The notes under the pieces are model-generated. The model was not told the origin of the DNA. It saw only the letters and a list, made by a program, of their open reading frames with translations, and ran no database searches. A stretch of 38,032 nt of DNA from IMG/VR virus record IMGVR_UViG_3300025138_000112, positions 1 through 38,032 of that record, one strand, 5' to 3'. The position numbers were made by a program, and so were the translations under genes. This document shows, piece after piece, positions 1 through 38,032 of this stretch. Every line of letters starts with the position of its first letter. Within the stretch, counting starts at the first letter, position 1. This stretch comes from a virus.

Positions 1-976
1 GGTCTAAGTCTTGTGCTGTGTCTTGTGCGTCTACGTAAGCTTTTACGGACTGCTGTGTTGGAATAAGTGTTGCTGAGTTAGAAGCCATGTTGTCTTCATC
101 AACAAAAGCTGTCACTGTAATAGTACCGTCTGTAATACTACCATATGTTAAAGTGTTAATAGTAGTAGCGTTAATTGTACCGCCTTCTACTTTATCACCA
201 GAAATTTGATTATCTGCTAGTGTTAGTGTACCTGCTGAAACATTTAAAGTTTTACCAGAGCCTACAGTAATATTAGCGGCATCTATCGTACCACCGTTAA
301 TGTCTGCTGTATCAGCTACAAGGCTGTCAATGTTTGCAGTGCCATCAATAAATAAGTTTCTCCACTGCTGTGTAGAACTACCAAGGTCATATGTATCGTC
401 ATCATCAGGAATAATGTTAGAGTCTACGTCAGCACCAAACACAACATTGTCAGTAGCCGCATCACCCATAGTGATTGTGCCGCCATTGAATGTAGTTGTA
501 CCTGTTACTGTTAAGTTACCACCAACTCCTAAGTTACCAGAGATATCTGCGTTGCCGTTCATATCAATAGTTGTAGCGGCAATTTGGATTTCGGTATCGG
601 CTACTATATCGAGTTGTCCATCAGTGCTAGAGTTAATATAAATTGCAGTGTCTCTGAACTGTACTTTTTCTGTTGTTGTAAGTAGTATGTCATCTGAGAA
701 CTTAAAGTAATCCTCATCTTCCATCCACGTTAAAACACCATCATTACTTGTGGCGTTAAAAGTTATTGCAATATCGTTGTTGGTGTTAGTACCAAATACT
801 AAAGCGTTACTAAATAAATTAGAAAGCGGTCCACCATCACCTGCGGTAGAACCGTCATGGGTGTGTCCTGTTGCTACGTCAAAAGCGTTTACTAATTGGT
901 TAAATTCGTTATTAAAAAGTGCCGCTGTAATTGTATCTCCATCACTAAACGAACTCTGTCTTACATAAGTAGCCAT
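1..976 (-). CDS. Tail fibre-like protein, partial (3' end outside window)
   Basis: An open frame begins at the ATG at 976 (MATYVRQSSFSDGDTITAAL) and runs off the left edge without a stop, giving 325 codons. The translation is rich in T, N, D, G and S with short beta-type repeats such as NADISGNLGVGGNLTVTGT, a segment DTYDLGSSTQQWRNLFIDG, and near the edge LIPTQQSVKAYVDAQDTAQD. These modules are typical of tail fibre or appendage proteins of marine podoviruses, which form trimeric beta-helical shafts that contact the host surface. The receptor-binding C-terminus would lie outside the window. It directly follows the nozzle-like gene, as expected for a tail module. Fibre identity is inferred from composition and position. 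Confidence 0.75.
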   Translation of the reverse strand, partial: MATYVRQSSFSDGDTITAALFNNEFNQLVNAFDVATGHTHDGSTAGDGGPLSNLFSNALVFGTNTNNDIAITFNATSNDGVLTWMEDEDYFKFSDDILLTTTEKVQFRDTAIYINSSTDGQLDIVADTEIQIAATTIDMNGNADISGNLGVGGNLTVTGTTTFNGGTITMGDAATDNVVFGADVDSNIIPDDDDTYDLGSSTQQWRNLFIDGTANIDSLVADTADINGGTIDAANITVGSGKTLNVSAGTLTLADNQISGDKVEGGTINATTINTLTYGSITDGTITVTAFVDEDNMASNSATLIPTQQSVKAYVDAQDTAQDLD

Positions 977-988
977 TGATTATATCTC

Positions 989-2590
989 CTATTGTCTTCC
1001 TGATGGTCTATAGTTTACATATAAACCGTTAATTGCATATGGTGCAGTAGTGTCTGCACTAAATATTTTGAAAAAATTACTATGTCCACTACCTGTCAAA
1101 CCTTGCCTTACAAGAGGCTGTTCGGTTGCTCCAAACTTTTGTGCATTAAATAATGCTGTTCCAAAAATAGCTGGTTCTGGTATTTCTGTTAGTACTACGT
1201 CAGAGGGTTGTGGGGTATCTAAACTGTCGTAGTCAAATCTAACTCTTAATGTTGGTTGGCAATCTCCTTCTGGAGTAAAAGCAATCTTAGTGTAGTCTAG
1301 AGTTTTTAGAGTTCCTAAGTCACCATAATCGTAATCTGGTGATTGGTATTCTGCTTCAATGTTTGCACCGTTAAAACTATTTCCTAAGTTATGATTAAAT
1401 ATTTTACCATCTCTATCACCGTGGTAAACTCTTTCTAATCCTGAACTATCAAATCCAGATGTAATAGCAGGTGCTTGAATACCTAATGTTTCGGACCACT
1501 CAAATCCTTGTGGTCTAAGTGTTCCTATAATACCTTTTGATGTTGCACTTGTATCTGATGATGTACTATAGAACATTCTGTATTGTGACTTATCTCTAAG
1601 CACAACACTACTAAATTGTAATGTGTTGGCGGCATTAGCAATATCATTAACTAAAGGCTGTATAGCCTGACTAATTGTGCCTAACTCAACGTCACCAATT
1701 CTTGATGTACCTGCAACTGTTCTGAATCCATCGGGTGCTAAGAATATAAGGTCACCAGCAATCTCTTGGATTGTTTGACCGTCTAAGCAACCTACGTTTT
1801 TAGTAACAGGAACTACAGCCGTTGTAGCCGCAGTATTTATATTTTGTAATTTAAATATTGAGTTTCTACAGAAGATAAATAGTTCGTTACGGAAACTCTT
1901 AAGACCTACTACCTTATCTTCTAATGTTACACTACCTGAACCTGTACTAGTAAAGCTATCTATGTCATTAGTGCCGCTATAATAAATAGTGTTAGGTGTG
2001 GCTGGGTCTCCTGCAACAACTAAATGTTGGTCATGTATTGTACAGAACTTAGCTTTTGTAGAGCCGTCAATAGTTATTTGACTTACAAAATATGTTCTAG
2101 CATTTAAGTTAGCAGAAGTTCCAGTCATTTTAAATAAGAAAGGTTTGTTTAAACCACTCTTATCTGTTATAACTACTTCACCATATTGTGATGTTCCTTC
2201 AAAGATTGCAAACTCACACTGGTCTATTGAACTTAAAGCTAGTTCACTTCTTCCTGTAAACGCACTATAGTTATCACCACTAGAGGCAACACTTGCCTTG
2301 TTTACTTGTAGCCAAGCATCTTCTCCGTCTTGACTAAAAAATATATCATCACCTACAACAGCTAGTACGCCATCTGCGTATACTAACAATCCTTCTACAT
2401 CATTAGCAGAATTAGGTAAGGTATCTCCAAATAAACTAAATCCATTTATTCTACGATACCCACCCTCTGGTGACACTTCAAAGTTTCTTAACTTAGTAGC
2501 AACTCCTGGGGTCTGTAGTAACGCTAAAGAGTTAGTAGACTTATTAAGTCCACCTCCTAACGGTACGGAAAAGGGTTGAGAACCTGCCAT
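989..2590 (-). CDS. Podovirus tail nozzle/stabilisation-like protein
   Basis: A 533-aa protein starting MAGSQPFSVPLGGGLNKSTN. The N-terminal pattern (GGGLN followed by LQTPGVATKLRNFEVSPEGG and a GYRRINGF motif) and the later series of beta-strand segments (VEGLLVYADGVLAVVGDDIFF, DQHLVVAGDP, NTIYYSGTND, FRNELFIFCRNSIFKL) resemble podovirus tail proteins with a propeller-like body, such as the P22 gp10 / T7 tail tube B class that extends the portal channel. Its start abuts the stop of the adaptor-like gene upstream (2591), so the two are probably co-translated. Function is inferred from this pattern and the position between adaptor and fibre. Confidence 0.65.
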   Translation of the reverse strand: MAGSQPFSVPLGGGLNKSTNSLALLQTPGVATKLRNFEVSPEGGYRRINGFSLFGDTLPNSANDVEGLLVYADGVLAVVGDDIFFSQDGEDAWLQVNKASVASSGDNYSAFTGRSELALSSIDQCEFAIFEGTSQYGEVVITDKSGLNKPFLFKMTGTSANLNARTYFVSQITIDGSTKAKFCTIHDQHLVVAGDPATPNTIYYSGTNDIDSFTSTGSGSVTLEDKVVGLKSFRNELFIFCRNSIFKLQNINTAATTAVVPVTKNVGCLDGQTIQEIAGDLIFLAPDGFRTVAGTSRIGDVELGTISQAIQPLVNDIANAANTLQFSSVVLRDKSQYRMFYSTSSDTSATSKGIIGTLRPQGFEWSETLGIQAPAITSGFDSSGLERVYHGDRDGKIFNHNLGNSFNGANIEAEYQSPDYDYGDLGTLKTLDYTKIAFTPEGDCQPTLRVRFDYDSLDTPQPSDVVLTEIPEPAIFGTALFNAQKFGATEQPLVRQGLTGSGHSNFFKIFSADTTAPYAINGLYVNYRPSGRQ

Positions 2591-3364
2591 TTAGAAGTAA
2601 GTCCTATCGTCTGACATATAAGTAGGTGTAGGATTAATCAAATTAGATTTCATAGTCCTCATATTCTTTTTATACTCGTCAAGTGCAAAGGAAGCTTGCT
2701 GTAAATTCTCTTTAAATTGATGCACGTAATATCTTGTTCGTGCTGTGATTACGTTACTATATTGTTCTGGCATAGTAATCGAATCGTTGTATGCAGATAA
2801 AGTTGTAGGCTTTGTAAAAGCATAAAAGTGTACGTTATAAACTTTATCGGGTATTGGACTTAAGCCAAACTTTCTGTGGTCTGGACTTTTAATAACGTAT
2901 CGTGGTTCGCCATGTGAGGCATCAGAACCATTTGCATCGTCTGCATTTTCACTATCCCTGTAATATTGTTTCCAGTCAGACAGTGTTAAAAATTTTAAAC
3001 CTTTAGAAACGTAAGGAGTAGTTTCTCCACTCACGTTTATTGTTGTTAGATAAAAATCATCCCAGTCTACTGATGCGTAATCAGTTTTAATATCAGAACT
3101 ACCCGTCTTTAAAGTAAACCATCGAGTTCCTGCTGTCGTTGCAACAGTGACGTTTCCATAAAAAGGGTCTGTTCCTCCACTAGCTCCTGCTGAGAAAAAG
3201 GGTAGCTGTGGTTCGGCATTTGCTATATCAAATATAGATTTATTAATAGCATCCTTTACGAACGCTTGAATACCTGTAGCACTAGCAAAAGTTCCAGAAG
3301 TTAGGACAACTTCGTTAAGTTCTCTTAATACTTCGTTACTTAAATCTAAATATGTAGTAGCCAT
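2591..3364 (-). CDS. Tail adaptor / tail tube A-like protein
   Basis: A 257-aa protein starting MATTYLDLSNEVLRELNEV. This N-terminus is recurrent in marine podoviruses for the ring protein that joins the portal to the tail. The rest is mixed helix and strand, with a conserved-looking stretch NVHFYAFTKPTTLSAYNDS followed by a helical YVHQFKENLQQASFALDEYK near the end. Gene order capsid, this gene, nozzle, fibre matches the podovirus head-tail connector layout. It is the first gene after the terminator behind the capsid gene, so it should be made at a lower level than capsid. The start has an AGGAA sequence a few bases upstream. Confidence 0.6.
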   Translation of the reverse strand: MATTYLDLSNEVLRELNEVVLTSGTFASATGIQAFVKDAINKSIFDIANAEPQLPFFSAGASGGTDPFYGNVTVATTAGTRWFTLKTGSSDIKTDYASVDWDDFYLTTINVSGETTPYVSKGLKFLTLSDWKQYYRDSENADDANGSDASHGEPRYVIKSPDHRKFGLSPIPDKVYNVHFYAFTKPTTLSAYNDSITMPEQYSNVITARTRYYVHQFKENLQQASFALDEYKKNMRTMKSNLINPTPTYMSDDRTYF

Positions 3365-3375
3365 TTATTATTCCT

Positions 3376-3407
3376 AAAAAAGTGGAGAGGTCCGTGAAGA
3401 CCCCTCC
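3376..3407 (-). terminator. Rho-independent terminator after the capsid gene
   Basis: Read on the minus strand, GGAGGGGTC and GACCTCTCC form a 9-bp stem with one G.U pair and a 6-nt loop, followed by AC and six T. It lies between the capsid stop (3420) and the next start (3364). A terminator directly behind the major capsid gene is a common phage device to raise capsid mRNA relative to tail genes. Confidence 0.85.
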
Positions 3408-3411
3408 GAGT

Positions 3412-3427
3412 TTGACTAATTAGTCAA
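3412..3427. repeat. 16-bp perfect palindrome over the capsid stop codon
   Basis: TTGACTAATTAGTCAA is a perfect 16-bp palindrome that includes the TAA of the capsid gene (3420-3422) and sits 4 nt before the terminator stem. It could extend the terminator structure, be a protein-binding site, or be chance in AT-rich DNA. Confidence 0.6.
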
Positions 3428-4394
3428 TTAAGTAGAATGCACTACATAGGGCATCATCTCTAAGTACTTTCGCACCATAGACATGTAGACCACGCACAAT
3501 ATCACCAAACGATGTTGGGTCTCTCAACACTTCAGTTGAAAGAATTGTGTTTGCAGTAGCAGTAGAACTCATGTGTCCAGCCATAACCTTACCAGTAGCA
3601 TTTGATGTGCCAGCAATGTTATTAGACTTGTACATGTCGAATCCACGTAGTTTTCCACTTGATACTAAACCGTTTCTGATTGAACCTTGACCTGCGTTAA
3701 AGTCAACAGAAAGCATTTTAGAGCCAGATTGTGACAACTCTTCATAGAATGAAGGAGGTGCAACAAACCAACGACCTTCTTCAGGTACGTTCTGGTCATC
3801 TAATAGTCTAGCCATTCTAGCCATTAAATCAATAGCATCTACACCAGTTCCATCTGAACCAAACAAATCAACAGAGTTGGTTGCGTGTGTCATAGTTGCA
3901 TCAGCAGTAGCTGAGTCAGAACCTATGATATGGTCAGGGGATGATGCAGAACAACCTGCGAACATAGTAGCTAGTACACTTGCATCGTATGCATCTTTAA
4001 GAGCATAAGCGGCGGCACTAGAAGCTACTTCTTTAAAGTTGACATGTGACATATTGCTTTCGATATCATCTACGATGAATTTGAAAGCTTTAGCACTATC
4101 AACGACTAAAGAAATTTCAGCGTCGGTTAGTTTTGTGTCAGTAGTGTCAGAGCCACGTGTGTAGTCTGATACTGAAATGACGGGTTCTTTGATAATCTTT
4201 ACTGAGTCTCCGAAAGAGGAAATTTCACCAGCGTAATCTGTGTTGGTGATAGCTTCAATTACCGAGGCTTTCCTAAAAAAGTTTAGAACCTTTTTAGAGT
4301 AAACCGAAGGTAAAAAGAAACTATTAGTTTGTCCACTTACGGAGTTTGCAAAGTTAGCGTTTGTATCTGTTGACGGTTCAAAAAATTGAGCCAT
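3420..4394 (-). CDS. Major capsid protein
   Basis: A 324-aa protein starting MAQFFEPSTDTNANFANSVS. Features expected for a T7-type HK97-fold capsid protein are present: an N-arm, then SVYSKKVLNFFRKASVIEAI, a charged loop around VKIIKEPVISVSDYTRGSD, a long spine-helix region after FKFIVDDIESNMSHVNFKE, and RWFVAPPSFYEEL in the A-domain region. It lies directly downstream of the scaffold gene and upstream of a strong terminator. The start is preceded by TAGGAGAAGTATT. The length matches podovirus capsid proteins of the T7 class (about 320-400 aa). Confidence 0.9.
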   Translation of the reverse strand: MAQFFEPSTDTNANFANSVSGQTNSFFLPSVYSKKVLNFFRKASVIEAITNTDYAGEISSFGDSVKIIKEPVISVSDYTRGSDTTDTKLTDAEISLVVDSAKAFKFIVDDIESNMSHVNFKEVASSAAAYALKDAYDASVLATMFAGCSASSPDHIIGSDSATADATMTHATNSVDLFGSDGTGVDAIDLMARMARLLDDQNVPEEGRWFVAPPSFYEELSQSGSKMLSVDFNAGQGSIRNGLVSSGKLRGFDMYKSNNIAGTSNATGKVMAGHMSSTATANTILSTEVLRDPTSFGDIVRGLHVYGAKVLRDDALCSAFYLID

Positions 4395-4418
4395 AATACT
4401 TCTCCTAAGTTAAATAGT

Positions 4419-5297
4419 TTATTTTGAGATTCTGCCTTCTTGCATAGCATCTGATATTTCTTGTTCAAATTTATCAAATTCTGCCATACTCATAGACGCA
4501 ATCTCCCTTTCTGACCAAACTTTTTCTGAGTTAGGGGTCACACTAGTTGTTTTAGTGGAAACCATGTCTGCCGCAGATTGTCTGGTCGGTTTTTTTGATG
4601 ATGGCTTAGTCTTAGGAACGTCAATTCCCATATCCTTTTTAAACAAATCAAGAGCACGTGAAGCTAAATCGGCATCGTCTTTGTTGTCATATACCCAAGC
4701 TTGGATAGATGAGTGCTGTTCTTTTGCCCATTCGTGGAAGTCATCGCTGTTTCTGATATCTCCAAAATCAGGATGTCTATCCATTAACCTTTTTTCTGCA
4801 CTTTGTCGTATTAAATCGTCTTCACGTTCTTGGAGTTTACTAAGGCGTTCTTCTAGAACTTTTGCTTTAGATTCGCTTTGCATGTGAGCAACGGTTTCTA
4901 CAACTTCGTACACATCAGGATAGTCGGTCTTAAATTTTTCAAGTTCTTCTGGGGATTTAGGTGCTCTATATTCAGGTTGTTTAACTTGAGTTAGTAGGTC
5001 TTCTTCCCTAGACTTAAATTCATTAAGCTTACTATCGTAATGCTTTTTTAAATCATCATAGCGTTTCTTGTAGTCTGGCTTTTTGTAAGGAGAATTCTTC
5101 TTACTTGCCAGTTCCTCAGTGTTTACACTTCCTTCTTCACCGACTTCCATTATGTCATCGCTGTCGAAAAGTTTATTCTGAGGCTCTTCAAAATACATAC
5201 TATTAGATGATACAAAAGGTTTATCATCATTATTGTGCCAATCTTTTTTCGCATTATACGGATTTGGCTTTCGTTCTTTTTGGACTGTGTTAGTCAT
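4419..5297 (-). CDS. Scaffolding protein
   Basis: A 292-aa very hydrophilic, charged protein with long predicted coiled-coil helices (YKKRYDDLKKHYDSKLNEF; EERLSKLQEREDDLIRQS) and an acidic N-terminal third, lying immediately upstream of the capsid gene. This is the normal place and composition for a capsid scaffolding protein, which guides procapsid assembly and then leaves or is degraded. Two ATG codons are adjacent at 5300 and 5297; the second gives a better spacing (6 nt) from the AGGAG sequence and is preferred. The PEELEKFKTDYPDVYEVVET stretch recurs in scaffold proteins of related phages. Confidence 0.8.
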   Translation of the reverse strand: MTNTVQKERKPNPYNAKKDWHNNDDKPFVSSNSMYFEEPQNKLFDSDDIMEVGEEGSVNTEELASKKNSPYKKPDYKKRYDDLKKHYDSKLNEFKSREEDLLTQVKQPEYRAPKSPEELEKFKTDYPDVYEVVETVAHMQSESKAKVLEERLSKLQEREDDLIRQSAEKRLMDRHPDFGDIRNSDDFHEWAKEQHSSIQAWVYDNKDDADLASRALDLFKKDMGIDVPKTKPSSKKPTRQSAADMVSTKTTSVTPNSEKVWSEREIASMSMAEFDKFEQEISDAMQEGRISK

Positions 5298-5387
5298 CAT
5301 CTTCTCCTAATCAGGGCTTCGTTCACAAGGTAGCTCTATGTCGACTAGAGGGCTTGTATGTAAAGGTCGCCTTTCGGGTTTTATAAT

Positions 5388-5417
5388 GATAGAGTGCCTG
5401 TATAGGGTGGCTCTATC
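5388..5417. other. Hairpin between the acidic gene and scaffold
   Basis: GATAGAG and CTCTATC form a perfect 7-bp stem around a 16-nt loop, overlapping the TAG stop (5413-5415) of the upstream minus-strand gene. No T-run follows on the minus strand, so it may be an mRNA stability or processing element rather than a terminator. A smaller hairpin (AAAGG/CCTTT) lies nearby within the same 110-nt intergenic stretch. Confidence 0.45.
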
Positions 5418-6078
5418 GCTGTCTCAATCTTGGATTTGCAGATAACATTCCTTTACGGATTTCATCTTCTACCATGTCACCTTCAACTGGTTGCCCATTA
5501 GGGTCAACATCTAGCTTCGGGTCACCTAGCATTCCTCCAACATTAAGTTCTTGTCTGTTATCTACACCAGCTTCAGCTTCTTTCATCATAGACATTAAAA
5601 CGTCTTCTCCGATTTCTGCTACCGCTTTTGCAGTAAAGACAAATTCACCGTCAGATAACCTTGCAGGTATACTGTCGGAGACTCCTGTTCCTAGTCCATC
5701 TACAGGACCAGAACCAGCAAATTCTTGTGCTACGCCTACTACTTTATCAAATAGTAATTGTAGTTCTTCATCTTGTTCTAGTTTTGACATTAGCATATCT
5801 TGTTCTTCTTCAGATAGTGCTTCGTCAAGAATAAATTCTGAATGGTCTTCTTCCATTTTTTCGTCAGGTAATAACGCATCGGATTCTCCGTGTGTTGCTC
5901 CTGCCATTTCTGTTCCATCAGGCATGGTGTGTGTTTCCATATCATCTGATAGTAACGAACCTCCTTCGGCATACTTCTTTCTATACATTCCCCCAGAGTA
6001 AGCTTTGGTTCTTTTATCGTCTACATGACCACCTTCGTGGTAGAGTTCATCTTCTAGTAGTCCTTTCTTTTTATACAT
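5413..6078 (-). CDS. Acidic virion-associated protein, function unknown
   Basis: About 221 aa, starting MYKKKGLLEDELYHEGGHVD. The N-terminus is basic, the middle is strongly acidic, and there is a segment GPVDGLGTGVSDSIPARLSD followed by GEFVFTAKAV. That G-x-G-T/S-DSIPA-L-S-x-GEFV motif is widespread in phage structural and tape-measure-like proteins, where its role is unknown. An ATG at 6084 lies only 2 nt from the GGAG sequence, so the ATG at 6078 (8-nt spacing) is chosen. It overlaps the end of the small upstream gene (stop at 6071), suggesting translational coupling. Position between portal and scaffold suggests a role in head assembly. Confidence 0.6.
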   Translation of the reverse strand: MYKKKGLLEDELYHEGGHVDDKRTKAYSGGMYRKKYAEGGSLLSDDMETHTMPDGTEMAGATHGESDALLPDEKMEEDHSEFILDEALSEEEQDMLMSKLEQDEELQLLFDKVVGVAQEFAGSGPVDGLGTGVSDSIPARLSDGEFVFTAKAVAEIGEDVLMSMMKEAEAGVDNRQELNVGGMLGDPKLDVDPNGQPVEGDMVEDEIRKGMLSANPRLRQR

Positions 6079-6304
6079 TTTCATCTCTCCGAGTTAATGC
6101 TTCTTTAACCTGTAGGTCCAGTTGCTCTAGGCGTACCAGAGAACTCATCTTCCCCTGCAAGCGGAACATTTCCTGTTCCGATGTTGCCACCACCAGTGCC
6201 TGTAGGTCCAAGGCTTTGAGGTCCTTGAGGTGCTCCTTGAGGTCCTCCCATTGGGGGCTGTTGACTATCGGGTTGAGTTTCATTGCCATTTTTTTGTCCA
6301 GCAT
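6071..6304 (-). CDS. Small conserved-looking protein overprinted on the portal 3' end
   Basis: A 77-aa ORF in a different frame from portal, overlapping it by 200 nt. Reasons to accept it: an AGGAA sequence at a good distance before the ATG at 6304; a sensible protein with NSPQWEDLKEHLKDL and later TSEQEMFRLQGKMSSLVRLE, a pattern I recognise from small helical proteins found just after portal genes in many phages; and an end that overlaps the next gene start by 8 nt. In the overlap the portal frame is a low-complexity Gly/Pro/Gln tail, as expected where the other frame is the constrained one. Function unknown. Confidence 0.65.
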   Translation of the reverse strand: MLDKKMAMKLNPIVNSPQWEDLKEHLKDLKALDLQALVVATSEQEMFRLQGKMSSLVRLEQLDLQVKEALTRRDENV

Positions 6305-8315
6305 TTTGCATTCCTATTATTTGTGCCATTACAGCGGCTTCTTCGGGGTTGTTGAGTATCTCATCAGGGTCTAAGTCTAGGCTGTAGGCTAGTTCACTAA
6401 TCAATTTAGAAATCTTAACAAACGGTGCAACAGCAGGATTTTGAGCAGTTTGTAAGAACATTGTCAATCTTTGACTTCTTACTTCTTTCTGCATCAAGCT
6501 ATTCGTACCAGTAGCCTTAACTTCTAAATCACCTTTGACATCCAACTCGTCCTCTAGAAATTGCATGTTCCACTGGAAGTAGGCTTCTCCTAGTGGCTTT
6601 AATAAAAAGTCATCAAGGTTCTTGATAACTGTTTTAATATTTAAACTAGATGCTCCAAGTAACATAGACATACCTGAAGCAGTCCTTGTCATACTTTGCA
6701 CACCTGTCTGTCCGTGAGAGTAACTAGGTATTCCAGTTTGCTCATCTGCAAGTTGCCTGAACTTGTCGAACATCATTAAATTTTCTTGTGATGTATTTGG
6801 AAATTTTAATCCGTGAATAGCTTGCCCTGGCATCCCTGCTTGTCTACGGAATATCTTTCCTGGATATATCTCCATCGATTGTCCACCAACTAAAGCAGAC
6901 TCATCTACATCAAAGACTAACGACCCAGACATTGCTAGGTTGTCAATAGCCATTCGTGCATGACCATTCATAATCTGTTGAGAATCATCCATGTTTTCTG
7001 CTACACCAATACCAAAGAAGTTGTATGGGTTTCTTTCGTATGGGAAAGCGTGGTAAGGTAATCTATAAGGAGTAAACGGATTTAACACTGCTCTTAGTAA
7101 GTAATGTCCACATGTCCATATGTTTACTTGTACTTCGTCTAGGTCATCAACACTGTCGGGTAAGTCAATTCCTACTTCTCTGGCGTATTCTGCATCCATC
7201 ATTCCCCAGTATTCTAGAATCTCAAAGCTACTATTTACATCTTCGCTTCGTGAATCGTCCTTTAACTGGCTTTCAAAATCTTTTTCTACGTAGTTAGCAC
7301 CCATCTGGATAGCGTTACGTATTGCATCATCATCAAAGTAAGGCATGTTACGTAGTTGTCTAACTTGACTACGGTTCATTTTGTGTCTATGGATTACATA
7401 TTCACACTCTTCCATATTAGTAGCGTTAGGGTCTGGATAGAAATCCCAGCAACTAACAAACTCAATACGTGGTACTCTTACTTCTAGTGGGTTATATTCT
7501 CTGTTACCTTCCCCATCAGTATCCCACTTGTGTAACTTTTTATTAAAGTTAAACGGTCCTTTTACAATACCTGTACCCAGTAAAGCCGACTCTAATAAAG
7601 CATTCCTCATTTCAGAATTACCATTAGACTCTTCTATCTGGTCATGTATAAGCTTTTCCATACGCCTAGCGGCTCTTTGTGCTGGAGATAACTCTAAAGC
7701 TTGGGGGTCAGGACTAGCTCCGTCTGTAAGGATTCCTGCGTCCTCTGCTTGGTCTTCTAAGCTGTCCTCAAATATTCCATTTAAGTAAGTAGCCCCTGCT
7801 CTTAATACTTTACCGTCACCCTCATAACCCACATCGTATGGATTATCTTTAAGGTTTCCAATATTGTCAGGTAACTCTTCTTCATCTTGTCTAGGTGTTG
7901 TTTCTAAATTAGGTGTAGGACTAGCTGTATTTAAATGAGAGTAGTCTGTTTCGCCTTCAGGTATCTTAGTTTCCGAAATTCCTATCGGAAATTTCCCTGT
8001 ACCAAAGATAACATCTACTAGTTGACCAAAAGCCGCAAGGACTTTTGTTTTTGTAATCTTAACAAATACTCTAGACTTCTCAGACTCTCTGAACTTAACA
8101 TTTTTAGCGTAAAGCCCTCTATAGTTCTCGTAAGCTTTTAGCCAACGAGTCTCATCTGTTTGTCTTGCATCTTCTGCAATCGCAAATCTATCTTTGATAG
8201 TTCCTATAAGGTTTCTTTGTTGGTCTTCCTCAAGTGTAAGTTGGACTCCAGATTCACCTTCTACTTCTTCGTAGATACTATTAGCGTTTAAAAATGTATT
8301 TTCGTTTTCTGCCAT
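6105..8315 (-). CDS. Portal (head-tail connector) protein
   Basis: A 736-aa protein, large as in P22-like portals. It lies directly downstream of TerL (3-nt gap). Recognisable portal segments are RVFVKITKTKVLAAFGQLVD near residue 95, YEVIHRHKMNRSQVRQL-like text in the middle, PYHAFPYERNPYNFFGIGVAE, and GIPSYSHGQTGVQSMTRTAS with MSMLLGASSLNIKTVIKNLD before the long crown helices. The dodecameric portal forms the DNA entry channel and docks the terminase. The last 65 or so residues are Gly/Pro/Gln-rich and coincide with the overlapping gene at 6071-6304. Confidence 0.88.
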   Translation of the reverse strand: MAENENTFLNANSIYEEVEGESGVQLTLEEDQQRNLIGTIKDRFAIAEDARQTDETRWLKAYENYRGLYAKNVKFRESEKSRVFVKITKTKVLAAFGQLVDVIFGTGKFPIGISETKIPEGETDYSHLNTASPTPNLETTPRQDEEELPDNIGNLKDNPYDVGYEGDGKVLRAGATYLNGIFEDSLEDQAEDAGILTDGASPDPQALELSPAQRAARRMEKLIHDQIEESNGNSEMRNALLESALLGTGIVKGPFNFNKKLHKWDTDGEGNREYNPLEVRVPRIEFVSCWDFYPDPNATNMEECEYVIHRHKMNRSQVRQLRNMPYFDDDAIRNAIQMGANYVEKDFESQLKDDSRSEDVNSSFEILEYWGMMDAEYAREVGIDLPDSVDDLDEVQVNIWTCGHYLLRAVLNPFTPYRLPYHAFPYERNPYNFFGIGVAENMDDSQQIMNGHARMAIDNLAMSGSLVFDVDESALVGGQSMEIYPGKIFRRQAGMPGQAIHGLKFPNTSQENLMMFDKFRQLADEQTGIPSYSHGQTGVQSMTRTASGMSMLLGASSLNIKTVIKNLDDFLLKPLGEAYFQWNMQFLEDELDVKGDLEVKATGTNSLMQKEVRSQRLTMFLQTAQNPAVAPFVKISKLISELAYSLDLDPDEILNNPEEAAVMAQIIGMQNAGQKNGNETQPDSQQPPMGGPQGAPQGPQSLGPTGTGGGNIGTGNVPLAGEDEFSGTPRATGPTG

Positions 8316-8318
8316 GTC

Positions 8319-9956
8319 TTAATAACCAAAGGTTGAATCAGAAGGACTAAATACATCTGATTTTATTCTTAACATCCTATCTTGAGGATGGTCCATTCTT
8401 GGTCTACTCATAACCAAGTACCTTAACGCATCGTATGCGTGGTCAGCCGCGTGAGTGTCAACGTCTTCAGGGTTAGACTTAGAAAGAGGCAAAGCCTGTA
8501 TTTCTTTTATTAGATTTACACATGTATTAAACATTTGTAATCTAGGTCTTCCTGTACTATTGTTCTTTCTCAAGTGCTCATGTATCTGAGTCTTACCTGC
8601 TAACCTATTCTTATCTGCTCTTCTTAGTTTGTGTCCTTTATTAACTAAGATTTCACCAATCGTAGGACCTGTATATCCTGTCCTTGACCAAGCGGCTGTA
8701 TCTAGTACACCTGCTATGGACCTTATCTCACTCATTTCCATCTCTGTAATGGTATCTCCGAGTGCTTCACCTGTTAGACCCTTTCTGTATAGTTCTCTAT
8801 ATATTATGATGGTCTTATCTTCAGGGTCTATCACAGCCCAGAGACAACAACTTTCAGCGGCATAACCGTAGTCTACCGCTTTAACTCGTTCCCACCAACT
8901 TGGTATTTCAAATGGTGGTATAACATGTGTCTCAATTTCAAACTCTGCAAATGCCGCACCTTCTGAGATATCCCAGTTACCTTCCAACAACTGTTTACGT
9001 TGTATGGCTGGCAAGGATTGCAACATCCTTTCGTATTCACCGTCTAAAGCAAGGTGCGGATTATCTTGCAACAACGCTGGTATAAACTTTCTTGTGAGTC
9101 CGTCATGCCCTTCAAAACTTGTATTGTATTCTGCTGGCTCTACGTATCTCTTCTTAACCCAATGAGCACCTACACCCCCTGGGTTAGCTGTACACCTGAG
9201 ATATGTCTTAATCTCTGGGTTAGTTGTTCTTAGTCGTGATGCTAAGTAGTTCCAACCAAACTCTGTAGGTAAATGAGTTATCTCATCAAAACCTATCCAA
9301 CTGTACGCTTGTCCCTGATAACGATAAACATCCGCATCTCGTTCCAAGAACCCAAACTCAATCTTTGCTCCACTAGGGAACTGCCATAACTTCTCTACCT
9401 CTTTAAACTTAGCACCTTTAAATGCTATCGGGTAAAGCTCACGAGACTTATCTATCAGTTCTCGTAATTCTGGCATAGACCTTCTTAATATCAAAGCTCT
9501 GTGCTCTGCAATGTGACAGTATCGCAATGGGTCTATTAACATTGCAAAACTTTTACCACCACCTGCCGCACCACCGTAAAGAACATCCTTCTCACCTGCG
9601 GCAAGAAAGTCTGTCTGTGGTCCTTCGTTTGGCATAAAAGCCACATGAGAACCAGTGGTATCTAAATGTTGTTGTATAGCGTCAGGTAACTCTTTGGTTT
9701 CCGACTCTGTTAAAACATTAGATGTTAAAACTTTCTCTTCTTTGTCAAACTCTTTCTTGACTCTTGCTAAACTTCTTGTTAGCTTCTGAACCTTCTTACT
9801 TTTCTTCTGTAACTTGCTTTTAACTTGTAAAGCCAACTGTATATCAGAAAGTTCAGTGTTCTTTGGTCTCCCTGACTTAAGTCGTGGAGTACCATCTTTC
9901 TTTAGTATATAAGTCCCATCTGCATTTGTCAAGTAATTTTTAGTTTTATCTGCCAT
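8319..9956 (-). CDS. terL: Terminase large subunit
   Basis: A 545-aa packaging ATPase-nuclease. Walker A is GGAAGGGKS at about residues 128-136, Walker B is WIGFDEITHL with D224/E225, and a coupling region TANPGGVGAHW follows. The RNase H-like nuclease starts at VKAVDYGYA (D362), continues at GVLDTAAW, and ends at DTHAADHAYDALRYL. The first 80 residues are a basic, helical extension (KSKLQKKSKKVQKLTRSL). TerL with the portal pumps DNA into the procapsid and cuts it. It overlaps the upstream small gene by 11 nt and is followed at once by portal. Confidence 0.95.
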   Translation of the reverse strand: MADKTKNYLTNADGTYILKKDGTPRLKSGRPKNTELSDIQLALQVKSKLQKKSKKVQKLTRSLARVKKEFDKEEKVLTSNVLTESETKELPDAIQQHLDTTGSHVAFMPNEGPQTDFLAAGEKDVLYGGAAGGGKSFAMLIDPLRYCHIAEHRALILRRSMPELRELIDKSRELYPIAFKGAKFKEVEKLWQFPSGAKIEFGFLERDADVYRYQGQAYSWIGFDEITHLPTEFGWNYLASRLRTTNPEIKTYLRCTANPGGVGAHWVKKRYVEPAEYNTSFEGHDGLTRKFIPALLQDNPHLALDGEYERMLQSLPAIQRKQLLEGNWDISEGAAFAEFEIETHVIPPFEIPSWWERVKAVDYGYAAESCCLWAVIDPEDKTIIIYRELYRKGLTGEALGDTITEMEMSEIRSIAGVLDTAAWSRTGYTGPTIGEILVNKGHKLRRADKNRLAGKTQIHEHLRKNNSTGRPRLQMFNTCVNLIKEIQALPLSKSNPEDVDTHAADHAYDALRYLVMSRPRMDHPQDRMLRIKSDVFSPSDSTFGY

Positions 9957-10191
9957 ATAATTTATCTACGTGCTTTTTTAATCCTGGTCTAGACATCTTT
10001 CGTCCTGTCTCTGCTTCTAACCAGTCTACTCCAATACCTAGACTAATCTCTCCGTGAAAAACTGACTCTGATACTTCTCTAAGAACCTCCAACTCTTCGT
10101 CAATAGGTTTTAAGAAAGAACCAAACTCACTCTCTAACTCATACCCAAAGGGAATGGTTGAGGATGTTCTGGTTATATAGCCGTCTTTCAT
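9946..10191 (-). CDS. Small protein with HTH-like C-terminus
   Basis: 81 aa. The C-terminal half (SLGIGVDWLEAETGRKMSRP followed by GLKKHVDKLYG) reads as a small helix-turn-helix. I recall similar short proteins next to terL in marine phages. It overlaps TerL by 11 nt and the gene upstream by 4 nt, so it is part of the packaging operon. It could be a DNA-recognition accessory to the terminase; no function can be assigned firmly. Confidence 0.6.
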   Translation of the reverse strand: MKDGYITRTSSTIPFGYELESEFGSFLKPIDEELEVLREVSESVFHGEISLGIGVDWLEAETGRKMSRPGLKKHVDKLYGR

Positions 10192-10439
10192 TTTACTTTC
10201 CTATACTGCCTTGTTTTACTAGCTACTTTTTTGGGTTGCTTAGAATGTTGTTTTCCTTTGGCAGTGTCTTCTCGCTTTTTCTTTGTGGTTCTTGCGTACT
10301 CTGCATTTGAAAGTGCACCAATCGCCTTCTTCGGGAGATATCTCTCACCTGTCTCAGACGATTTCTTACCACTCTTAGTAGTCCATTTCTGCTTAGTCCA
10401 AGCCTTAAGACTTTGTTGTGGTTTTTTTAGATTTGGCAT
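10188..10439 (-). CDS. Small basic conserved-type phage protein
   Basis: 83 aa, highly basic, with SLKAWTKQKWTTKSGKKSSE followed by TGERYLPKKAIGALSNAEYA. The W-x5-W-x-T-x-S-GK arrangement resembles the small DUF5872-type proteins common in marine phages (resemblance judged by eye). The charge suggests nucleic-acid binding. It overlaps the next gene by 4 nt and the upstream lysine-rich gene by 35 nt. Confidence 0.65.
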   Translation of the reverse strand: MPNLKKPQQSLKAWTKQKWTTKSGKKSSETGERYLPKKAIGALSNAEYARTTKKKREDTAKGKQHSKQPKKVASKTRQYRKVK

Positions 10440-10578
10440 TTGCTTTAGCTCTTGGCTTTGTTTTTGGTTTGGTTTTAGGTTTAACTACTGGCGTATATTC
10501 TTCTGCTAGAAAGCTATTCTTGTACCATTTTGTTACATATAGTTTACATTTGTTGTAAATGTTTCTTATTTTATCCAT
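10405..10578 (-). CDS. 57-aa lysine/proline-rich small protein
   Basis: An ORF from ATG 10578 to TAA 10405, with one of the best Shine-Dalgarno sequences in the region (AGGAGGAG, 7 nt before ATG). The N-terminus (MDKIRNIYNKCKLYVTKWYK) is an amphipathic basic helix; the C-terminus is a KPKTKPKTKPRAKAN-type tail like a histone tail. It fills the otherwise empty gap between the cytidylyltransferase gene and the 83-aa gene and overlaps the latter by 35 nt. It may bind DNA; function unknown. Confidence 0.65.
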   Translation of the reverse strand: MDKIRNIYNKCKLYVTKWYKNSFLAEEYTPVVKPKTKPKTKPRAKANAKSKKTTTKS

Positions 10579-10579
10579 T

Positions 10580-11008
10580 TTATTTCTCCTCCTGTAAAGT
10601 TTTTTGATTTATTATTCTATTTTTTAAATCGCTAGAAGAAAACCTGTGCGACCTTTCGTTAAAATAATTCTGTATATTTCTTTTCTTACAAATATCTTTT
10701 CCAGTAAAGTCTTTCTCTAGATATTCTTCACCTAGTATTCTTACATCTATATGATACATAGATAAGATATCTTCTAAATCTTGTTCGGTTATATAGGGTA
10801 TGATTTCATCTATATATCCTATTGCATTAAGTTGAGTATACCTTTCAACTATTGTTTGTACTGGAGCATTTTTATCTGTTCTATCCAGTGAAGGGTCTAA
10901 TTGTAACCCTACTATAAGGTAGTCACATTGTTCTTTAGCATTACGTAACATAGCAACATGTCCCGAATGTAATAAATCAAAGGCAGAACATGTAAAGCCT
11001 ACTCTCAC
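10580..11008 (-). CDS. Cytidylyltransferase-like nucleotidyltransferase (TagD type)
   Basis: 142 aa. The N-terminus carries the nucleotidyltransferase signature FDLLHSGHVAMLRNAK (HxGH) and the C-terminus RSHRFSSSDLKNRI matches the R-x-x-x-x-S-S-S-D signature of glycerol-3-phosphate cytidylyltransferases (TagD/GCT), with a Rossmann-type core (CDYLIVGLQLDPS). The expected reaction is CTP plus a phosphorylated alcohol giving a CDP-activated product. The start is GTG, overlapping the upstream TGA by 4 nt. It is an odd metabolic gene inside the packaging operon. It could be an auxiliary gene acting on host envelope or phosphonate/glycerol-phosphate polymers; the substrate is not decided by the sequence. 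Confidence 0.8.
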   Translation of the reverse strand: MRVGFTCSAFDLLHSGHVAMLRNAKEQCDYLIVGLQLDPSLDRTDKNAPVQTIVERYTQLNAIGYIDEIIPYITEQDLEDILSMYHIDVRILGEEYLEKDFTGKDICKKRNIQNYFNERSHRFSSSDLKNRIINQKTLQEEK

Positions 11009-11193
11009 TTATAGCCACCACCAGCGGCTTTGTACTCTTTTGCTAAGAGCTGGGCTTTTCGAGCAGACCATTGTCCAGCGTTACCACCTTTAGTGCCACG
11101 CTTAATCTTCTCGAAAAGTCTCTTACGCATACTTGGTTTGGTATAATTACCAGAACTGTTTACGGTTGACTTACTTTTCTTTTTTGCTGTCAT
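11005..11193 (-). CDS. Small basic conserved-type phage protein
   Basis: 62 aa from ATG 11193 (a TTG 12 nt further upstream is a less likely start). The region PSMRKRLFEKIKRGTKGGNA followed by GQWSARKAQLLAKEYKAAGG is a pattern I recognise from short proteins in many marine phages; function unknown. Strongly basic. Overlaps the upstream 56-aa gene by 23 nt and the downstream cytidylyltransferase by 4 nt. Confidence 0.7.
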   Translation of the reverse strand: MTAKKKSKSTVNSSGNYTKPSMRKRLFEKIKRGTKGGNAGQWSARKAQLLAKEYKAAGGGYK

Positions 11194-11341
11194 TTTTCTT
11201 CCCAAAAATTATATCCCAGTTATCTCTATAGTGTTTAGAATTTGTATCTATTCTAGGCTTAGAGCCTTTACCACCGTCACTAGTCTTGTACATACTTCTG
11301 CGTAAGGGTACAGCTTTTTCATCGTTACCTATCTGTGCCAT
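11171..11341 (-). CDS. 56-aa small conserved-type phage protein
   Basis: ORF from ATG 11341 to TAA 11171, encoding MAQIGNDEKAVPLRRSMYKT at the start and then SDGGKGSKPRIDTNSKHYRD and NWDIIFGKK. The SDGGKGSKPR and NWD-IFGKK motifs recur in small proteins of marine phages, which supports it as a real gene. It starts one base after the upstream stop (11343) and overlaps the following gene by 23 nt. Function unknown. Confidence 0.7.
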   Translation of the reverse strand: MAQIGNDEKAVPLRRSMYKTSDGGKGSKPRIDTNSKHYRDNWDIIFGKKNDSKKEK

Positions 11342-11342
11342 G

Positions 11343-11633
11343 TTACCACTTTACCTTATCAGCCCAATATGCGGCTGACATCTTACCCTTTGCAATGTTC
11401 TTACCATGTCTTGCTTTAAAAGACTTCCTCTTAGCTTTCATCTTAGCTGACTCCCCTGCTTTAGGAGCACCAGCAGTACTTGCACCCTTCTGACCAAAAC
11501 GTATTGTTTTAATCTTATCCCCTTCTTTAGCCACAACGATGTGCGACTTCTTAGGGTGGCTCGGTGTTCCTTTAGGTTTGTTGTATCCTGAAACTCCTGC
11601 TCGTTTTAATCTACTATCTTTTTCTTTTGGCAT
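11343..11633 (-). CDS. Small basic conserved-type phage protein
   Basis: 96 aa, basic. Contains PSHPKKSHIVVAKEGDKIKT, IRFGQKGASTAG, and the C-terminus SFKARHGKNIAKGKMSAAYW followed by ADKVKW. This end is a well-known pattern in short phage proteins located near the terminase genes; its role is unknown, perhaps DNA-binding. Its ATG shares one base with the upstream TerS stop, so the two are translationally coupled. Confidence 0.75.
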   Translation of the reverse strand: MPKEKDSRLKRAGVSGYNKPKGTPSHPKKSHIVVAKEGDKIKTIRFGQKGASTAGAPKAGESAKMKAKRKSFKARHGKNIAKGKMSAAYWADKVKW

Positions 11634-12073
11634 TAGTTTTCTACCTCTTGATATGTTGCTTCTTCTGCTTCTATTACTACTGGGGCTTTATCTGGCATTA
11701 AAAAGATACCACCACTGTTTACACTGTGATTAATATCTATCTTATCTACCTTACTTACCCCTACCCTATCTAGTAAAGTCTGTGCCGCACTCAGCTTATT
11801 AGCCGCTTGCACTACAGGCTTTGTAGACTCCATTATTTCTACCACTTTAAAGGCGGCTCTAGGAGCAGAGTTAGCTAGTATCTCTTGAGTGAGTTCTAGT
11901 ATCTCGGACTTTAAAGTCTTAACAACATGATGATAGTGGCTGGTATAACCTGCAAGCTCTGCGGCTTTCTTTGCATCACCTTTAGTATCTACAAGATGAG
12001 TAAGGAAAGACTTCTGCTTTTCAGTCAGTTCTCTTTTTGTTGCTGTTTGATTAATGCTTGGTAGTATAGCCAT
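11633..12073 (-). CDS. terS: Terminase small subunit
   Basis: 146 aa. The N-terminal part LTEKQKSFLTHLVDTKGDAK followed by KAAELAGYTSHYHHVVKTLK is the typical HTH of small terminase subunits (KQ-x-F-x-x-x-x-GDAKKAA-AGY), followed by an oligomerising helix region and an acidic C-terminus. TerS recognises the packaging site and recruits TerL. It heads the leftward operon. No Shine-Dalgarno precedes the ATG, and the promoter -10 box (12080-12085) places the transcription start at or within a base of the ATG, suggesting a leaderless message. Confidence 0.85.
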   Translation of the reverse strand: MAILPSINQTATKRELTEKQKSFLTHLVDTKGDAKKAAELAGYTSHYHHVVKTLKSEILELTQEILANSAPRAAFKVVEIMESTKPVVQAANKLSAAQTLLDRVGVSKVDKIDINHSVNSGGIFLMPDKAPVVIEAEEATYQEVEN

Positions 12074-12079
12074 GAATCT

Positions 12080-12108
12080 AGTATACAGTCGTATTTAAAG
12101 ATTGTCAA
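12080..12108 (-). promoter_or_regulatory. Leftward sigma70 promoter for the packaging/head operon
   Basis: Minus strand: TTGACA (12108-12103), 17-nt spacer, TATACT (12085-12080). This differs from consensus at a single base. The predicted start point falls on the terS ATG. The -35 box lies 14 nt from the -35 box of the rightward promoter, so RNA polymerase binding at the two could interfere. Confidence 0.85.
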
Positions 12109-12122
12109 GTTTAAATTAGGGC

Positions 12123-12151
12123 TTGACAAAAGTAGTTTTCGTTGCTATAAT
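12123..12151 (+). promoter_or_regulatory. Consensus rightward sigma70 promoter
   Basis: TTGACA (12123-12128), exactly 17 nt, TATAAT (12146-12151): a perfect consensus promoter. It is preceded by GC, giving the GCTTGACA shared with the other rightward promoters. Predicted transcript start is near 12158, about 875 nt before the first rightward gene, so the RNA crosses the whole left arm of the inverted duplication. Confidence 0.9.
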
Positions 12152-12403
12152 ATTATTGTACCCCCAGCGGTCAATATAGACAATCCCTTGTCACCATCCT
12201 AACAAAACAATCACCTCAAATAAATACTTCCTAGACTATAAAACTTTAAAGGTTTTAGTGTCGGGGCGTTAACTAGTTCTGGTTAATGGTCAATATCTGA
12301 TATTATGTGTAACCATGCTATAGATATATAGGGTAGGGGGAGTGGTCTCCTGCCACCCCCTTAGTAACCTGAGAGAGGTGGTCTCAATAGACCATCAGTG
12401 TCA
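12152..12403 (+). other. Untranslated leader with hairpins, no gene seen
   Basis: No credible coding frame. Small structures are visible: a 13-bp palindrome AATATCTGATATT (12292-12304); a hairpin GGGGG-A-GTGG / CCACCCCC (12336-12360); and TGGTCT-CAAT-AGACCA (12379-12394), a 6-bp stem with a tetraloop. None is followed by a T-run. They lie just outside the left arm of the inverted duplication. Confidence 0.5.
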
Positions 12404-12669
12404 TCCAAACTCTGAAGCTTGGAAGACTTCAAGGCTATCTAAGCTAAAGCAAATCTATTCGATAAACATTCCAGACTTTCTTAGTGAAAAGCTCTTGAAG
12501 TCTACCCAAGTGAACCACTTTTCTTTGTCAAGACCAAGCTTGAAAGCCTTCACTGATGCAGTATCATAACATATCAGAGAGTCTTTGTCAAACTTATAGC
12601 CTAATTACTTTATATGCGTGAAGCAGTGAAGTCTTTCTTTCTCGAAAGCTTTCAACATGTATTCCCCAT
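12404..12669 (-). pseudogene. Decayed inverted copy of the 91-aa early gene
   Basis: The minus strand here aligns by eye with 13229-13535 along its length. Positions 12474-12494 are an exact 21-nt reverse complement of 13430-13450, 12581-12605 match 13306-13330 at 24 of 25 bases, and 12404-12425 match 13514-13535 at 21 of 22. The start equivalent is the ATG at 12669. The frame is broken by indels and stops soon after it. Two frames still show fragments of the intact protein, for example LDKEKWFT (intact: LAKEKRFT) and ELFTKKV. The terminator stem of the intact copy is also decayed. Confidence 0.8.
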
Positions 12670-12870
12670 GCTTAACTAAAAAGATTTATGAACCGTTGAA
12701 CACACAGCACTGTAAAGCCTTCCAAGCAATTAAAGTCAGACACCTCATGGCTATCTAATGTCTCCAACACTCCAATCCCACTAACGATTAAATCTCAAGC
12801 TACCCATCTCAACTATTAAAACCTTGAAAACTTACTAAGTTTCCGTTGTTTGCGTAATCAGCACCACCAT
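12670..12870 (-). pseudogene. Decayed inverted copy of the 63-aa early gene
   Basis: The minus strand from ATG 12870, preceded by a perfect AGGAGG, resembles 13034-13225. GTTTGCG-type and AACAACG segments near the start and ATTAAAGTCAG near 12730 match the reverse complement of the intact gene. A 4-nt deletion in ATTACTTATGC (here ATTACGC) shifts the frame and a TAG follows after eleven codons. It continues directly into the decayed copy of the second gene, so gene order is kept. Confidence 0.75.
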
Positions 12871-12905
12871 TTCCTCCTAACAATTTCTGGTTTACAAGAA
12901 CATAA

Positions 12906-12993
12906 AGATTTTCAAGATACAAATGTTTACAAGTAAAACCTTTTACTACGCTAAAGCTTCATAAAAGCTCAAGCATTTGTATCTTGAAAATCT
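12906..12993. repeat. Perfect 20-bp inverted repeat at the centre
   Basis: AGATTTTCAAGATACAAATG at 12906-12925 is exactly complementary to 12974-12993, with a 48-nt loop. Flanking AACAT/ATGTT and ACAAG/CTTGT extend the stem to about 12894-13013. The loop has its own small hairpins (AGCTT/AAGCT). This is the best preserved part of the inverted duplication and ends about 10 nt before the Shine-Dalgarno of the 63-aa gene. Confidence 0.9.
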
Positions 12994-13033
12994 CCATGTT
13001 TTAATCTTGTAAAGAAATTATAAGGAGAAAATA

Positions 13034-13225
13034 ATGATACTAATTACTTATGCAAACAACGAAACCTTAGAGTTTTCTACAGTTTCAACAGCCGAGATGT
13101 GCACCTTGAGTTTACTCTTAAGTGGCATCGAAGCATTGGGAATTAGATGCAATGATGCATCTGACTTTAACCGCTTGCAAGACTACATTGCTGGCATTCA
13201 ACAATCCATAAATCTTAGGAGATAA
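13034..13225 (+). CDS. Small early protein, function unknown
   Basis: 63 aa, starting MILITYANNETLEFSTVSTA, with AAGGAG 8 nt upstream. Beginning with two short strands and then helices, with no recognisable domain. First rightward gene; followed after 3 nt by the 91-aa gene and then a terminator, so the two make a short early unit. A broken inverted copy exists at 12670-12870. Early position suggests a host-takeover or regulatory role, but nothing in the sequence shows it. Confidence 0.6.
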   Translation: MILITYANNETLEFSTVSTAEMCTLSLLLSGIEALGIRCNDASDFNRLQDYIAGIQQSINLRR

Positions 13226-13228
13226 ACC

Positions 13229-13504
13229 ATGGAAAATACATTCGATATAAACGCTTTCGACAAAGAAAGACTTCAAAGCCCTGCTTCATTCAAACAATGT
13301 CAGGGATTAGGCTATAAGTTTGCCAAAGACCCAAGCACTGATAAAATGAATTGGAGACTGCAAAAGCAGATTCAGGGTTGCTTATATGGTCTTGCCAAAG
13401 AAAAGCGATTCACTTTCAAGAAGGCAAACGAGCTTTTCACTAAGAAAGTCCTCCCGAAGGCTTATTTCGATAAGATAGATTTGTATCTTAAAGAGAATAG
13501 CTAA
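13229..13504 (+). CDS. Small early protein, function unknown
   Basis: 91 aa, starting MENTFDINAFDKERLQSPAS, with AGGAG upstream. Basic and helical, with LGYKFAKDPSTDKMNWRLQK and KEKRFTFKKANELFTKKVLP. No family recognised. It ends just before a strong terminator (13513-13545). A frameshifted inverted copy lies at 12404-12669. The residue pattern left in both frames of the copy indicates that the protein was once under selection there too. Confidence 0.65.
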   Translation: MENTFDINAFDKERLQSPASFKQCQGLGYKFAKDPSTDKMNWRLQKQIQGCLYGLAKEKRFTFKKANELFTKKVLPKAYFDKIDLYLKENS

Positions 13505-13512
13505 CCTTAAAG

Positions 13513-13545
13513 CCTTCCAAGCTACAGAGTTTGGAAGGTTTTTTT
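13513..13545 (+). terminator. Rho-independent terminator of the first early unit
   Basis: CCTTCCAA (13513-13520) and TTGGAAGG (13531-13538) form a perfect 8-bp stem with a 10-nt loop, followed by seven T. It isolates the first two rightward genes from the rest. Confidence 0.9.
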
Positions 13546-13864
13546 ATGTCTATTGTTCCCTTTGAAGACAGGTTACTTTATAATGATGAAGGCTGTTTAT
13601 ATGGGGTTCTAGTCGACCACTCCAAAGAGGTTAATTAAACCTAATTAGGTTAATTTAAGACTCGAGCTTAAGATGGGTCGGTTGGTTGAGGGACGTATTT
13701 AAATTGTTCGGTTGGTTGAGGGAGTATTTAGGTTAAAATACAGCACAAATGTCCTAATTTAGGTAAGAAAACACCCAATATTTACAAATAAGTTTGTATT
13801 TATTTAAAATATATGTTAAATTTATAGTTTTTTTGTTTTATCTTTAATCTTTTACTTTAATATT
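13546..13864. other. AT-rich non-coding region with repeats (origin candidate)
   Basis: No convincing gene; a 30-codon frame from 13546 has no ribosome binding site. The stretch holds a 14-bp perfect palindrome AACCTAATTAGGTT (13638-13651) next to TTAATTAA, a tandem direct repeat (13678-13730), and then more than 100 bp of very AT-rich DNA with T-runs (about 13770-13864). This combination of palindromes, iterons and an AT-rich unwinding-type tract between early units is what a replication origin could look like, but no primase or initiator site is identified. Confidence 0.45.
13678..13730 (+). repeat. Tandem direct repeat TCGGTTGGTTGAGGGA(C)GTATTTA
   Basis: Two units, 13678-13701 and 13708-13730, start-to-start period 30 bp, identical except for one extra C in the first. 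The period is close to three helical turns, so proteins bound to both would face the same side. Confidence 0.85.
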
Positions 13865-13899
13865 ATAAATATATCTTAAGATTAGTGAAACGCTTGACA
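13865..13899 (+). repeat. Upstream promoter element, copy A
   Basis: A 35-bp block beginning ATAAATATATCTTAAGATTA and ending GCTTGACA, repeated at 14401-14435 with 33 of 35 bases identical. It contains the perfect palindrome ATCTTAAGAT (13873-13882), centred about 17 bp upstream of the -35 box, and ends with TTGACA. Confidence 0.85.
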
Positions 13900-13922
13900 C
13901 GATTCTCGGCTTGGGGCATGAT
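13894..13922 (+). promoter_or_regulatory. Rightward promoter, copy A
   Basis: TTGACA (13894-13899), 17-nt spacer, CATGAT (13917-13922, four of six consensus bases). It lies 54 nt upstream of the next gene start and directly after the ATCTTAAGAT element, which may be an operator or activator site. Confidence 0.65.
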
Positions 13923-13975
13923 GGTCGGGTCAGCAAGGGATGTTCCTTGTAAAACAAAGCAACGGAGATAATAAA

Positions 13976-14182
13976 ATGATAGTTTTTAACTACAAAAGTA
14001 AAAAAGAATTGGCAGAAAACATCGGTAACCGTTTAAATTACATCGAAACTAGTATGTTTGGTGATGAATATTTATCAAATGGTGTATTAACTGGAGCAAA
14101 TAGACCTCACATTACTGGAAAAGGTAGAGAGTTTTTTGCAAATGTTACTATGAAAGATAACTTAATAGCGGCGGTCAAGTAA
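13976..14182 (+). CDS. Small early protein, conserved-type, function unknown
   Basis: 68 aa starting MIVFNYKSKKELAENIGNRL, with GGAGATAATAAA before the ATG. An in-frame codon at 13940 would extend it, but without a ribosome binding site. The pattern NYKSKKEL-x-E-x-IG, ETSMFG-EY and F-ANVTM-NLIA-V is one I recall from short proteins in many podoviruses; no function known. First gene after promoter A. Confidence 0.7.
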   Translation: MIVFNYKSKKELAENIGNRLNYIETSMFGDEYLSNGVLTGANRPHITGKGREFFANVTMKDNLIAAVK

Positions 14183-14183
14183 T

Positions 14184-14396
14184 ATGAAACAGTTCACAAA
14201 CTTACAAAAAGCACAACGGTATATCAATGAGTTAGGTTACTTTGTTAATGAGAGACATTCACTTAGAGAGGACAAGTCTTTTATATATCAGCACAAGTTT
14301 TCTAAAAGTAAGCACTTGTTTCTTAAATCCGACTACACTTTTTTAAGTAAAGGCTCTATGGAAATGGGGACTGTGTGGACTATTCAAACTTTCTAA
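14184..14396 (+). CDS. Small early protein, function unknown
   Basis: 70 aa, starting MKQFTNLQKAQRYINELGYF, one base after the previous stop. Basic with aromatic residues (KHLFLKSDYTFLSKG). No family recognised. It shares the promoter A transcript with the preceding gene and ends just before promoter copy B. Confidence 0.6.
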   Translation: MKQFTNLQKAQRYINELGYFVNERHSLREDKSFIYQHKFSKSKHLFLKSDYTFLSKGSMEMGTVWTIQTF

Positions 14397-14400
14397 GATA

Positions 14401-14435
14401 ATAAATATATCTTAAGATTAGAGAAATGCTTGACA
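14401..14435 (+). repeat. Upstream promoter element, copy B
   Basis: Second copy of the 35-bp element of 13865-13899, with only two differences, again containing ATCTTAAGAT (14409-14418) and ending in GCTTGACA. It begins 5 nt after the stop of the upstream gene. Confidence 0.85.
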
Positions 14436-14458
14436 GCCAGACAGGGTTGCGGTACACT
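14430..14458 (+). promoter_or_regulatory. Rightward promoter, copy B
   Basis: TTGACA (14430-14435), 17-nt spacer, TACACT (14453-14458). It lies 44 nt upstream of the start at 14502 and would drive the long run of small genes that follows. Same upstream palindrome as copy A, so both are probably controlled together. Confidence 0.75.
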
Positions 14459-14501
14459 TCTCAGCGACAACAACGAATGATTAATCATAAAGGAGATAAT
14501 T

Positions 14502-14618
14502 ATGGATGACAATGAACATGAAGAACTTATGAATTATCTTGAGTCTTTAGAGGCTTTAGAGGAAGCCGATAAAGAACTTCAGGAAACACTGGGTTACATA
14601 CTTGACATAACCAATTAG
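14502..14618 (+). CDS. 38-aa acidic peptide
   Basis: An ORF starting MDDNEHEELMNYLESLEALE, with AAGGAGATAATT directly upstream. Almost all charged residues are acidic, forming one amphipathic helix. The TAG is followed at once by the AGGAGG of the next gene. The good ribosome binding site, the exact fit between promoter B and the next gene, and a strong acidic bias support it. Acidic mini-proteins in phage early regions often mimic DNA or inhibit host enzymes, but that is only a possibility here. Confidence 0.6.
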   Translation: MDDNEHEELMNYLESLEALEEADKELQETLGYILDITN

Positions 14619-14627
14619 GAGGTAATC

Positions 14628-14822
14628 ATGGAAATTAATATACATAAAGTAACTAAAATTGAAATTAAAAAGCGACAGGATTTGTCAACATTTTCAACAA
14701 GAGATATCATTATTCATAGTAAAGAATATGATTGTGACACAGGAAAATATATTGATAGGACATTAGACTTGAATTGTTATTTATCAGATAAATCAGTATC
14801 AAAGCTCGTTTACACAGACTAG
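14628..14822 (+). CDS. Small early protein, function unknown
   Basis: 64 aa, starting MEINIHKVTKIEIKKRQDLS, preceded by AGGAGGTAATC. Beta-strand-like alternation (KVTKIEIKK, RDIIIHSKEYD, RTLDLNCYLS). No family recognised. Second gene after promoter B. Confidence 0.65.
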   Translation: MEINIHKVTKIEIKKRQDLSTFSTRDIIIHSKEYDCDTGKYIDRTLDLNCYLSDKSVSKLVYTD

Positions 14823-14889
14823 AATTTAAGCGTGAGCATCGCTTCAAAACTGCTCAATTAATATTAACTTATATCATTGGAGATAGACT

Positions 14890-15309
14890 ATGAAGATTAC
14901 ATATTCAAAGAAAGGCAGTAAGACAACCACAGCAATTAGTGATGCACCTTATGCAGTCAAGGCTGTATGGCACAAAGCAAACTCATTAGGCATTAACATT
15001 GTCAGGGTACGTAGTGCAAAGGAACGCTATGAGGTTACTAAGGGTGAGACTTTTGTAGGTTGGCATGGTGGTAAGACATCATTGTACAAGCAACGTGAGA
15101 ACCCTTCTAAGCCATTGTTTTTTAAAAGAAAGATTGCTTTGGGTAAAGAAAACCGAGGTATGCAAGTGCTTGAGATTTCTACTGACATGGATGCTCAACA
15201 GACTTTTGATGTGATTGATGACTTTGAGTACAACACTTCAATGACTTTCTTCCAGAGATTAGTCATGAATTTCAATAGACTGATGACTGGTAAGCCTTTG
15301 ATATCTTAG
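14890..15309 (+). CDS. Early protein, function unknown
   Basis: 139 aa, basic, starting MKITYSKKGSKTTTAISDAP with TTGGAGATAGACT upstream. It contains RVRSAKERYEVTKGETFVGW in the first half, and an acidic, aromatic second half (MDAQQTFDVIDDFEYNTSMT) ending FFQRLVMNFNRLMTGKPL. No family recognised; no membrane segment or signal peptide. Confidence 0.65.
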   Translation: MKITYSKKGSKTTTAISDAPYAVKAVWHKANSLGINIVRVRSAKERYEVTKGETFVGWHGGKTSLYKQRENPSKPLFFKRKIALGKENRGMQVLEISTDMDAQQTFDVIDDFEYNTSMTFFQRLVMNFNRLMTGKPLIS

Positions 15310-15368
15310 TTGTTATGTGCTAGGTATCACAGTAAAGTGCCTCTTTAATTTTTATAATGGAGATTAGT

Positions 15369-15623
15369 ATGAGTAACATAGAAAAAGAAGTATTGTTATC
15401 TAAACTTGCTAGTGATGTAGTAGACTTATGGATACTACCAGAACGTGATGATTTGTTAGAAGATTGTATTGATGAAATTAGTTATGACTATTTGTTTTAT
15501 AATGGTACAATGCATGTGAAAGACCTTATTATTATATGGTTACAAAAGAAATTGTTTATTGCTAATCCTTTATCAAGTAAAGATGTAGATAGAATGGCAA
15601 AAGATTATGGTGAAAATTCATAA
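15369..15623 (+). CDS. Small acidic early protein, function unknown
   Basis: 84 aa from ATG 15369, which has GGAG at 6-nt spacing; an in-frame ATG at 15357 contains that ribosome binding site and is less likely. The sequence is acidic and aromatic (VVDLWILPERDDLLEDCIDE, YDYLFYNGTMHVKDLIIIWL). No family recognised. Confidence 0.6.
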   Translation: MSNIEKEVLLSKLASDVVDLWILPERDDLLEDCIDEISYDYLFYNGTMHVKDLIIIWLQKKLFIANPLSSKDVDRMAKDYGENS

Positions 15624-15632
15624 GGAGGTAAT

Positions 15633-15812
15633 ATGAATATAGATTTGACGGTTGAAATTAAAAGAGAAGTGGGTGATATGATAGAAGGTGCTTTACAGTA
15701 TGGTGAAGGCGGTGATTATAGAGCTACTATCAGAAATGCAAAAGACTTAGAAGAATTAAAAACTATACTATCTGGTATGGTTGATGAGCTTTTGGATATA
15801 AGGAGATATTAA
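15633..15812 (+). CDS. 59-aa small early protein
   Basis: ORF starting MNIDLTVEIKREVGDMIEGA with AAGGAGGTAAT directly before the ATG at 15633 and a stop one base before the gp88-like gene. It continues YGEGGDYRATIRNAKDLEEL and ends in a helix. The strong ribosome binding site and tight fit between neighbours support it. Its own last codons supply the AAGGAG for the next gene. Function unknown. Confidence 0.65.
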   Translation: MNIDLTVEIKREVGDMIEGALQYGEGGDYRATIRNAKDLEELKTILSGMVDELLDIRRY

Positions 15813-15813
15813 T

Positions 15814-16524
15814 ATGAGTTATAGTTTATTGAGTTTTAGTAACCCAAAGATTCTAAAGGGCAGGAATGTATATTCTGAGTACTTAAGTGCGATACTGCAC
15901 TTGAGTCCAATCAATACAAAGATATGTCCTTATCAAGATATTGCAGGGTGCAAGGAAGCCTGTCTTAATACAGCAGGTAGGGGTGGCATTATAAAGAAGG
16001 GTGAAACCACTAATGTCATACAGTTAGCCAGAGAACGTAAGACTAAATTGTATTTAGAAGCTAGAGATATCTTCATGTCTTACCTGATTGCAGACATACA
16101 AAAGTTTGTGAGATACTGTGGTAAAAAAGATAAGCTTCCTTGCTTGAGACTCAATGGTACTAGTGACATACAATGGGAGCATATCAAGATTGATGGACAG
16201 AATATCTTTGAGATGTTCCCTGATGTACAGTTCTATGACTATACTAAGATACCTACAAGAAAGGTTGAGCAGTATAAAAACTATCATCTAACATGGAGTT
16301 ACAGCGAAGCAAGTAGTAAGTATGCTCAGTACTTTGACACTATTAAATACAATATCGCAGTAGTATTCAAGGGCACGATGCCTATCCATTACAAAGGCAG
16401 GGAAGTTATTGATGGTGACATCAGTGATATTAGATTTAAGGACAAGCCCAATGTAGTTGTTGGACTTAAAGCAAAGGGTAAGGCACGACAGGATATGTCA
16501 GGCTTTGTAATTCATACAGCATAG
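15814..16524 (+). CDS. gp88-like protein
   Basis: 236 aa. The N-terminal half reads SFSNPKILKGRNVYSEYLSA, then LSPINTKICPYQDIAGCKEA, CLNTAGRGG, and later LPCLRLNGTSDIQW, FYDYTKIPTRK and LTWSYSE. The order of a K-x-G--Y-T/S-E-LSP start, the C-x7-C-x3-C cysteine set, the GRGG motif, the RLNGTSD core and the FYDYTK motif corresponds to the gene product 88 family first named in mycobacteriophages (from memory, Pfam GP88). Its biochemical function is not known. The cysteines (near residues 38-50) could bind a metal. Located in the early operon, consistent with other phages. Confidence 0.8.
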   Translation: MSYSLLSFSNPKILKGRNVYSEYLSAILHLSPINTKICPYQDIAGCKEACLNTAGRGGIIKKGETTNVIQLARERKTKLYLEARDIFMSYLIADIQKFVRYCGKKDKLPCLRLNGTSDIQWEHIKIDGQNIFEMFPDVQFYDYTKIPTRKVEQYKNYHLTWSYSEASSKYAQYFDTIKYNIAVVFKGTMPIHYKGREVIDGDISDIRFKDKPNVVVGLKAKGKARQDMSGFVIHTA

Positions 16525-16535
16525 GAGATATAATA

Positions 16536-16841
16536 ATGAATGACATAAAACTAACTGATGAAGAAGCAGATAAGCTTAACGAAGAATACGAGAAGGAAGA
16601 ATATAAACCCAAGTATATAGAAGTTATATATGAAGCGGCTATAACATTTGACCTCGATGAATTATTAATTGACTGGGATGATGTGTCAGATTACTGGGTG
16701 AAGTGGGGTACATTGCATGTTAAGTTTAACGATGGTAGCTTAAGAGAATATGATGGAGACATAGGCGACCCTGATTATAAATGGGGTATAGCCCAACACA
16801 TTCTTGATAGAGATTATAATTTACTAGGAGACTATAACTAA
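16536..16841 (+). CDS. Acidic early protein, function unknown
   Basis: 101 aa, starting MNDIKLTDEEADKLNEEYEK, with AGGAGATATAATA before the ATG. Strongly acidic, rich in D, E, W and Y (ELLIDWDDVSDYWVKWGTLH; SLREYDGDIGDPDYKW). No family recognised. It overlaps the next gene by one base. The acidic surface suggests a DNA mimic or inhibitor as one option among many. Confidence 0.6.
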   Translation: MNDIKLTDEEADKLNEEYEKEEYKPKYIEVIYEAAITFDLDELLIDWDDVSDYWVKWGTLHVKFNDGSLREYDGDIGDPDYKWGIAQHILDRDYNLLGDYN

Positions 16842-17035
16842 TGTTAGAAATTATTGCAGTTATATTAGGTACGACAGGCTTTATCTTTCTTATGTGGGGT
16901 GCTTGCCTTATGGTTAGTGACTCTCAAAAGTTATATCATTACAAGAAAGAATTAAAAGAAAAGTATCCTGATTTAAATAGAGAACAGATTAACTTAATAG
17001 CTGAGATGTATTTGGAGGATAACGAACATGAGTAA
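16841..17035 (+). CDS. Small single-pass membrane protein
   Basis: 64 aa. Residues 2-25 are hydrophobic (LEIIAVILGTTGFIFLMWGA followed by CLMV), a transmembrane anchor, followed by a charged cytoplasmic-type helix (YHYKKELKEKYPDLNREQIN). The ATG overlaps the upstream TAA by one base and the stop overlaps the next gene by 8 nt. Function unknown. Confidence 0.6.
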   Translation: MLEIIAVILGTTGFIFLMWGACLMVSDSQKLYHYKKELKEKYPDLNREQINLIAEMYLEDNEHE

Positions 17036-17489
17036 AATGTTATGTGGTATAAGCGATGACCCTTATAATGATTATAGTGATTACATTGAAGGTACTGGAG
17101 TTTATAAACAAAGAAGAGAAGAACTAGAGTATTGTATTCAGAGTGAAGATATATTTGAGGAGGCAGGTGCTAAGTTATTAGAGGCAGACATTCTTTTAAC
17201 ACATACCATGCTACATAAATCTATTATGGATGCCAATCAAAGTGTCATTATTTTGACAGGTGTAATAGGTATAGACTATAAAGAGATGCAAGCAGGAGAT
17301 AAGCACAGCTTACCTGCTATCTTCTATGATGGCACACCTTCACAGATTAATTTTTATAAGACTAAGCGTGGTGACAAACGCCTGTCTGTTAAGAATTTAA
17401 AATCACAGGCTAGTGTAGGTCAGAGACTTATTATTAATTTAGATTGTGATATAGATATGAAAGATATAATAACCTTGGAGGTAATATGA
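17028..17489 (+). CDS. Early protein, function unknown
   Basis: 153 aa, starting MSKMLCGISDDPYNDYSDYI, with GGAGGATAACGAAC upstream inside the preceding gene. The middle is helical (DIFEEAGAKLLEADILLTHT); the last third alternates like beta strands (SQINFYKTKRGDKRLSVKNL). No family recognised. Overlaps the DUF3846-like gene by 4 nt (ATGA). Confidence 0.6.
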   Translation: MSKMLCGISDDPYNDYSDYIEGTGVYKQRREELEYCIQSEDIFEEAGAKLLEADILLTHTMLHKSIMDANQSVIILTGVIGIDYKEMQAGDKHSLPAIFYDGTPSQINFYKTKRGDKRLSVKNLKSQASVGQRLIINLDCDIDMKDIITLEVI

Positions 17490-17830
17490 AAGCGATACTT
17501 ATAAACCCATTCGATGAAACAATTAAAGAGGCGGTGTACTCTGGTAATTACAAAGAGATATACGACTTGATTGATTGTAGAACTTTTACTGTAGTCAGGC
17601 TTAACAACGTAGATGATATGTATCTTGATGATGAAGGGTTACTTATGGACAATAGGTACTTTACTATTGGCAATAGAAACTATGCAGGTCGTGCTTTGAT
17701 TATGTCCCATGATGATATGGGAGATACCAAAGGTACAGAGTTGACTGTACAAGACATAGAAAGTGTGGTACACTGGTTGCCTGAAGGACACAGAGAGACT
17801 CCTCATATGGAGTTCACAGCTTGGAACTAA
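17486..17830 (+). CDS. DUF3846-like protein
   Basis: 114 aa starting MKAILINPFDETIKEAVYSG. The arrangement of an N-terminal 'KAILI-P' strand, 'NYKEIYDLIDCRTFTVVRL', 'DDMYLDDEGLL' and 'YAGRALIMSHDDMGD' matches the DUF3846 family as I remember it: a small domain frequent in phage and plasmid genomes, of unknown function. AGGTAATATG provides the ribosome binding site. Confidence 0.7.
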   Translation: MKAILINPFDETIKEAVYSGNYKEIYDLIDCRTFTVVRLNNVDDMYLDDEGLLMDNRYFTIGNRNYAGRALIMSHDDMGDTKGTELTVQDIESVVHWLPEGHRETPHMEFTAWN

Positions 17831-17831
17831 T

Positions 17832-18095
17832 ATGAATTCAAAACAGATTAAGAAACTTAGAAAGAAAGTTAAGCCCATACAAGTTGAGTGGTTGCGTACC
17901 CTATTGCCTGAAGACCAAGCGGAAACTATTACTGTTGATACAGTTGAGGGATTACTTCCCGAACAGACACACGCCTTTGGTCAAGGACAATTACACATCT
18001 CATACATGACAGACAAATGGATTATGAAATATCTTAAACAACATCCAGACATTGACACCTTTGATGAATTGATAAAGGTATCTAAACATGGATGA
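17832..18095 (+). CDS. Small early protein, function unknown
   Basis: 87 aa from ATG 17832 (MNSKQIKKLRKKVKPIQVEW), one base after the previous stop. Basic N-terminus, then LLPEDQAETITVDTVEGLLP and YMTDKWIMKYLKQHPDIDTF. No family recognised. Overlaps the next gene by 8 nt. Confidence 0.6.
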   Translation: MNSKQIKKLRKKVKPIQVEWLRTLLPEDQAETITVDTVEGLLPEQTHAFGQGQLHISYMTDKWIMKYLKQHPDIDTFDELIKVSKHG

Positions 18096-18354
18096 GTATA
18101 TTGTTGAGGTGGTGATAGATAATCACAGAGAATTCATTAAAACTTTTGGTAACTCAGTGTACTCTGTTATTGATACTGTTATAATGATGCCCTCAGTCGA
18201 GGCTATCCTTTCACTTAAACGAGTGTTCGATAGTAAGACATGGGACGTTGACGGTTTAGATGTAGAGAACATGAGAGAAATGCGTGAAGAAATAGATAAC
18301 GAAGCATTGGTTGAGGCGTTCCAAGGCTATGCTGACGAACCAACAATACATTGA
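18088..18354 (+). CDS. Small acidic early protein, function unknown
   Basis: 88 aa, starting MDEYIVEVVIDNHREFIKTF. Beta-strand start, then helices with an acidic C-terminus (LDVENMREMREEIDNEALVE). No family recognised. Tightly packed between neighbours (8-nt overlap upstream, 8-nt gap downstream). Confidence 0.6.
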   Translation: MDEYIVEVVIDNHREFIKTFGNSVYSVIDTVIMMPSVEAILSLKRVFDSKTWDVDGLDVENMREMREEIDNEALVEAFQGYADEPTIH

Positions 18355-18362
18355 GGACACAC

Positions 18363-18527
18363 ATGAATAAAGACTACGGTTATATATGTTTGATTGTAAT
18401 TCTAATTATAGGATTCAATGTACATTTAACAAATGAAAAGGATAGAATCTATCAAGCATGTTATGATATAATAGATAGTGCTTCAGCGTTAGAAGAACAT
18501 TATAGTAAAGAAAATTCAGGAGAATAA
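18363..18527 (+). CDS. 54-aa small membrane protein
   Basis: ORF starting MNKDYGYICLIVILIIGFNV: a hydrophobic N-terminal segment (residues 6-20), then a charged helix (THLTNEKDRIYQ-type) ending in EEHYSKENSGE. The start is preceded by GAGGACACAC and the last codons contain AGGAGAATAAT, the ribosome binding site for the next gene, which starts one base after the stop. Probably a signal-anchor inner-membrane peptide. Function unknown. Confidence 0.55.
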   Translation: MNKDYGYICLIVILIIGFNVHLTNEKDRIYQACYDIIDSASALEEHYSKENSGE

Positions 18528-18528
18528 T

Positions 18529-18738
18529 ATGGATGAAGGATTTGTAAGACTAACAGAAGATGAGTATAGATATTTCTGTAATTGGATTGCTAAACACACA
18601 CAAGAACTATACGAAAACAAAGTAGGCTATGAGGCACGATGGACTCTTGACCCTAAAGTTTTCTATGTAAAACTGTTAGATGAAGGTCTCTATTCCATAG
18701 ATGAAATAATGCTTGACATCCGCAAAGAGATGGTGTAA
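18529..18738 (+). CDS. Small early protein, function unknown
   Basis: 69 aa, starting MDEGFVRLTEDEYRYFCNWI, with AGGAGAATAAT before the ATG. Rich in charged and aromatic residues. No family recognised. Its last 26 bases contain the promoter for the replication genes. Confidence 0.6.
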   Translation: MDEGFVRLTEDEYRYFCNWIAKHTQELYENKVGYEARWTLDPKVFYVKLLDEGLYSIDEIMLDIRKEMV

Positions 18739-18741
18739 CAT
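18713..18741 (+). promoter_or_regulatory. Promoter for the ssb/replication operon
   Basis: TTGACA (18713-18718) inside GCTTGACA, 17-nt spacer, TAACAT (18736-18741, four of six consensus bases). The same GCTTGACA core is found in the 12123, 13894 and 14430 promoters. It lies at the end of a gene, about 145 nt before the ssb start. Confidence 0.6.
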
Positions 18742-18898
18742 GTGCAACATGACGATGAGCAACCAAAGAACTTTAAGCCCTCTATCTCCAAATAATAAAC
18801 TATTTGGTTTGGCTTCAGTCCACAACTCTGGGAGTAGTTGGCTCGACAACTCCCTTAATTTATTAACCAACATCATAGGAGAAGAATATGATTATTGA
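18740..18898 (+). other. Leader before ssb with hairpin, or a 52-codon ORF
   Basis: A frame from ATG 18740 (MCNMTMSNQRTLSPLSPNNK) is open to TGA at 18898 and overlaps ssb by 11 nt, but has no ribosome binding site, and the promoter at 18713-18741 would start RNA after its ATG. A hairpin GGGA...GTTG/CAAC-TCCC (about 18830-18853) lies just before the ssb ribosome binding site AGGAGAAGAAT. An untranslated leader is more likely than a gene; a start at a later ATG (18755) stays possible. Confidence 0.4.
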
Positions 18899-19301
18899 CG
18901 GAACGGCGTATTGGGCAAATATTAAAACACCCAATACAACATTTGAACCCATGTACACAGTCAACCTTGTAGTTGATGAAGCAACAGCTAACGACTTTGC
19001 GGCACGTGGACACACCATTAAGCAGATGGATGAAGGTTCTGCTATCGTAGTTAAGCGTAAGATAAATGGTCCTAACGGAATGGTTAGGTCTGCACCTCGA
19101 TTGCTTGACCAAAACAAACAGGAAGTTAATCTTGCTGTGGGTAATGGCTCTAAGGTTAGAGTCCAATGTAACGAATACGCTTGGGAGTATGCAGGTAAGG
19201 CAGGTAAAAGTCTCGACTTACAAGCTGTCCAAATCGTAGACCTCGTTGAATACAAAGCCGAGGACGGCTCTGAGTTCTTTGATGAAGGAGAGGAGTTTTA
19301 A
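18888..19301 (+). CDS. ssDNA-binding protein, T7 gp2.5-like
   Basis: 137 aa. OB-fold-like strands (GTAYWANIKTPNTTFEPMYT followed by VNLVVDEATANDF, GSAIVVKRKINGPNG, SKVRVQCNEYAWEYAGKAGK and LDLQAVQIVDL) and an acidic tail ending EFFDEGEEF with a C-terminal phenylalanine, the hallmark by which gp2.5-class proteins contact DNA polymerase and helicase. It coats single-stranded DNA at the fork and helps annealing. It heads the replication operon and is spaced 1 nt from the next gene. Confidence 0.85.
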   Translation: MIIDGTAYWANIKTPNTTFEPMYTVNLVVDEATANDFAARGHTIKQMDEGSAIVVKRKINGPNGMVRSAPRLLDQNKQEVNLAVGNGSKVRVQCNEYAWEYAGKAGKSLDLQAVQIVDLVEYKAEDGSEFFDEGEEF

Positions 19302-19302
19302 A

Positions 19303-19548
19303 ATGATTGTTAGTATTAAGAATGATGATGGTGTTACATCTTATGATGTAGCTAAGATTGAAGATGAACAAGCTAGGGCAAATGCTAATGTTACAATTAG
19401 TAAAGTGTCTCAGTTAGAAGTAGTCATGGAAGCGTTGAGCTTTGCTAGTGCGACACATAGAGGTAACCTTGAAAAGTTATTTGCTGATACCCCCGAAGCA
19501 TTAGTTGAACAAGAAGAAGAAGAGGTAGTCGATACTGATTCTGAATAA
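19303..19548 (+). CDS. Small acidic protein in the replication operon
   Basis: 81 aa from ATG 19303 (MIVSIKNDDGVTSYDVAKIE); ribosome binding site AGGAGAGGAG within the ssb end. The C-terminus is very acidic (EQEEEEVVDTDSE). Helical centre (VTISKVSQLEVVMEALSFAS). No family recognised; followed by a hairpin. Confidence 0.65.
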   Translation: MIVSIKNDDGVTSYDVAKIEDEQARANANVTISKVSQLEVVMEALSFASATHRGNLEKLFADTPEALVEQEEEEVVDTDSE

Positions 19549-19555
19549 CTTAACA

Positions 19556-19584
19556 GGCTAGGTGTAAAAGCCTAGCCGTTTTCT
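19556..19584 (+). terminator. Hairpin, weak terminator or attenuator
   Basis: GGCTAGG (19556-19562) and CCTAGCC (19571-19577) make a perfect 7-bp stem with an 8-nt loop, followed by GTTTTCT. The short T-run suggests partial termination, which would make ssb RNA more abundant than the helicase and polymerase RNA. Confidence 0.6.
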
Positions 19585-19596
19585 ACTGGAGATAGA

Positions 19597-21270
19597 ATGA
19601 TACAAGAACAAACCCAATTTATTAAACACAAACTACCCTGCCCTGATTGCTCTAGCAGTGACGCTGTATCTCTCAATGAGAATGGCTCTGCTAAATGTTT
19701 TAGCTGTAATACTTTCTTCCCTAACTATGATGGTATTATTAAAGGAGGCACAGTAGTTAATATGACAAACCAATCCAAACCCAAGTCCGACAACACATTC
19801 CTTACATCCTATACTGGTTCTTACGGTGCACTAACCGACAGAGGTATCTCTGAAAAAACAGCAACCAAGTATGGTGTCAAGATTATCAAGGACAGAAACA
19901 ATAACGTAGCTCAACATGTCTACCCATTCTTTAATGGTAGTGAGGTTGTAGGTACTAAGACTAGATACGTAGACAACAAGAACTTTTCTTGCAATGGTAC
20001 ATTTGAAGGCACTGGATTATTCGGTGAACAGCTTCATGGTAATACAGGTGGTAAGTATCTGACCATTACCGAAGGTGAGTGTGATGCTATGGCAGTGGAT
20101 GAACTGTTCCAAGGTAAGTGGGCAGTGGTATCCGTCAAGCGTGGTGCATCATCAGCAGTTAAGGATGTACGTGAAAGCATAGAGTTTGTCGAGTCCTTTG
20201 ACAATGTAGTCTTATGCTTTGACAATGACAAGGCAGGTAAGGAAGCCGCCAAAGCTGTAGCTAAGATACTCAAGCCTAACAAGACTAGAATCATGTCATT
20301 CCCTAACGGCTTCAAAGATGCTAATGAGATGCTCAAGCAGAAGAAATTCACAGAGTTTACTCAAGCATGGTGGAACGCCAAGACATACACACCTTCAGGT
20401 ATCATGGAACTGTCCTCACAAAAGAGTGATTGGTTACATAGAGAAGTAAAGGATAGTGTTGCATACCCTTGGGAAGGACTGAACAAGAAGCTATATGGAA
20501 TGCGTAAGGGTGAGTTAGTTACACTGACAGGTGGTACAGGTCTTGGTAAGTCTAGTGTCACCAGAGAATTAGAACACTGGCTTATCAAAAACACAGAGGA
20601 TAACGTGGGTATCGTAGCCCTTGAAGAGAACTGGTTACGTACTGCTGACGGCATCTTATCCATTGAAGCTAACGATAGAATCTATCTATCTGAGAAGCGT
20701 AAGAATTATTCAGACGAAGCCCTTACGGATTTGTTTGATAAGGCTATCCCTTCTGGTAGAGTATTCATTCACTCACACTTAGGTGCTACCGACATCGATG
20801 ATATCTTTGCCAAGCTTAGATATATTATTGTAGGGTGTGAATGTAAATGGGTAATCGTTGACCACTTACACATGTTAGTTAATGTGTTATCTGAAGGTGA
20901 TGAGAGGCGTGGTATTGACATGCTTATGAATCGCTTGAGGTCTTTGGTAGAAGAGACAGGCGTAGGTATGATACTGGTATCCCACTTACGTAGAGCATCA
21001 GGTGACAAGGGACATGAGCAGGGTATAGAGGTTTCTCTTTCCCACCTCAAAGGTTCAGCAGGTATTGCTCAGTTATCAGACTGTGTGATTGCACTGGAAA
21101 GAAATCAACAGGCAAGTAATCCTGAAGAAGCTAACCTCACCAAGGTGCGTGTACTAAAATCTAGGTACACTGGAGACACAGGATTGGCTTGTGGTCTCCG
21201 ATACAATGCAGATACTGGTAGATTGTTTGAAGTATCTGAGGAGGAAACATTCGACAATGAACAGTTCTAA
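19597..21270 (+). CDS. Primase-helicase, T7 gp4-like
   Basis: 557 aa, bifunctional. The N-terminal zinc ribbon has C15-x2-C18 and C34-x2-C37. A TOPRIM-type primase follows, with YLTITEGECDAMAVDELF and later VVLCFDNDKAGKEAAKAV. The C-terminal RecA/DnaB-type helicase has Walker A GGTGLGKSS (about residue 310), Walker B CKWVIVDHLHMLV, and SHLRRASGDKGHEQG with the QLSDCVIALERNQ segment. It unwinds the fork and primes the lagging strand. Length is close to T7 gp4 (566 aa). It overlaps the DNA polymerase start by 14 nt. Confidence 0.95.
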   Translation: MIQEQTQFIKHKLPCPDCSSSDAVSLNENGSAKCFSCNTFFPNYDGIIKGGTVVNMTNQSKPKSDNTFLTSYTGSYGALTDRGISEKTATKYGVKIIKDRNNNVAQHVYPFFNGSEVVGTKTRYVDNKNFSCNGTFEGTGLFGEQLHGNTGGKYLTITEGECDAMAVDELFQGKWAVVSVKRGASSAVKDVRESIEFVESFDNVVLCFDNDKAGKEAAKAVAKILKPNKTRIMSFPNGFKDANEMLKQKKFTEFTQAWWNAKTYTPSGIMELSSQKSDWLHREVKDSVAYPWEGLNKKLYGMRKGELVTLTGGTGLGKSSVTRELEHWLIKNTEDNVGIVALEENWLRTADGILSIEANDRIYLSEKRKNYSDEALTDLFDKAIPSGRVFIHSHLGATDIDDIFAKLRYIIVGCECKWVIVDHLHMLVNVLSEGDERRGIDMLMNRLRSLVEETGVGMILVSHLRRASGDKGHEQGIEVSLSHLKGSAGIAQLSDCVIALERNQQASNPEEANLTKVRVLKSRYTGDTGLACGLRYNADTGRLFEVSEEETFDNEQF

Positions 21271-22990
21271 AATAATATTTGACATAGAAGCTGATGGCTT
21301 AGACCCCACTGTAATACATTGTATTGTAGCTAAAGAATTAGGTGGGGCAGTACACACGTTTGATAACACGCAGATTCCAGAAGGCATTAAGTTTCTGGAA
21401 GATGCGGATGTTCTTATAGGTCATAACATTATAGGTTATGATATACCAGTAATAGAAAAATTACATGGTGCTAAAGTAACACACAAGTTAGAAGATACAT
21501 TAGTTATGTCAAGATTATTTAACCCTGTTCGTGAGAGTGGACACAGTTTAAAAGCTTGGGGTTGGCGTGTTGGTATGGCTAAACAAGAACAGCCTATAAG
21601 TTTTGATGAGTACACACCTGCTATGTTAGAGTATTGTATTCAAGATGTCAGACTTAACGAGGTTGTATACAACTACTTACTCAAAGAAGGTAAGATGTTT
21701 AGTGAAGACTCAATCAGCCTTGAGCATAAGGTTGCTTATATAATGAGACAGCAGGAGAAGACAGGCTTCTTCTTTGATACTAAGAAAGCTATGGAGTTAC
21801 TTGCTGAACTCAAAGTCAAACAGTTACAGGTAGAGGATGAGGTACACAGTACATTCAAACCTAAACTGATAGATGATAAGTTAGTTACACCTTACATTAG
21901 AAAAGACGGGGAGTTATCTAAGCGTGGTCTTACTGATGATGAATATAACAACTGCTTAACAACACAAAATGTTGAGTCATTTATGAGACAGAAGCTTGTT
22001 GAGTTTAACTTAGGTAGCCGTAAACAAATAGGTGAGTACCTCATTGACTTTGGTTGGAAGCCTGTAAACTTTACACCCACAGGTCAACCTATTGTTGACG
22101 AGGGAACTCTTAAAAAGATTGAACACATCACAGAAGCTAAGTTGATTGCAGACTTTCTTCTTTATCAGAAGCGTATAGCACAGGTCACCTCTTGGATAGA
22201 CGAACTCAAGGGTGACAGGGTACATGGGTATGTTAATCCCAACGGTACAATCACATCTAGAATGACGCACCGAAGTCCTAACATGGCACAGATTCCAAAT
22301 TCTGGTAGCCCTTATGGACAAGAGTGTCGTTCATGTTGGACAGTACCTGATGGATATAAGTTAGTAGGTATTGATGCTAGTGGTTTAGAGTTAAGAGTGT
22401 TAGCTCATTACATGAATGACCAAGAGTATATTGATGAGGTTATACATGGAGATATACATAGCAGAAACCAAGAGTTAGCAGGACTTAAAACTAGAAATGA
22501 ATCGAAGACATTCATCTATGCATTTTTGTATGGGGCAGGTGATGCTAAGATAGGTTCAATATCAGGGGGTGGTGCAAAGCAGGGTAAGAAACTTAAGACT
22601 ACCTTCCTTAAAAACTTACCATCACTTAAGATACTTAAGGACAGAGTGCAGAAAGCCTCCGAACGTGGGTTCTTGAAAGGTCTTGATGGCAGAAAGATAT
22701 ATGTTCGTAGTCAACATGCCGCATTGAATACACTATTACAGGGTGGTGGTGCAATCGTAATGAAGAAAGCTATGACAATCCTACAAGAGAAGATGAGTCT
22801 CAATGCTCTTGATGCTAGGTTTGTAGCTAACATACATGATGAGTGGCAGATAGAAGTAAAAGAATCACAGGCTGAATGCGTTGGTGTGTTCGGTGTTGAA
22901 GCAATAGAAGAAGCAAGCAAATATTATAACATGCGTTGCCCTTTGACAGGGGAATACAACATAGGAGATAACTGGTATGAAACCCACTAA
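21257..22990 (+). CDS. DNA polymerase, family A (T7 gp5-like)
   Basis: 577 aa from ATG 21257, preceded by GAGGAAACATTCGACA and overlapping the helicase end; an upstream in-frame start at 21191 would lie deep in the helicase gene. 3'-5' exonuclease motifs: FDIEADGLD, GHNIIGYDIP, YCIQDVRLN. Polymerase motifs: A, GIDASGLELRVLAHYM; B, RNESKTFIYAFLYGAGD; C, IHDEWQ. Shorter than T7 gp5 (704 aa), mainly in the thumb region where T7 binds thioredoxin, so dependence on host thioredoxin is uncertain. GLDGRK-VRS-HAALNTLLQ matches T7 closely. Confidence 0.95.
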   Translation: MNSSKIIFDIEADGLDPTVIHCIVAKELGGAVHTFDNTQIPEGIKFLEDADVLIGHNIIGYDIPVIEKLHGAKVTHKLEDTLVMSRLFNPVRESGHSLKAWGWRVGMAKQEQPISFDEYTPAMLEYCIQDVRLNEVVYNYLLKEGKMFSEDSISLEHKVAYIMRQQEKTGFFFDTKKAMELLAELKVKQLQVEDEVHSTFKPKLIDDKLVTPYIRKDGELSKRGLTDDEYNNCLTTQNVESFMRQKLVEFNLGSRKQIGEYLIDFGWKPVNFTPTGQPIVDEGTLKKIEHITEAKLIADFLLYQKRIAQVTSWIDELKGDRVHGYVNPNGTITSRMTHRSPNMAQIPNSGSPYGQECRSCWTVPDGYKLVGIDASGLELRVLAHYMNDQEYIDEVIHGDIHSRNQELAGLKTRNESKTFIYAFLYGAGDAKIGSISGGGAKQGKKLKTTFLKNLPSLKILKDRVQKASERGFLKGLDGRKIYVRSQHAALNTLLQGGGAIVMKKAMTILQEKMSLNALDARFVANIHDEWQIEVKESQAECVGVFGVEAIEEASKYYNMRCPLTGEYNIGDNWYETH

Positions 22991-23396
22991 AGAAAATAGA
23001 AAGAAGTTCGATATAGATTTGGCTTATGGCACAGTCAGGGAAGAGAAGATAGCAGAGATGCTAACTGATAAGAAGATAGAAGTAAAGTCTGAAAAAGATA
23101 TGTGGCAAAAGACAGGTAACATCTGTATTGAATATGAATCGTGGGGCAAGCCTTCAGGTATCAAAGCTACCGAAGCTGACTACTGGTTTCATAACTTATG
23201 TGTAGGTGATAACGAATTCTGTACACTGGTATTTAAAACAGATGTACTTAGAACAATCGTAGATAAATTAGATACGTTTAAAACTGTGCGAGGTGGTGAC
23301 CACAAAGCAAGTAAGATGTTTCTTGTAAACCTACAGAAATTATTCTCATCGGATGTTATTAAAGCATTCAAGGAATCAGAACAAAATGATAAATAA
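22977..23396 (+). CDS. Predicted PD-(D/E)xK-type nuclease
   Basis: 139 aa. The sequence DLAYGTVREEKIAEML, then KKIEVKSEKDMWQKTGNICI followed by EYESWGKPSGIKATEADYWF, fits the small restriction-endonuclease-like fold: a helix with conserved E, an E-V-K catalytic strand, and a following strand with a conserved E. It lies between DNA polymerase (14-nt overlap) and an exonuclease-like gene (11-nt overlap), which supports a role in DNA metabolism, such as resolving or degrading DNA. Assignment is by motif only. Confidence 0.6.
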   Translation: MKPTKENRKKFDIDLAYGTVREEKIAEMLTDKKIEVKSEKDMWQKTGNICIEYESWGKPSGIKATEADYWFHNLCVGDNEFCTLVFKTDVLRTIVDKLDTFKTVRGGDHKASKMFLVNLQKLFSSDVIKAFKESEQNDK

Positions 23397-24198
23397 AACT
23401 GAAGAACTTGTTGACAGTTCTAAATTAGACAGCTATAATAAATTCACGGCTGAGTCAGGACATTGGTATACACAAGAAGGTGACCCTAAGTATACTTTGA
23501 TTGGGGCTAATGGTAAGCAACGGAATACTACACTTAGAGATGCTAAGAAACTTAGCTTAGTTCCTTCCGTTACTACCATCTTAAGTATGATAGCCAAGCC
23601 GTCCTTAGAGAACTGGAAAATAAATCAGGCTTTAAATTCAGCACTTACTTTAGAACGTAAAGAAGATGAATCGTTTGATGTCTTTGCTTCTCGTTGTAAG
23701 TACGACTCCAAGAAGGTAGGTATGAAAGCCGCTGAAAGGGGGACACAAATCCATGACTTAATTGAGAATGGTTTCTTAGGTACTTTTACTAGTGAGCCTT
23801 ATGAAGCTATCAAGAAATATCTTGATGAACATTTTCCTAATGAAGAATGGATAGCGGAAGATTCTTTCTGTGCTGACTCAGGGTATGGTGGTAAGATAGA
23901 TTTATATTCTAAGTCTGGTATCTTTGTTGACTTTAAAACAAAGGATAACTTAGAAGGTAAAGACCCTGCTAAATTAGTGTATGATGAACATGGTATGCAG
24001 TTGTCTGCTTATGCTCAAGGGTGTGGCGTTGATAACCCACAAAGAGTTTCTATCTTTGTAGACAGAGAAGATACAGGCTTGATATCTTGTCATAAGTGGG
24101 ACGATGAATCACATGCTAAACATATAGCCATGTTTAATTCTATCTTAACATATTGGAAGCTAGTTAAAAACTACGACTCCTCTATTGTTAATGTCTAG
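23386..24198 (+). CDS. Exonuclease, PD-(D/E)xK (RecB/Cas4-like)
   Basis: 270 aa from ATG 23386. Motifs: AAERGTQIHDLIENG (H123), GYGGKIDLYSKSG (D172), IFVDFKTKD (D182-x-K184) and a later HGMQLSAYAQGCG, the H...D...DxK...Q-x-x-x-Y series of RecB-family nucleases. In T7-like phages this slot is held by the gp6 exonuclease, which removes RNA primers and degrades DNA ends. This protein is probably the functional replacement. Overlaps both neighbours. Confidence 0.8.
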   Translation: MINKTEELVDSSKLDSYNKFTAESGHWYTQEGDPKYTLIGANGKQRNTTLRDAKKLSLVPSVTTILSMIAKPSLENWKINQALNSALTLERKEDESFDVFASRCKYDSKKVGMKAAERGTQIHDLIENGFLGTFTSEPYEAIKKYLDEHFPNEEWIAEDSFCADSGYGGKIDLYSKSGIFVDFKTKDNLEGKDPAKLVYDEHGMQLSAYAQGCGVDNPQRVSIFVDREDTGLISCHKWDDESHAKHIAMFNSILTYWKLVKNYDSSIVNV

Positions 24199-24628
24199 AC
24201 GAGTACCAAGAAAGCCTCGACCTAAAAAAGTTAATGTCCCTAAAGGATATGATAGCATGTGGGAAGCTATCTTACATGACACCATCTTAAAAAAATGGGA
24301 GCATCACTGGGATAACATTGACTATATAATAAAGCATAAGTATGAGCCTGACTTTGTAAAGAAGATAAAAGGTAAGACTATATTGCTTGAGGCTAAAGGA
24401 AGGTTCTGGGATTTTGCAGAGTATAGTAAGTACATTCATATACGGACGGCTTTGCCTAAGAACTATGAGTTAATATTCTTATTTCAAAAACCCTTTGCTC
24501 CGATGCCAGCCGCTAAGAAAAGAAAGGATGGAACTAAAAGAACTCACGCTGAGTGGGCTGAGACTAATAATTTTAAATGGTATAACGAAGAAAGTTTACC
24601 TCATGAATGGAAAAATAATGAACTATAA
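24191..24628 (+). CDS. Endonuclease I, Holliday junction resolvase (T7 gp3-like)
   Basis: 145 aa from ATG 24191 (a TTG at 24185 is a less likely start). Catalytic pattern as in T7 endonuclease I: E25 in SMWEAIL, PDF with D54, E67-x-K69 in LLEAKGRFW. Then HIRTALPKNYELIFLF and a C-terminal EWAETNNFKWYNEESLPHEW, which matches the family end. The enzyme cuts branched DNA and supplies host-DNA breakdown and maturation of concatemers. Overlaps the exonuclease gene by 8 nt. Confidence 0.9.
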   Translation: MSRRVPRKPRPKKVNVPKGYDSMWEAILHDTILKKWEHHWDNIDYIIKHKYEPDFVKKIKGKTILLEAKGRFWDFAEYSKYIHIRTALPKNYELIFLFQKPFAPMPAAKKRKDGTKRTHAEWAETNNFKWYNEESLPHEWKNNEL

Positions 24629-24908
24629 ATTTAAAGAAGATGAGATTATAAAAGACATAATAGAATATGTAAACAAAACTTATGCCCAACATTACTCTGG
24701 TGGTAAGTATCAAGCAACAGATATGATATTAGATGCAGGACACGGAGAAAGTTTTTGTGTAGGTAACATTATGAAGTATGCTATGAGGTACGGAAAAAAG
24801 AATGGTAAATCTGAAATGGACTTGCTTAAAATTATACACTATGCTATAATAGCTCTTTATGTACAAAGAAAAAACACTAGTAAGGACTCAACTAATGACG
24901 GAAGATAA
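24618..24908 (+). CDS. DUF3310-like small protein (T7 gp1.7 type)
   Basis: 96 aa from ATG 24618 (another ATG at 24603 is possible). The core HYSGGKYQATDMILDAGHGE, then FCVGNIMKYAMRYGKKNGKS and DLLKIIHYAIIAL matches the DUF3310 pattern HY....-A-D.....-F..GN..KY..R..KK...-DL-KA-.Y. Family members include T7 gp1.7, reported as a nucleotide kinase; whether this protein is one is not shown. Overlaps endonuclease I by 11 nt and nrdA by 14 nt, so it fits a nucleotide-metabolism context. Confidence 0.75.
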   Translation: MNYKFKEDEIIKDIIEYVNKTYAQHYSGGKYQATDMILDAGHGESFCVGNIMKYAMRYGKKNGKSEMDLLKIIHYAIIALYVQRKNTSKDSTNDGR

Positions 24909-26790
24909 GACAGGGACTAAGCCTTACTTAGGAATTGAAATAGATTATAACAGAGAAGAAACATTTGATAAGTTTAGTCTCGACACATTAAAGGATAGAT
25001 ACTTTTGGGAGAAAGAAACACATGCACAAGAAGCATTCGCAAGAGCCTCCGTTTACGGAGCAACCTACAAAGGGGAAACAAATTTTGAATTGGCTCAAAG
25101 GCTTTATAACTACGCTTCCTCTCGTTGGTTCATGTTCAGTACTCCTATACTTAGTAACGGGGGAACAAGCCGTGGGCTTCCTATCAGTTGTTTTCTCAAT
25201 TACGTTCCTGACAGCAGGGGTGGTTTATCTGCTCACTATGATGAGAACGTATGGCTTGCAAGTAGTGGTGGAGGCATCGGTGGATATTGGGGCGATATTA
25301 GGAGCAATGGTATTTCAACTTCTCATGGCTCTCGTTCTACTGGAAGCATTCCTTTCCTCCACGTTGTAGACTCACAGATGTTAGCCTTTAATCAAGGCAC
25401 TACAAGACGAGGAAGTTATGCCGCATACATGGACATCTCTCACCCAGAGATTGAAGAGTTCATTAACATGCGTAAAGAATCAGGCGGTGATATTAACAGG
25501 AAGAATCTTAATCTTCACAACGGTATTAACATTACTAACTCATTCTTAAAAGCTGTTGAGAAAGATGAAGACTGGAGATTGATTGACCCTAAATCTAACG
25601 AAGCTGTTAAGATAGTAAACGCTAGAGATTTATGGTGGCAAATTATCCACGCCAGAGCAGAGACAGGTGAGCCTTACATGATTAACATTGACACATGTAA
25701 CGAGGCATTACCTAAGTCACAGAAAGATTTAGGATTAAAGATACAACAGAGTAACCTTTGTTCGGAGATTACTTTACCTACCAATGAAGAACGAACAGCA
25801 GTATGTTGTCTCTCGTCTGTGAACTTAGAGCACTTTGATTTGTGGTCTAAGGATGATAACTTCATCGAAGATTTAGTAACAATGCTTGACAATATATTAC
25901 AACATTATATTGACAATGCTATAGACACAACACAGTTAGGAGATTACAGTGCAAACTTTAAAAGATTTCAGAAATATGTTAGAGCAGGTAAAGAAGGATT
26001 TACTAAGTCTGCGTATTCGGCATATAGGGAACGCAGTATCGGACTGGGTGCGATGGGCTTTCATGCTTATCTCCAAGGTAGGAACATACCTTTTGAAGGT
26101 ATCTTTGCAACTGGGTTCAACCATAAAGCATTCACTTATATTAAATCAAAAGCCACGCAAGCTACTAAAGAACTTGCTGTCCAAAGGGGAGAAGCTCCTG
26201 ACGTACATGGTACAGGCAATCGAAACACTAACCTGTTGGCTATTGCTCCTAACGCTAGTAGTGGTATTATATGTAGTGGTACTTCCCCTAGTATTGAGCC
26301 TTATAGGGCTAACTGTTATACTCATAAAACTTTATCAGGAAGCTACCAAGTTAAGAATAAATATTTGGAAAAAGTTTTTAAGTCTAAGGGGTTAAAGAAT
26401 AAGGAACTAGAAAATATTTGGAAGGACATTATAGCTAACGAAGGTTCTGTTCAGCACCTAGATATATTGGATGATAAAGAAAAAGAAATATTTAAAACTG
26501 CTAATGAAATAAATCAGATATGGATTATTGAACATGCCCACCAACGACAGAAGTTTATATGTCAGGCACAGTCAGTCAACCTATTCTTTACTATACCTAA
26601 GAGCACAGAGTCACAAGAGATACACAATGACTACATGCAGTATGTGAATGATGTTCATTGGTATGGGATGAACAAATTAAAATCGCTGTATTACTTCAGA
26701 ACAAATGCGGCACGAAACGTAGAGAACGTAAACACTAAAATACCACGTATTCGTTTAGATGATGTGGAATGTATAGCCTGTGAGGGTTAA
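24895..26790 (+). CDS. nrdA: Ribonucleotide reductase, class Ia large subunit
   Basis: 631 aa from ATG 24895. It reduces ribonucleoside diphosphates to deoxy forms with NrdB. Key parts: GLPISCFLNYVPDS with the first redox cysteine; SNLCSEITLPT, the N-C-E active-site triad; AVCCLSSVNL with the partner cysteine; IAPNASSGIICSGTSPSIEP loop region; QAQSVNLFF; and a C-terminal CIAC redox pair. It lacks the N-terminal ATP cone, so dATP feedback inhibition is probably absent, as in many phage enzymes. Followed after 9 nt by nrdB. Confidence 0.95.
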   Translation: MTEDKTGTKPYLGIEIDYNREETFDKFSLDTLKDRYFWEKETHAQEAFARASVYGATYKGETNFELAQRLYNYASSRWFMFSTPILSNGGTSRGLPISCFLNYVPDSRGGLSAHYDENVWLASSGGGIGGYWGDIRSNGISTSHGSRSTGSIPFLHVVDSQMLAFNQGTTRRGSYAAYMDISHPEIEEFINMRKESGGDINRKNLNLHNGINITNSFLKAVEKDEDWRLIDPKSNEAVKIVNARDLWWQIIHARAETGEPYMINIDTCNEALPKSQKDLGLKIQQSNLCSEITLPTNEERTAVCCLSSVNLEHFDLWSKDDNFIEDLVTMLDNILQHYIDNAIDTTQLGDYSANFKRFQKYVRAGKEGFTKSAYSAYRERSIGLGAMGFHAYLQGRNIPFEGIFATGFNHKAFTYIKSKATQATKELAVQRGEAPDVHGTGNRNTNLLAIAPNASSGIICSGTSPSIEPYRANCYTHKTLSGSYQVKNKYLEKVFKSKGLKNKELENIWKDIIANEGSVQHLDILDDKEKEIFKTANEINQIWIIEHAHQRQKFICQAQSVNLFFTIPKSTESQEIHNDYMQYVNDVHWYGMNKLKSLYYFRTNAARNVENVNTKIPRIRLDDVECIACEG

Positions 26791-26799
26791 GGAAAAACT

Positions 26800-27771
26800 A
26801 TGAGCTTATTAAAAACTAGAGATTATTACAAACCGTTTGAATACCCTTGGATGTATGAGTATTACAAACTACAAAACCAAATGCATTGGATGCCAGAATC
26901 AGTGCCTTTACATACAGACGTTAAAGACTGGCAAGATATATCACCAGAAGAAAAACATTTACTAACACAAATTTTTAGGTTGTTTACTCAATCAGATGTG
27001 GACGTAGCATCGGGATATATTGATAAGTACATGCCTATCTTTAAGAAGCCCGAAGCTAGGATGATGATGTCATCTTTTGCTAACATGGAATCTATACACC
27101 AAGATGCGTACAGTTTGTTACTTGATACAGTTGGAATGCCTGAGATAGAATACAAAGCTTTCTCAGAGTATGAAGAGATGGCAGACAAACATGATTACGT
27201 GGGTACATTTAAACCTCTTAAGTCTGATAAGAGAACCATTGCTAAAACACTAGCAGTATACTCAGCCTTTACAGAAGGACTACAATTATTTAGTAGCTTT
27301 GCTATCTTGTTAAACTTCCCACGCTTTGGTAAGATGAAAGGTATGGGACAGATTGTTACTTACTCTATCCGTGATGAGTCTATGCACGTTGAAGCTATGA
27401 CTAAATTGTTTAGAGAGTTTATCCAAGAGAACATTGAGATATGGACTGACGATTTTAAAGGAGAGCTATATCAAATATGTAGAGAAATGGTAGAGCTTGA
27501 AGATAAGTTCCTCGACCTAGTGTTTGAGATGGGTGACCTAGAAGGACTTACTAAGCAGGATATGTATGCTTACAATAGATACATTGCTGACAGACGTTTG
27601 TTACAACTAGGATTAAAAACTAACTATGACCAGAAAGAAAATCCTCTTACTTGGATTGATGAAGTCATGGGTGTTGAGCATCAGAACTTCTTTGAAGGAC
27701 GAGCTACTAGTTATATGAAGGCAGGATTACGAGGAAGGCAGGACTCTGTTACTTTTACAGGGATTGAGTAA
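26800..27771 (+). CDS. nrdB: Ribonucleotide reductase, class Ia small subunit
   Basis: 323 aa. The di-iron ligands and radical tyrosine are intact: D66 in FTQSDVDVA, E97 and H100 in ANMESIHQDAY with Y104 as the radical site, E159 in AFTEGLQLF, E193 and H196 in IRDESMHVEAM. The C-terminal end (RGRQDSVTFTGIE) is the tail that docks to NrdA. Together the two supply deoxynucleotides for phage DNA synthesis. The stop overlaps the start of the next small gene by one base. Confidence 0.95.
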   Translation: MSLLKTRDYYKPFEYPWMYEYYKLQNQMHWMPESVPLHTDVKDWQDISPEEKHLLTQIFRLFTQSDVDVASGYIDKYMPIFKKPEARMMMSSFANMESIHQDAYSLLLDTVGMPEIEYKAFSEYEEMADKHDYVGTFKPLKSDKRTIAKTLAVYSAFTEGLQLFSSFAILLNFPRFGKMKGMGQIVTYSIRDESMHVEAMTKLFREFIQENIEIWTDDFKGELYQICREMVELEDKFLDLVFEMGDLEGLTKQDMYAYNRYIADRRLLQLGLKTNYDQKENPLTWIDEVMGVEHQNFFEGRATSYMKAGLRGRQDSVTFTGIE

Positions 27772-28001
27772 TGAAAAAGAAAAGAGAAGAAGCCCAACTT
27801 ATAGGCTACAAACTTTTGTATAATCGTTCAGGTAATTTAGTAACGGAAAGGCTGTCAACAGATATCAAAGAGCTACAGAAATATTTTAGCACTGAAGAGT
27901 TTGCTGTACTGACTACAGTTGTAAGAGAAGCTACTAAAAAATTAGACGAGGTTCATAACTATATTGAATCTAATCTAAATGCTAGGAGAATGGATAGTTA
28001 A
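27771..28001 (+). CDS. Small protein at the end of the early operon
   Basis: 76 aa, charged and helical, starting MKKKREEAQLIGYKLLYNRS. It has a TAATG junction with nrdB. No family recognised. It is the last rightward gene, and its stop codon overlaps that of the convergent cyclase gene. Confidence 0.6.
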   Translation: MKKKREEAQLIGYKLLYNRSGNLVTERLSTDIKELQKYFSTEEFAVLTTVVREATKKLDEVHNYIESNLNARRMDS

Positions 28002-29728
28002 ATTGTGTATATGATAATAGGTTCTTGCTTACCCTTGACATAGATAGGGTCTAAGAGTTTACCCTTAGTGCTTGAGCCTGTTATCGTACTCACCCCCACT
28101 ACTATATCTTGCCCGACTTCTTTAGTAGAACTTTCTAAACGAGCCGCTAAATTAACCGCATCACCAATGGCTGAATAATCAAAACGTGTATCACTTCCCA
28201 TATTACCTATCACTGCCTCTCCTGTATTTATGCCGATACCTATCTCTATTCCTAAGTTGGCTTCTGCCATATCTCGGTGTATCTCTAACGCTGTTTGAAT
28301 GGCTTTGTTCTCGTGGTCTTCAAGGTCTATGGGGGCATTAAAGATAGCCATCATCGCATCTCCAATATATTTATCTACCATCCCACCATTTTTCTTAACA
28401 GCATTTGCCTGAATTGTCAAGGCTTTATTCATAATTTCTGTGACCTCTTCAGGCTCTAATCGCTCAGACAAACTTGTAAAACCTCTGACATCTGTGAATA
28501 AGAATGTACATCTCCTTCTCTCCCCACCAAGTTTTAAAGAATCGGGATTATCTTGTAGTTGTTTTACCTGTCGAGGGTCGAGGTAATGTTCAAATTGTTT
28601 TTTGATTAACTGTCTTAATTTAAACTGCGTCCTAAAATTTAGATAGAATTGTTGGGTAGCAATAAGTGTCATACTTATCATACCCCAAGTGAAATCTATT
28701 AGTAAATTATTATTCACAAAGTAATTTTCAAGATAGCCCATTAGAGGCAACATAACCAAAAAGGATACTACCCCCTTAGTGATACCTAGATAGTTGATTA
28801 CAACGGCTGTGAGTAAGCCTGAGAGGATTAATATGAACAGTTCAGCAAGCAATCTGTACTCTGGAATTTTGGGACTGTCAAGTAGCATACTTTCTGAAAG
28901 AGCCGCTTGAATTTTGTGAGGTTCTAGTAACCCAACAGGCGTTGCAAGTTGAGGAGAAATTCCTTGAGCAGTAAAACCTACAAAAACAAATTGACTTTCA
29001 ACATCCATTTCTGCTAGTGTAGTTTGCGGTGTATCTACCCAACTAATCCACTTGCGTCCAAAGCTATCTGTATCTACTGGAGGTATCCCTTTAACCCTTA
29101 TCATCTCAATACCATTTTGATTGGTAACAATCTGGTAAGTGTTGCCGCCTCCTAGTATTTTTAAGACTTCTGTTCCAAAGGAAGCCACCCATCCTGTAGG
29201 TGTTTGTTGAAGTAGGGGTATTTGTCTTACAAGATTATCAATATCTACTGGTGCAGACACAGCACCTTGAGAGGCAGACTGTTTTAGTATATCGATGTTC
29301 GATAAGAAACCAGAAGCTTTAGGTAAGTTTACATCTGGTCCTTTGATAACTGTGCCGTGAGTAGCAGGATATAATCCGTTATCTATTTCAGGCATAGCTA
29401 TGACACTTGCAGACTTGGAAAGCTCTAAGGCAAACGCCTCGTCACCACCCATCCTATCCGCATGTGGGAATAACATAACCCACCCAACACCATAAGCTCC
29501 TGCATCCATAATCTCTTTATGTATTTCTGCAAGTCGTTGGCGTGGTAGAGGGTAACCCCCTTCTTGATTGAGGGTCTCTTCGTCTATGTTGAGTACTGTA
29601 AAATGCCCAGTAGCATGGGGTGTTTCTACGAGAGCATCAAAGGTTTTAAGCCTTAATACTTCTAAAGGTTCAGAGTTGAATAGTAAAGGTAGTGTTAGTA
29701 TACCTAGTAAAGTTAATGCCCACTTCAT
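27998..29728 (-). CDS. CHASE2-domain class III adenylate cyclase
   Basis: 576 aa. Residues 1-17 form an N-terminal membrane segment, then an extracytoplasmic CHASE2 domain to about 290 (VLNIDEETL; GYPLPRQRLAEI; FVFVGFTAQGISP), three membrane segments at about 292-365, and a cytoplasmic catalytic domain from about 395. Catalytic residues are intact: metal-binding D413 (FTDVRGF) and D457 (KYIGDA), adenine-binding K453 and D517 (FDYSAIGD), transition-state N526 and R530 (NLAAR). It should make cAMP in response to a periplasmic signal. Lacks its own Shine-Dalgarno and probably depends on the leader ORF. Last gene of the curli block. A class III cyclase is very unusual in a phage. Guanylate cyclase is less likely given K453/D517. 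Confidence 0.93.
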   Translation of the reverse strand: MKWALTLLGILTLPLLFNSEPLEVLRLKTFDALVETPHATGHFTVLNIDEETLNQEGGYPLPRQRLAEIHKEIMDAGAYGVGWVMLFPHADRMGGDEAFALELSKSASVIAMPEIDNGLYPATHGTVIKGPDVNLPKASGFLSNIDILKQSASQGAVSAPVDIDNLVRQIPLLQQTPTGWVASFGTEVLKILGGGNTYQIVTNQNGIEMIRVKGIPPVDTDSFGRKWISWVDTPQTTLAEMDVESQFVFVGFTAQGISPQLATPVGLLEPHKIQAALSESMLLDSPKIPEYRLLAELFILILSGLLTAVVINYLGITKGVVSFLVMLPLMGYLENYFVNNNLLIDFTWGMISMTLIATQQFYLNFRTQFKLRQLIKKQFEHYLDPRQVKQLQDNPDSLKLGGERRRCTFLFTDVRGFTSLSERLEPEEVTEIMNKALTIQANAVKKNGGMVDKYIGDAMMAIFNAPIDLEDHENKAIQTALEIHRDMAEANLGIEIGIGINTGEAVIGNMGSDTRFDYSAIGDAVNLAARLESSTKEVGQDIVVGVSTITGSSTKGKLLDPIYVKGKQEPIIIYTI

Positions 29729-29729
29729 G

Positions 29730-29810
29730 TCATGCCCATACGTTGAGTAAAGTACCTACCCTAGACAGAGGATAGCCGTACTTATATCTTATAAATCTTT
29801 TGTAGCTCAT
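29730..29810 (-). CDS. 26-aa leader peptide ORF coupled to the cyclase
   Basis: ATG at 29810, directly after the FecR stop, with AAGGAG at ideal spacing inside the FecR end; TGA at 29730-29732, one base before the cyclase ATG. The peptide starts MSYKRFIRYKYGYPLSRVGT: basic and tyrosine-rich, ending NVWA. Since the cyclase start lacks a ribosome binding site, ribosomes ending here probably reinitiate there. It may be only a coupling device or a regulatory leader peptide. Confidence 0.55.
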   Translation of the reverse strand: MSYKRFIRYKYGYPLSRVGTLLNVWA

Positions 29811-30923
29811 TTAATCTCCTTGGTTTATGGTGATACTAGAATCGCCTCCTCCATTAATAACAAGCTGAGTACCCTTACCATTCTGTACTAACAGGACAGT
29901 ATAGCTACCACTTCTATCTACATCTAATCTTACTGTGTCTTCTAGAACTTTGTAAAAACTTAATACATTGTCAGTTAAGAATGTATTTATCTGTGTATTA
30001 GAATCAAAACCCATTTGAGTTCCTCTTAAATTTATGTCAGTCCGTAATAGAGATTCGGTTTGTTCAAGTTCATTAACATCTTCTATGATGTCTAATAGGT
30101 CTTCGAGAAAATTAACATCTAAGTAATTTATATCAAGCTCTGTAAACTCTAACGTATCTTCTGCAAGATAGTCTATCTCTAAATCATCAAACTCAAGGAG
30201 GTCAACATCAAGAATATTAACACTGCCACCTCCATCTTCTGTCTCATTTTGTTTTACTTCTCGTGGTGTGCTTACAATTAACATGTTATCAATTAACTCA
30301 AGCGTCAAGTCAAGGATAACAGGCTTGCTAGGCTTAGTCTCAAACATAGAAACTGTAGTAGCTTGATAAGGTTTGTTTAATATTACTTGACCCATAGCTG
30401 TAGCAACAACAATCTCGCCACTAGGCAGACCATCATCGTCAGGCAATAAGATAACTAAACTGCGTCCGAGTTCATCTACGGTTACAGTAAAGTCTGTACC
30501 CCTAATTCCAATCGTAGCACTTGGCGTTTTAATAAAGATGTTTTTTTTATCTATTGTAGCTAACTTACCAGTAATAAACCTTGCAGTTCCACTAGCAAAT
30601 TGTAAAGCCATCTTAGACTTAGAGGGGTCGGGGTCATAGATGAATTCGTCTATAATTAATTCAGAGTGTTCTGTTAAACGAACTTGACTATCATCTAAAA
30701 ATGTAATACCAATCCTTCCATTAGAAGTTTGGACATTATCATAACTATTTATATCTAAAGATAAAGAAGCTTTATAATCTTTATCTCTTACTACCCGACC
30801 CGACCCTTGTAACTCTGTGATGTTGCCTACGTTAGCAACCGACTGAACTGCCGCCATCATTCTGGATGACACAAACAGTACCACCAGAGCCAGTGCTAAG
30901 TATTTTAAGCCAGTCATTATCAT
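29811..30923 (-). CDS. Secreted FecR-domain protein
   Basis: 370 aa. An N-terminal signal peptide (TGLKYLALALVVLFVSSRMM, then AAVQS) with no lipobox; the start is at 30923 or the ATG two codons later (30917). The FecR domain spans about residues 27-165: VGNITELQGSGRVVRD, IGITFLDDSQVRLTEHSELI, TGKLATIDKKNIFIKTPSAT followed by IGIRGTDFTV. An acidic Leu/Asp/Glu-rich stretch follows (about 215-290) and then a strand-rich end (GSYTVLLVQNGKGTQLVING). FecR domains in the periplasm usually relay signals or bind surface polymers. Overlaps the curlin-like gene by 86-92 nt. It may partner the CHASE2 sensor or the fibre. Confidence 0.85.
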   Translation of the reverse strand: MIMTGLKYLALALVVLFVSSRMMAAVQSVANVGNITELQGSGRVVRDKDYKASLSLDINSYDNVQTSNGRIGITFLDDSQVRLTEHSELIIDEFIYDPDPSKSKMALQFASGTARFITGKLATIDKKNIFIKTPSATIGIRGTDFTVTVDELGRSLVILLPDDDGLPSGEIVVATAMGQVILNKPYQATTVSMFETKPSKPVILDLTLELIDNMLIVSTPREVKQNETEDGGGSVNILDVDLLEFDDLEIDYLAEDTLEFTELDINYLDVNFLEDLLDIIEDVNELEQTESLLRTDINLRGTQMGFDSNTQINTFLTDNVLSFYKVLEDTVRLDVDRSGSYTVLLVQNGKGTQLVINGGGDSSITINQGD

Positions 30924-31545
30924 TTGTACTCATTTGGTTTATGGAAAATGTTCTACTGCTTCCTGTTTGGTCTAGGTAGAAATAGCCACCTGCATAACCT
31001 TGACCGTCAAAGTTTACAGTGTTTGAATCTCCATCAATATCCATGTAATTAGTCGCACCATCATAGTCTATATCGACATTAATTGTGTTACTATCTCCAT
31101 TGATAATCCAATCTAAATCAGTGTTACTTGACATAGAAGCTGTTGCTAGGTCTAGTGTAAATGTATTACTACTTCCTGTAGCTTGCACATTAACATTAGA
31201 ACCGTCTGCTCCGTATGTGTTGTTAGGGTCTACTTGTATGGTAAAAGCATTACTGCTTCCATCAAAATTAAAGTAGCCTGTAAAGTTATCAGCCCAGATA
31301 TCTCCTAAAAAAGAGTTAGTTGAACCTATTTGATTTACATCCAGTGTCATTGTAGACCCATCTAAATCAAAGGGTGTTAGTGACCCTGCTGATGATAGTA
31401 AGCCACCAATAATGTTAGCCGAACCAAGCTGTTCTAAATCTAGATTAGCTGTAGCCCCACTTTGCTGTACGTATATCTCGTTGTCTGCGGCATATGTCAG
31501 TGTTGACAAAATGCTTAGTGCAGTTATTATTATTATTTTATTCAT
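30832..31545 (-). CDS. Curlin-like secreted repeat protein
   Basis: 237 aa. Signal peptide MNKIIIITALSILSTLTYA, then ADNEIYVQQSGATANLDLEQ, LGSANI with Q-x-G-x-x-N spacing as in curlin repeats (S-x5-Q-x-G-x-x-N-x5-Q). Repeats go on as GSTNSF, GSSNAFTIQV, GSSNTFTLDL, GDSNTINVDI, GDSNTVNF, GSSRTFSIN, i.e. a [GD]-S-x-N-x-[FI]-x-[VL] pattern, consistent with a beta-solenoid amyloid. Rich in N, S, G, D; two cysteines near the end (GTVCVIQNDGGSSVGC). It overlaps csgG by 8 nt. The natural role would be the CsgG substrate, comparable with CsgA/CsgB. The assignment is by repeat pattern and context, not by full-length similarity. Confidence 0.75.
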   Translation of the reverse strand: MNKIIIITALSILSTLTYAADNEIYVQQSGATANLDLEQLGSANIIGGLLSSAGSLTPFDLDGSTMTLDVNQIGSTNSFLGDIWADNFTGYFNFDGSSNAFTIQVDPNNTYGADGSNVNVQATGSSNTFTLDLATASMSSNTDLDWIINGDSNTINVDIDYDGATNYMDIDGDSNTVNFDGQGYAGGYFYLDQTGSSRTFSINQMSTNDNDWLKILSTGSGGTVCVIQNDGGSSVGC

Positions 31546-32335
31546 ATTCCCAATAGCCTCTCTCTATTCCTATATGTATTATATTTAAAACCCCCGACTC
31601 TATTGCCTTTTGCAAAGCTATAGAGATACTCTCATTCTCAGCCACACCACCCTCTATTTCTACTAGCTGAGTGCCAGTTTCAATAAAGCGAAATATGTCC
31701 TGCGAAATACTTGTGGATAGAATACTTTTAGATACTAATGTTTCTGTAAGCACCTCACCTGTAGACACTGAAACTAATCTTAATGATATAGTAACTGTAT
31801 CTTCTCTGTAAGATTTACTATTCCCGATGCCTAAGTATCGTGCACCGATGCCCCCAGATTTTAGATTAGCTTCATAGCTAATTACTCCACCCTGAACTAA
31901 TAGCCCTGCAAAAAGCAAAGGCTTCATCTTATTCTCTTCCTCAAATTCTTTTCGAGTTGACCTAATAAGTTGACGTTCTTTTGTAAGGTCATCTAGACCT
32001 ACTCTTTCTACTACCCTAAAAAAATTACCGTTGGACGTATGCTTAAAAGCCCTGATTAGAAATGCTTCAGGGGCTTGAGTGACGGCTGTGCTAAAGAGAG
32101 CGAACGTGCTGTTGCTTCTTCGTTGACCTGTCATATCCCTAAAACTATTAGGGTATATAGCTATGGTTGGTTTGTTTTTAGCCGCAGGTAAGTTCTTTAG
32201 TTCTTCTGATTGTAGGTCTAGTGTTGATGTCGGTTGTATTTTCTTTGTTAAAAATAAATCGTCATTAGCATTAAAGACTGCACAACTAGAAAGTAAAAGT
32301 ACCGATAGGCAAAGTGATAGTCGTAGTTTCTCCAT
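31538..32335 (-). CDS. csgG: Curli secretion channel lipoprotein CsgG
   Basis: 265 aa. Lipoprotein signal with lipobox LSSC (C18). Strong match to CsgG as I know it from E. coli: NLKSGGIGARYLGIGNSKSY (E. coli NVKSGGVGARYFGIG), VTISLRLVSVSTGEVLTETL, SKSILS, DIFRFIE, IALQKAIESGVLNIIHIGIE followed by RGYWEYE. It forms a nonameric outer-membrane pore for unfolded curli subunits. The constriction region reads GQRRSNSTFALFSTAV, where E. coli has GQFKPYPASNFSTAV. The Phe before STAV is kept, but the E. coli Tyr and Asn are not at the same places. Overlaps csgF by 50 nt. Confidence 0.95.
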   Translation of the reverse strand: MEKLRLSLCLSVLLLSSCAVFNANDDLFLTKKIQPTSTLDLQSEELKNLPAAKNKPTIAIYPNSFRDMTGQRRSNSTFALFSTAVTQAPEAFLIRAFKHTSNGNFFRVVERVGLDDLTKERQLIRSTRKEFEEENKMKPLLFAGLLVQGGVISYEANLKSGGIGARYLGIGNSKSYREDTVTISLRLVSVSTGEVLTETLVSKSILSTSISQDIFRFIETGTQLVEIEGGVAENESISIALQKAIESGVLNIIHIGIERGYWEYE

Positions 32336-32780
32336 TTGAGTCCGTGATAGTTAGGGTTATATATACACCATCACTACTATATGTAATGGTATTACCTTCT
32401 AATTCTATAGTTCCTTCTGAGCTAGGGTTCTCTCCAAATAAGTTTTCTACTAGCTGTCTTGAAAGCTGTGCATAAATTCTAGATTCTAAGTTTCTTACAA
32501 ATCTAGCAAGTGTTGTGTTTTCTTTGTCTCTTTCAATCTCATCTTGCAAAGCCTTGAGTTCTGCCTTGAGTGATAATTTTCTTGAGTGCTCTTGATTTTC
32601 AATCGTAAGGTAGTGTGAGCTTGTGTTGTTCCCATTAAAACTAGGGCTTTTAAATTTAAATATTTGCTCGTCTGCTAAACTGTGTACTGAATAAAAGACT
32701 ACAACCATACACCAAAAAAATACACAGATTGTGCAGTTTCGTATTGATTTGTAACTTCTAAACGTAGGTTTTAATTTCAT
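32286..32780 (-). CDS. csgF: Curli assembly factor CsgF
   Basis: 164 aa from ATG 32780; ATG 32795 is also possible but lies inside the preceding gene with no spaced ribosome binding site. Signal peptide region CVFFWCMVVVFYSVHSLA, mature start DEQIFKFKSPSFNGNNTSSH, matching E. coli CsgF (F-x-F-x-x-P-x-F-x-GN), the part that inserts in the CsgG pore. Then a helical neck (KAELKALQDEIERDK) and a C-terminal strand region (GNTITYSSDGVYITLTITDS followed by NGETTTITLPIGTF). CsgF couples CsgG to nucleation outside the cell. First gene of the curli block. Confidence 0.9.
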   Translation of the reverse strand: MKLKPTFRSYKSIRNCTICVFFWCMVVVFYSVHSLADEQIFKFKSPSFNGNNTSSHYLTIENQEHSRKLSLKAELKALQDEIERDKENTTLARFVRNLESRIYAQLSRQLVENLFGENPSSEGTIELEGNTITYSSDGVYITLTITDSNGETTTITLPIGTFTF

Positions 32781-32782
32781 TT

Positions 32783-32950
32783 TTATTCTATCCATCCTTT
32801 TAAAATATTAGTCATAATCAAGCAAGCACAAACAAGATTAATTAAAAGAATAATAGTTCGTATAATTGTAATTTGGTTTTCTACAGGTGCTGTATCTTCA
32901 TCGTTAAATGAACCCAATGAATATTTCCACACTTTCCATAATTTTGACAT
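32783..32950 (-). CDS. 55-aa small membrane protein
   Basis: ORF from ATG 32950 to TAA 32783, starting MSKLWKVWKYSLGSFNDEDT, then a transmembrane segment (ITIIRTIILLINLVCACLIM) and TNILKGW. The WKVWKYSLGSF start with a following acidic patch and RTIIL--N helix is a pattern I recognise in small membrane proteins of marine phages near the lysis genes. It lies 2 nt after the holin-like gene stop. It may assist lysis; function unknown. Confidence 0.7.
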   Translation of the reverse strand: MSKLWKVWKYSLGSFNDEDTAPVENQITIIRTIILLINLVCACLIMTNILKGWIE

Positions 32951-32952
32951 TA

Positions 32953-33303
32953 CTAATCTTTCCTTTGGTCTTCTCTGTCTGATTTTGCTATTTTGTCTGT
33001 GTCAATTAAATTAGGTACTCCTAATAAAGTTTTAAGAAGTACGTCTTGTCGTATAGATTGATTATCTAAAGCCCTTACCCTATCAATTAATGATACGATA
33101 ATACCATACTGGCTGTCGAGTTTTGTAGATACCCTCTCTTCCATAGTATCTAAACTTGTTTGAACCTTTTCATCTAGTGTATCTAGTTTAGTTTCCATGC
33201 CGTCAATAATTCTGTTGATAAGTTTAGACACGAACCAACCTAGACCCATTGCGGCGGCAATAGGAAATCCGACTTCTGTTATAAAGGTTACAACTTCAGA
33301 CAC
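32953..33303 (-). CDS. Holin-like membrane/coiled-coil protein
   Basis: 116 aa. N-terminal membrane helix (VVTFITEVGFPIAAAMGLGW followed by FVSKLI), then a coiled coil of heptads (METKLDTLDEKVQTSLDTME) and a charged end (DREDQRKD). Comparable proteins next to lysozymes in marine phages are listed as holins or lysis-associated. The start shares a base with the previous stop. Whether it is a second holin or an antiholin is not shown. Confidence 0.6.
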   Translation of the reverse strand: MSEVVTFITEVGFPIAAAMGLGWFVSKLINRIIDGMETKLDTLDEKVQTSLDTMEERVSTKLDSQYGIIVSLIDRVRALDNQSIRQDVLLKTLLGVPNLIDTDKIAKSDREDQRKD

Positions 33304-33776
33304 TATTTATCGGGAGTATGTGATGCACCAAAATAAAAACTAATCACAGCACTTGCTAAACCACCGAGGTAGCCGAGCACTAAGTTAATAAGAGCTTCAG
33401 AGTTTTGCTCTGGTGGTTGTAGGGTAACGAGAAATATATATCCCATGAATCCTCCAACAACTGTTACGCCTATTATTCTTGCTGTCCAATCCTTTGAAAA
33501 CTTTCCACGAGCATCCTGCTTATCTTGAGTTTCTAATTCAAATACGTCTACGTCCAGTTCCTTCATTTGGATTTCAAAAGCATTCTCTGCTTTTTTAAGC
33601 TCTAACATTTGTTCAGGCGTTGCTTCCGCTACAGCCTTTTCTATGGCTTTAGGTGTGTTAGGACACCCAAGTACATCAGCTATCATGTTAGCCGCCATAC
33701 CACCCATAGGACCGCCTAGAGCAGTACCTAATGTAGGAGCTACTGCACCTATTAAATTCTTTAACAAATTCTTCAT
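33303..33776 (-). CDS. Holin, 3TM family type
   Basis: 157 aa. N-terminus NLIGAVAPTLGTALGGPMGG followed by a soluble helix (ATPEQMLELKKAENAFEIQM), DVDVFELETQDKQDARGKFS and KDWTARIIGVTVVGGFMGYI with two hydrophobic segments and a short C-terminus (GASHTPDK). The W-x-A-R-I-I-G start of a membrane hairpin after a D-x-x-D-AR motif matches the 3TM holin family named from gene transfer agents. It should open the inner membrane to release the lysozyme. Overlaps lysozyme by 4 nt. Confidence 0.75.
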   Translation of the reverse strand: MKNLLKNLIGAVAPTLGTALGGPMGGMAANMIADVLGCPNTPKAIEKAVAEATPEQMLELKKAENAFEIQMKELDVDVFELETQDKQDARGKFSKDWTARIIGVTVVGGFMGYIFLVTLQPPEQNSEALINLVLGYLGGLASAVISFYFGASHTPDK

Positions 33777-34228
33777 TCGGATACTCCTATTACCATCATT
33801 TGTAGTTCTCTACTACGTCCACCTACTTGATTAAACCAACGACTGTCTTCCATTTCAACAGCCATCTGTTTCCAGTTACCTTCTTTACAAGCCTTTAACA
33901 TATTCTTAAACTTAGAAAGTCTTGTACCACCTAAGTTAAAACACATGTTGACTAGTACATGTTGGATAGTTGTAGGTAGTCTATTAAAAGAAGGTATGCT
34001 ACCATAAATATGAGCCGCTTCTTGATAGTGTTTATTGAAATCATCTGTAAAATATAAGTCAACAACTTCTTGTGTTACAGGCGTACCCACTTCCCAAGTA
34101 TACTCAGGGTCTTGTGGTTGACATAGATGTCCTATGCCTAAAGTTTTATAGCCTAAACTATCTTCGTATATTTTTAAGACCTCGCCTTCGTGCCTTTTAA
34201 TATCTGCTTTACAATCTTCTATATTCAT
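33773..34228 (-). CDS. Lysozyme (muramidase, GH24, T4 type)
   Basis: 151 aa, no signal peptide. The catalytic triad spacing of T4 lysozyme is preserved: E14 (KRHEGE), D23 (YEDSLG) and T29 (YKTLGIGHL), i.e. +9 and +15 as in T4 E11/D20/T26. Later VLVNMCFNLGGTRLSKFKNM and WFNQVGGRSRELQMM are the usual family helices. It cleaves peptidoglycan at lysis and needs the holin to reach the wall. Overlaps the large virion gene by 4 nt. Confidence 0.92.
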   Translation of the reverse strand: MNIEDCKADIKRHEGEVLKIYEDSLGYKTLGIGHLCQPQDPEYTWEVGTPVTQEVVDLYFTDDFNKHYQEAAHIYGSIPSFNRLPTTIQHVLVNMCFNLGGTRLSKFKNMLKACKEGNWKQMAVEMEDSRWFNQVGGRSRELQMMVIGVSE

Positions 34229-37200
34229 AATCCTAATCCTTTCATTTGAGATTTCAACTCTCTATCTTCCAAATCTTGTACGGCTTTTGAGGATGCGTTA
34301 AACGGTAACCCTGTTTGCCTGTTAATCATTTCGTCAGGTTCTTCCTTGACGTTAGGTACGTTCATAACTAACCCACCTCTTGCGTATTGTTTTGCTTTGT
34401 ACTTCTTAGTCTTACTAGTCTTACCACGTGCCGCACTTCTCATTTCTTTTCTTATGTCAGCAGGTATTAAACCATATCCTGGCACGTTAGTAACTAATAT
34501 TTCTGGTATGTTTTTTCTATATAGTATACCATCAATAAAGTCTTGTGGCAATGGTCCTGCAAAAGTTTTAGCTATAGATGTTAAAGTTCCTGCATTTCTG
34601 TCGTATTCATTATCATACTTTGCGGCATAATCAAAAGGACCAATACCACCCCATCTACGCACAGCCTCAAATATTAATGTACCATCATCTTTATCTCTAC
34701 CTGTTTCGTAGTCTTTTAAGTTTTCACCTTGACTTCTAATTGTATTACCTATATGAGCTACTCCACTCATCAATAGTACAGTAGGTATTACTTTAGGGAG
34801 AGACTGAGCAGGACTGTTAACAGCTTCGTTTGCAAATCTTTTAAGTATAGTATTATTAAATACTGTAGGATATCCTGCAAACTGTACTAGTAATTGTGCC
34901 GCAGGAGTAGAAAACCATAAAGGTCTGTTAGCTTCCGCAGTACTAGGGTTAAGAATAATTTCCTTAACAAATCTGTTAGCTCCTGAAGTTACTTTTTCTG
35001 TATAAAAAGGTTGTGTTCTAGCAAATTCATTATCAAAAACCCCTTTCTTTAAAGAACTATTATACCATTTAACAGCTTCTTTTGCATCAATACCTAAATC
35101 ACCTAACTGCTTGGTAAGATATTCTTTATTACCTTTACCTGTAGCAAGTTTTTCAGCATTCTGCCTAATCAATCTTTTACCAGTAGTAAACGATGCAAGC
35201 TGTACTGCCTTTGTCCATTGAGTTAGTAAATTAACTTTAAAGAATCCTTGCTGTATTGTTTTTGCCCAAGGACCATGCATTCCTTCTCCTGCTAATCCTT
35301 CTATTCTTTCTTGTACTGCTTGCTCTAAAGCTAATCCAGTTTGATAAAGTTCTCCCCAAGCTTCATCATCTATATCTTTTATACCCTTAACTCTTTTACG
35401 TAAGACTCCACGTTGAAAACCTTTAATACTTCTATCAACAATACTTGAACCTTCTTTTGCAAGAGCACCTGCAATATCAGCAAGAACCTGTGGAGCATCT
35501 GCTTTGTTTGCTCTGCTTAAAAGCAAGAAAGGTTCTGTTACACTTGACAATGTAGCAAAAGGTAAATGAGCCATTTGTTGGGTAAGTTTACCCCAATCTG
35601 CCGCACCTCTAGCCCACGCAGTTTTCTTAAGTGTAGACTGTGCATCAGTTTCAATACCTGTAACACGCCTGTGCATATTTGTTAGTCTAGTAGCAACATC
35701 TTCAGCTTCTGTTTTGGTCATACCACTATCTGTTAATTCTTTTATAATAGGTTGTAGTTGATTTTTATCAAAGTCTACAACATTTCTACCAAAGAATTTC
35801 TTTCGTTCAATAGTTCTAGCCGCATTAGTAAAGTAATCTTCTAAGATTGTTTGTGTATCATTTTCTAAAACAAAAGCAATTTTATTATCATCAATATTTG
35901 TAAACCGTCTAGCTTGTAAATAACCTGCTGAGTCACCGACAACTTTATCTTTAGTCATCATTTTAATTTCAAAAGGTGTCCATCGTTGTTGTAACATATC
36001 TGAAACAATACGGTTAGCTTTATTTTTTTGAGCTAATGCTAAATCACCACCAGCTTGCTTTAAAAAATCTACCCCAAAAATTTCTTCATCAATACCCACA
36101 GCATCTTCTTTAATACCTGTGACTTTAATATCATCTGATGTTTTAATAGTAATTTCATCTATTGTGTTTAAAGGGTTGGCATGACCTGCTTCAATTAAAA
36201 GTTCTTCAAACTTTGCTCTATTTTCTTGTTTAGATAAAGCTGTGTAATTAAATAAACGAGGCATAAAACCACCTTTATTTATTGTGTTAGCTTTAAATAA
36301 TCCTTCAGCATTTAAATCATCATATGTTTTATCTAATAAATTTCTAATGCCTGACTTACCATCAAATTTGATTCCAGTCTTAGTAACTGTACCACCATAA
36401 GAAACTGCAAGGTCTTGAGTTATTTTTATCCCCTCGTATTCTTCACCAATTAATTCTCTAATCCACTTTTTACCATCTACAGCTTGTGCTTTAGTAGAAA
36501 CAATTTTTTTATCTCTTAATAAAAAATTCATAGCTTCAGATTGGTCTGTAGCTAATCTAGCTCTAAAGCCTACTCTGTCTAAAAGATTTAAAGATTTAGC
36601 TAATCCAAAATTATACATACCCATTCTACGACCAAGAGCTAAACCATAAGAATCTTTCTTAACAATGTTTTCACCTTGACTTGTAAGAGTACTGTCGTAG
36701 TCATACCTAAACTTACCAAGCAACTCTTTTAATAAAGGTGATTTGTCAATATGAGATAAAAAGGCTGTTGTTGGTTTACCCACTGTGTTAGCAATAGTAC
36801 GATGTAAAAAATCTTTAGCCTTTTCAGAGTTGTTCATCTCTAAAGGCTCTGATACAGCATCATCTAATCTAGAATCTTCAAGAACTTCTTGTCTTGTCTT
36901 AGCACCAGCAACATCATTAATTACATCTTCGTTACTAAATTTAAATTCTAACTGTTGGTGACCTTCTGGCATGTCAGTAACAGGAACATTATCTACAGAG
37001 TCATCTATTTTAAGTGCCGCTTTTTCTTCTGCTTTCTTTAAAGCTTTGTTATAAGTAGCCGCACGTACACCGCCTCCTAATAAACCACCAAAGGTAGCAC
37101 CTAATAATGTAGAAGCTTGTAAGCTTGTAAAGTCTATTTCATCCTGTAATCCTAAATCTATATCAATATCTTGGATAAAGTAATTGTGTAATCCACCCCA

Positions 37201-37839
37201 CGCCATTCCTTCAGCCGCACCGAACAACGCACTTTCCTTTAAAGCTTTAGTTTTAAGTTGTGACTTAGTAAATTGTTTTACGCCTTGTTGTGCCGCAGTA
37301 CCTAAAGCGGCTCTGGCTGTAATTGATTGACCACCAGTAGGTATTGCAAATAAAGCTGTAAGAATATTTAATGGGTCAGCAACCACATCAACACCAACAT
37401 CAGCTATCATTTTAAAGCGTTCTTTCCAATTACCTATTTCTGCATTGTTAAACTCTTTTCTTAAATAAGTATAGTCTTGCTTTTGTTCTTCTGTCCAGTT
37501 ACCTGTTTGAAAAGAACGTGCAATAGCAGAACTTAAACTATACTCAGAGTCTCGTAGGTACTCAAAAATATCCTCGTTGCTACCAATACCATCTAAGAAT
37601 CTAGCGGCTTTGTCAGCAAACTCTGGAGCTTCTTTAAGTTGAGTTAGAGTTTTTTTACCTGAACGAATAGACTCTACATTAGATTGCTCTAAGTCTGGTT
37701 CAGATATAAAAGTATCATAACCTTCAGGGTTTTCAGAATAAGAGTCATCGGGAGTATACAAGAAATCTACTTCTTCTTCCTCGCTCTTTCTTTTTTCCTC
37801 TTCTATTTCCTGTAAATATAATTCAAATTGTGTAAGCAT
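34225..37839 (-). CDS. Very large internal virion-like protein
   Basis: 1204 aa. Acidic N-terminus (EEEKRKSEEEEVDFLYTPDD), then amphipathic or hydrophobic helices with glycine zippers (IADVGVDVVADPLNILTALF; LLGATFGGLLGGGVRAATYN), a long helical body and a basic tail (KEMRSAARGKTSKTKKYKAK). This size, position between tail genes and lysozyme, and the membrane-active glycine-rich segments fit podovirus internal core or ejection proteins (compare T7 gp15/gp16) that form a channel across the envelope during DNA entry. No peptidoglycan-hydrolase motif is evident. Assignment by size and context. Confidence 0.65.
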   Translation of the reverse strand: MLTQFELYLQEIEEEKRKSEEEEVDFLYTPDDSYSENPEGYDTFISEPDLEQSNVESIRSGKKTLTQLKEAPEFADKAARFLDGIGSNEDIFEYLRDSEYSLSSAIARSFQTGNWTEEQKQDYTYLRKEFNNAEIGNWKERFKMIADVGVDVVADPLNILTALFAIPTGGQSITARAALGTAAQQGVKQFTKSQLKTKALKESALFGAAEGMAWGGLHNYFIQDIDIDLGLQDEIDFTSLQASTLLGATFGGLLGGGVRAATYNKALKKAEEKAALKIDDSVDNVPVTDMPEGHQQLEFKFSNEDVINDVAGAKTRQEVLEDSRLDDAVSEPLEMNNSEKAKDFLHRTIANTVGKPTTAFLSHIDKSPLLKELLGKFRYDYDSTLTSQGENIVKKDSYGLALGRRMGMYNFGLAKSLNLLDRVGFRARLATDQSEAMNFLLRDKKIVSTKAQAVDGKKWIRELIGEEYEGIKITQDLAVSYGGTVTKTGIKFDGKSGIRNLLDKTYDDLNAEGLFKANTINKGGFMPRLFNYTALSKQENRAKFEELLIEAGHANPLNTIDEITIKTSDDIKVTGIKEDAVGIDEEIFGVDFLKQAGGDLALAQKNKANRIVSDMLQQRWTPFEIKMMTKDKVVGDSAGYLQARRFTNIDDNKIAFVLENDTQTILEDYFTNAARTIERKKFFGRNVVDFDKNQLQPIIKELTDSGMTKTEAEDVATRLTNMHRRVTGIETDAQSTLKKTAWARGAADWGKLTQQMAHLPFATLSSVTEPFLLLSRANKADAPQVLADIAGALAKEGSSIVDRSIKGFQRGVLRKRVKGIKDIDDEAWGELYQTGLALEQAVQERIEGLAGEGMHGPWAKTIQQGFFKVNLLTQWTKAVQLASFTTGKRLIRQNAEKLATGKGNKEYLTKQLGDLGIDAKEAVKWYNSSLKKGVFDNEFARTQPFYTEKVTSGANRFVKEIILNPSTAEANRPLWFSTPAAQLLVQFAGYPTVFNNTILKRFANEAVNSPAQSLPKVIPTVLLMSGVAHIGNTIRSQGENLKDYETGRDKDDGTLIFEAVRRWGGIGPFDYAAKYDNEYDRNAGTLTSIAKTFAGPLPQDFIDGILYRKNIPEILVTNVPGYGLIPADIRKEMRSAARGKTSKTKKYKAKQYARGGLVMNVPNVKEEPDEMINRQTGLPFNASSKAVQDLEDRELKSQMKGLGL

Positions 37840-37849
37840 TTAAAATTTC

Positions 37850-38032
37850 CTATGCAAATTTACCAAAATTTATTTTACCTAAATTAATCTTGATTGGGCT
37901 TCCTTTTCCTGGTTTACTTCCAAAATATTTAGCTACTTTACGTGGTCCTAAATATAAAGGATTAGCAAATATAACTTTCATATCTGTCATAAAGGAATCT
38001 ATAGTTACTTCATTATCAGCATCATTAAAGTC
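37850..38032 (-). CDS. Virion-type protein, C-terminal part (5' end outside window)
   Basis: An open frame enters from the right edge and stops at TAG 37850-37852. The visible 60 residues include DADNEVTIDSFMTDMKVIFA, then NPLYLGPRKVAKYFGSKPGK and INLGKINFGKFA. There is a 10-nt gap to the next gene and no start in view. Position upstream of the internal virion gene suggests a structural protein; no family recognised. Confidence 0.65.
   Translation of the reverse strand, partial: DFNDADNEVTIDSFMTDMKVIFANPLYLGPRKVAKYFGSKPGKGSPIKINLGKINFGKFA

Follow-up and report, generated by a model that had tools for sequence, protein, structure and literature searches.

A predicted phage RNA whose leader carries an antisense copy of its own two genes and follows them base by base

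Between the late and early genes of a viral DNA record lies a long inverted duplication, in which a cassette of two genes is faced by a non-coding, complementary copy of itself. The copy lies upstream of the genes, on what is predicted to be the same rightward RNA, and in relatives of this virus it follows the genes base by base, matching even those changes that are synonymous in the genes. We propose that the copy is a giant cis-antisense leader, which would keep the cassette translationally silent until the RNA is opened; this is a proposal that we hold about as readily as we doubt it. The phages concerned form a widespread, uncultured marine group, and in their compact genomes, copying both genes of the cassette in antisense costs some 500 bases.

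The record is IMG/VR IMGVR_UViG_3300025138_000112, and "the window" here means the whole stretch analysed, positions 1-38,032 of that record (38,032 bases). Its small-terminase protein is 31-53% identical to those of HMO-2011-type phages of Pelagibacter, Roseobacter and Puniceispirillum; at the DNA level, no match to the arm region was found among phage records. Late genes run leftward from 12073 and early genes rightward from 13034, and the inverted duplication occupies the divergent region between them. The features are these:

12080-12108, minus strand: sigma70-like promoter (TTGACA-17-TATACT) of the small-terminase/late operon, leftward, left of the left arm
12123-12151, plus strand: sigma70-like promoter (TTGACA-17-TATAAT) of the hairpin unit, rightward
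12258-12361, plus strand: conserved leader element between the plus promoter and the left arm
12404-12928, plus strand: left arm, a non-coding antisense copy of the cassette, complementary to the right arm
12929-12970, no strand assigned: loop between the arms, 42 bases
12971-13535, plus strand: right arm, holding the leader, ORF1, ORF2 and most of the terminator stem
13034-13225, plus strand: ORF1, 63 aa
13229-13504, plus strand: ORF2, 91 aa
13513-13545, plus strand: intrinsic terminator (CCTTCCAA ... TTGGAAGG, then a run of T, T7), read directly from the sequence, which ends the unit

The plus strand therefore reads promoter (12123), leader, left arm, loop, ORF1, ORF2 and terminator (ending at 13545), and the beginning of the left arm complements the terminator stem too. 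Because the divergent promoters both lie left of the left arm, a single predicted rightward RNA contains both strands of the cassette. The position of the late promoter means, conversely, that late RNA would be without the hairpin, and it rules out a leftward late transcript that spans the hairpin. An earlier note on this DNA, made from the sequence alone, had named a consensus promoter at 12123, and this stands. It recurs left of the left arm, with no more than one mismatch, in 80 of the 80 regions scanned, as well as in one further relative (L177) introduced below. The counterpart of the minus promoter likewise has at most one mismatch in all scanned relatives except the L060-L064 clade. An internal promoter in the loop was rejected as a general feature, since the best matches there are on average no better than those in shuffles and are convincing in some clades only.

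Aligned over its whole length with the reverse complement of 12404-12928, the right arm (12971-13535) is identical at 420 of 505 positions (83%). The score of this alignment is 485, against a mean of 56 and a maximum of 86 in 200 dinucleotide shuffles, which bears out the large inverted duplication that the earlier note had described. A repeat finder also lists the same collinear anchors that the note had found clear: 12474-12494/13430-13450 (100% of 21), 12581-12605/13306-13330 (96% of 25) and 12404-12441/13498-13535 (87% of 38). The gaps in the alignment are mostly bases missing from the left arm, many of a length not divisible by three; read as its reverse complement, the left arm has stops in all three frames. 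Across 30 representatives, the longest open reading frames are 43 aa in left arms, 43 aa in shuffles, and 93 aa in right arms. With no excess of open frames over shuffled sequence, the left arm is ruled out as a coding region; here too the earlier note, which held that the left copy had lost its reading frames, was right.

The right arm is a different matter. Median dN/dS is 0.36 for ORF1 and 0.12 for ORF2, with synonymous sites near saturation, and by these ratios the right-arm genes are under purifying selection. A coding right arm facing a non-coding left arm implies that the right arm changes under coding constraint and that the left arm follows. AlphaFold2 models ORF1 as a b-b-a-b-a fold (pLDDT 93.9) and ORF2 as an all-helical protein (pLDDT 90.6). 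Neither has a PHROG, Pfam or significant PDB match, and no relatives of either were found in a collection of bacterial and archaeal genomes; that the two proteins have a function is something that we infer. The second gene of the cassette varies by clade, from 113 to 141 aa in L130, L131, L134, L084, L090, L135, L137, L141 and L145, and several of these variant proteins have an AT..Q....L motif like that of ORF2. This variation suggests rapid exchange or divergence of the protein pair.

Relatives of ORF2 were found on 65 viral contigs, of which 64 have upstream sequence that can be checked. The earlier note had asked whether related phages keep the left arm. All 64 do, each with an upstream arm complementary to its own right arm at 80-92% identity, even where ORF2 identity to the window has fallen to 42%; these relatives are metagenomic contigs only, with many near-duplicates among them, so the counts are not of independent events. 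A wider profile search added L177, which has the same arms (score 346, against a null maximum of 35) and both promoters. In the most distant clade (L060-L064) the arm measured about 200 bp at first, and about 370 aligned positions under stricter settings. Each left arm matches its own right arm far better than it matches the right arms of other phages. Long arms persist in L130, L131 and L134, in which the second gene cannot be recognised as ORF2, and in L120 and L060-L064, in which no ORF1 is recognisable. The arm, then, follows whichever genes are present; the left arm is maintained and is no relic.

How closely the arm follows can be seen by matching every base of the right arm to its partner in the left arm, and then comparing two phages site by site. 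Where the right arms of two phages differ, 41-67% of the sites are paired in both; since only about 0.75 of positions are paired in each phage overall, compensation is nearly complete. For example, 15 of 26 right-arm differences are paired in both L017 and L018 (which share 90 interruptions of the helix, against 23 expected), as are 43 of 84 between the window and L013, and 79 of 136 between the window and L042. Two-sided pair changes number 57 and 142 in two clade alignments, where shuffles reached maxima of 35 and 106, and slid registers maxima of 14 and 49. Pairing is therefore conserved by compensatory change over both the shuffle and the slide controls, as a cis-antisense leader should have it.

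The compensated sites fall between shared interruptions that are typically 11-20 nt apart. Lost and kept interruptions show no clustering in tracts in 8 of 12 phage pairs; in the other 4, p is 0.04 or less. Compensation between interruptions so closely spaced, with so little turnover of tracts, makes wholesale recopying unlikely; template switching over very short tracts may contribute to the likeness of the arms. Relative to L003-L013 and L177, the loop-proximal half of the window's hairpin (12716-13184, the ORF1 region and the left-arm segment facing it) seems to have been swapped as a block, the distal half in L003 being nearly identical to that in the window. Such an exchange takes both arms and the loop together, and so leaves the pairing intact.

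A shorter version of the arrangement is found in relatives with other or diverged cassette genes, where the arms are 80-150 bp long. Its score exceeds that of all 300 shuffles in 10 of the 11 relatives examined (L119 is not convincing). In most of them the short right arm covers the Shine-Dalgarno sequence and the start codon of the first gene. Not so in L135 and L141, whose short right arm starts level with the annotated start of the open reading frame or slightly past it; coverage of the start codon is therefore not universal. The window and its relatives thus share what a cis-antisense leader should have, an upstream antisense segment over the Shine-Dalgarno sequence or start of the first gene.

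The helix is never perfect. In every phage the left arm departs from the exact complement, and the helix is interrupted throughout, in a style that is specific to the clade: small left-arm deletions in L055, small insertions in L040 and L136, point mismatches in the window and L042. Neither this clade-specific interruption, nor the bias in mismatches described here, nor the short versions in relatives, figured in the earlier reading. The plus RNA of the window has 40 A.C against 2 G.U mismatches (the classes are reversed in the minus RNA), and the plus RNAs of 30 representatives have 668 against 224. In mismatch-rich clades, changes in the right arm never left a plus-strand G.U, while clades that use insertions or deletions have no excess of A.C over G.U. 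An A.C excess without plus-strand G.U is not predicted by a plus-strand helix alone. Explaining the excess takes an added assumption, that the interruptions represent selected breaking of the plus-strand helix.

Sites of the m-type break long helices more evenly than random placement would: in 17 sequences, which are related and hence not independent, the mean z is -1.0 and the Fisher p 8e-7. In addition, helix run lengths are clearly more even than chance in some clades only. Strictly even spacing was accordingly rejected as a general rule; some clades show it, and the clade of the window does not.

Folding the RNA, a check that the earlier note had suggested, gives a predicted energy of -411 kcal/mol for the plus RNA of the window, with 382 of 413 pairs formed between the two halves, and -563 kcal/mol for the minus RNA. 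Predicted plus-strand energies differ little between most clades (some -0.33 to -0.39 kcal/mol per base), though exceptional ones reach -0.49; minus-strand energies range from -0.36 to -0.52. Complementarity between the arms peaks at the Shine-Dalgarno sequence of ORF1, whose positions are paired at 85%, versus 75% overall. The single self-antisense RNA that the earlier note envisaged is thus supported by its layout, with a promoter at the left, a terminator at the right and pairing over the Shine-Dalgarno sequence, and it is the regulatory action itself that we infer.

How such a leader might act can be set out in steps. A single rightward RNA would carry, in its 5' leader, a full-length antisense copy of its two genes. 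The left arm would be transcribed first, and the emerging right arm would then zip onto it from the loop outward. The Shine-Dalgarno sequence of ORF1 would be covered before anything else, followed by ORF1, by ORF2 and by the stem of the terminator. By default, the RNA would be a translationally silent rod. Selection would hold the arms complementary and would yet break the helix at short intervals, with A.C or other mismatches or with small one-sided bulges. Most likely, these interruptions would keep the rod from becoming an unbroken duplex, prone to destruction by RNase III or impossible to open. Expression of the cassette would follow once the rod was opened or the left arm removed, whether by a helicase, by processing, or by a transcript starting past the left arm. 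The search for a release mechanism found none, an internal promoter being plausible in some clades only. In its most specific form, the idea is of a rod-shaped, nuclease-evading, self-silenced mRNA, whose non-coding 5' half complements its coding 3' half, co-evolves with it base by base, and forms with it a helix deliberately interrupted by whatever type of mutation the clade uses. That fuller picture we consider less likely than not.

The arms might, of course, be alike for reasons that lie in the DNA. Here, the palindrome would be an origin, a packaging or recombination signal, or a cruciform, with template switching at replication keeping its arms alike and with RNA pairing incidental. We regard this as unlikely, if deserving of serious attention. 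Template switching is a known way of maintaining palindromes and hairpins, and it can create them and their compensatory changes (PMC8794818). Mitochondria of Nematomorpha have coding palindromes, perfect repeats within protein-coding genes (PMC6649704). The phage arms resemble both, as long inverted repeats that involve coding sequence and whose arms are kept alike; they differ from the Nematomorpha repeats in having one non-coding arm and a helix with interruptions along its whole length. The site would suit a DNA element, lying between divergent operons beside the small terminase gene and adjoining an AT-rich stretch with direct repeats (13668-13723), with DnaA-box-like sites in some relatives, and interruptions would make a long palindrome tolerable as DNA. 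However, a cruciform forms the hairpins of both strands, so that strand-asymmetric classes of mismatch are unexpected from it. Regional mutation bias does not explain the A-G/C-T asymmetry either, and is ruled out, since the negative GC skew of the left arm is absent from the leader and from the untranscribed downstream flank. Compensated sites, moreover, are closely flanked by shared interruptions, only a few bases apart, and for the most part do not form tracts, and the short arms centre on the start of the first gene. Finally, the large palindrome is absent from the cultured phages HTVC103P, 104P, 115P, 033P, HMO-2011 and CRP-2/-3/-235, which share a homologous small terminase and the same gene order and divergent layout.

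The strand asymmetry would be explained directly if the functional RNA were the minus strand, a leftward transcript with a long hairpin in which the A-G/C-T differences are tolerated G.U pairs. In mismatch-rich clades the differences are indeed G.U on that strand (40 versus 2 in the window), and a minus-strand G.U is the usual intermediate at compensated sites. Predicted minus folds are also the more stable, and an even placement of sites could break the DNA palindrome while keeping the minus pairing. Such a transcript needs a promoter, however, and no conserved minus promoter was found right of the right arm across the relatives scanned, the promoter of the late operon being left of the arms. 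A perfect consensus sigma70-like minus-strand promoter, some 180 bases beyond the right arm and aimed into the hairpin, is seen in L054 only. Neutral G.U pairs should accumulate in clades that use insertions or deletions as well, yet these have no excess, and transversion mismatches are common, contrary to strictly kept minus pairing. We therefore consider a functional minus-strand RNA rather improbable.

In another reading, processing would release the left arm as an antisense RNA with a trans effect on cassette mRNA, whether that of the phage itself or that of a superinfecting one. Such an RNA would resemble c4 of phages P1 and P7, which is encoded ahead of the genes that it covers, within one operon (immI, c4-icd-ant), is cut from a longer transcript and occupies ribosome-binding sites of its own operon (PMC5320573, PMC8198154); the left arm is likewise upstream within the same predicted transcript. 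Left arms, however, fit only their own right arms or those of very close relatives, and adjacency makes pairing in cis unavoidable. No processing signal or site was identified, and the Rfam c4 motif has no match in the window or in four relatives. We find trans action quite improbable, and the absence of the c4 fold means that the left arm is not a member of the c4 family. The remaining alternative, that an old inverted duplication has left a neutral relic or that the arms are an artefact of assembly, could draw on a left arm that is non-coding and full of indels, and receives almost no credence from us: it is refuted by the comparison of relatives, where site-by-site compensation and complementarity to the own arm occur in every contig that could be checked, so that the "decayed copy" and "relic" of the earlier note were misnomers for an arm that tracks its partner base by base, and the artefact fails against a layout recurring in 64 IMG/VR contigs from many metagenomes and in L177.

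For the cis-antisense leader that we prefer, c4 is nonetheless instructive. As in c4, the antisense lies upstream, on the same transcript and with the same polarity as the genes covered, and would occlude the ribosome-binding site of the first gene. The c4 RNA, once processed, measures about 77 nt, has a defined fold of three stems and is complementary to its target only in short loops; the phage arm, by contrast, is 440-680 nt long, copies both genes and the terminator, and co-evolves base by base. By this analogy the left arm may work like c4, its nearest functional parallel.

Sequestering leaders of bacteria and phages are normally tens of bases long. In IS10 and IS50, such a leader sequesters the ribosome-binding site and silences the transposase in readthrough RNA. 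The phage leader is similar in that upstream sequence pairs with the Shine-Dalgarno sequence or start, and in that RNA initiated upstream would go untranslated. In leaders of the IS10/IS50 type, however, the stems are short and local, whereas here stems of 80-150 bp are already the short version, and those of the long version run across whole genes. Animal hpRNA genes arise by inverted duplication and give a long imperfect hairpin that tracks its target by compensatory change, as the phage hairpin does; here, though, one arm is the target mRNA itself. The hpRNAs feed RNA interference which, to our knowledge, bacteria do not have. Rfam matches of a miRNA-like kind in the loop-proximal helix are far below gathering scores, and were set aside as chance matches to a long hairpin.

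No description of long phage hairpins of this kind was found in the open-licence literature. Though short forms of the device are familiar, we found no account of one on this scale, of one that copies complete genes, or of one that tracks its genes base by base. The phages offer a rare natural experiment on the evolution of a long RNA helix, with mismatches, insertions or deletions according to clade. If the silencing is real, phages would have a new means of storing a message or timing its use, and one could test directly how they shield long duplex RNA from host RNase III. If the self-silenced rod is real, it would be a mode of gene control undescribed for bacteria or phages.

Two stretches flanking the arms have features of their own. 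Upstream, the leader element at 12258-12361 is strongly conserved, as GTTAACTAG...CTGGTTAAT and then TATAGATATATAGGGTAG.GGG..TGGTCTCCTGCC. It recurs in most hairpin-bearing loci and in L084, L090, L100, L118, L119, L137 and L143, relatives with only the short hairpin included. Its covariation is weak and Rfam gave no match to it; it could be an RNA or a DNA element. Downstream, 13545-13940 is an AT-rich stretch with a direct repeat (13668-13693 and 13698-13723), and several relatives have DnaA-box-like sites (TTATCCACA) in the matching region; a replication origin adjoining the hairpin is possible. A 30-codon open frame (13546-13638) starts right after the T-run of the terminator, and is not kept in L055. 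At the same post-terminator position, the motif TTTTTTTATG recurs among relatives.

Follow-up and report, generated by a model that had tools for sequence, protein, structure and literature searches.

An adenylate cyclase (AC) is encoded at one end of a curli-type gene cluster in a viral contig of 38,032 bp, which is the whole stretch of DNA analysed and is referred to here as the window. In our reading, held with reasonable though by no means full confidence, this AC is an inner-membrane receptor enzyme that forms the output arm of a phage-borne module for envelope sensing and fibre secretion. Enzyme and module are typical members of a system that is already known, because a viral type VIII (curli) module with AC as one of its genes has been described (Wittmers et al. 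2022; PMC9599517, as far as the available text of that paper goes), and the window matches it; we are thus not dealing with a new system. The earlier note saw in a membrane-bound, sensor-linked cAMP producer an unusual way to reprogram the host; as stated this is not borne out, AC being a regular part of the published module and neither an isolated nor an unusual acquisition. What is new here is the recognition of AC as a CHASE2 receptor, its pairing with FecR, a small transmembrane (TM) protein in the place of the published 'histidine kinase', and a gap in the reading of cAMP in SAR11. The minus-strand series to which AC belongs is as follows:

33773..34228, minus strand: phage lysozyme (endolysin); Pfam Phage_lysozyme, 3.5e-10
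33303..33776, minus strand: membrane protein phrog_1544, probable holin; PHROG match, hydrophobic segments, recurrent neighbour
32953..33303, minus strand: small single-TM protein with coiled coil; phrog_18771, 1.8e-14, and a weak match to holin phrog_4898
32286..32795, minus strand: CsgF; Pfam CsgF, 4.7e-20
31538..32335, minus strand: CsgG outer-membrane secretion pore; Pfam CsgG, 1.5e-49, lipoprotein signal LLSSC
30832..31545, minus strand: curlin-like secreted repeat protein at the CsgA/B position, 237 aa; position and repeats
29811..30923, minus strand: FecR-domain secreted protein, 370 aa; Pfam FecR, 3.6e-11
27998..29728, minus strand: AC, a CHASE2 receptor adenylate cyclase, 576 aa; Pfam, catalytic residues, dN/dS, solved relatives

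The AC reading frame is real and intact from its ATG start, and the minus strand is the correct one. At least 599 stretches homologous to AC are found in IMG/VR, and pairwise dN/dS (NG86) lies at about 0.05-0.17, with similar values for FecR, the CsgA-like protein, CsgG and CsgF; the AC frame is therefore not a chance one. Pfam places CHASE2 (PF05226) at residues 13-304 (E=1.1e-24; 87.9 bits against a cut-off of 26.3) and Guanylate_cyc at residues 406-570 (E=3.6e-19, far over the curated cut-off), and in the hydrophobic profile a strong membrane stretch stands out at ~291-327, just after CHASE2. Together they give an N-terminal TM segment (read by eye from the sequence), a periplasmic CHASE2 domain (~23-288), about three TM segments (289-362), a linker (363-402) and a class III cyclase domain (403-570), which is the architecture of CHASE2 receptors, with the domain held between an N-terminal TM segment and a C-terminal TM bundle. 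The sensor and membrane segments that the earlier note had claimed are thus both in place, and its broader picture of a phage-encoded, membrane-bound and sensor-linked cyclase is supported, the active site appearing competent as far as its residues can tell.

A curli-type module beside lysis genes

CsgF, CsgG, FecR and AC stand in the window in the order that characterizes viral type VIII (Wittmers et al. 2022), and CsgG is 47% identical to the CsgG of HTVC008M. According to the available text of the same paper (PMC9599517), pelagiphage type VIII modules consist of CsgF, CsgG, CsgA/B (for which the window has a curlin-like candidate), FecR, in some cases a second curlin, and AC, a set and order that agree with the window; AC is given as a viral gene of alphaproteobacterial origin that moves between phage families, and that text does not present it as a CHASE2 receptor. 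The module had also been the subject of earlier reports (PMC7029224, PMC9004378). The window differs from the phages treated there in that its terminase and polymerase are closest to those of HTVC103P-type phages. Judged in viral loci with enough flank, including those of the T4-like isolates HTVC008M and Melnitz, the gene order is kept in podovirus- and myovirus-type marine phages alike, with AC as the last gene of the module; in a separate sample, 18 HTVC008M-type loci extended 5.5 kb or more downstream of CsgG, and 17 of them had AC. HTVC008M (gp019) and Methylophilales phage Melnitz, both T4-like Kyanoviridae, carry a CHASE2-AC in the same module (33% and 32% identical to that of the window over 96-97%), but their ACs are longer (611 and 683 aa) and a second curlin-like gene lies between fecR and AC. 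Four loci (L031, L032, L033 and L037) have AC inverted with respect to fecR and csg, so that it adjoins nrdB and orf76 and faces FecR, which implies that the neighbourhood is kept without co-transcription and that co-transcription is not required.

The protein at the CsgA/B position has G-x-x-N / Q-x-G repeats and a signal peptide, both of which are conserved across loci together with its position, and its predicted model is all-beta (pLDDT 84.5); Pfam Curlin_rpt gave no match in it and the model found no fold match in the PDB at E<0.001. It is best called curlin-like, a putative identity that draws on repeats, position and the model. The start of fecR overlaps the 3' end of this gene by 92 nt (30832-30923), such that the FecR signal peptide is coded within the curlin-like gene; overlaps of at least ~85 nt recur in most podovirus-type loci and are absent in HTVC008M. 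A further small reading frame, absent from the list above (55 aa, single TM, 32783-32950, minus strand), lies between the small TM protein and csgF and is conserved just in the closest relatives (L002 and L057).

What, then, is the gene that precedes csgF? Wittmers et al. 2022 state, in the text available, that one or two histidine kinases always do so (PMC9599517). The window has no histidine kinase there; the gene before csgF encodes a 116-aa protein with one TM segment and a coiled coil, in which no Pfam kinase domain was seen and whose relatives match phrog_18771. A small TM protein of this kind lies upstream of csgF in 54 of 61 loci in one set, and upstream of csgG in all 69 HTVC008M-type loci, often in two copies. 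HATPase (PF02518) was found in none of 26 AC-carrying records, among them the complete genomes of HTVC008M and Melnitz, on which grounds a histidine kinase within the module was rejected. Based on these 26 records, the published 'histidine kinase' is probably a misannotated single-TM protein of ~100 aa.

The surroundings of the module also invite another reading, in which the whole module with its AC serves the timing or promotion of lysis, or acts on the late envelope, instead of making fibres, the small TM protein being a holin relative and the pore having been repurposed. Such a role would agree with Buchholz et al. 2022 (PMC9004378), and the constant upstream gene does have its weak holin match. 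Moreover, in many podovirus-type loci the module is flanked or adjoined by lysozyme and the phrog_1544 membrane protein, the latter being a recurrent neighbour in this lysis neighbourhood, on the upstream side of the module or following AC. However, no annotated lysis gene adjoins the module in HTVC008M or Melnitz, and conservation of a secreted repeat protein, signal peptide included, is what one would look for in a fibre system. We therefore regard a pure lysis role as rather unlikely and keep fibre secretion as the preferred function.

Several observations concern the wider distribution of these genes. Some MAGs labelled Maricaulis and Flavobacteriaceae include phage contigs that bear the module (L085, L087 and L089); in L085, FecR is followed by lysozyme without AC, and in L089 AC is split over two frames. 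The families phrog_29613, phrog_34154 and phrog_25255 match the same cyclase domain, indicating that class III cyclases occur in phages beyond the curli module. Two records named 'Acinetobacter phage MD-2021a' (CAKLQH020000011 and CAKLQF020000009) contain a cyclase domain annotated cyaA that is ~28% identical to AC, over the catalytic part only. A csgG match in a 'Salmonella phage' record (OR851715) was set aside, the record being an unverified contig of 1.5 kb.

FecR as a candidate partner of CHASE2

The phage FecR protein begins with a signal peptide, followed by the FecR domain (residues 64-149) and an acidic C-terminal half; in its AlphaFold model, residues 31-210 have a pLDDT of about 80 and the rest mostly below 50. 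The best Foldseek match is the PupR periplasmic signalling domain (6ovk, E 5.8e-5), and the periplasmic fold is indeed what it has in common with the FecR/PupR anti-sigma regulators of iron uptake. Unlike these, it has no cytoplasmic anti-sigma domain followed by one TM segment, nor any internal TM segment, but starts directly with the signal peptide. Whereas FecR figures as an iron regulator in the available text of Wittmers et al. 2022 (PMC9599517), the protein seen here thus comes without the anti-sigma part. A 'cell surface anchoring domain' (5ix9) came up as a further, weak match of the model (E 0.01). A curlin-like C-terminal tail, noted by eye from the ending GGxSxITIxQ, was dropped as a candidate, with no Pfam match at E 10 and a model of low confidence in that part.

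Do AC and FecR also keep company outside phages? Profiles built on the viral proteins were searched against 289 alphaproteobacterial genomes, yielding 169 matches for AC at E<=1e-30, 100 for FecR at E<=1e-8 and 3 for CsgF at E<=1e-5. Among the matches listed, FecR lies within 5 kb of 23 of the best 100 AC matches, as against some 0.5 expected at random (a rough expectation from the listed matches and a uniform genome size), and most of these cellular ACs have no detected FecR neighbour. The cellular AC loci that were fetched contain FecR in 12 cases and csg genes in none, and in two of them (L159 and L191) FecR is followed by AC on one strand, like in the phage. Neither AC nor FecR was found beside the csg operons of three alphaproteobacterial csg loci, nor beside csg in the cellular loci L088, L091, L093 and L094. 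Clusters of CHASE2-AC and FecR have been reported independently in Campylobacterota (PMC9239204), and the bacterial pairs, there and in the Alphaproteobacteria studied here, resemble the phage pair in that the two proteins adjoin and in the active-site signature of AC, including Ser at the position of residue 519. They differ from it in that most cellular ACs have a greater length (~720-800 aa), FecR frequently sits within very large proteins, and csg genes are not among the neighbours. In the cellular FecR loci L104-L123, the domain often occurs in open frames of ~1,000 to >6,000 aa, perhaps large surface proteins.

Because FecR adjoins the alphaproteobacterial relatives of AC and csg genes do not, two bacterial modules seem to have been joined. 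The simplest reading is that the phage module consists of an inherited bacterial FecR/CHASE2-AC pair joined to a curli secretion operon, with FecR acting in the periplasm as partner to CHASE2. The phylogeny that had been proposed in the earlier note, a quick tree rooted at the midpoint, sets the viral ACs apart from 37 alphaproteobacterial ones as a single clade (SH-aLRT 100).

The host and possible readers of cAMP

Besides the module, the contig carries genes for capsid, portal, terminase, primase-helicase and DNA polymerase, and for a class I ribonucleotide reductase (small subunit by Pfam). Identity to Pelagibacter phages HTVC115P, HTVC103P and HTVC104P is 64-65% for the terminase and 48-50% for the polymerase; the HTVC103P-type group comprises pelagiphages with HMO-2011-type structural genes (PMC8528129). 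The GC content of the contig, 37.5%, is above that of its HTVC103P-type relatives (30.8-34.0%) and may fit the more distant group IV (31.9-44.4%), the hosts of which are not known (PMC8528129), so that the contig may be a member of group IV. No nucleotide-level match to known phages was found for the window, nor any tRNA or Rfam element in it (a glutamine riboswitch has been published for Melnitz).

SAR11 is the host of several related phages, and 60 genomes were examined that make up the family of the 'Candidatus Pelagibacter' MAG G001, the SAR11 kinship of which is taken from the MAG titles of G001 and G002. None of the 60 has a class I cyclase, and the two with a class III cyclase have it on a phage-module contig binned in the MAG. 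The cNMP-binding domain PF00027 occurs in just two, and one SAR11-family genome holds a cNMP-binding protein of 246 aa. Among 37 AC-carrying viral records, many of them fragments, none contains PF00027, and a phage-encoded cNMP receptor was rejected on this count. In SAR11-type hosts, cAMP would then be a new signal without a recognised receptor of the PF00027 kind; for the phage of the window, whose host may be a different one, this gap is suggestive.

The earlier note proposed that cAMP could raise the expression of host catabolic genes or of curli-like matrix genes. Both effects could be exerted through a CRP-type receptor of the host, the common way for cAMP to act in proteobacteria; the window phage may infect a different host, its GC content exceeds that of the HTVC103P-type relatives, and one SAR11-family genome does have the 246-aa cNMP-binding protein. 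Nevertheless, the scarcity of PF00027 in the SAR11 family and its absence from the viral records speak against this route, as do the CRP-type sites in the window, which are at chance level (19 found, 22 expected). The catabolic proposal, which needs a receptor, thus fails to find support, and with adenylate cyclases missing from SAR11 and cNMP-binding proteins nearly so, catabolite reprogramming is a weak proposal if SAR11 is the host. Of the matrix proposal one half stands, in that curli-type genes do lie beside AC, but they are the phage's own, and for the hosts studied, SAR11 and OM43 strain H5P1, no curli genes are reported in the publications. On the whole, we consider action through a host CRP-type receptor unlikely.

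The cyclase reaction and what it may serve

All six residues listed in the earlier note as catalytic (D413, K453, D457, D517, N526 and R530) are present, but the role of D517 has to be reassigned: alignment to the YDIWGN/YTxIGD motif identifies S519 (in FDYSAIGD) as the purine-specifying residue and D517 as a conserved flanking one. The metal-binding Asp pair of class III nucleotidyl cyclases (D413/D457) is invariant in 80 of 80 viral homologues, as are K453 and the transition-state R530, with its companion N526 in 79. Position 519 is Ser in 47, Thr in 32 and Asp in one of these homologues, and Ser in 32 and Thr in two of 34 readable cellular relatives. Among solved sequences, those nearest to AC belong to class III cyclases of bacteria; DKYIGD of AC aligns with DEFMGD in 2w01 and DKFMGD in 6fht, the K453 position being Glu in the former and Lys in the latter. 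We take Glu at this position, as in 2w01, to mark a guanylyl cyclase, the position presumably separating GTP from ATP enzymes, and with Lys there the conversion of ATP to cAMP is the best prediction. The enzyme is very likely functional, and the intact membrane protein probably makes cAMP. Class III cyclases with other products exist, and Ser519 departs from the canonical Asp or Thr, so that cGMP or a pyrimidine cNMP might be made instead; yet the partner residue Lys453 is kept throughout the viral homologues and Ser is usual in the cellular relatives as well, which makes such a product improbable.

Within AC, the linker that joins membrane and cyclase has a mean pairwise identity of 85%; the cyclase domain follows with 72% and CHASE2 with 67%, and the TM bundle reaches 48%. 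Taken with dN/dS, these values indicate that sensor and catalyst are both being kept. That AC should be an inactive passenger, or be retained just for its CHASE2 or membrane part, as the broken frame in L089 might suggest, is hardly credible with a cyclase domain conserved like the sensor, dN/dS far below 1 and invariant catalytic residues.

How might the module work as an envelope-sensing and fibre-secreting device? Gene order and strand suggest an operon that follows the lysozyme and holin-type genes and would be expressed late in infection, its products being CsgF and CsgG, the curlin-like protein, and FecR with AC. By homology, CsgG and CsgF would export the curlin-like protein across the outer membrane. 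Secreted FecR, as the periplasmic partner of CHASE2 in the inherited bacterial pair, would report on envelope condition or on fibre export, and the CHASE2 signal would gate the class III cyclase dimer, which has its active-site set in place and would turn ATP into cAMP. A role of CHASE2 as gate is supported by an S. meliloti cyclase that produces cAMP constitutively when CHASE2 is deleted (PMC5498481). The target of cAMP would, for SAR11-type hosts at least, be something other than a recognisable CRP-type receptor.

AC is under strong purifying selection across widespread marine phages, yet SAR11 is almost devoid of both known ends of cAMP signalling. What, in such cells, would respond to cAMP? 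It is conceivable, and we offer this tentatively, that phages install FecR/CHASE2 sensing together with cAMP synthesis in hosts lacking both a cAMP synthase and any CRP-type receptor, and that an unrecognised receptor of phage or host ties the signal to fibre secretion or lysis. In any case, the FecR protein described as an iron regulator would become a partner of the CHASE2 cyclase, and the supposed kinase a small membrane protein, and this alters which experiments make sense for phage curli modules.
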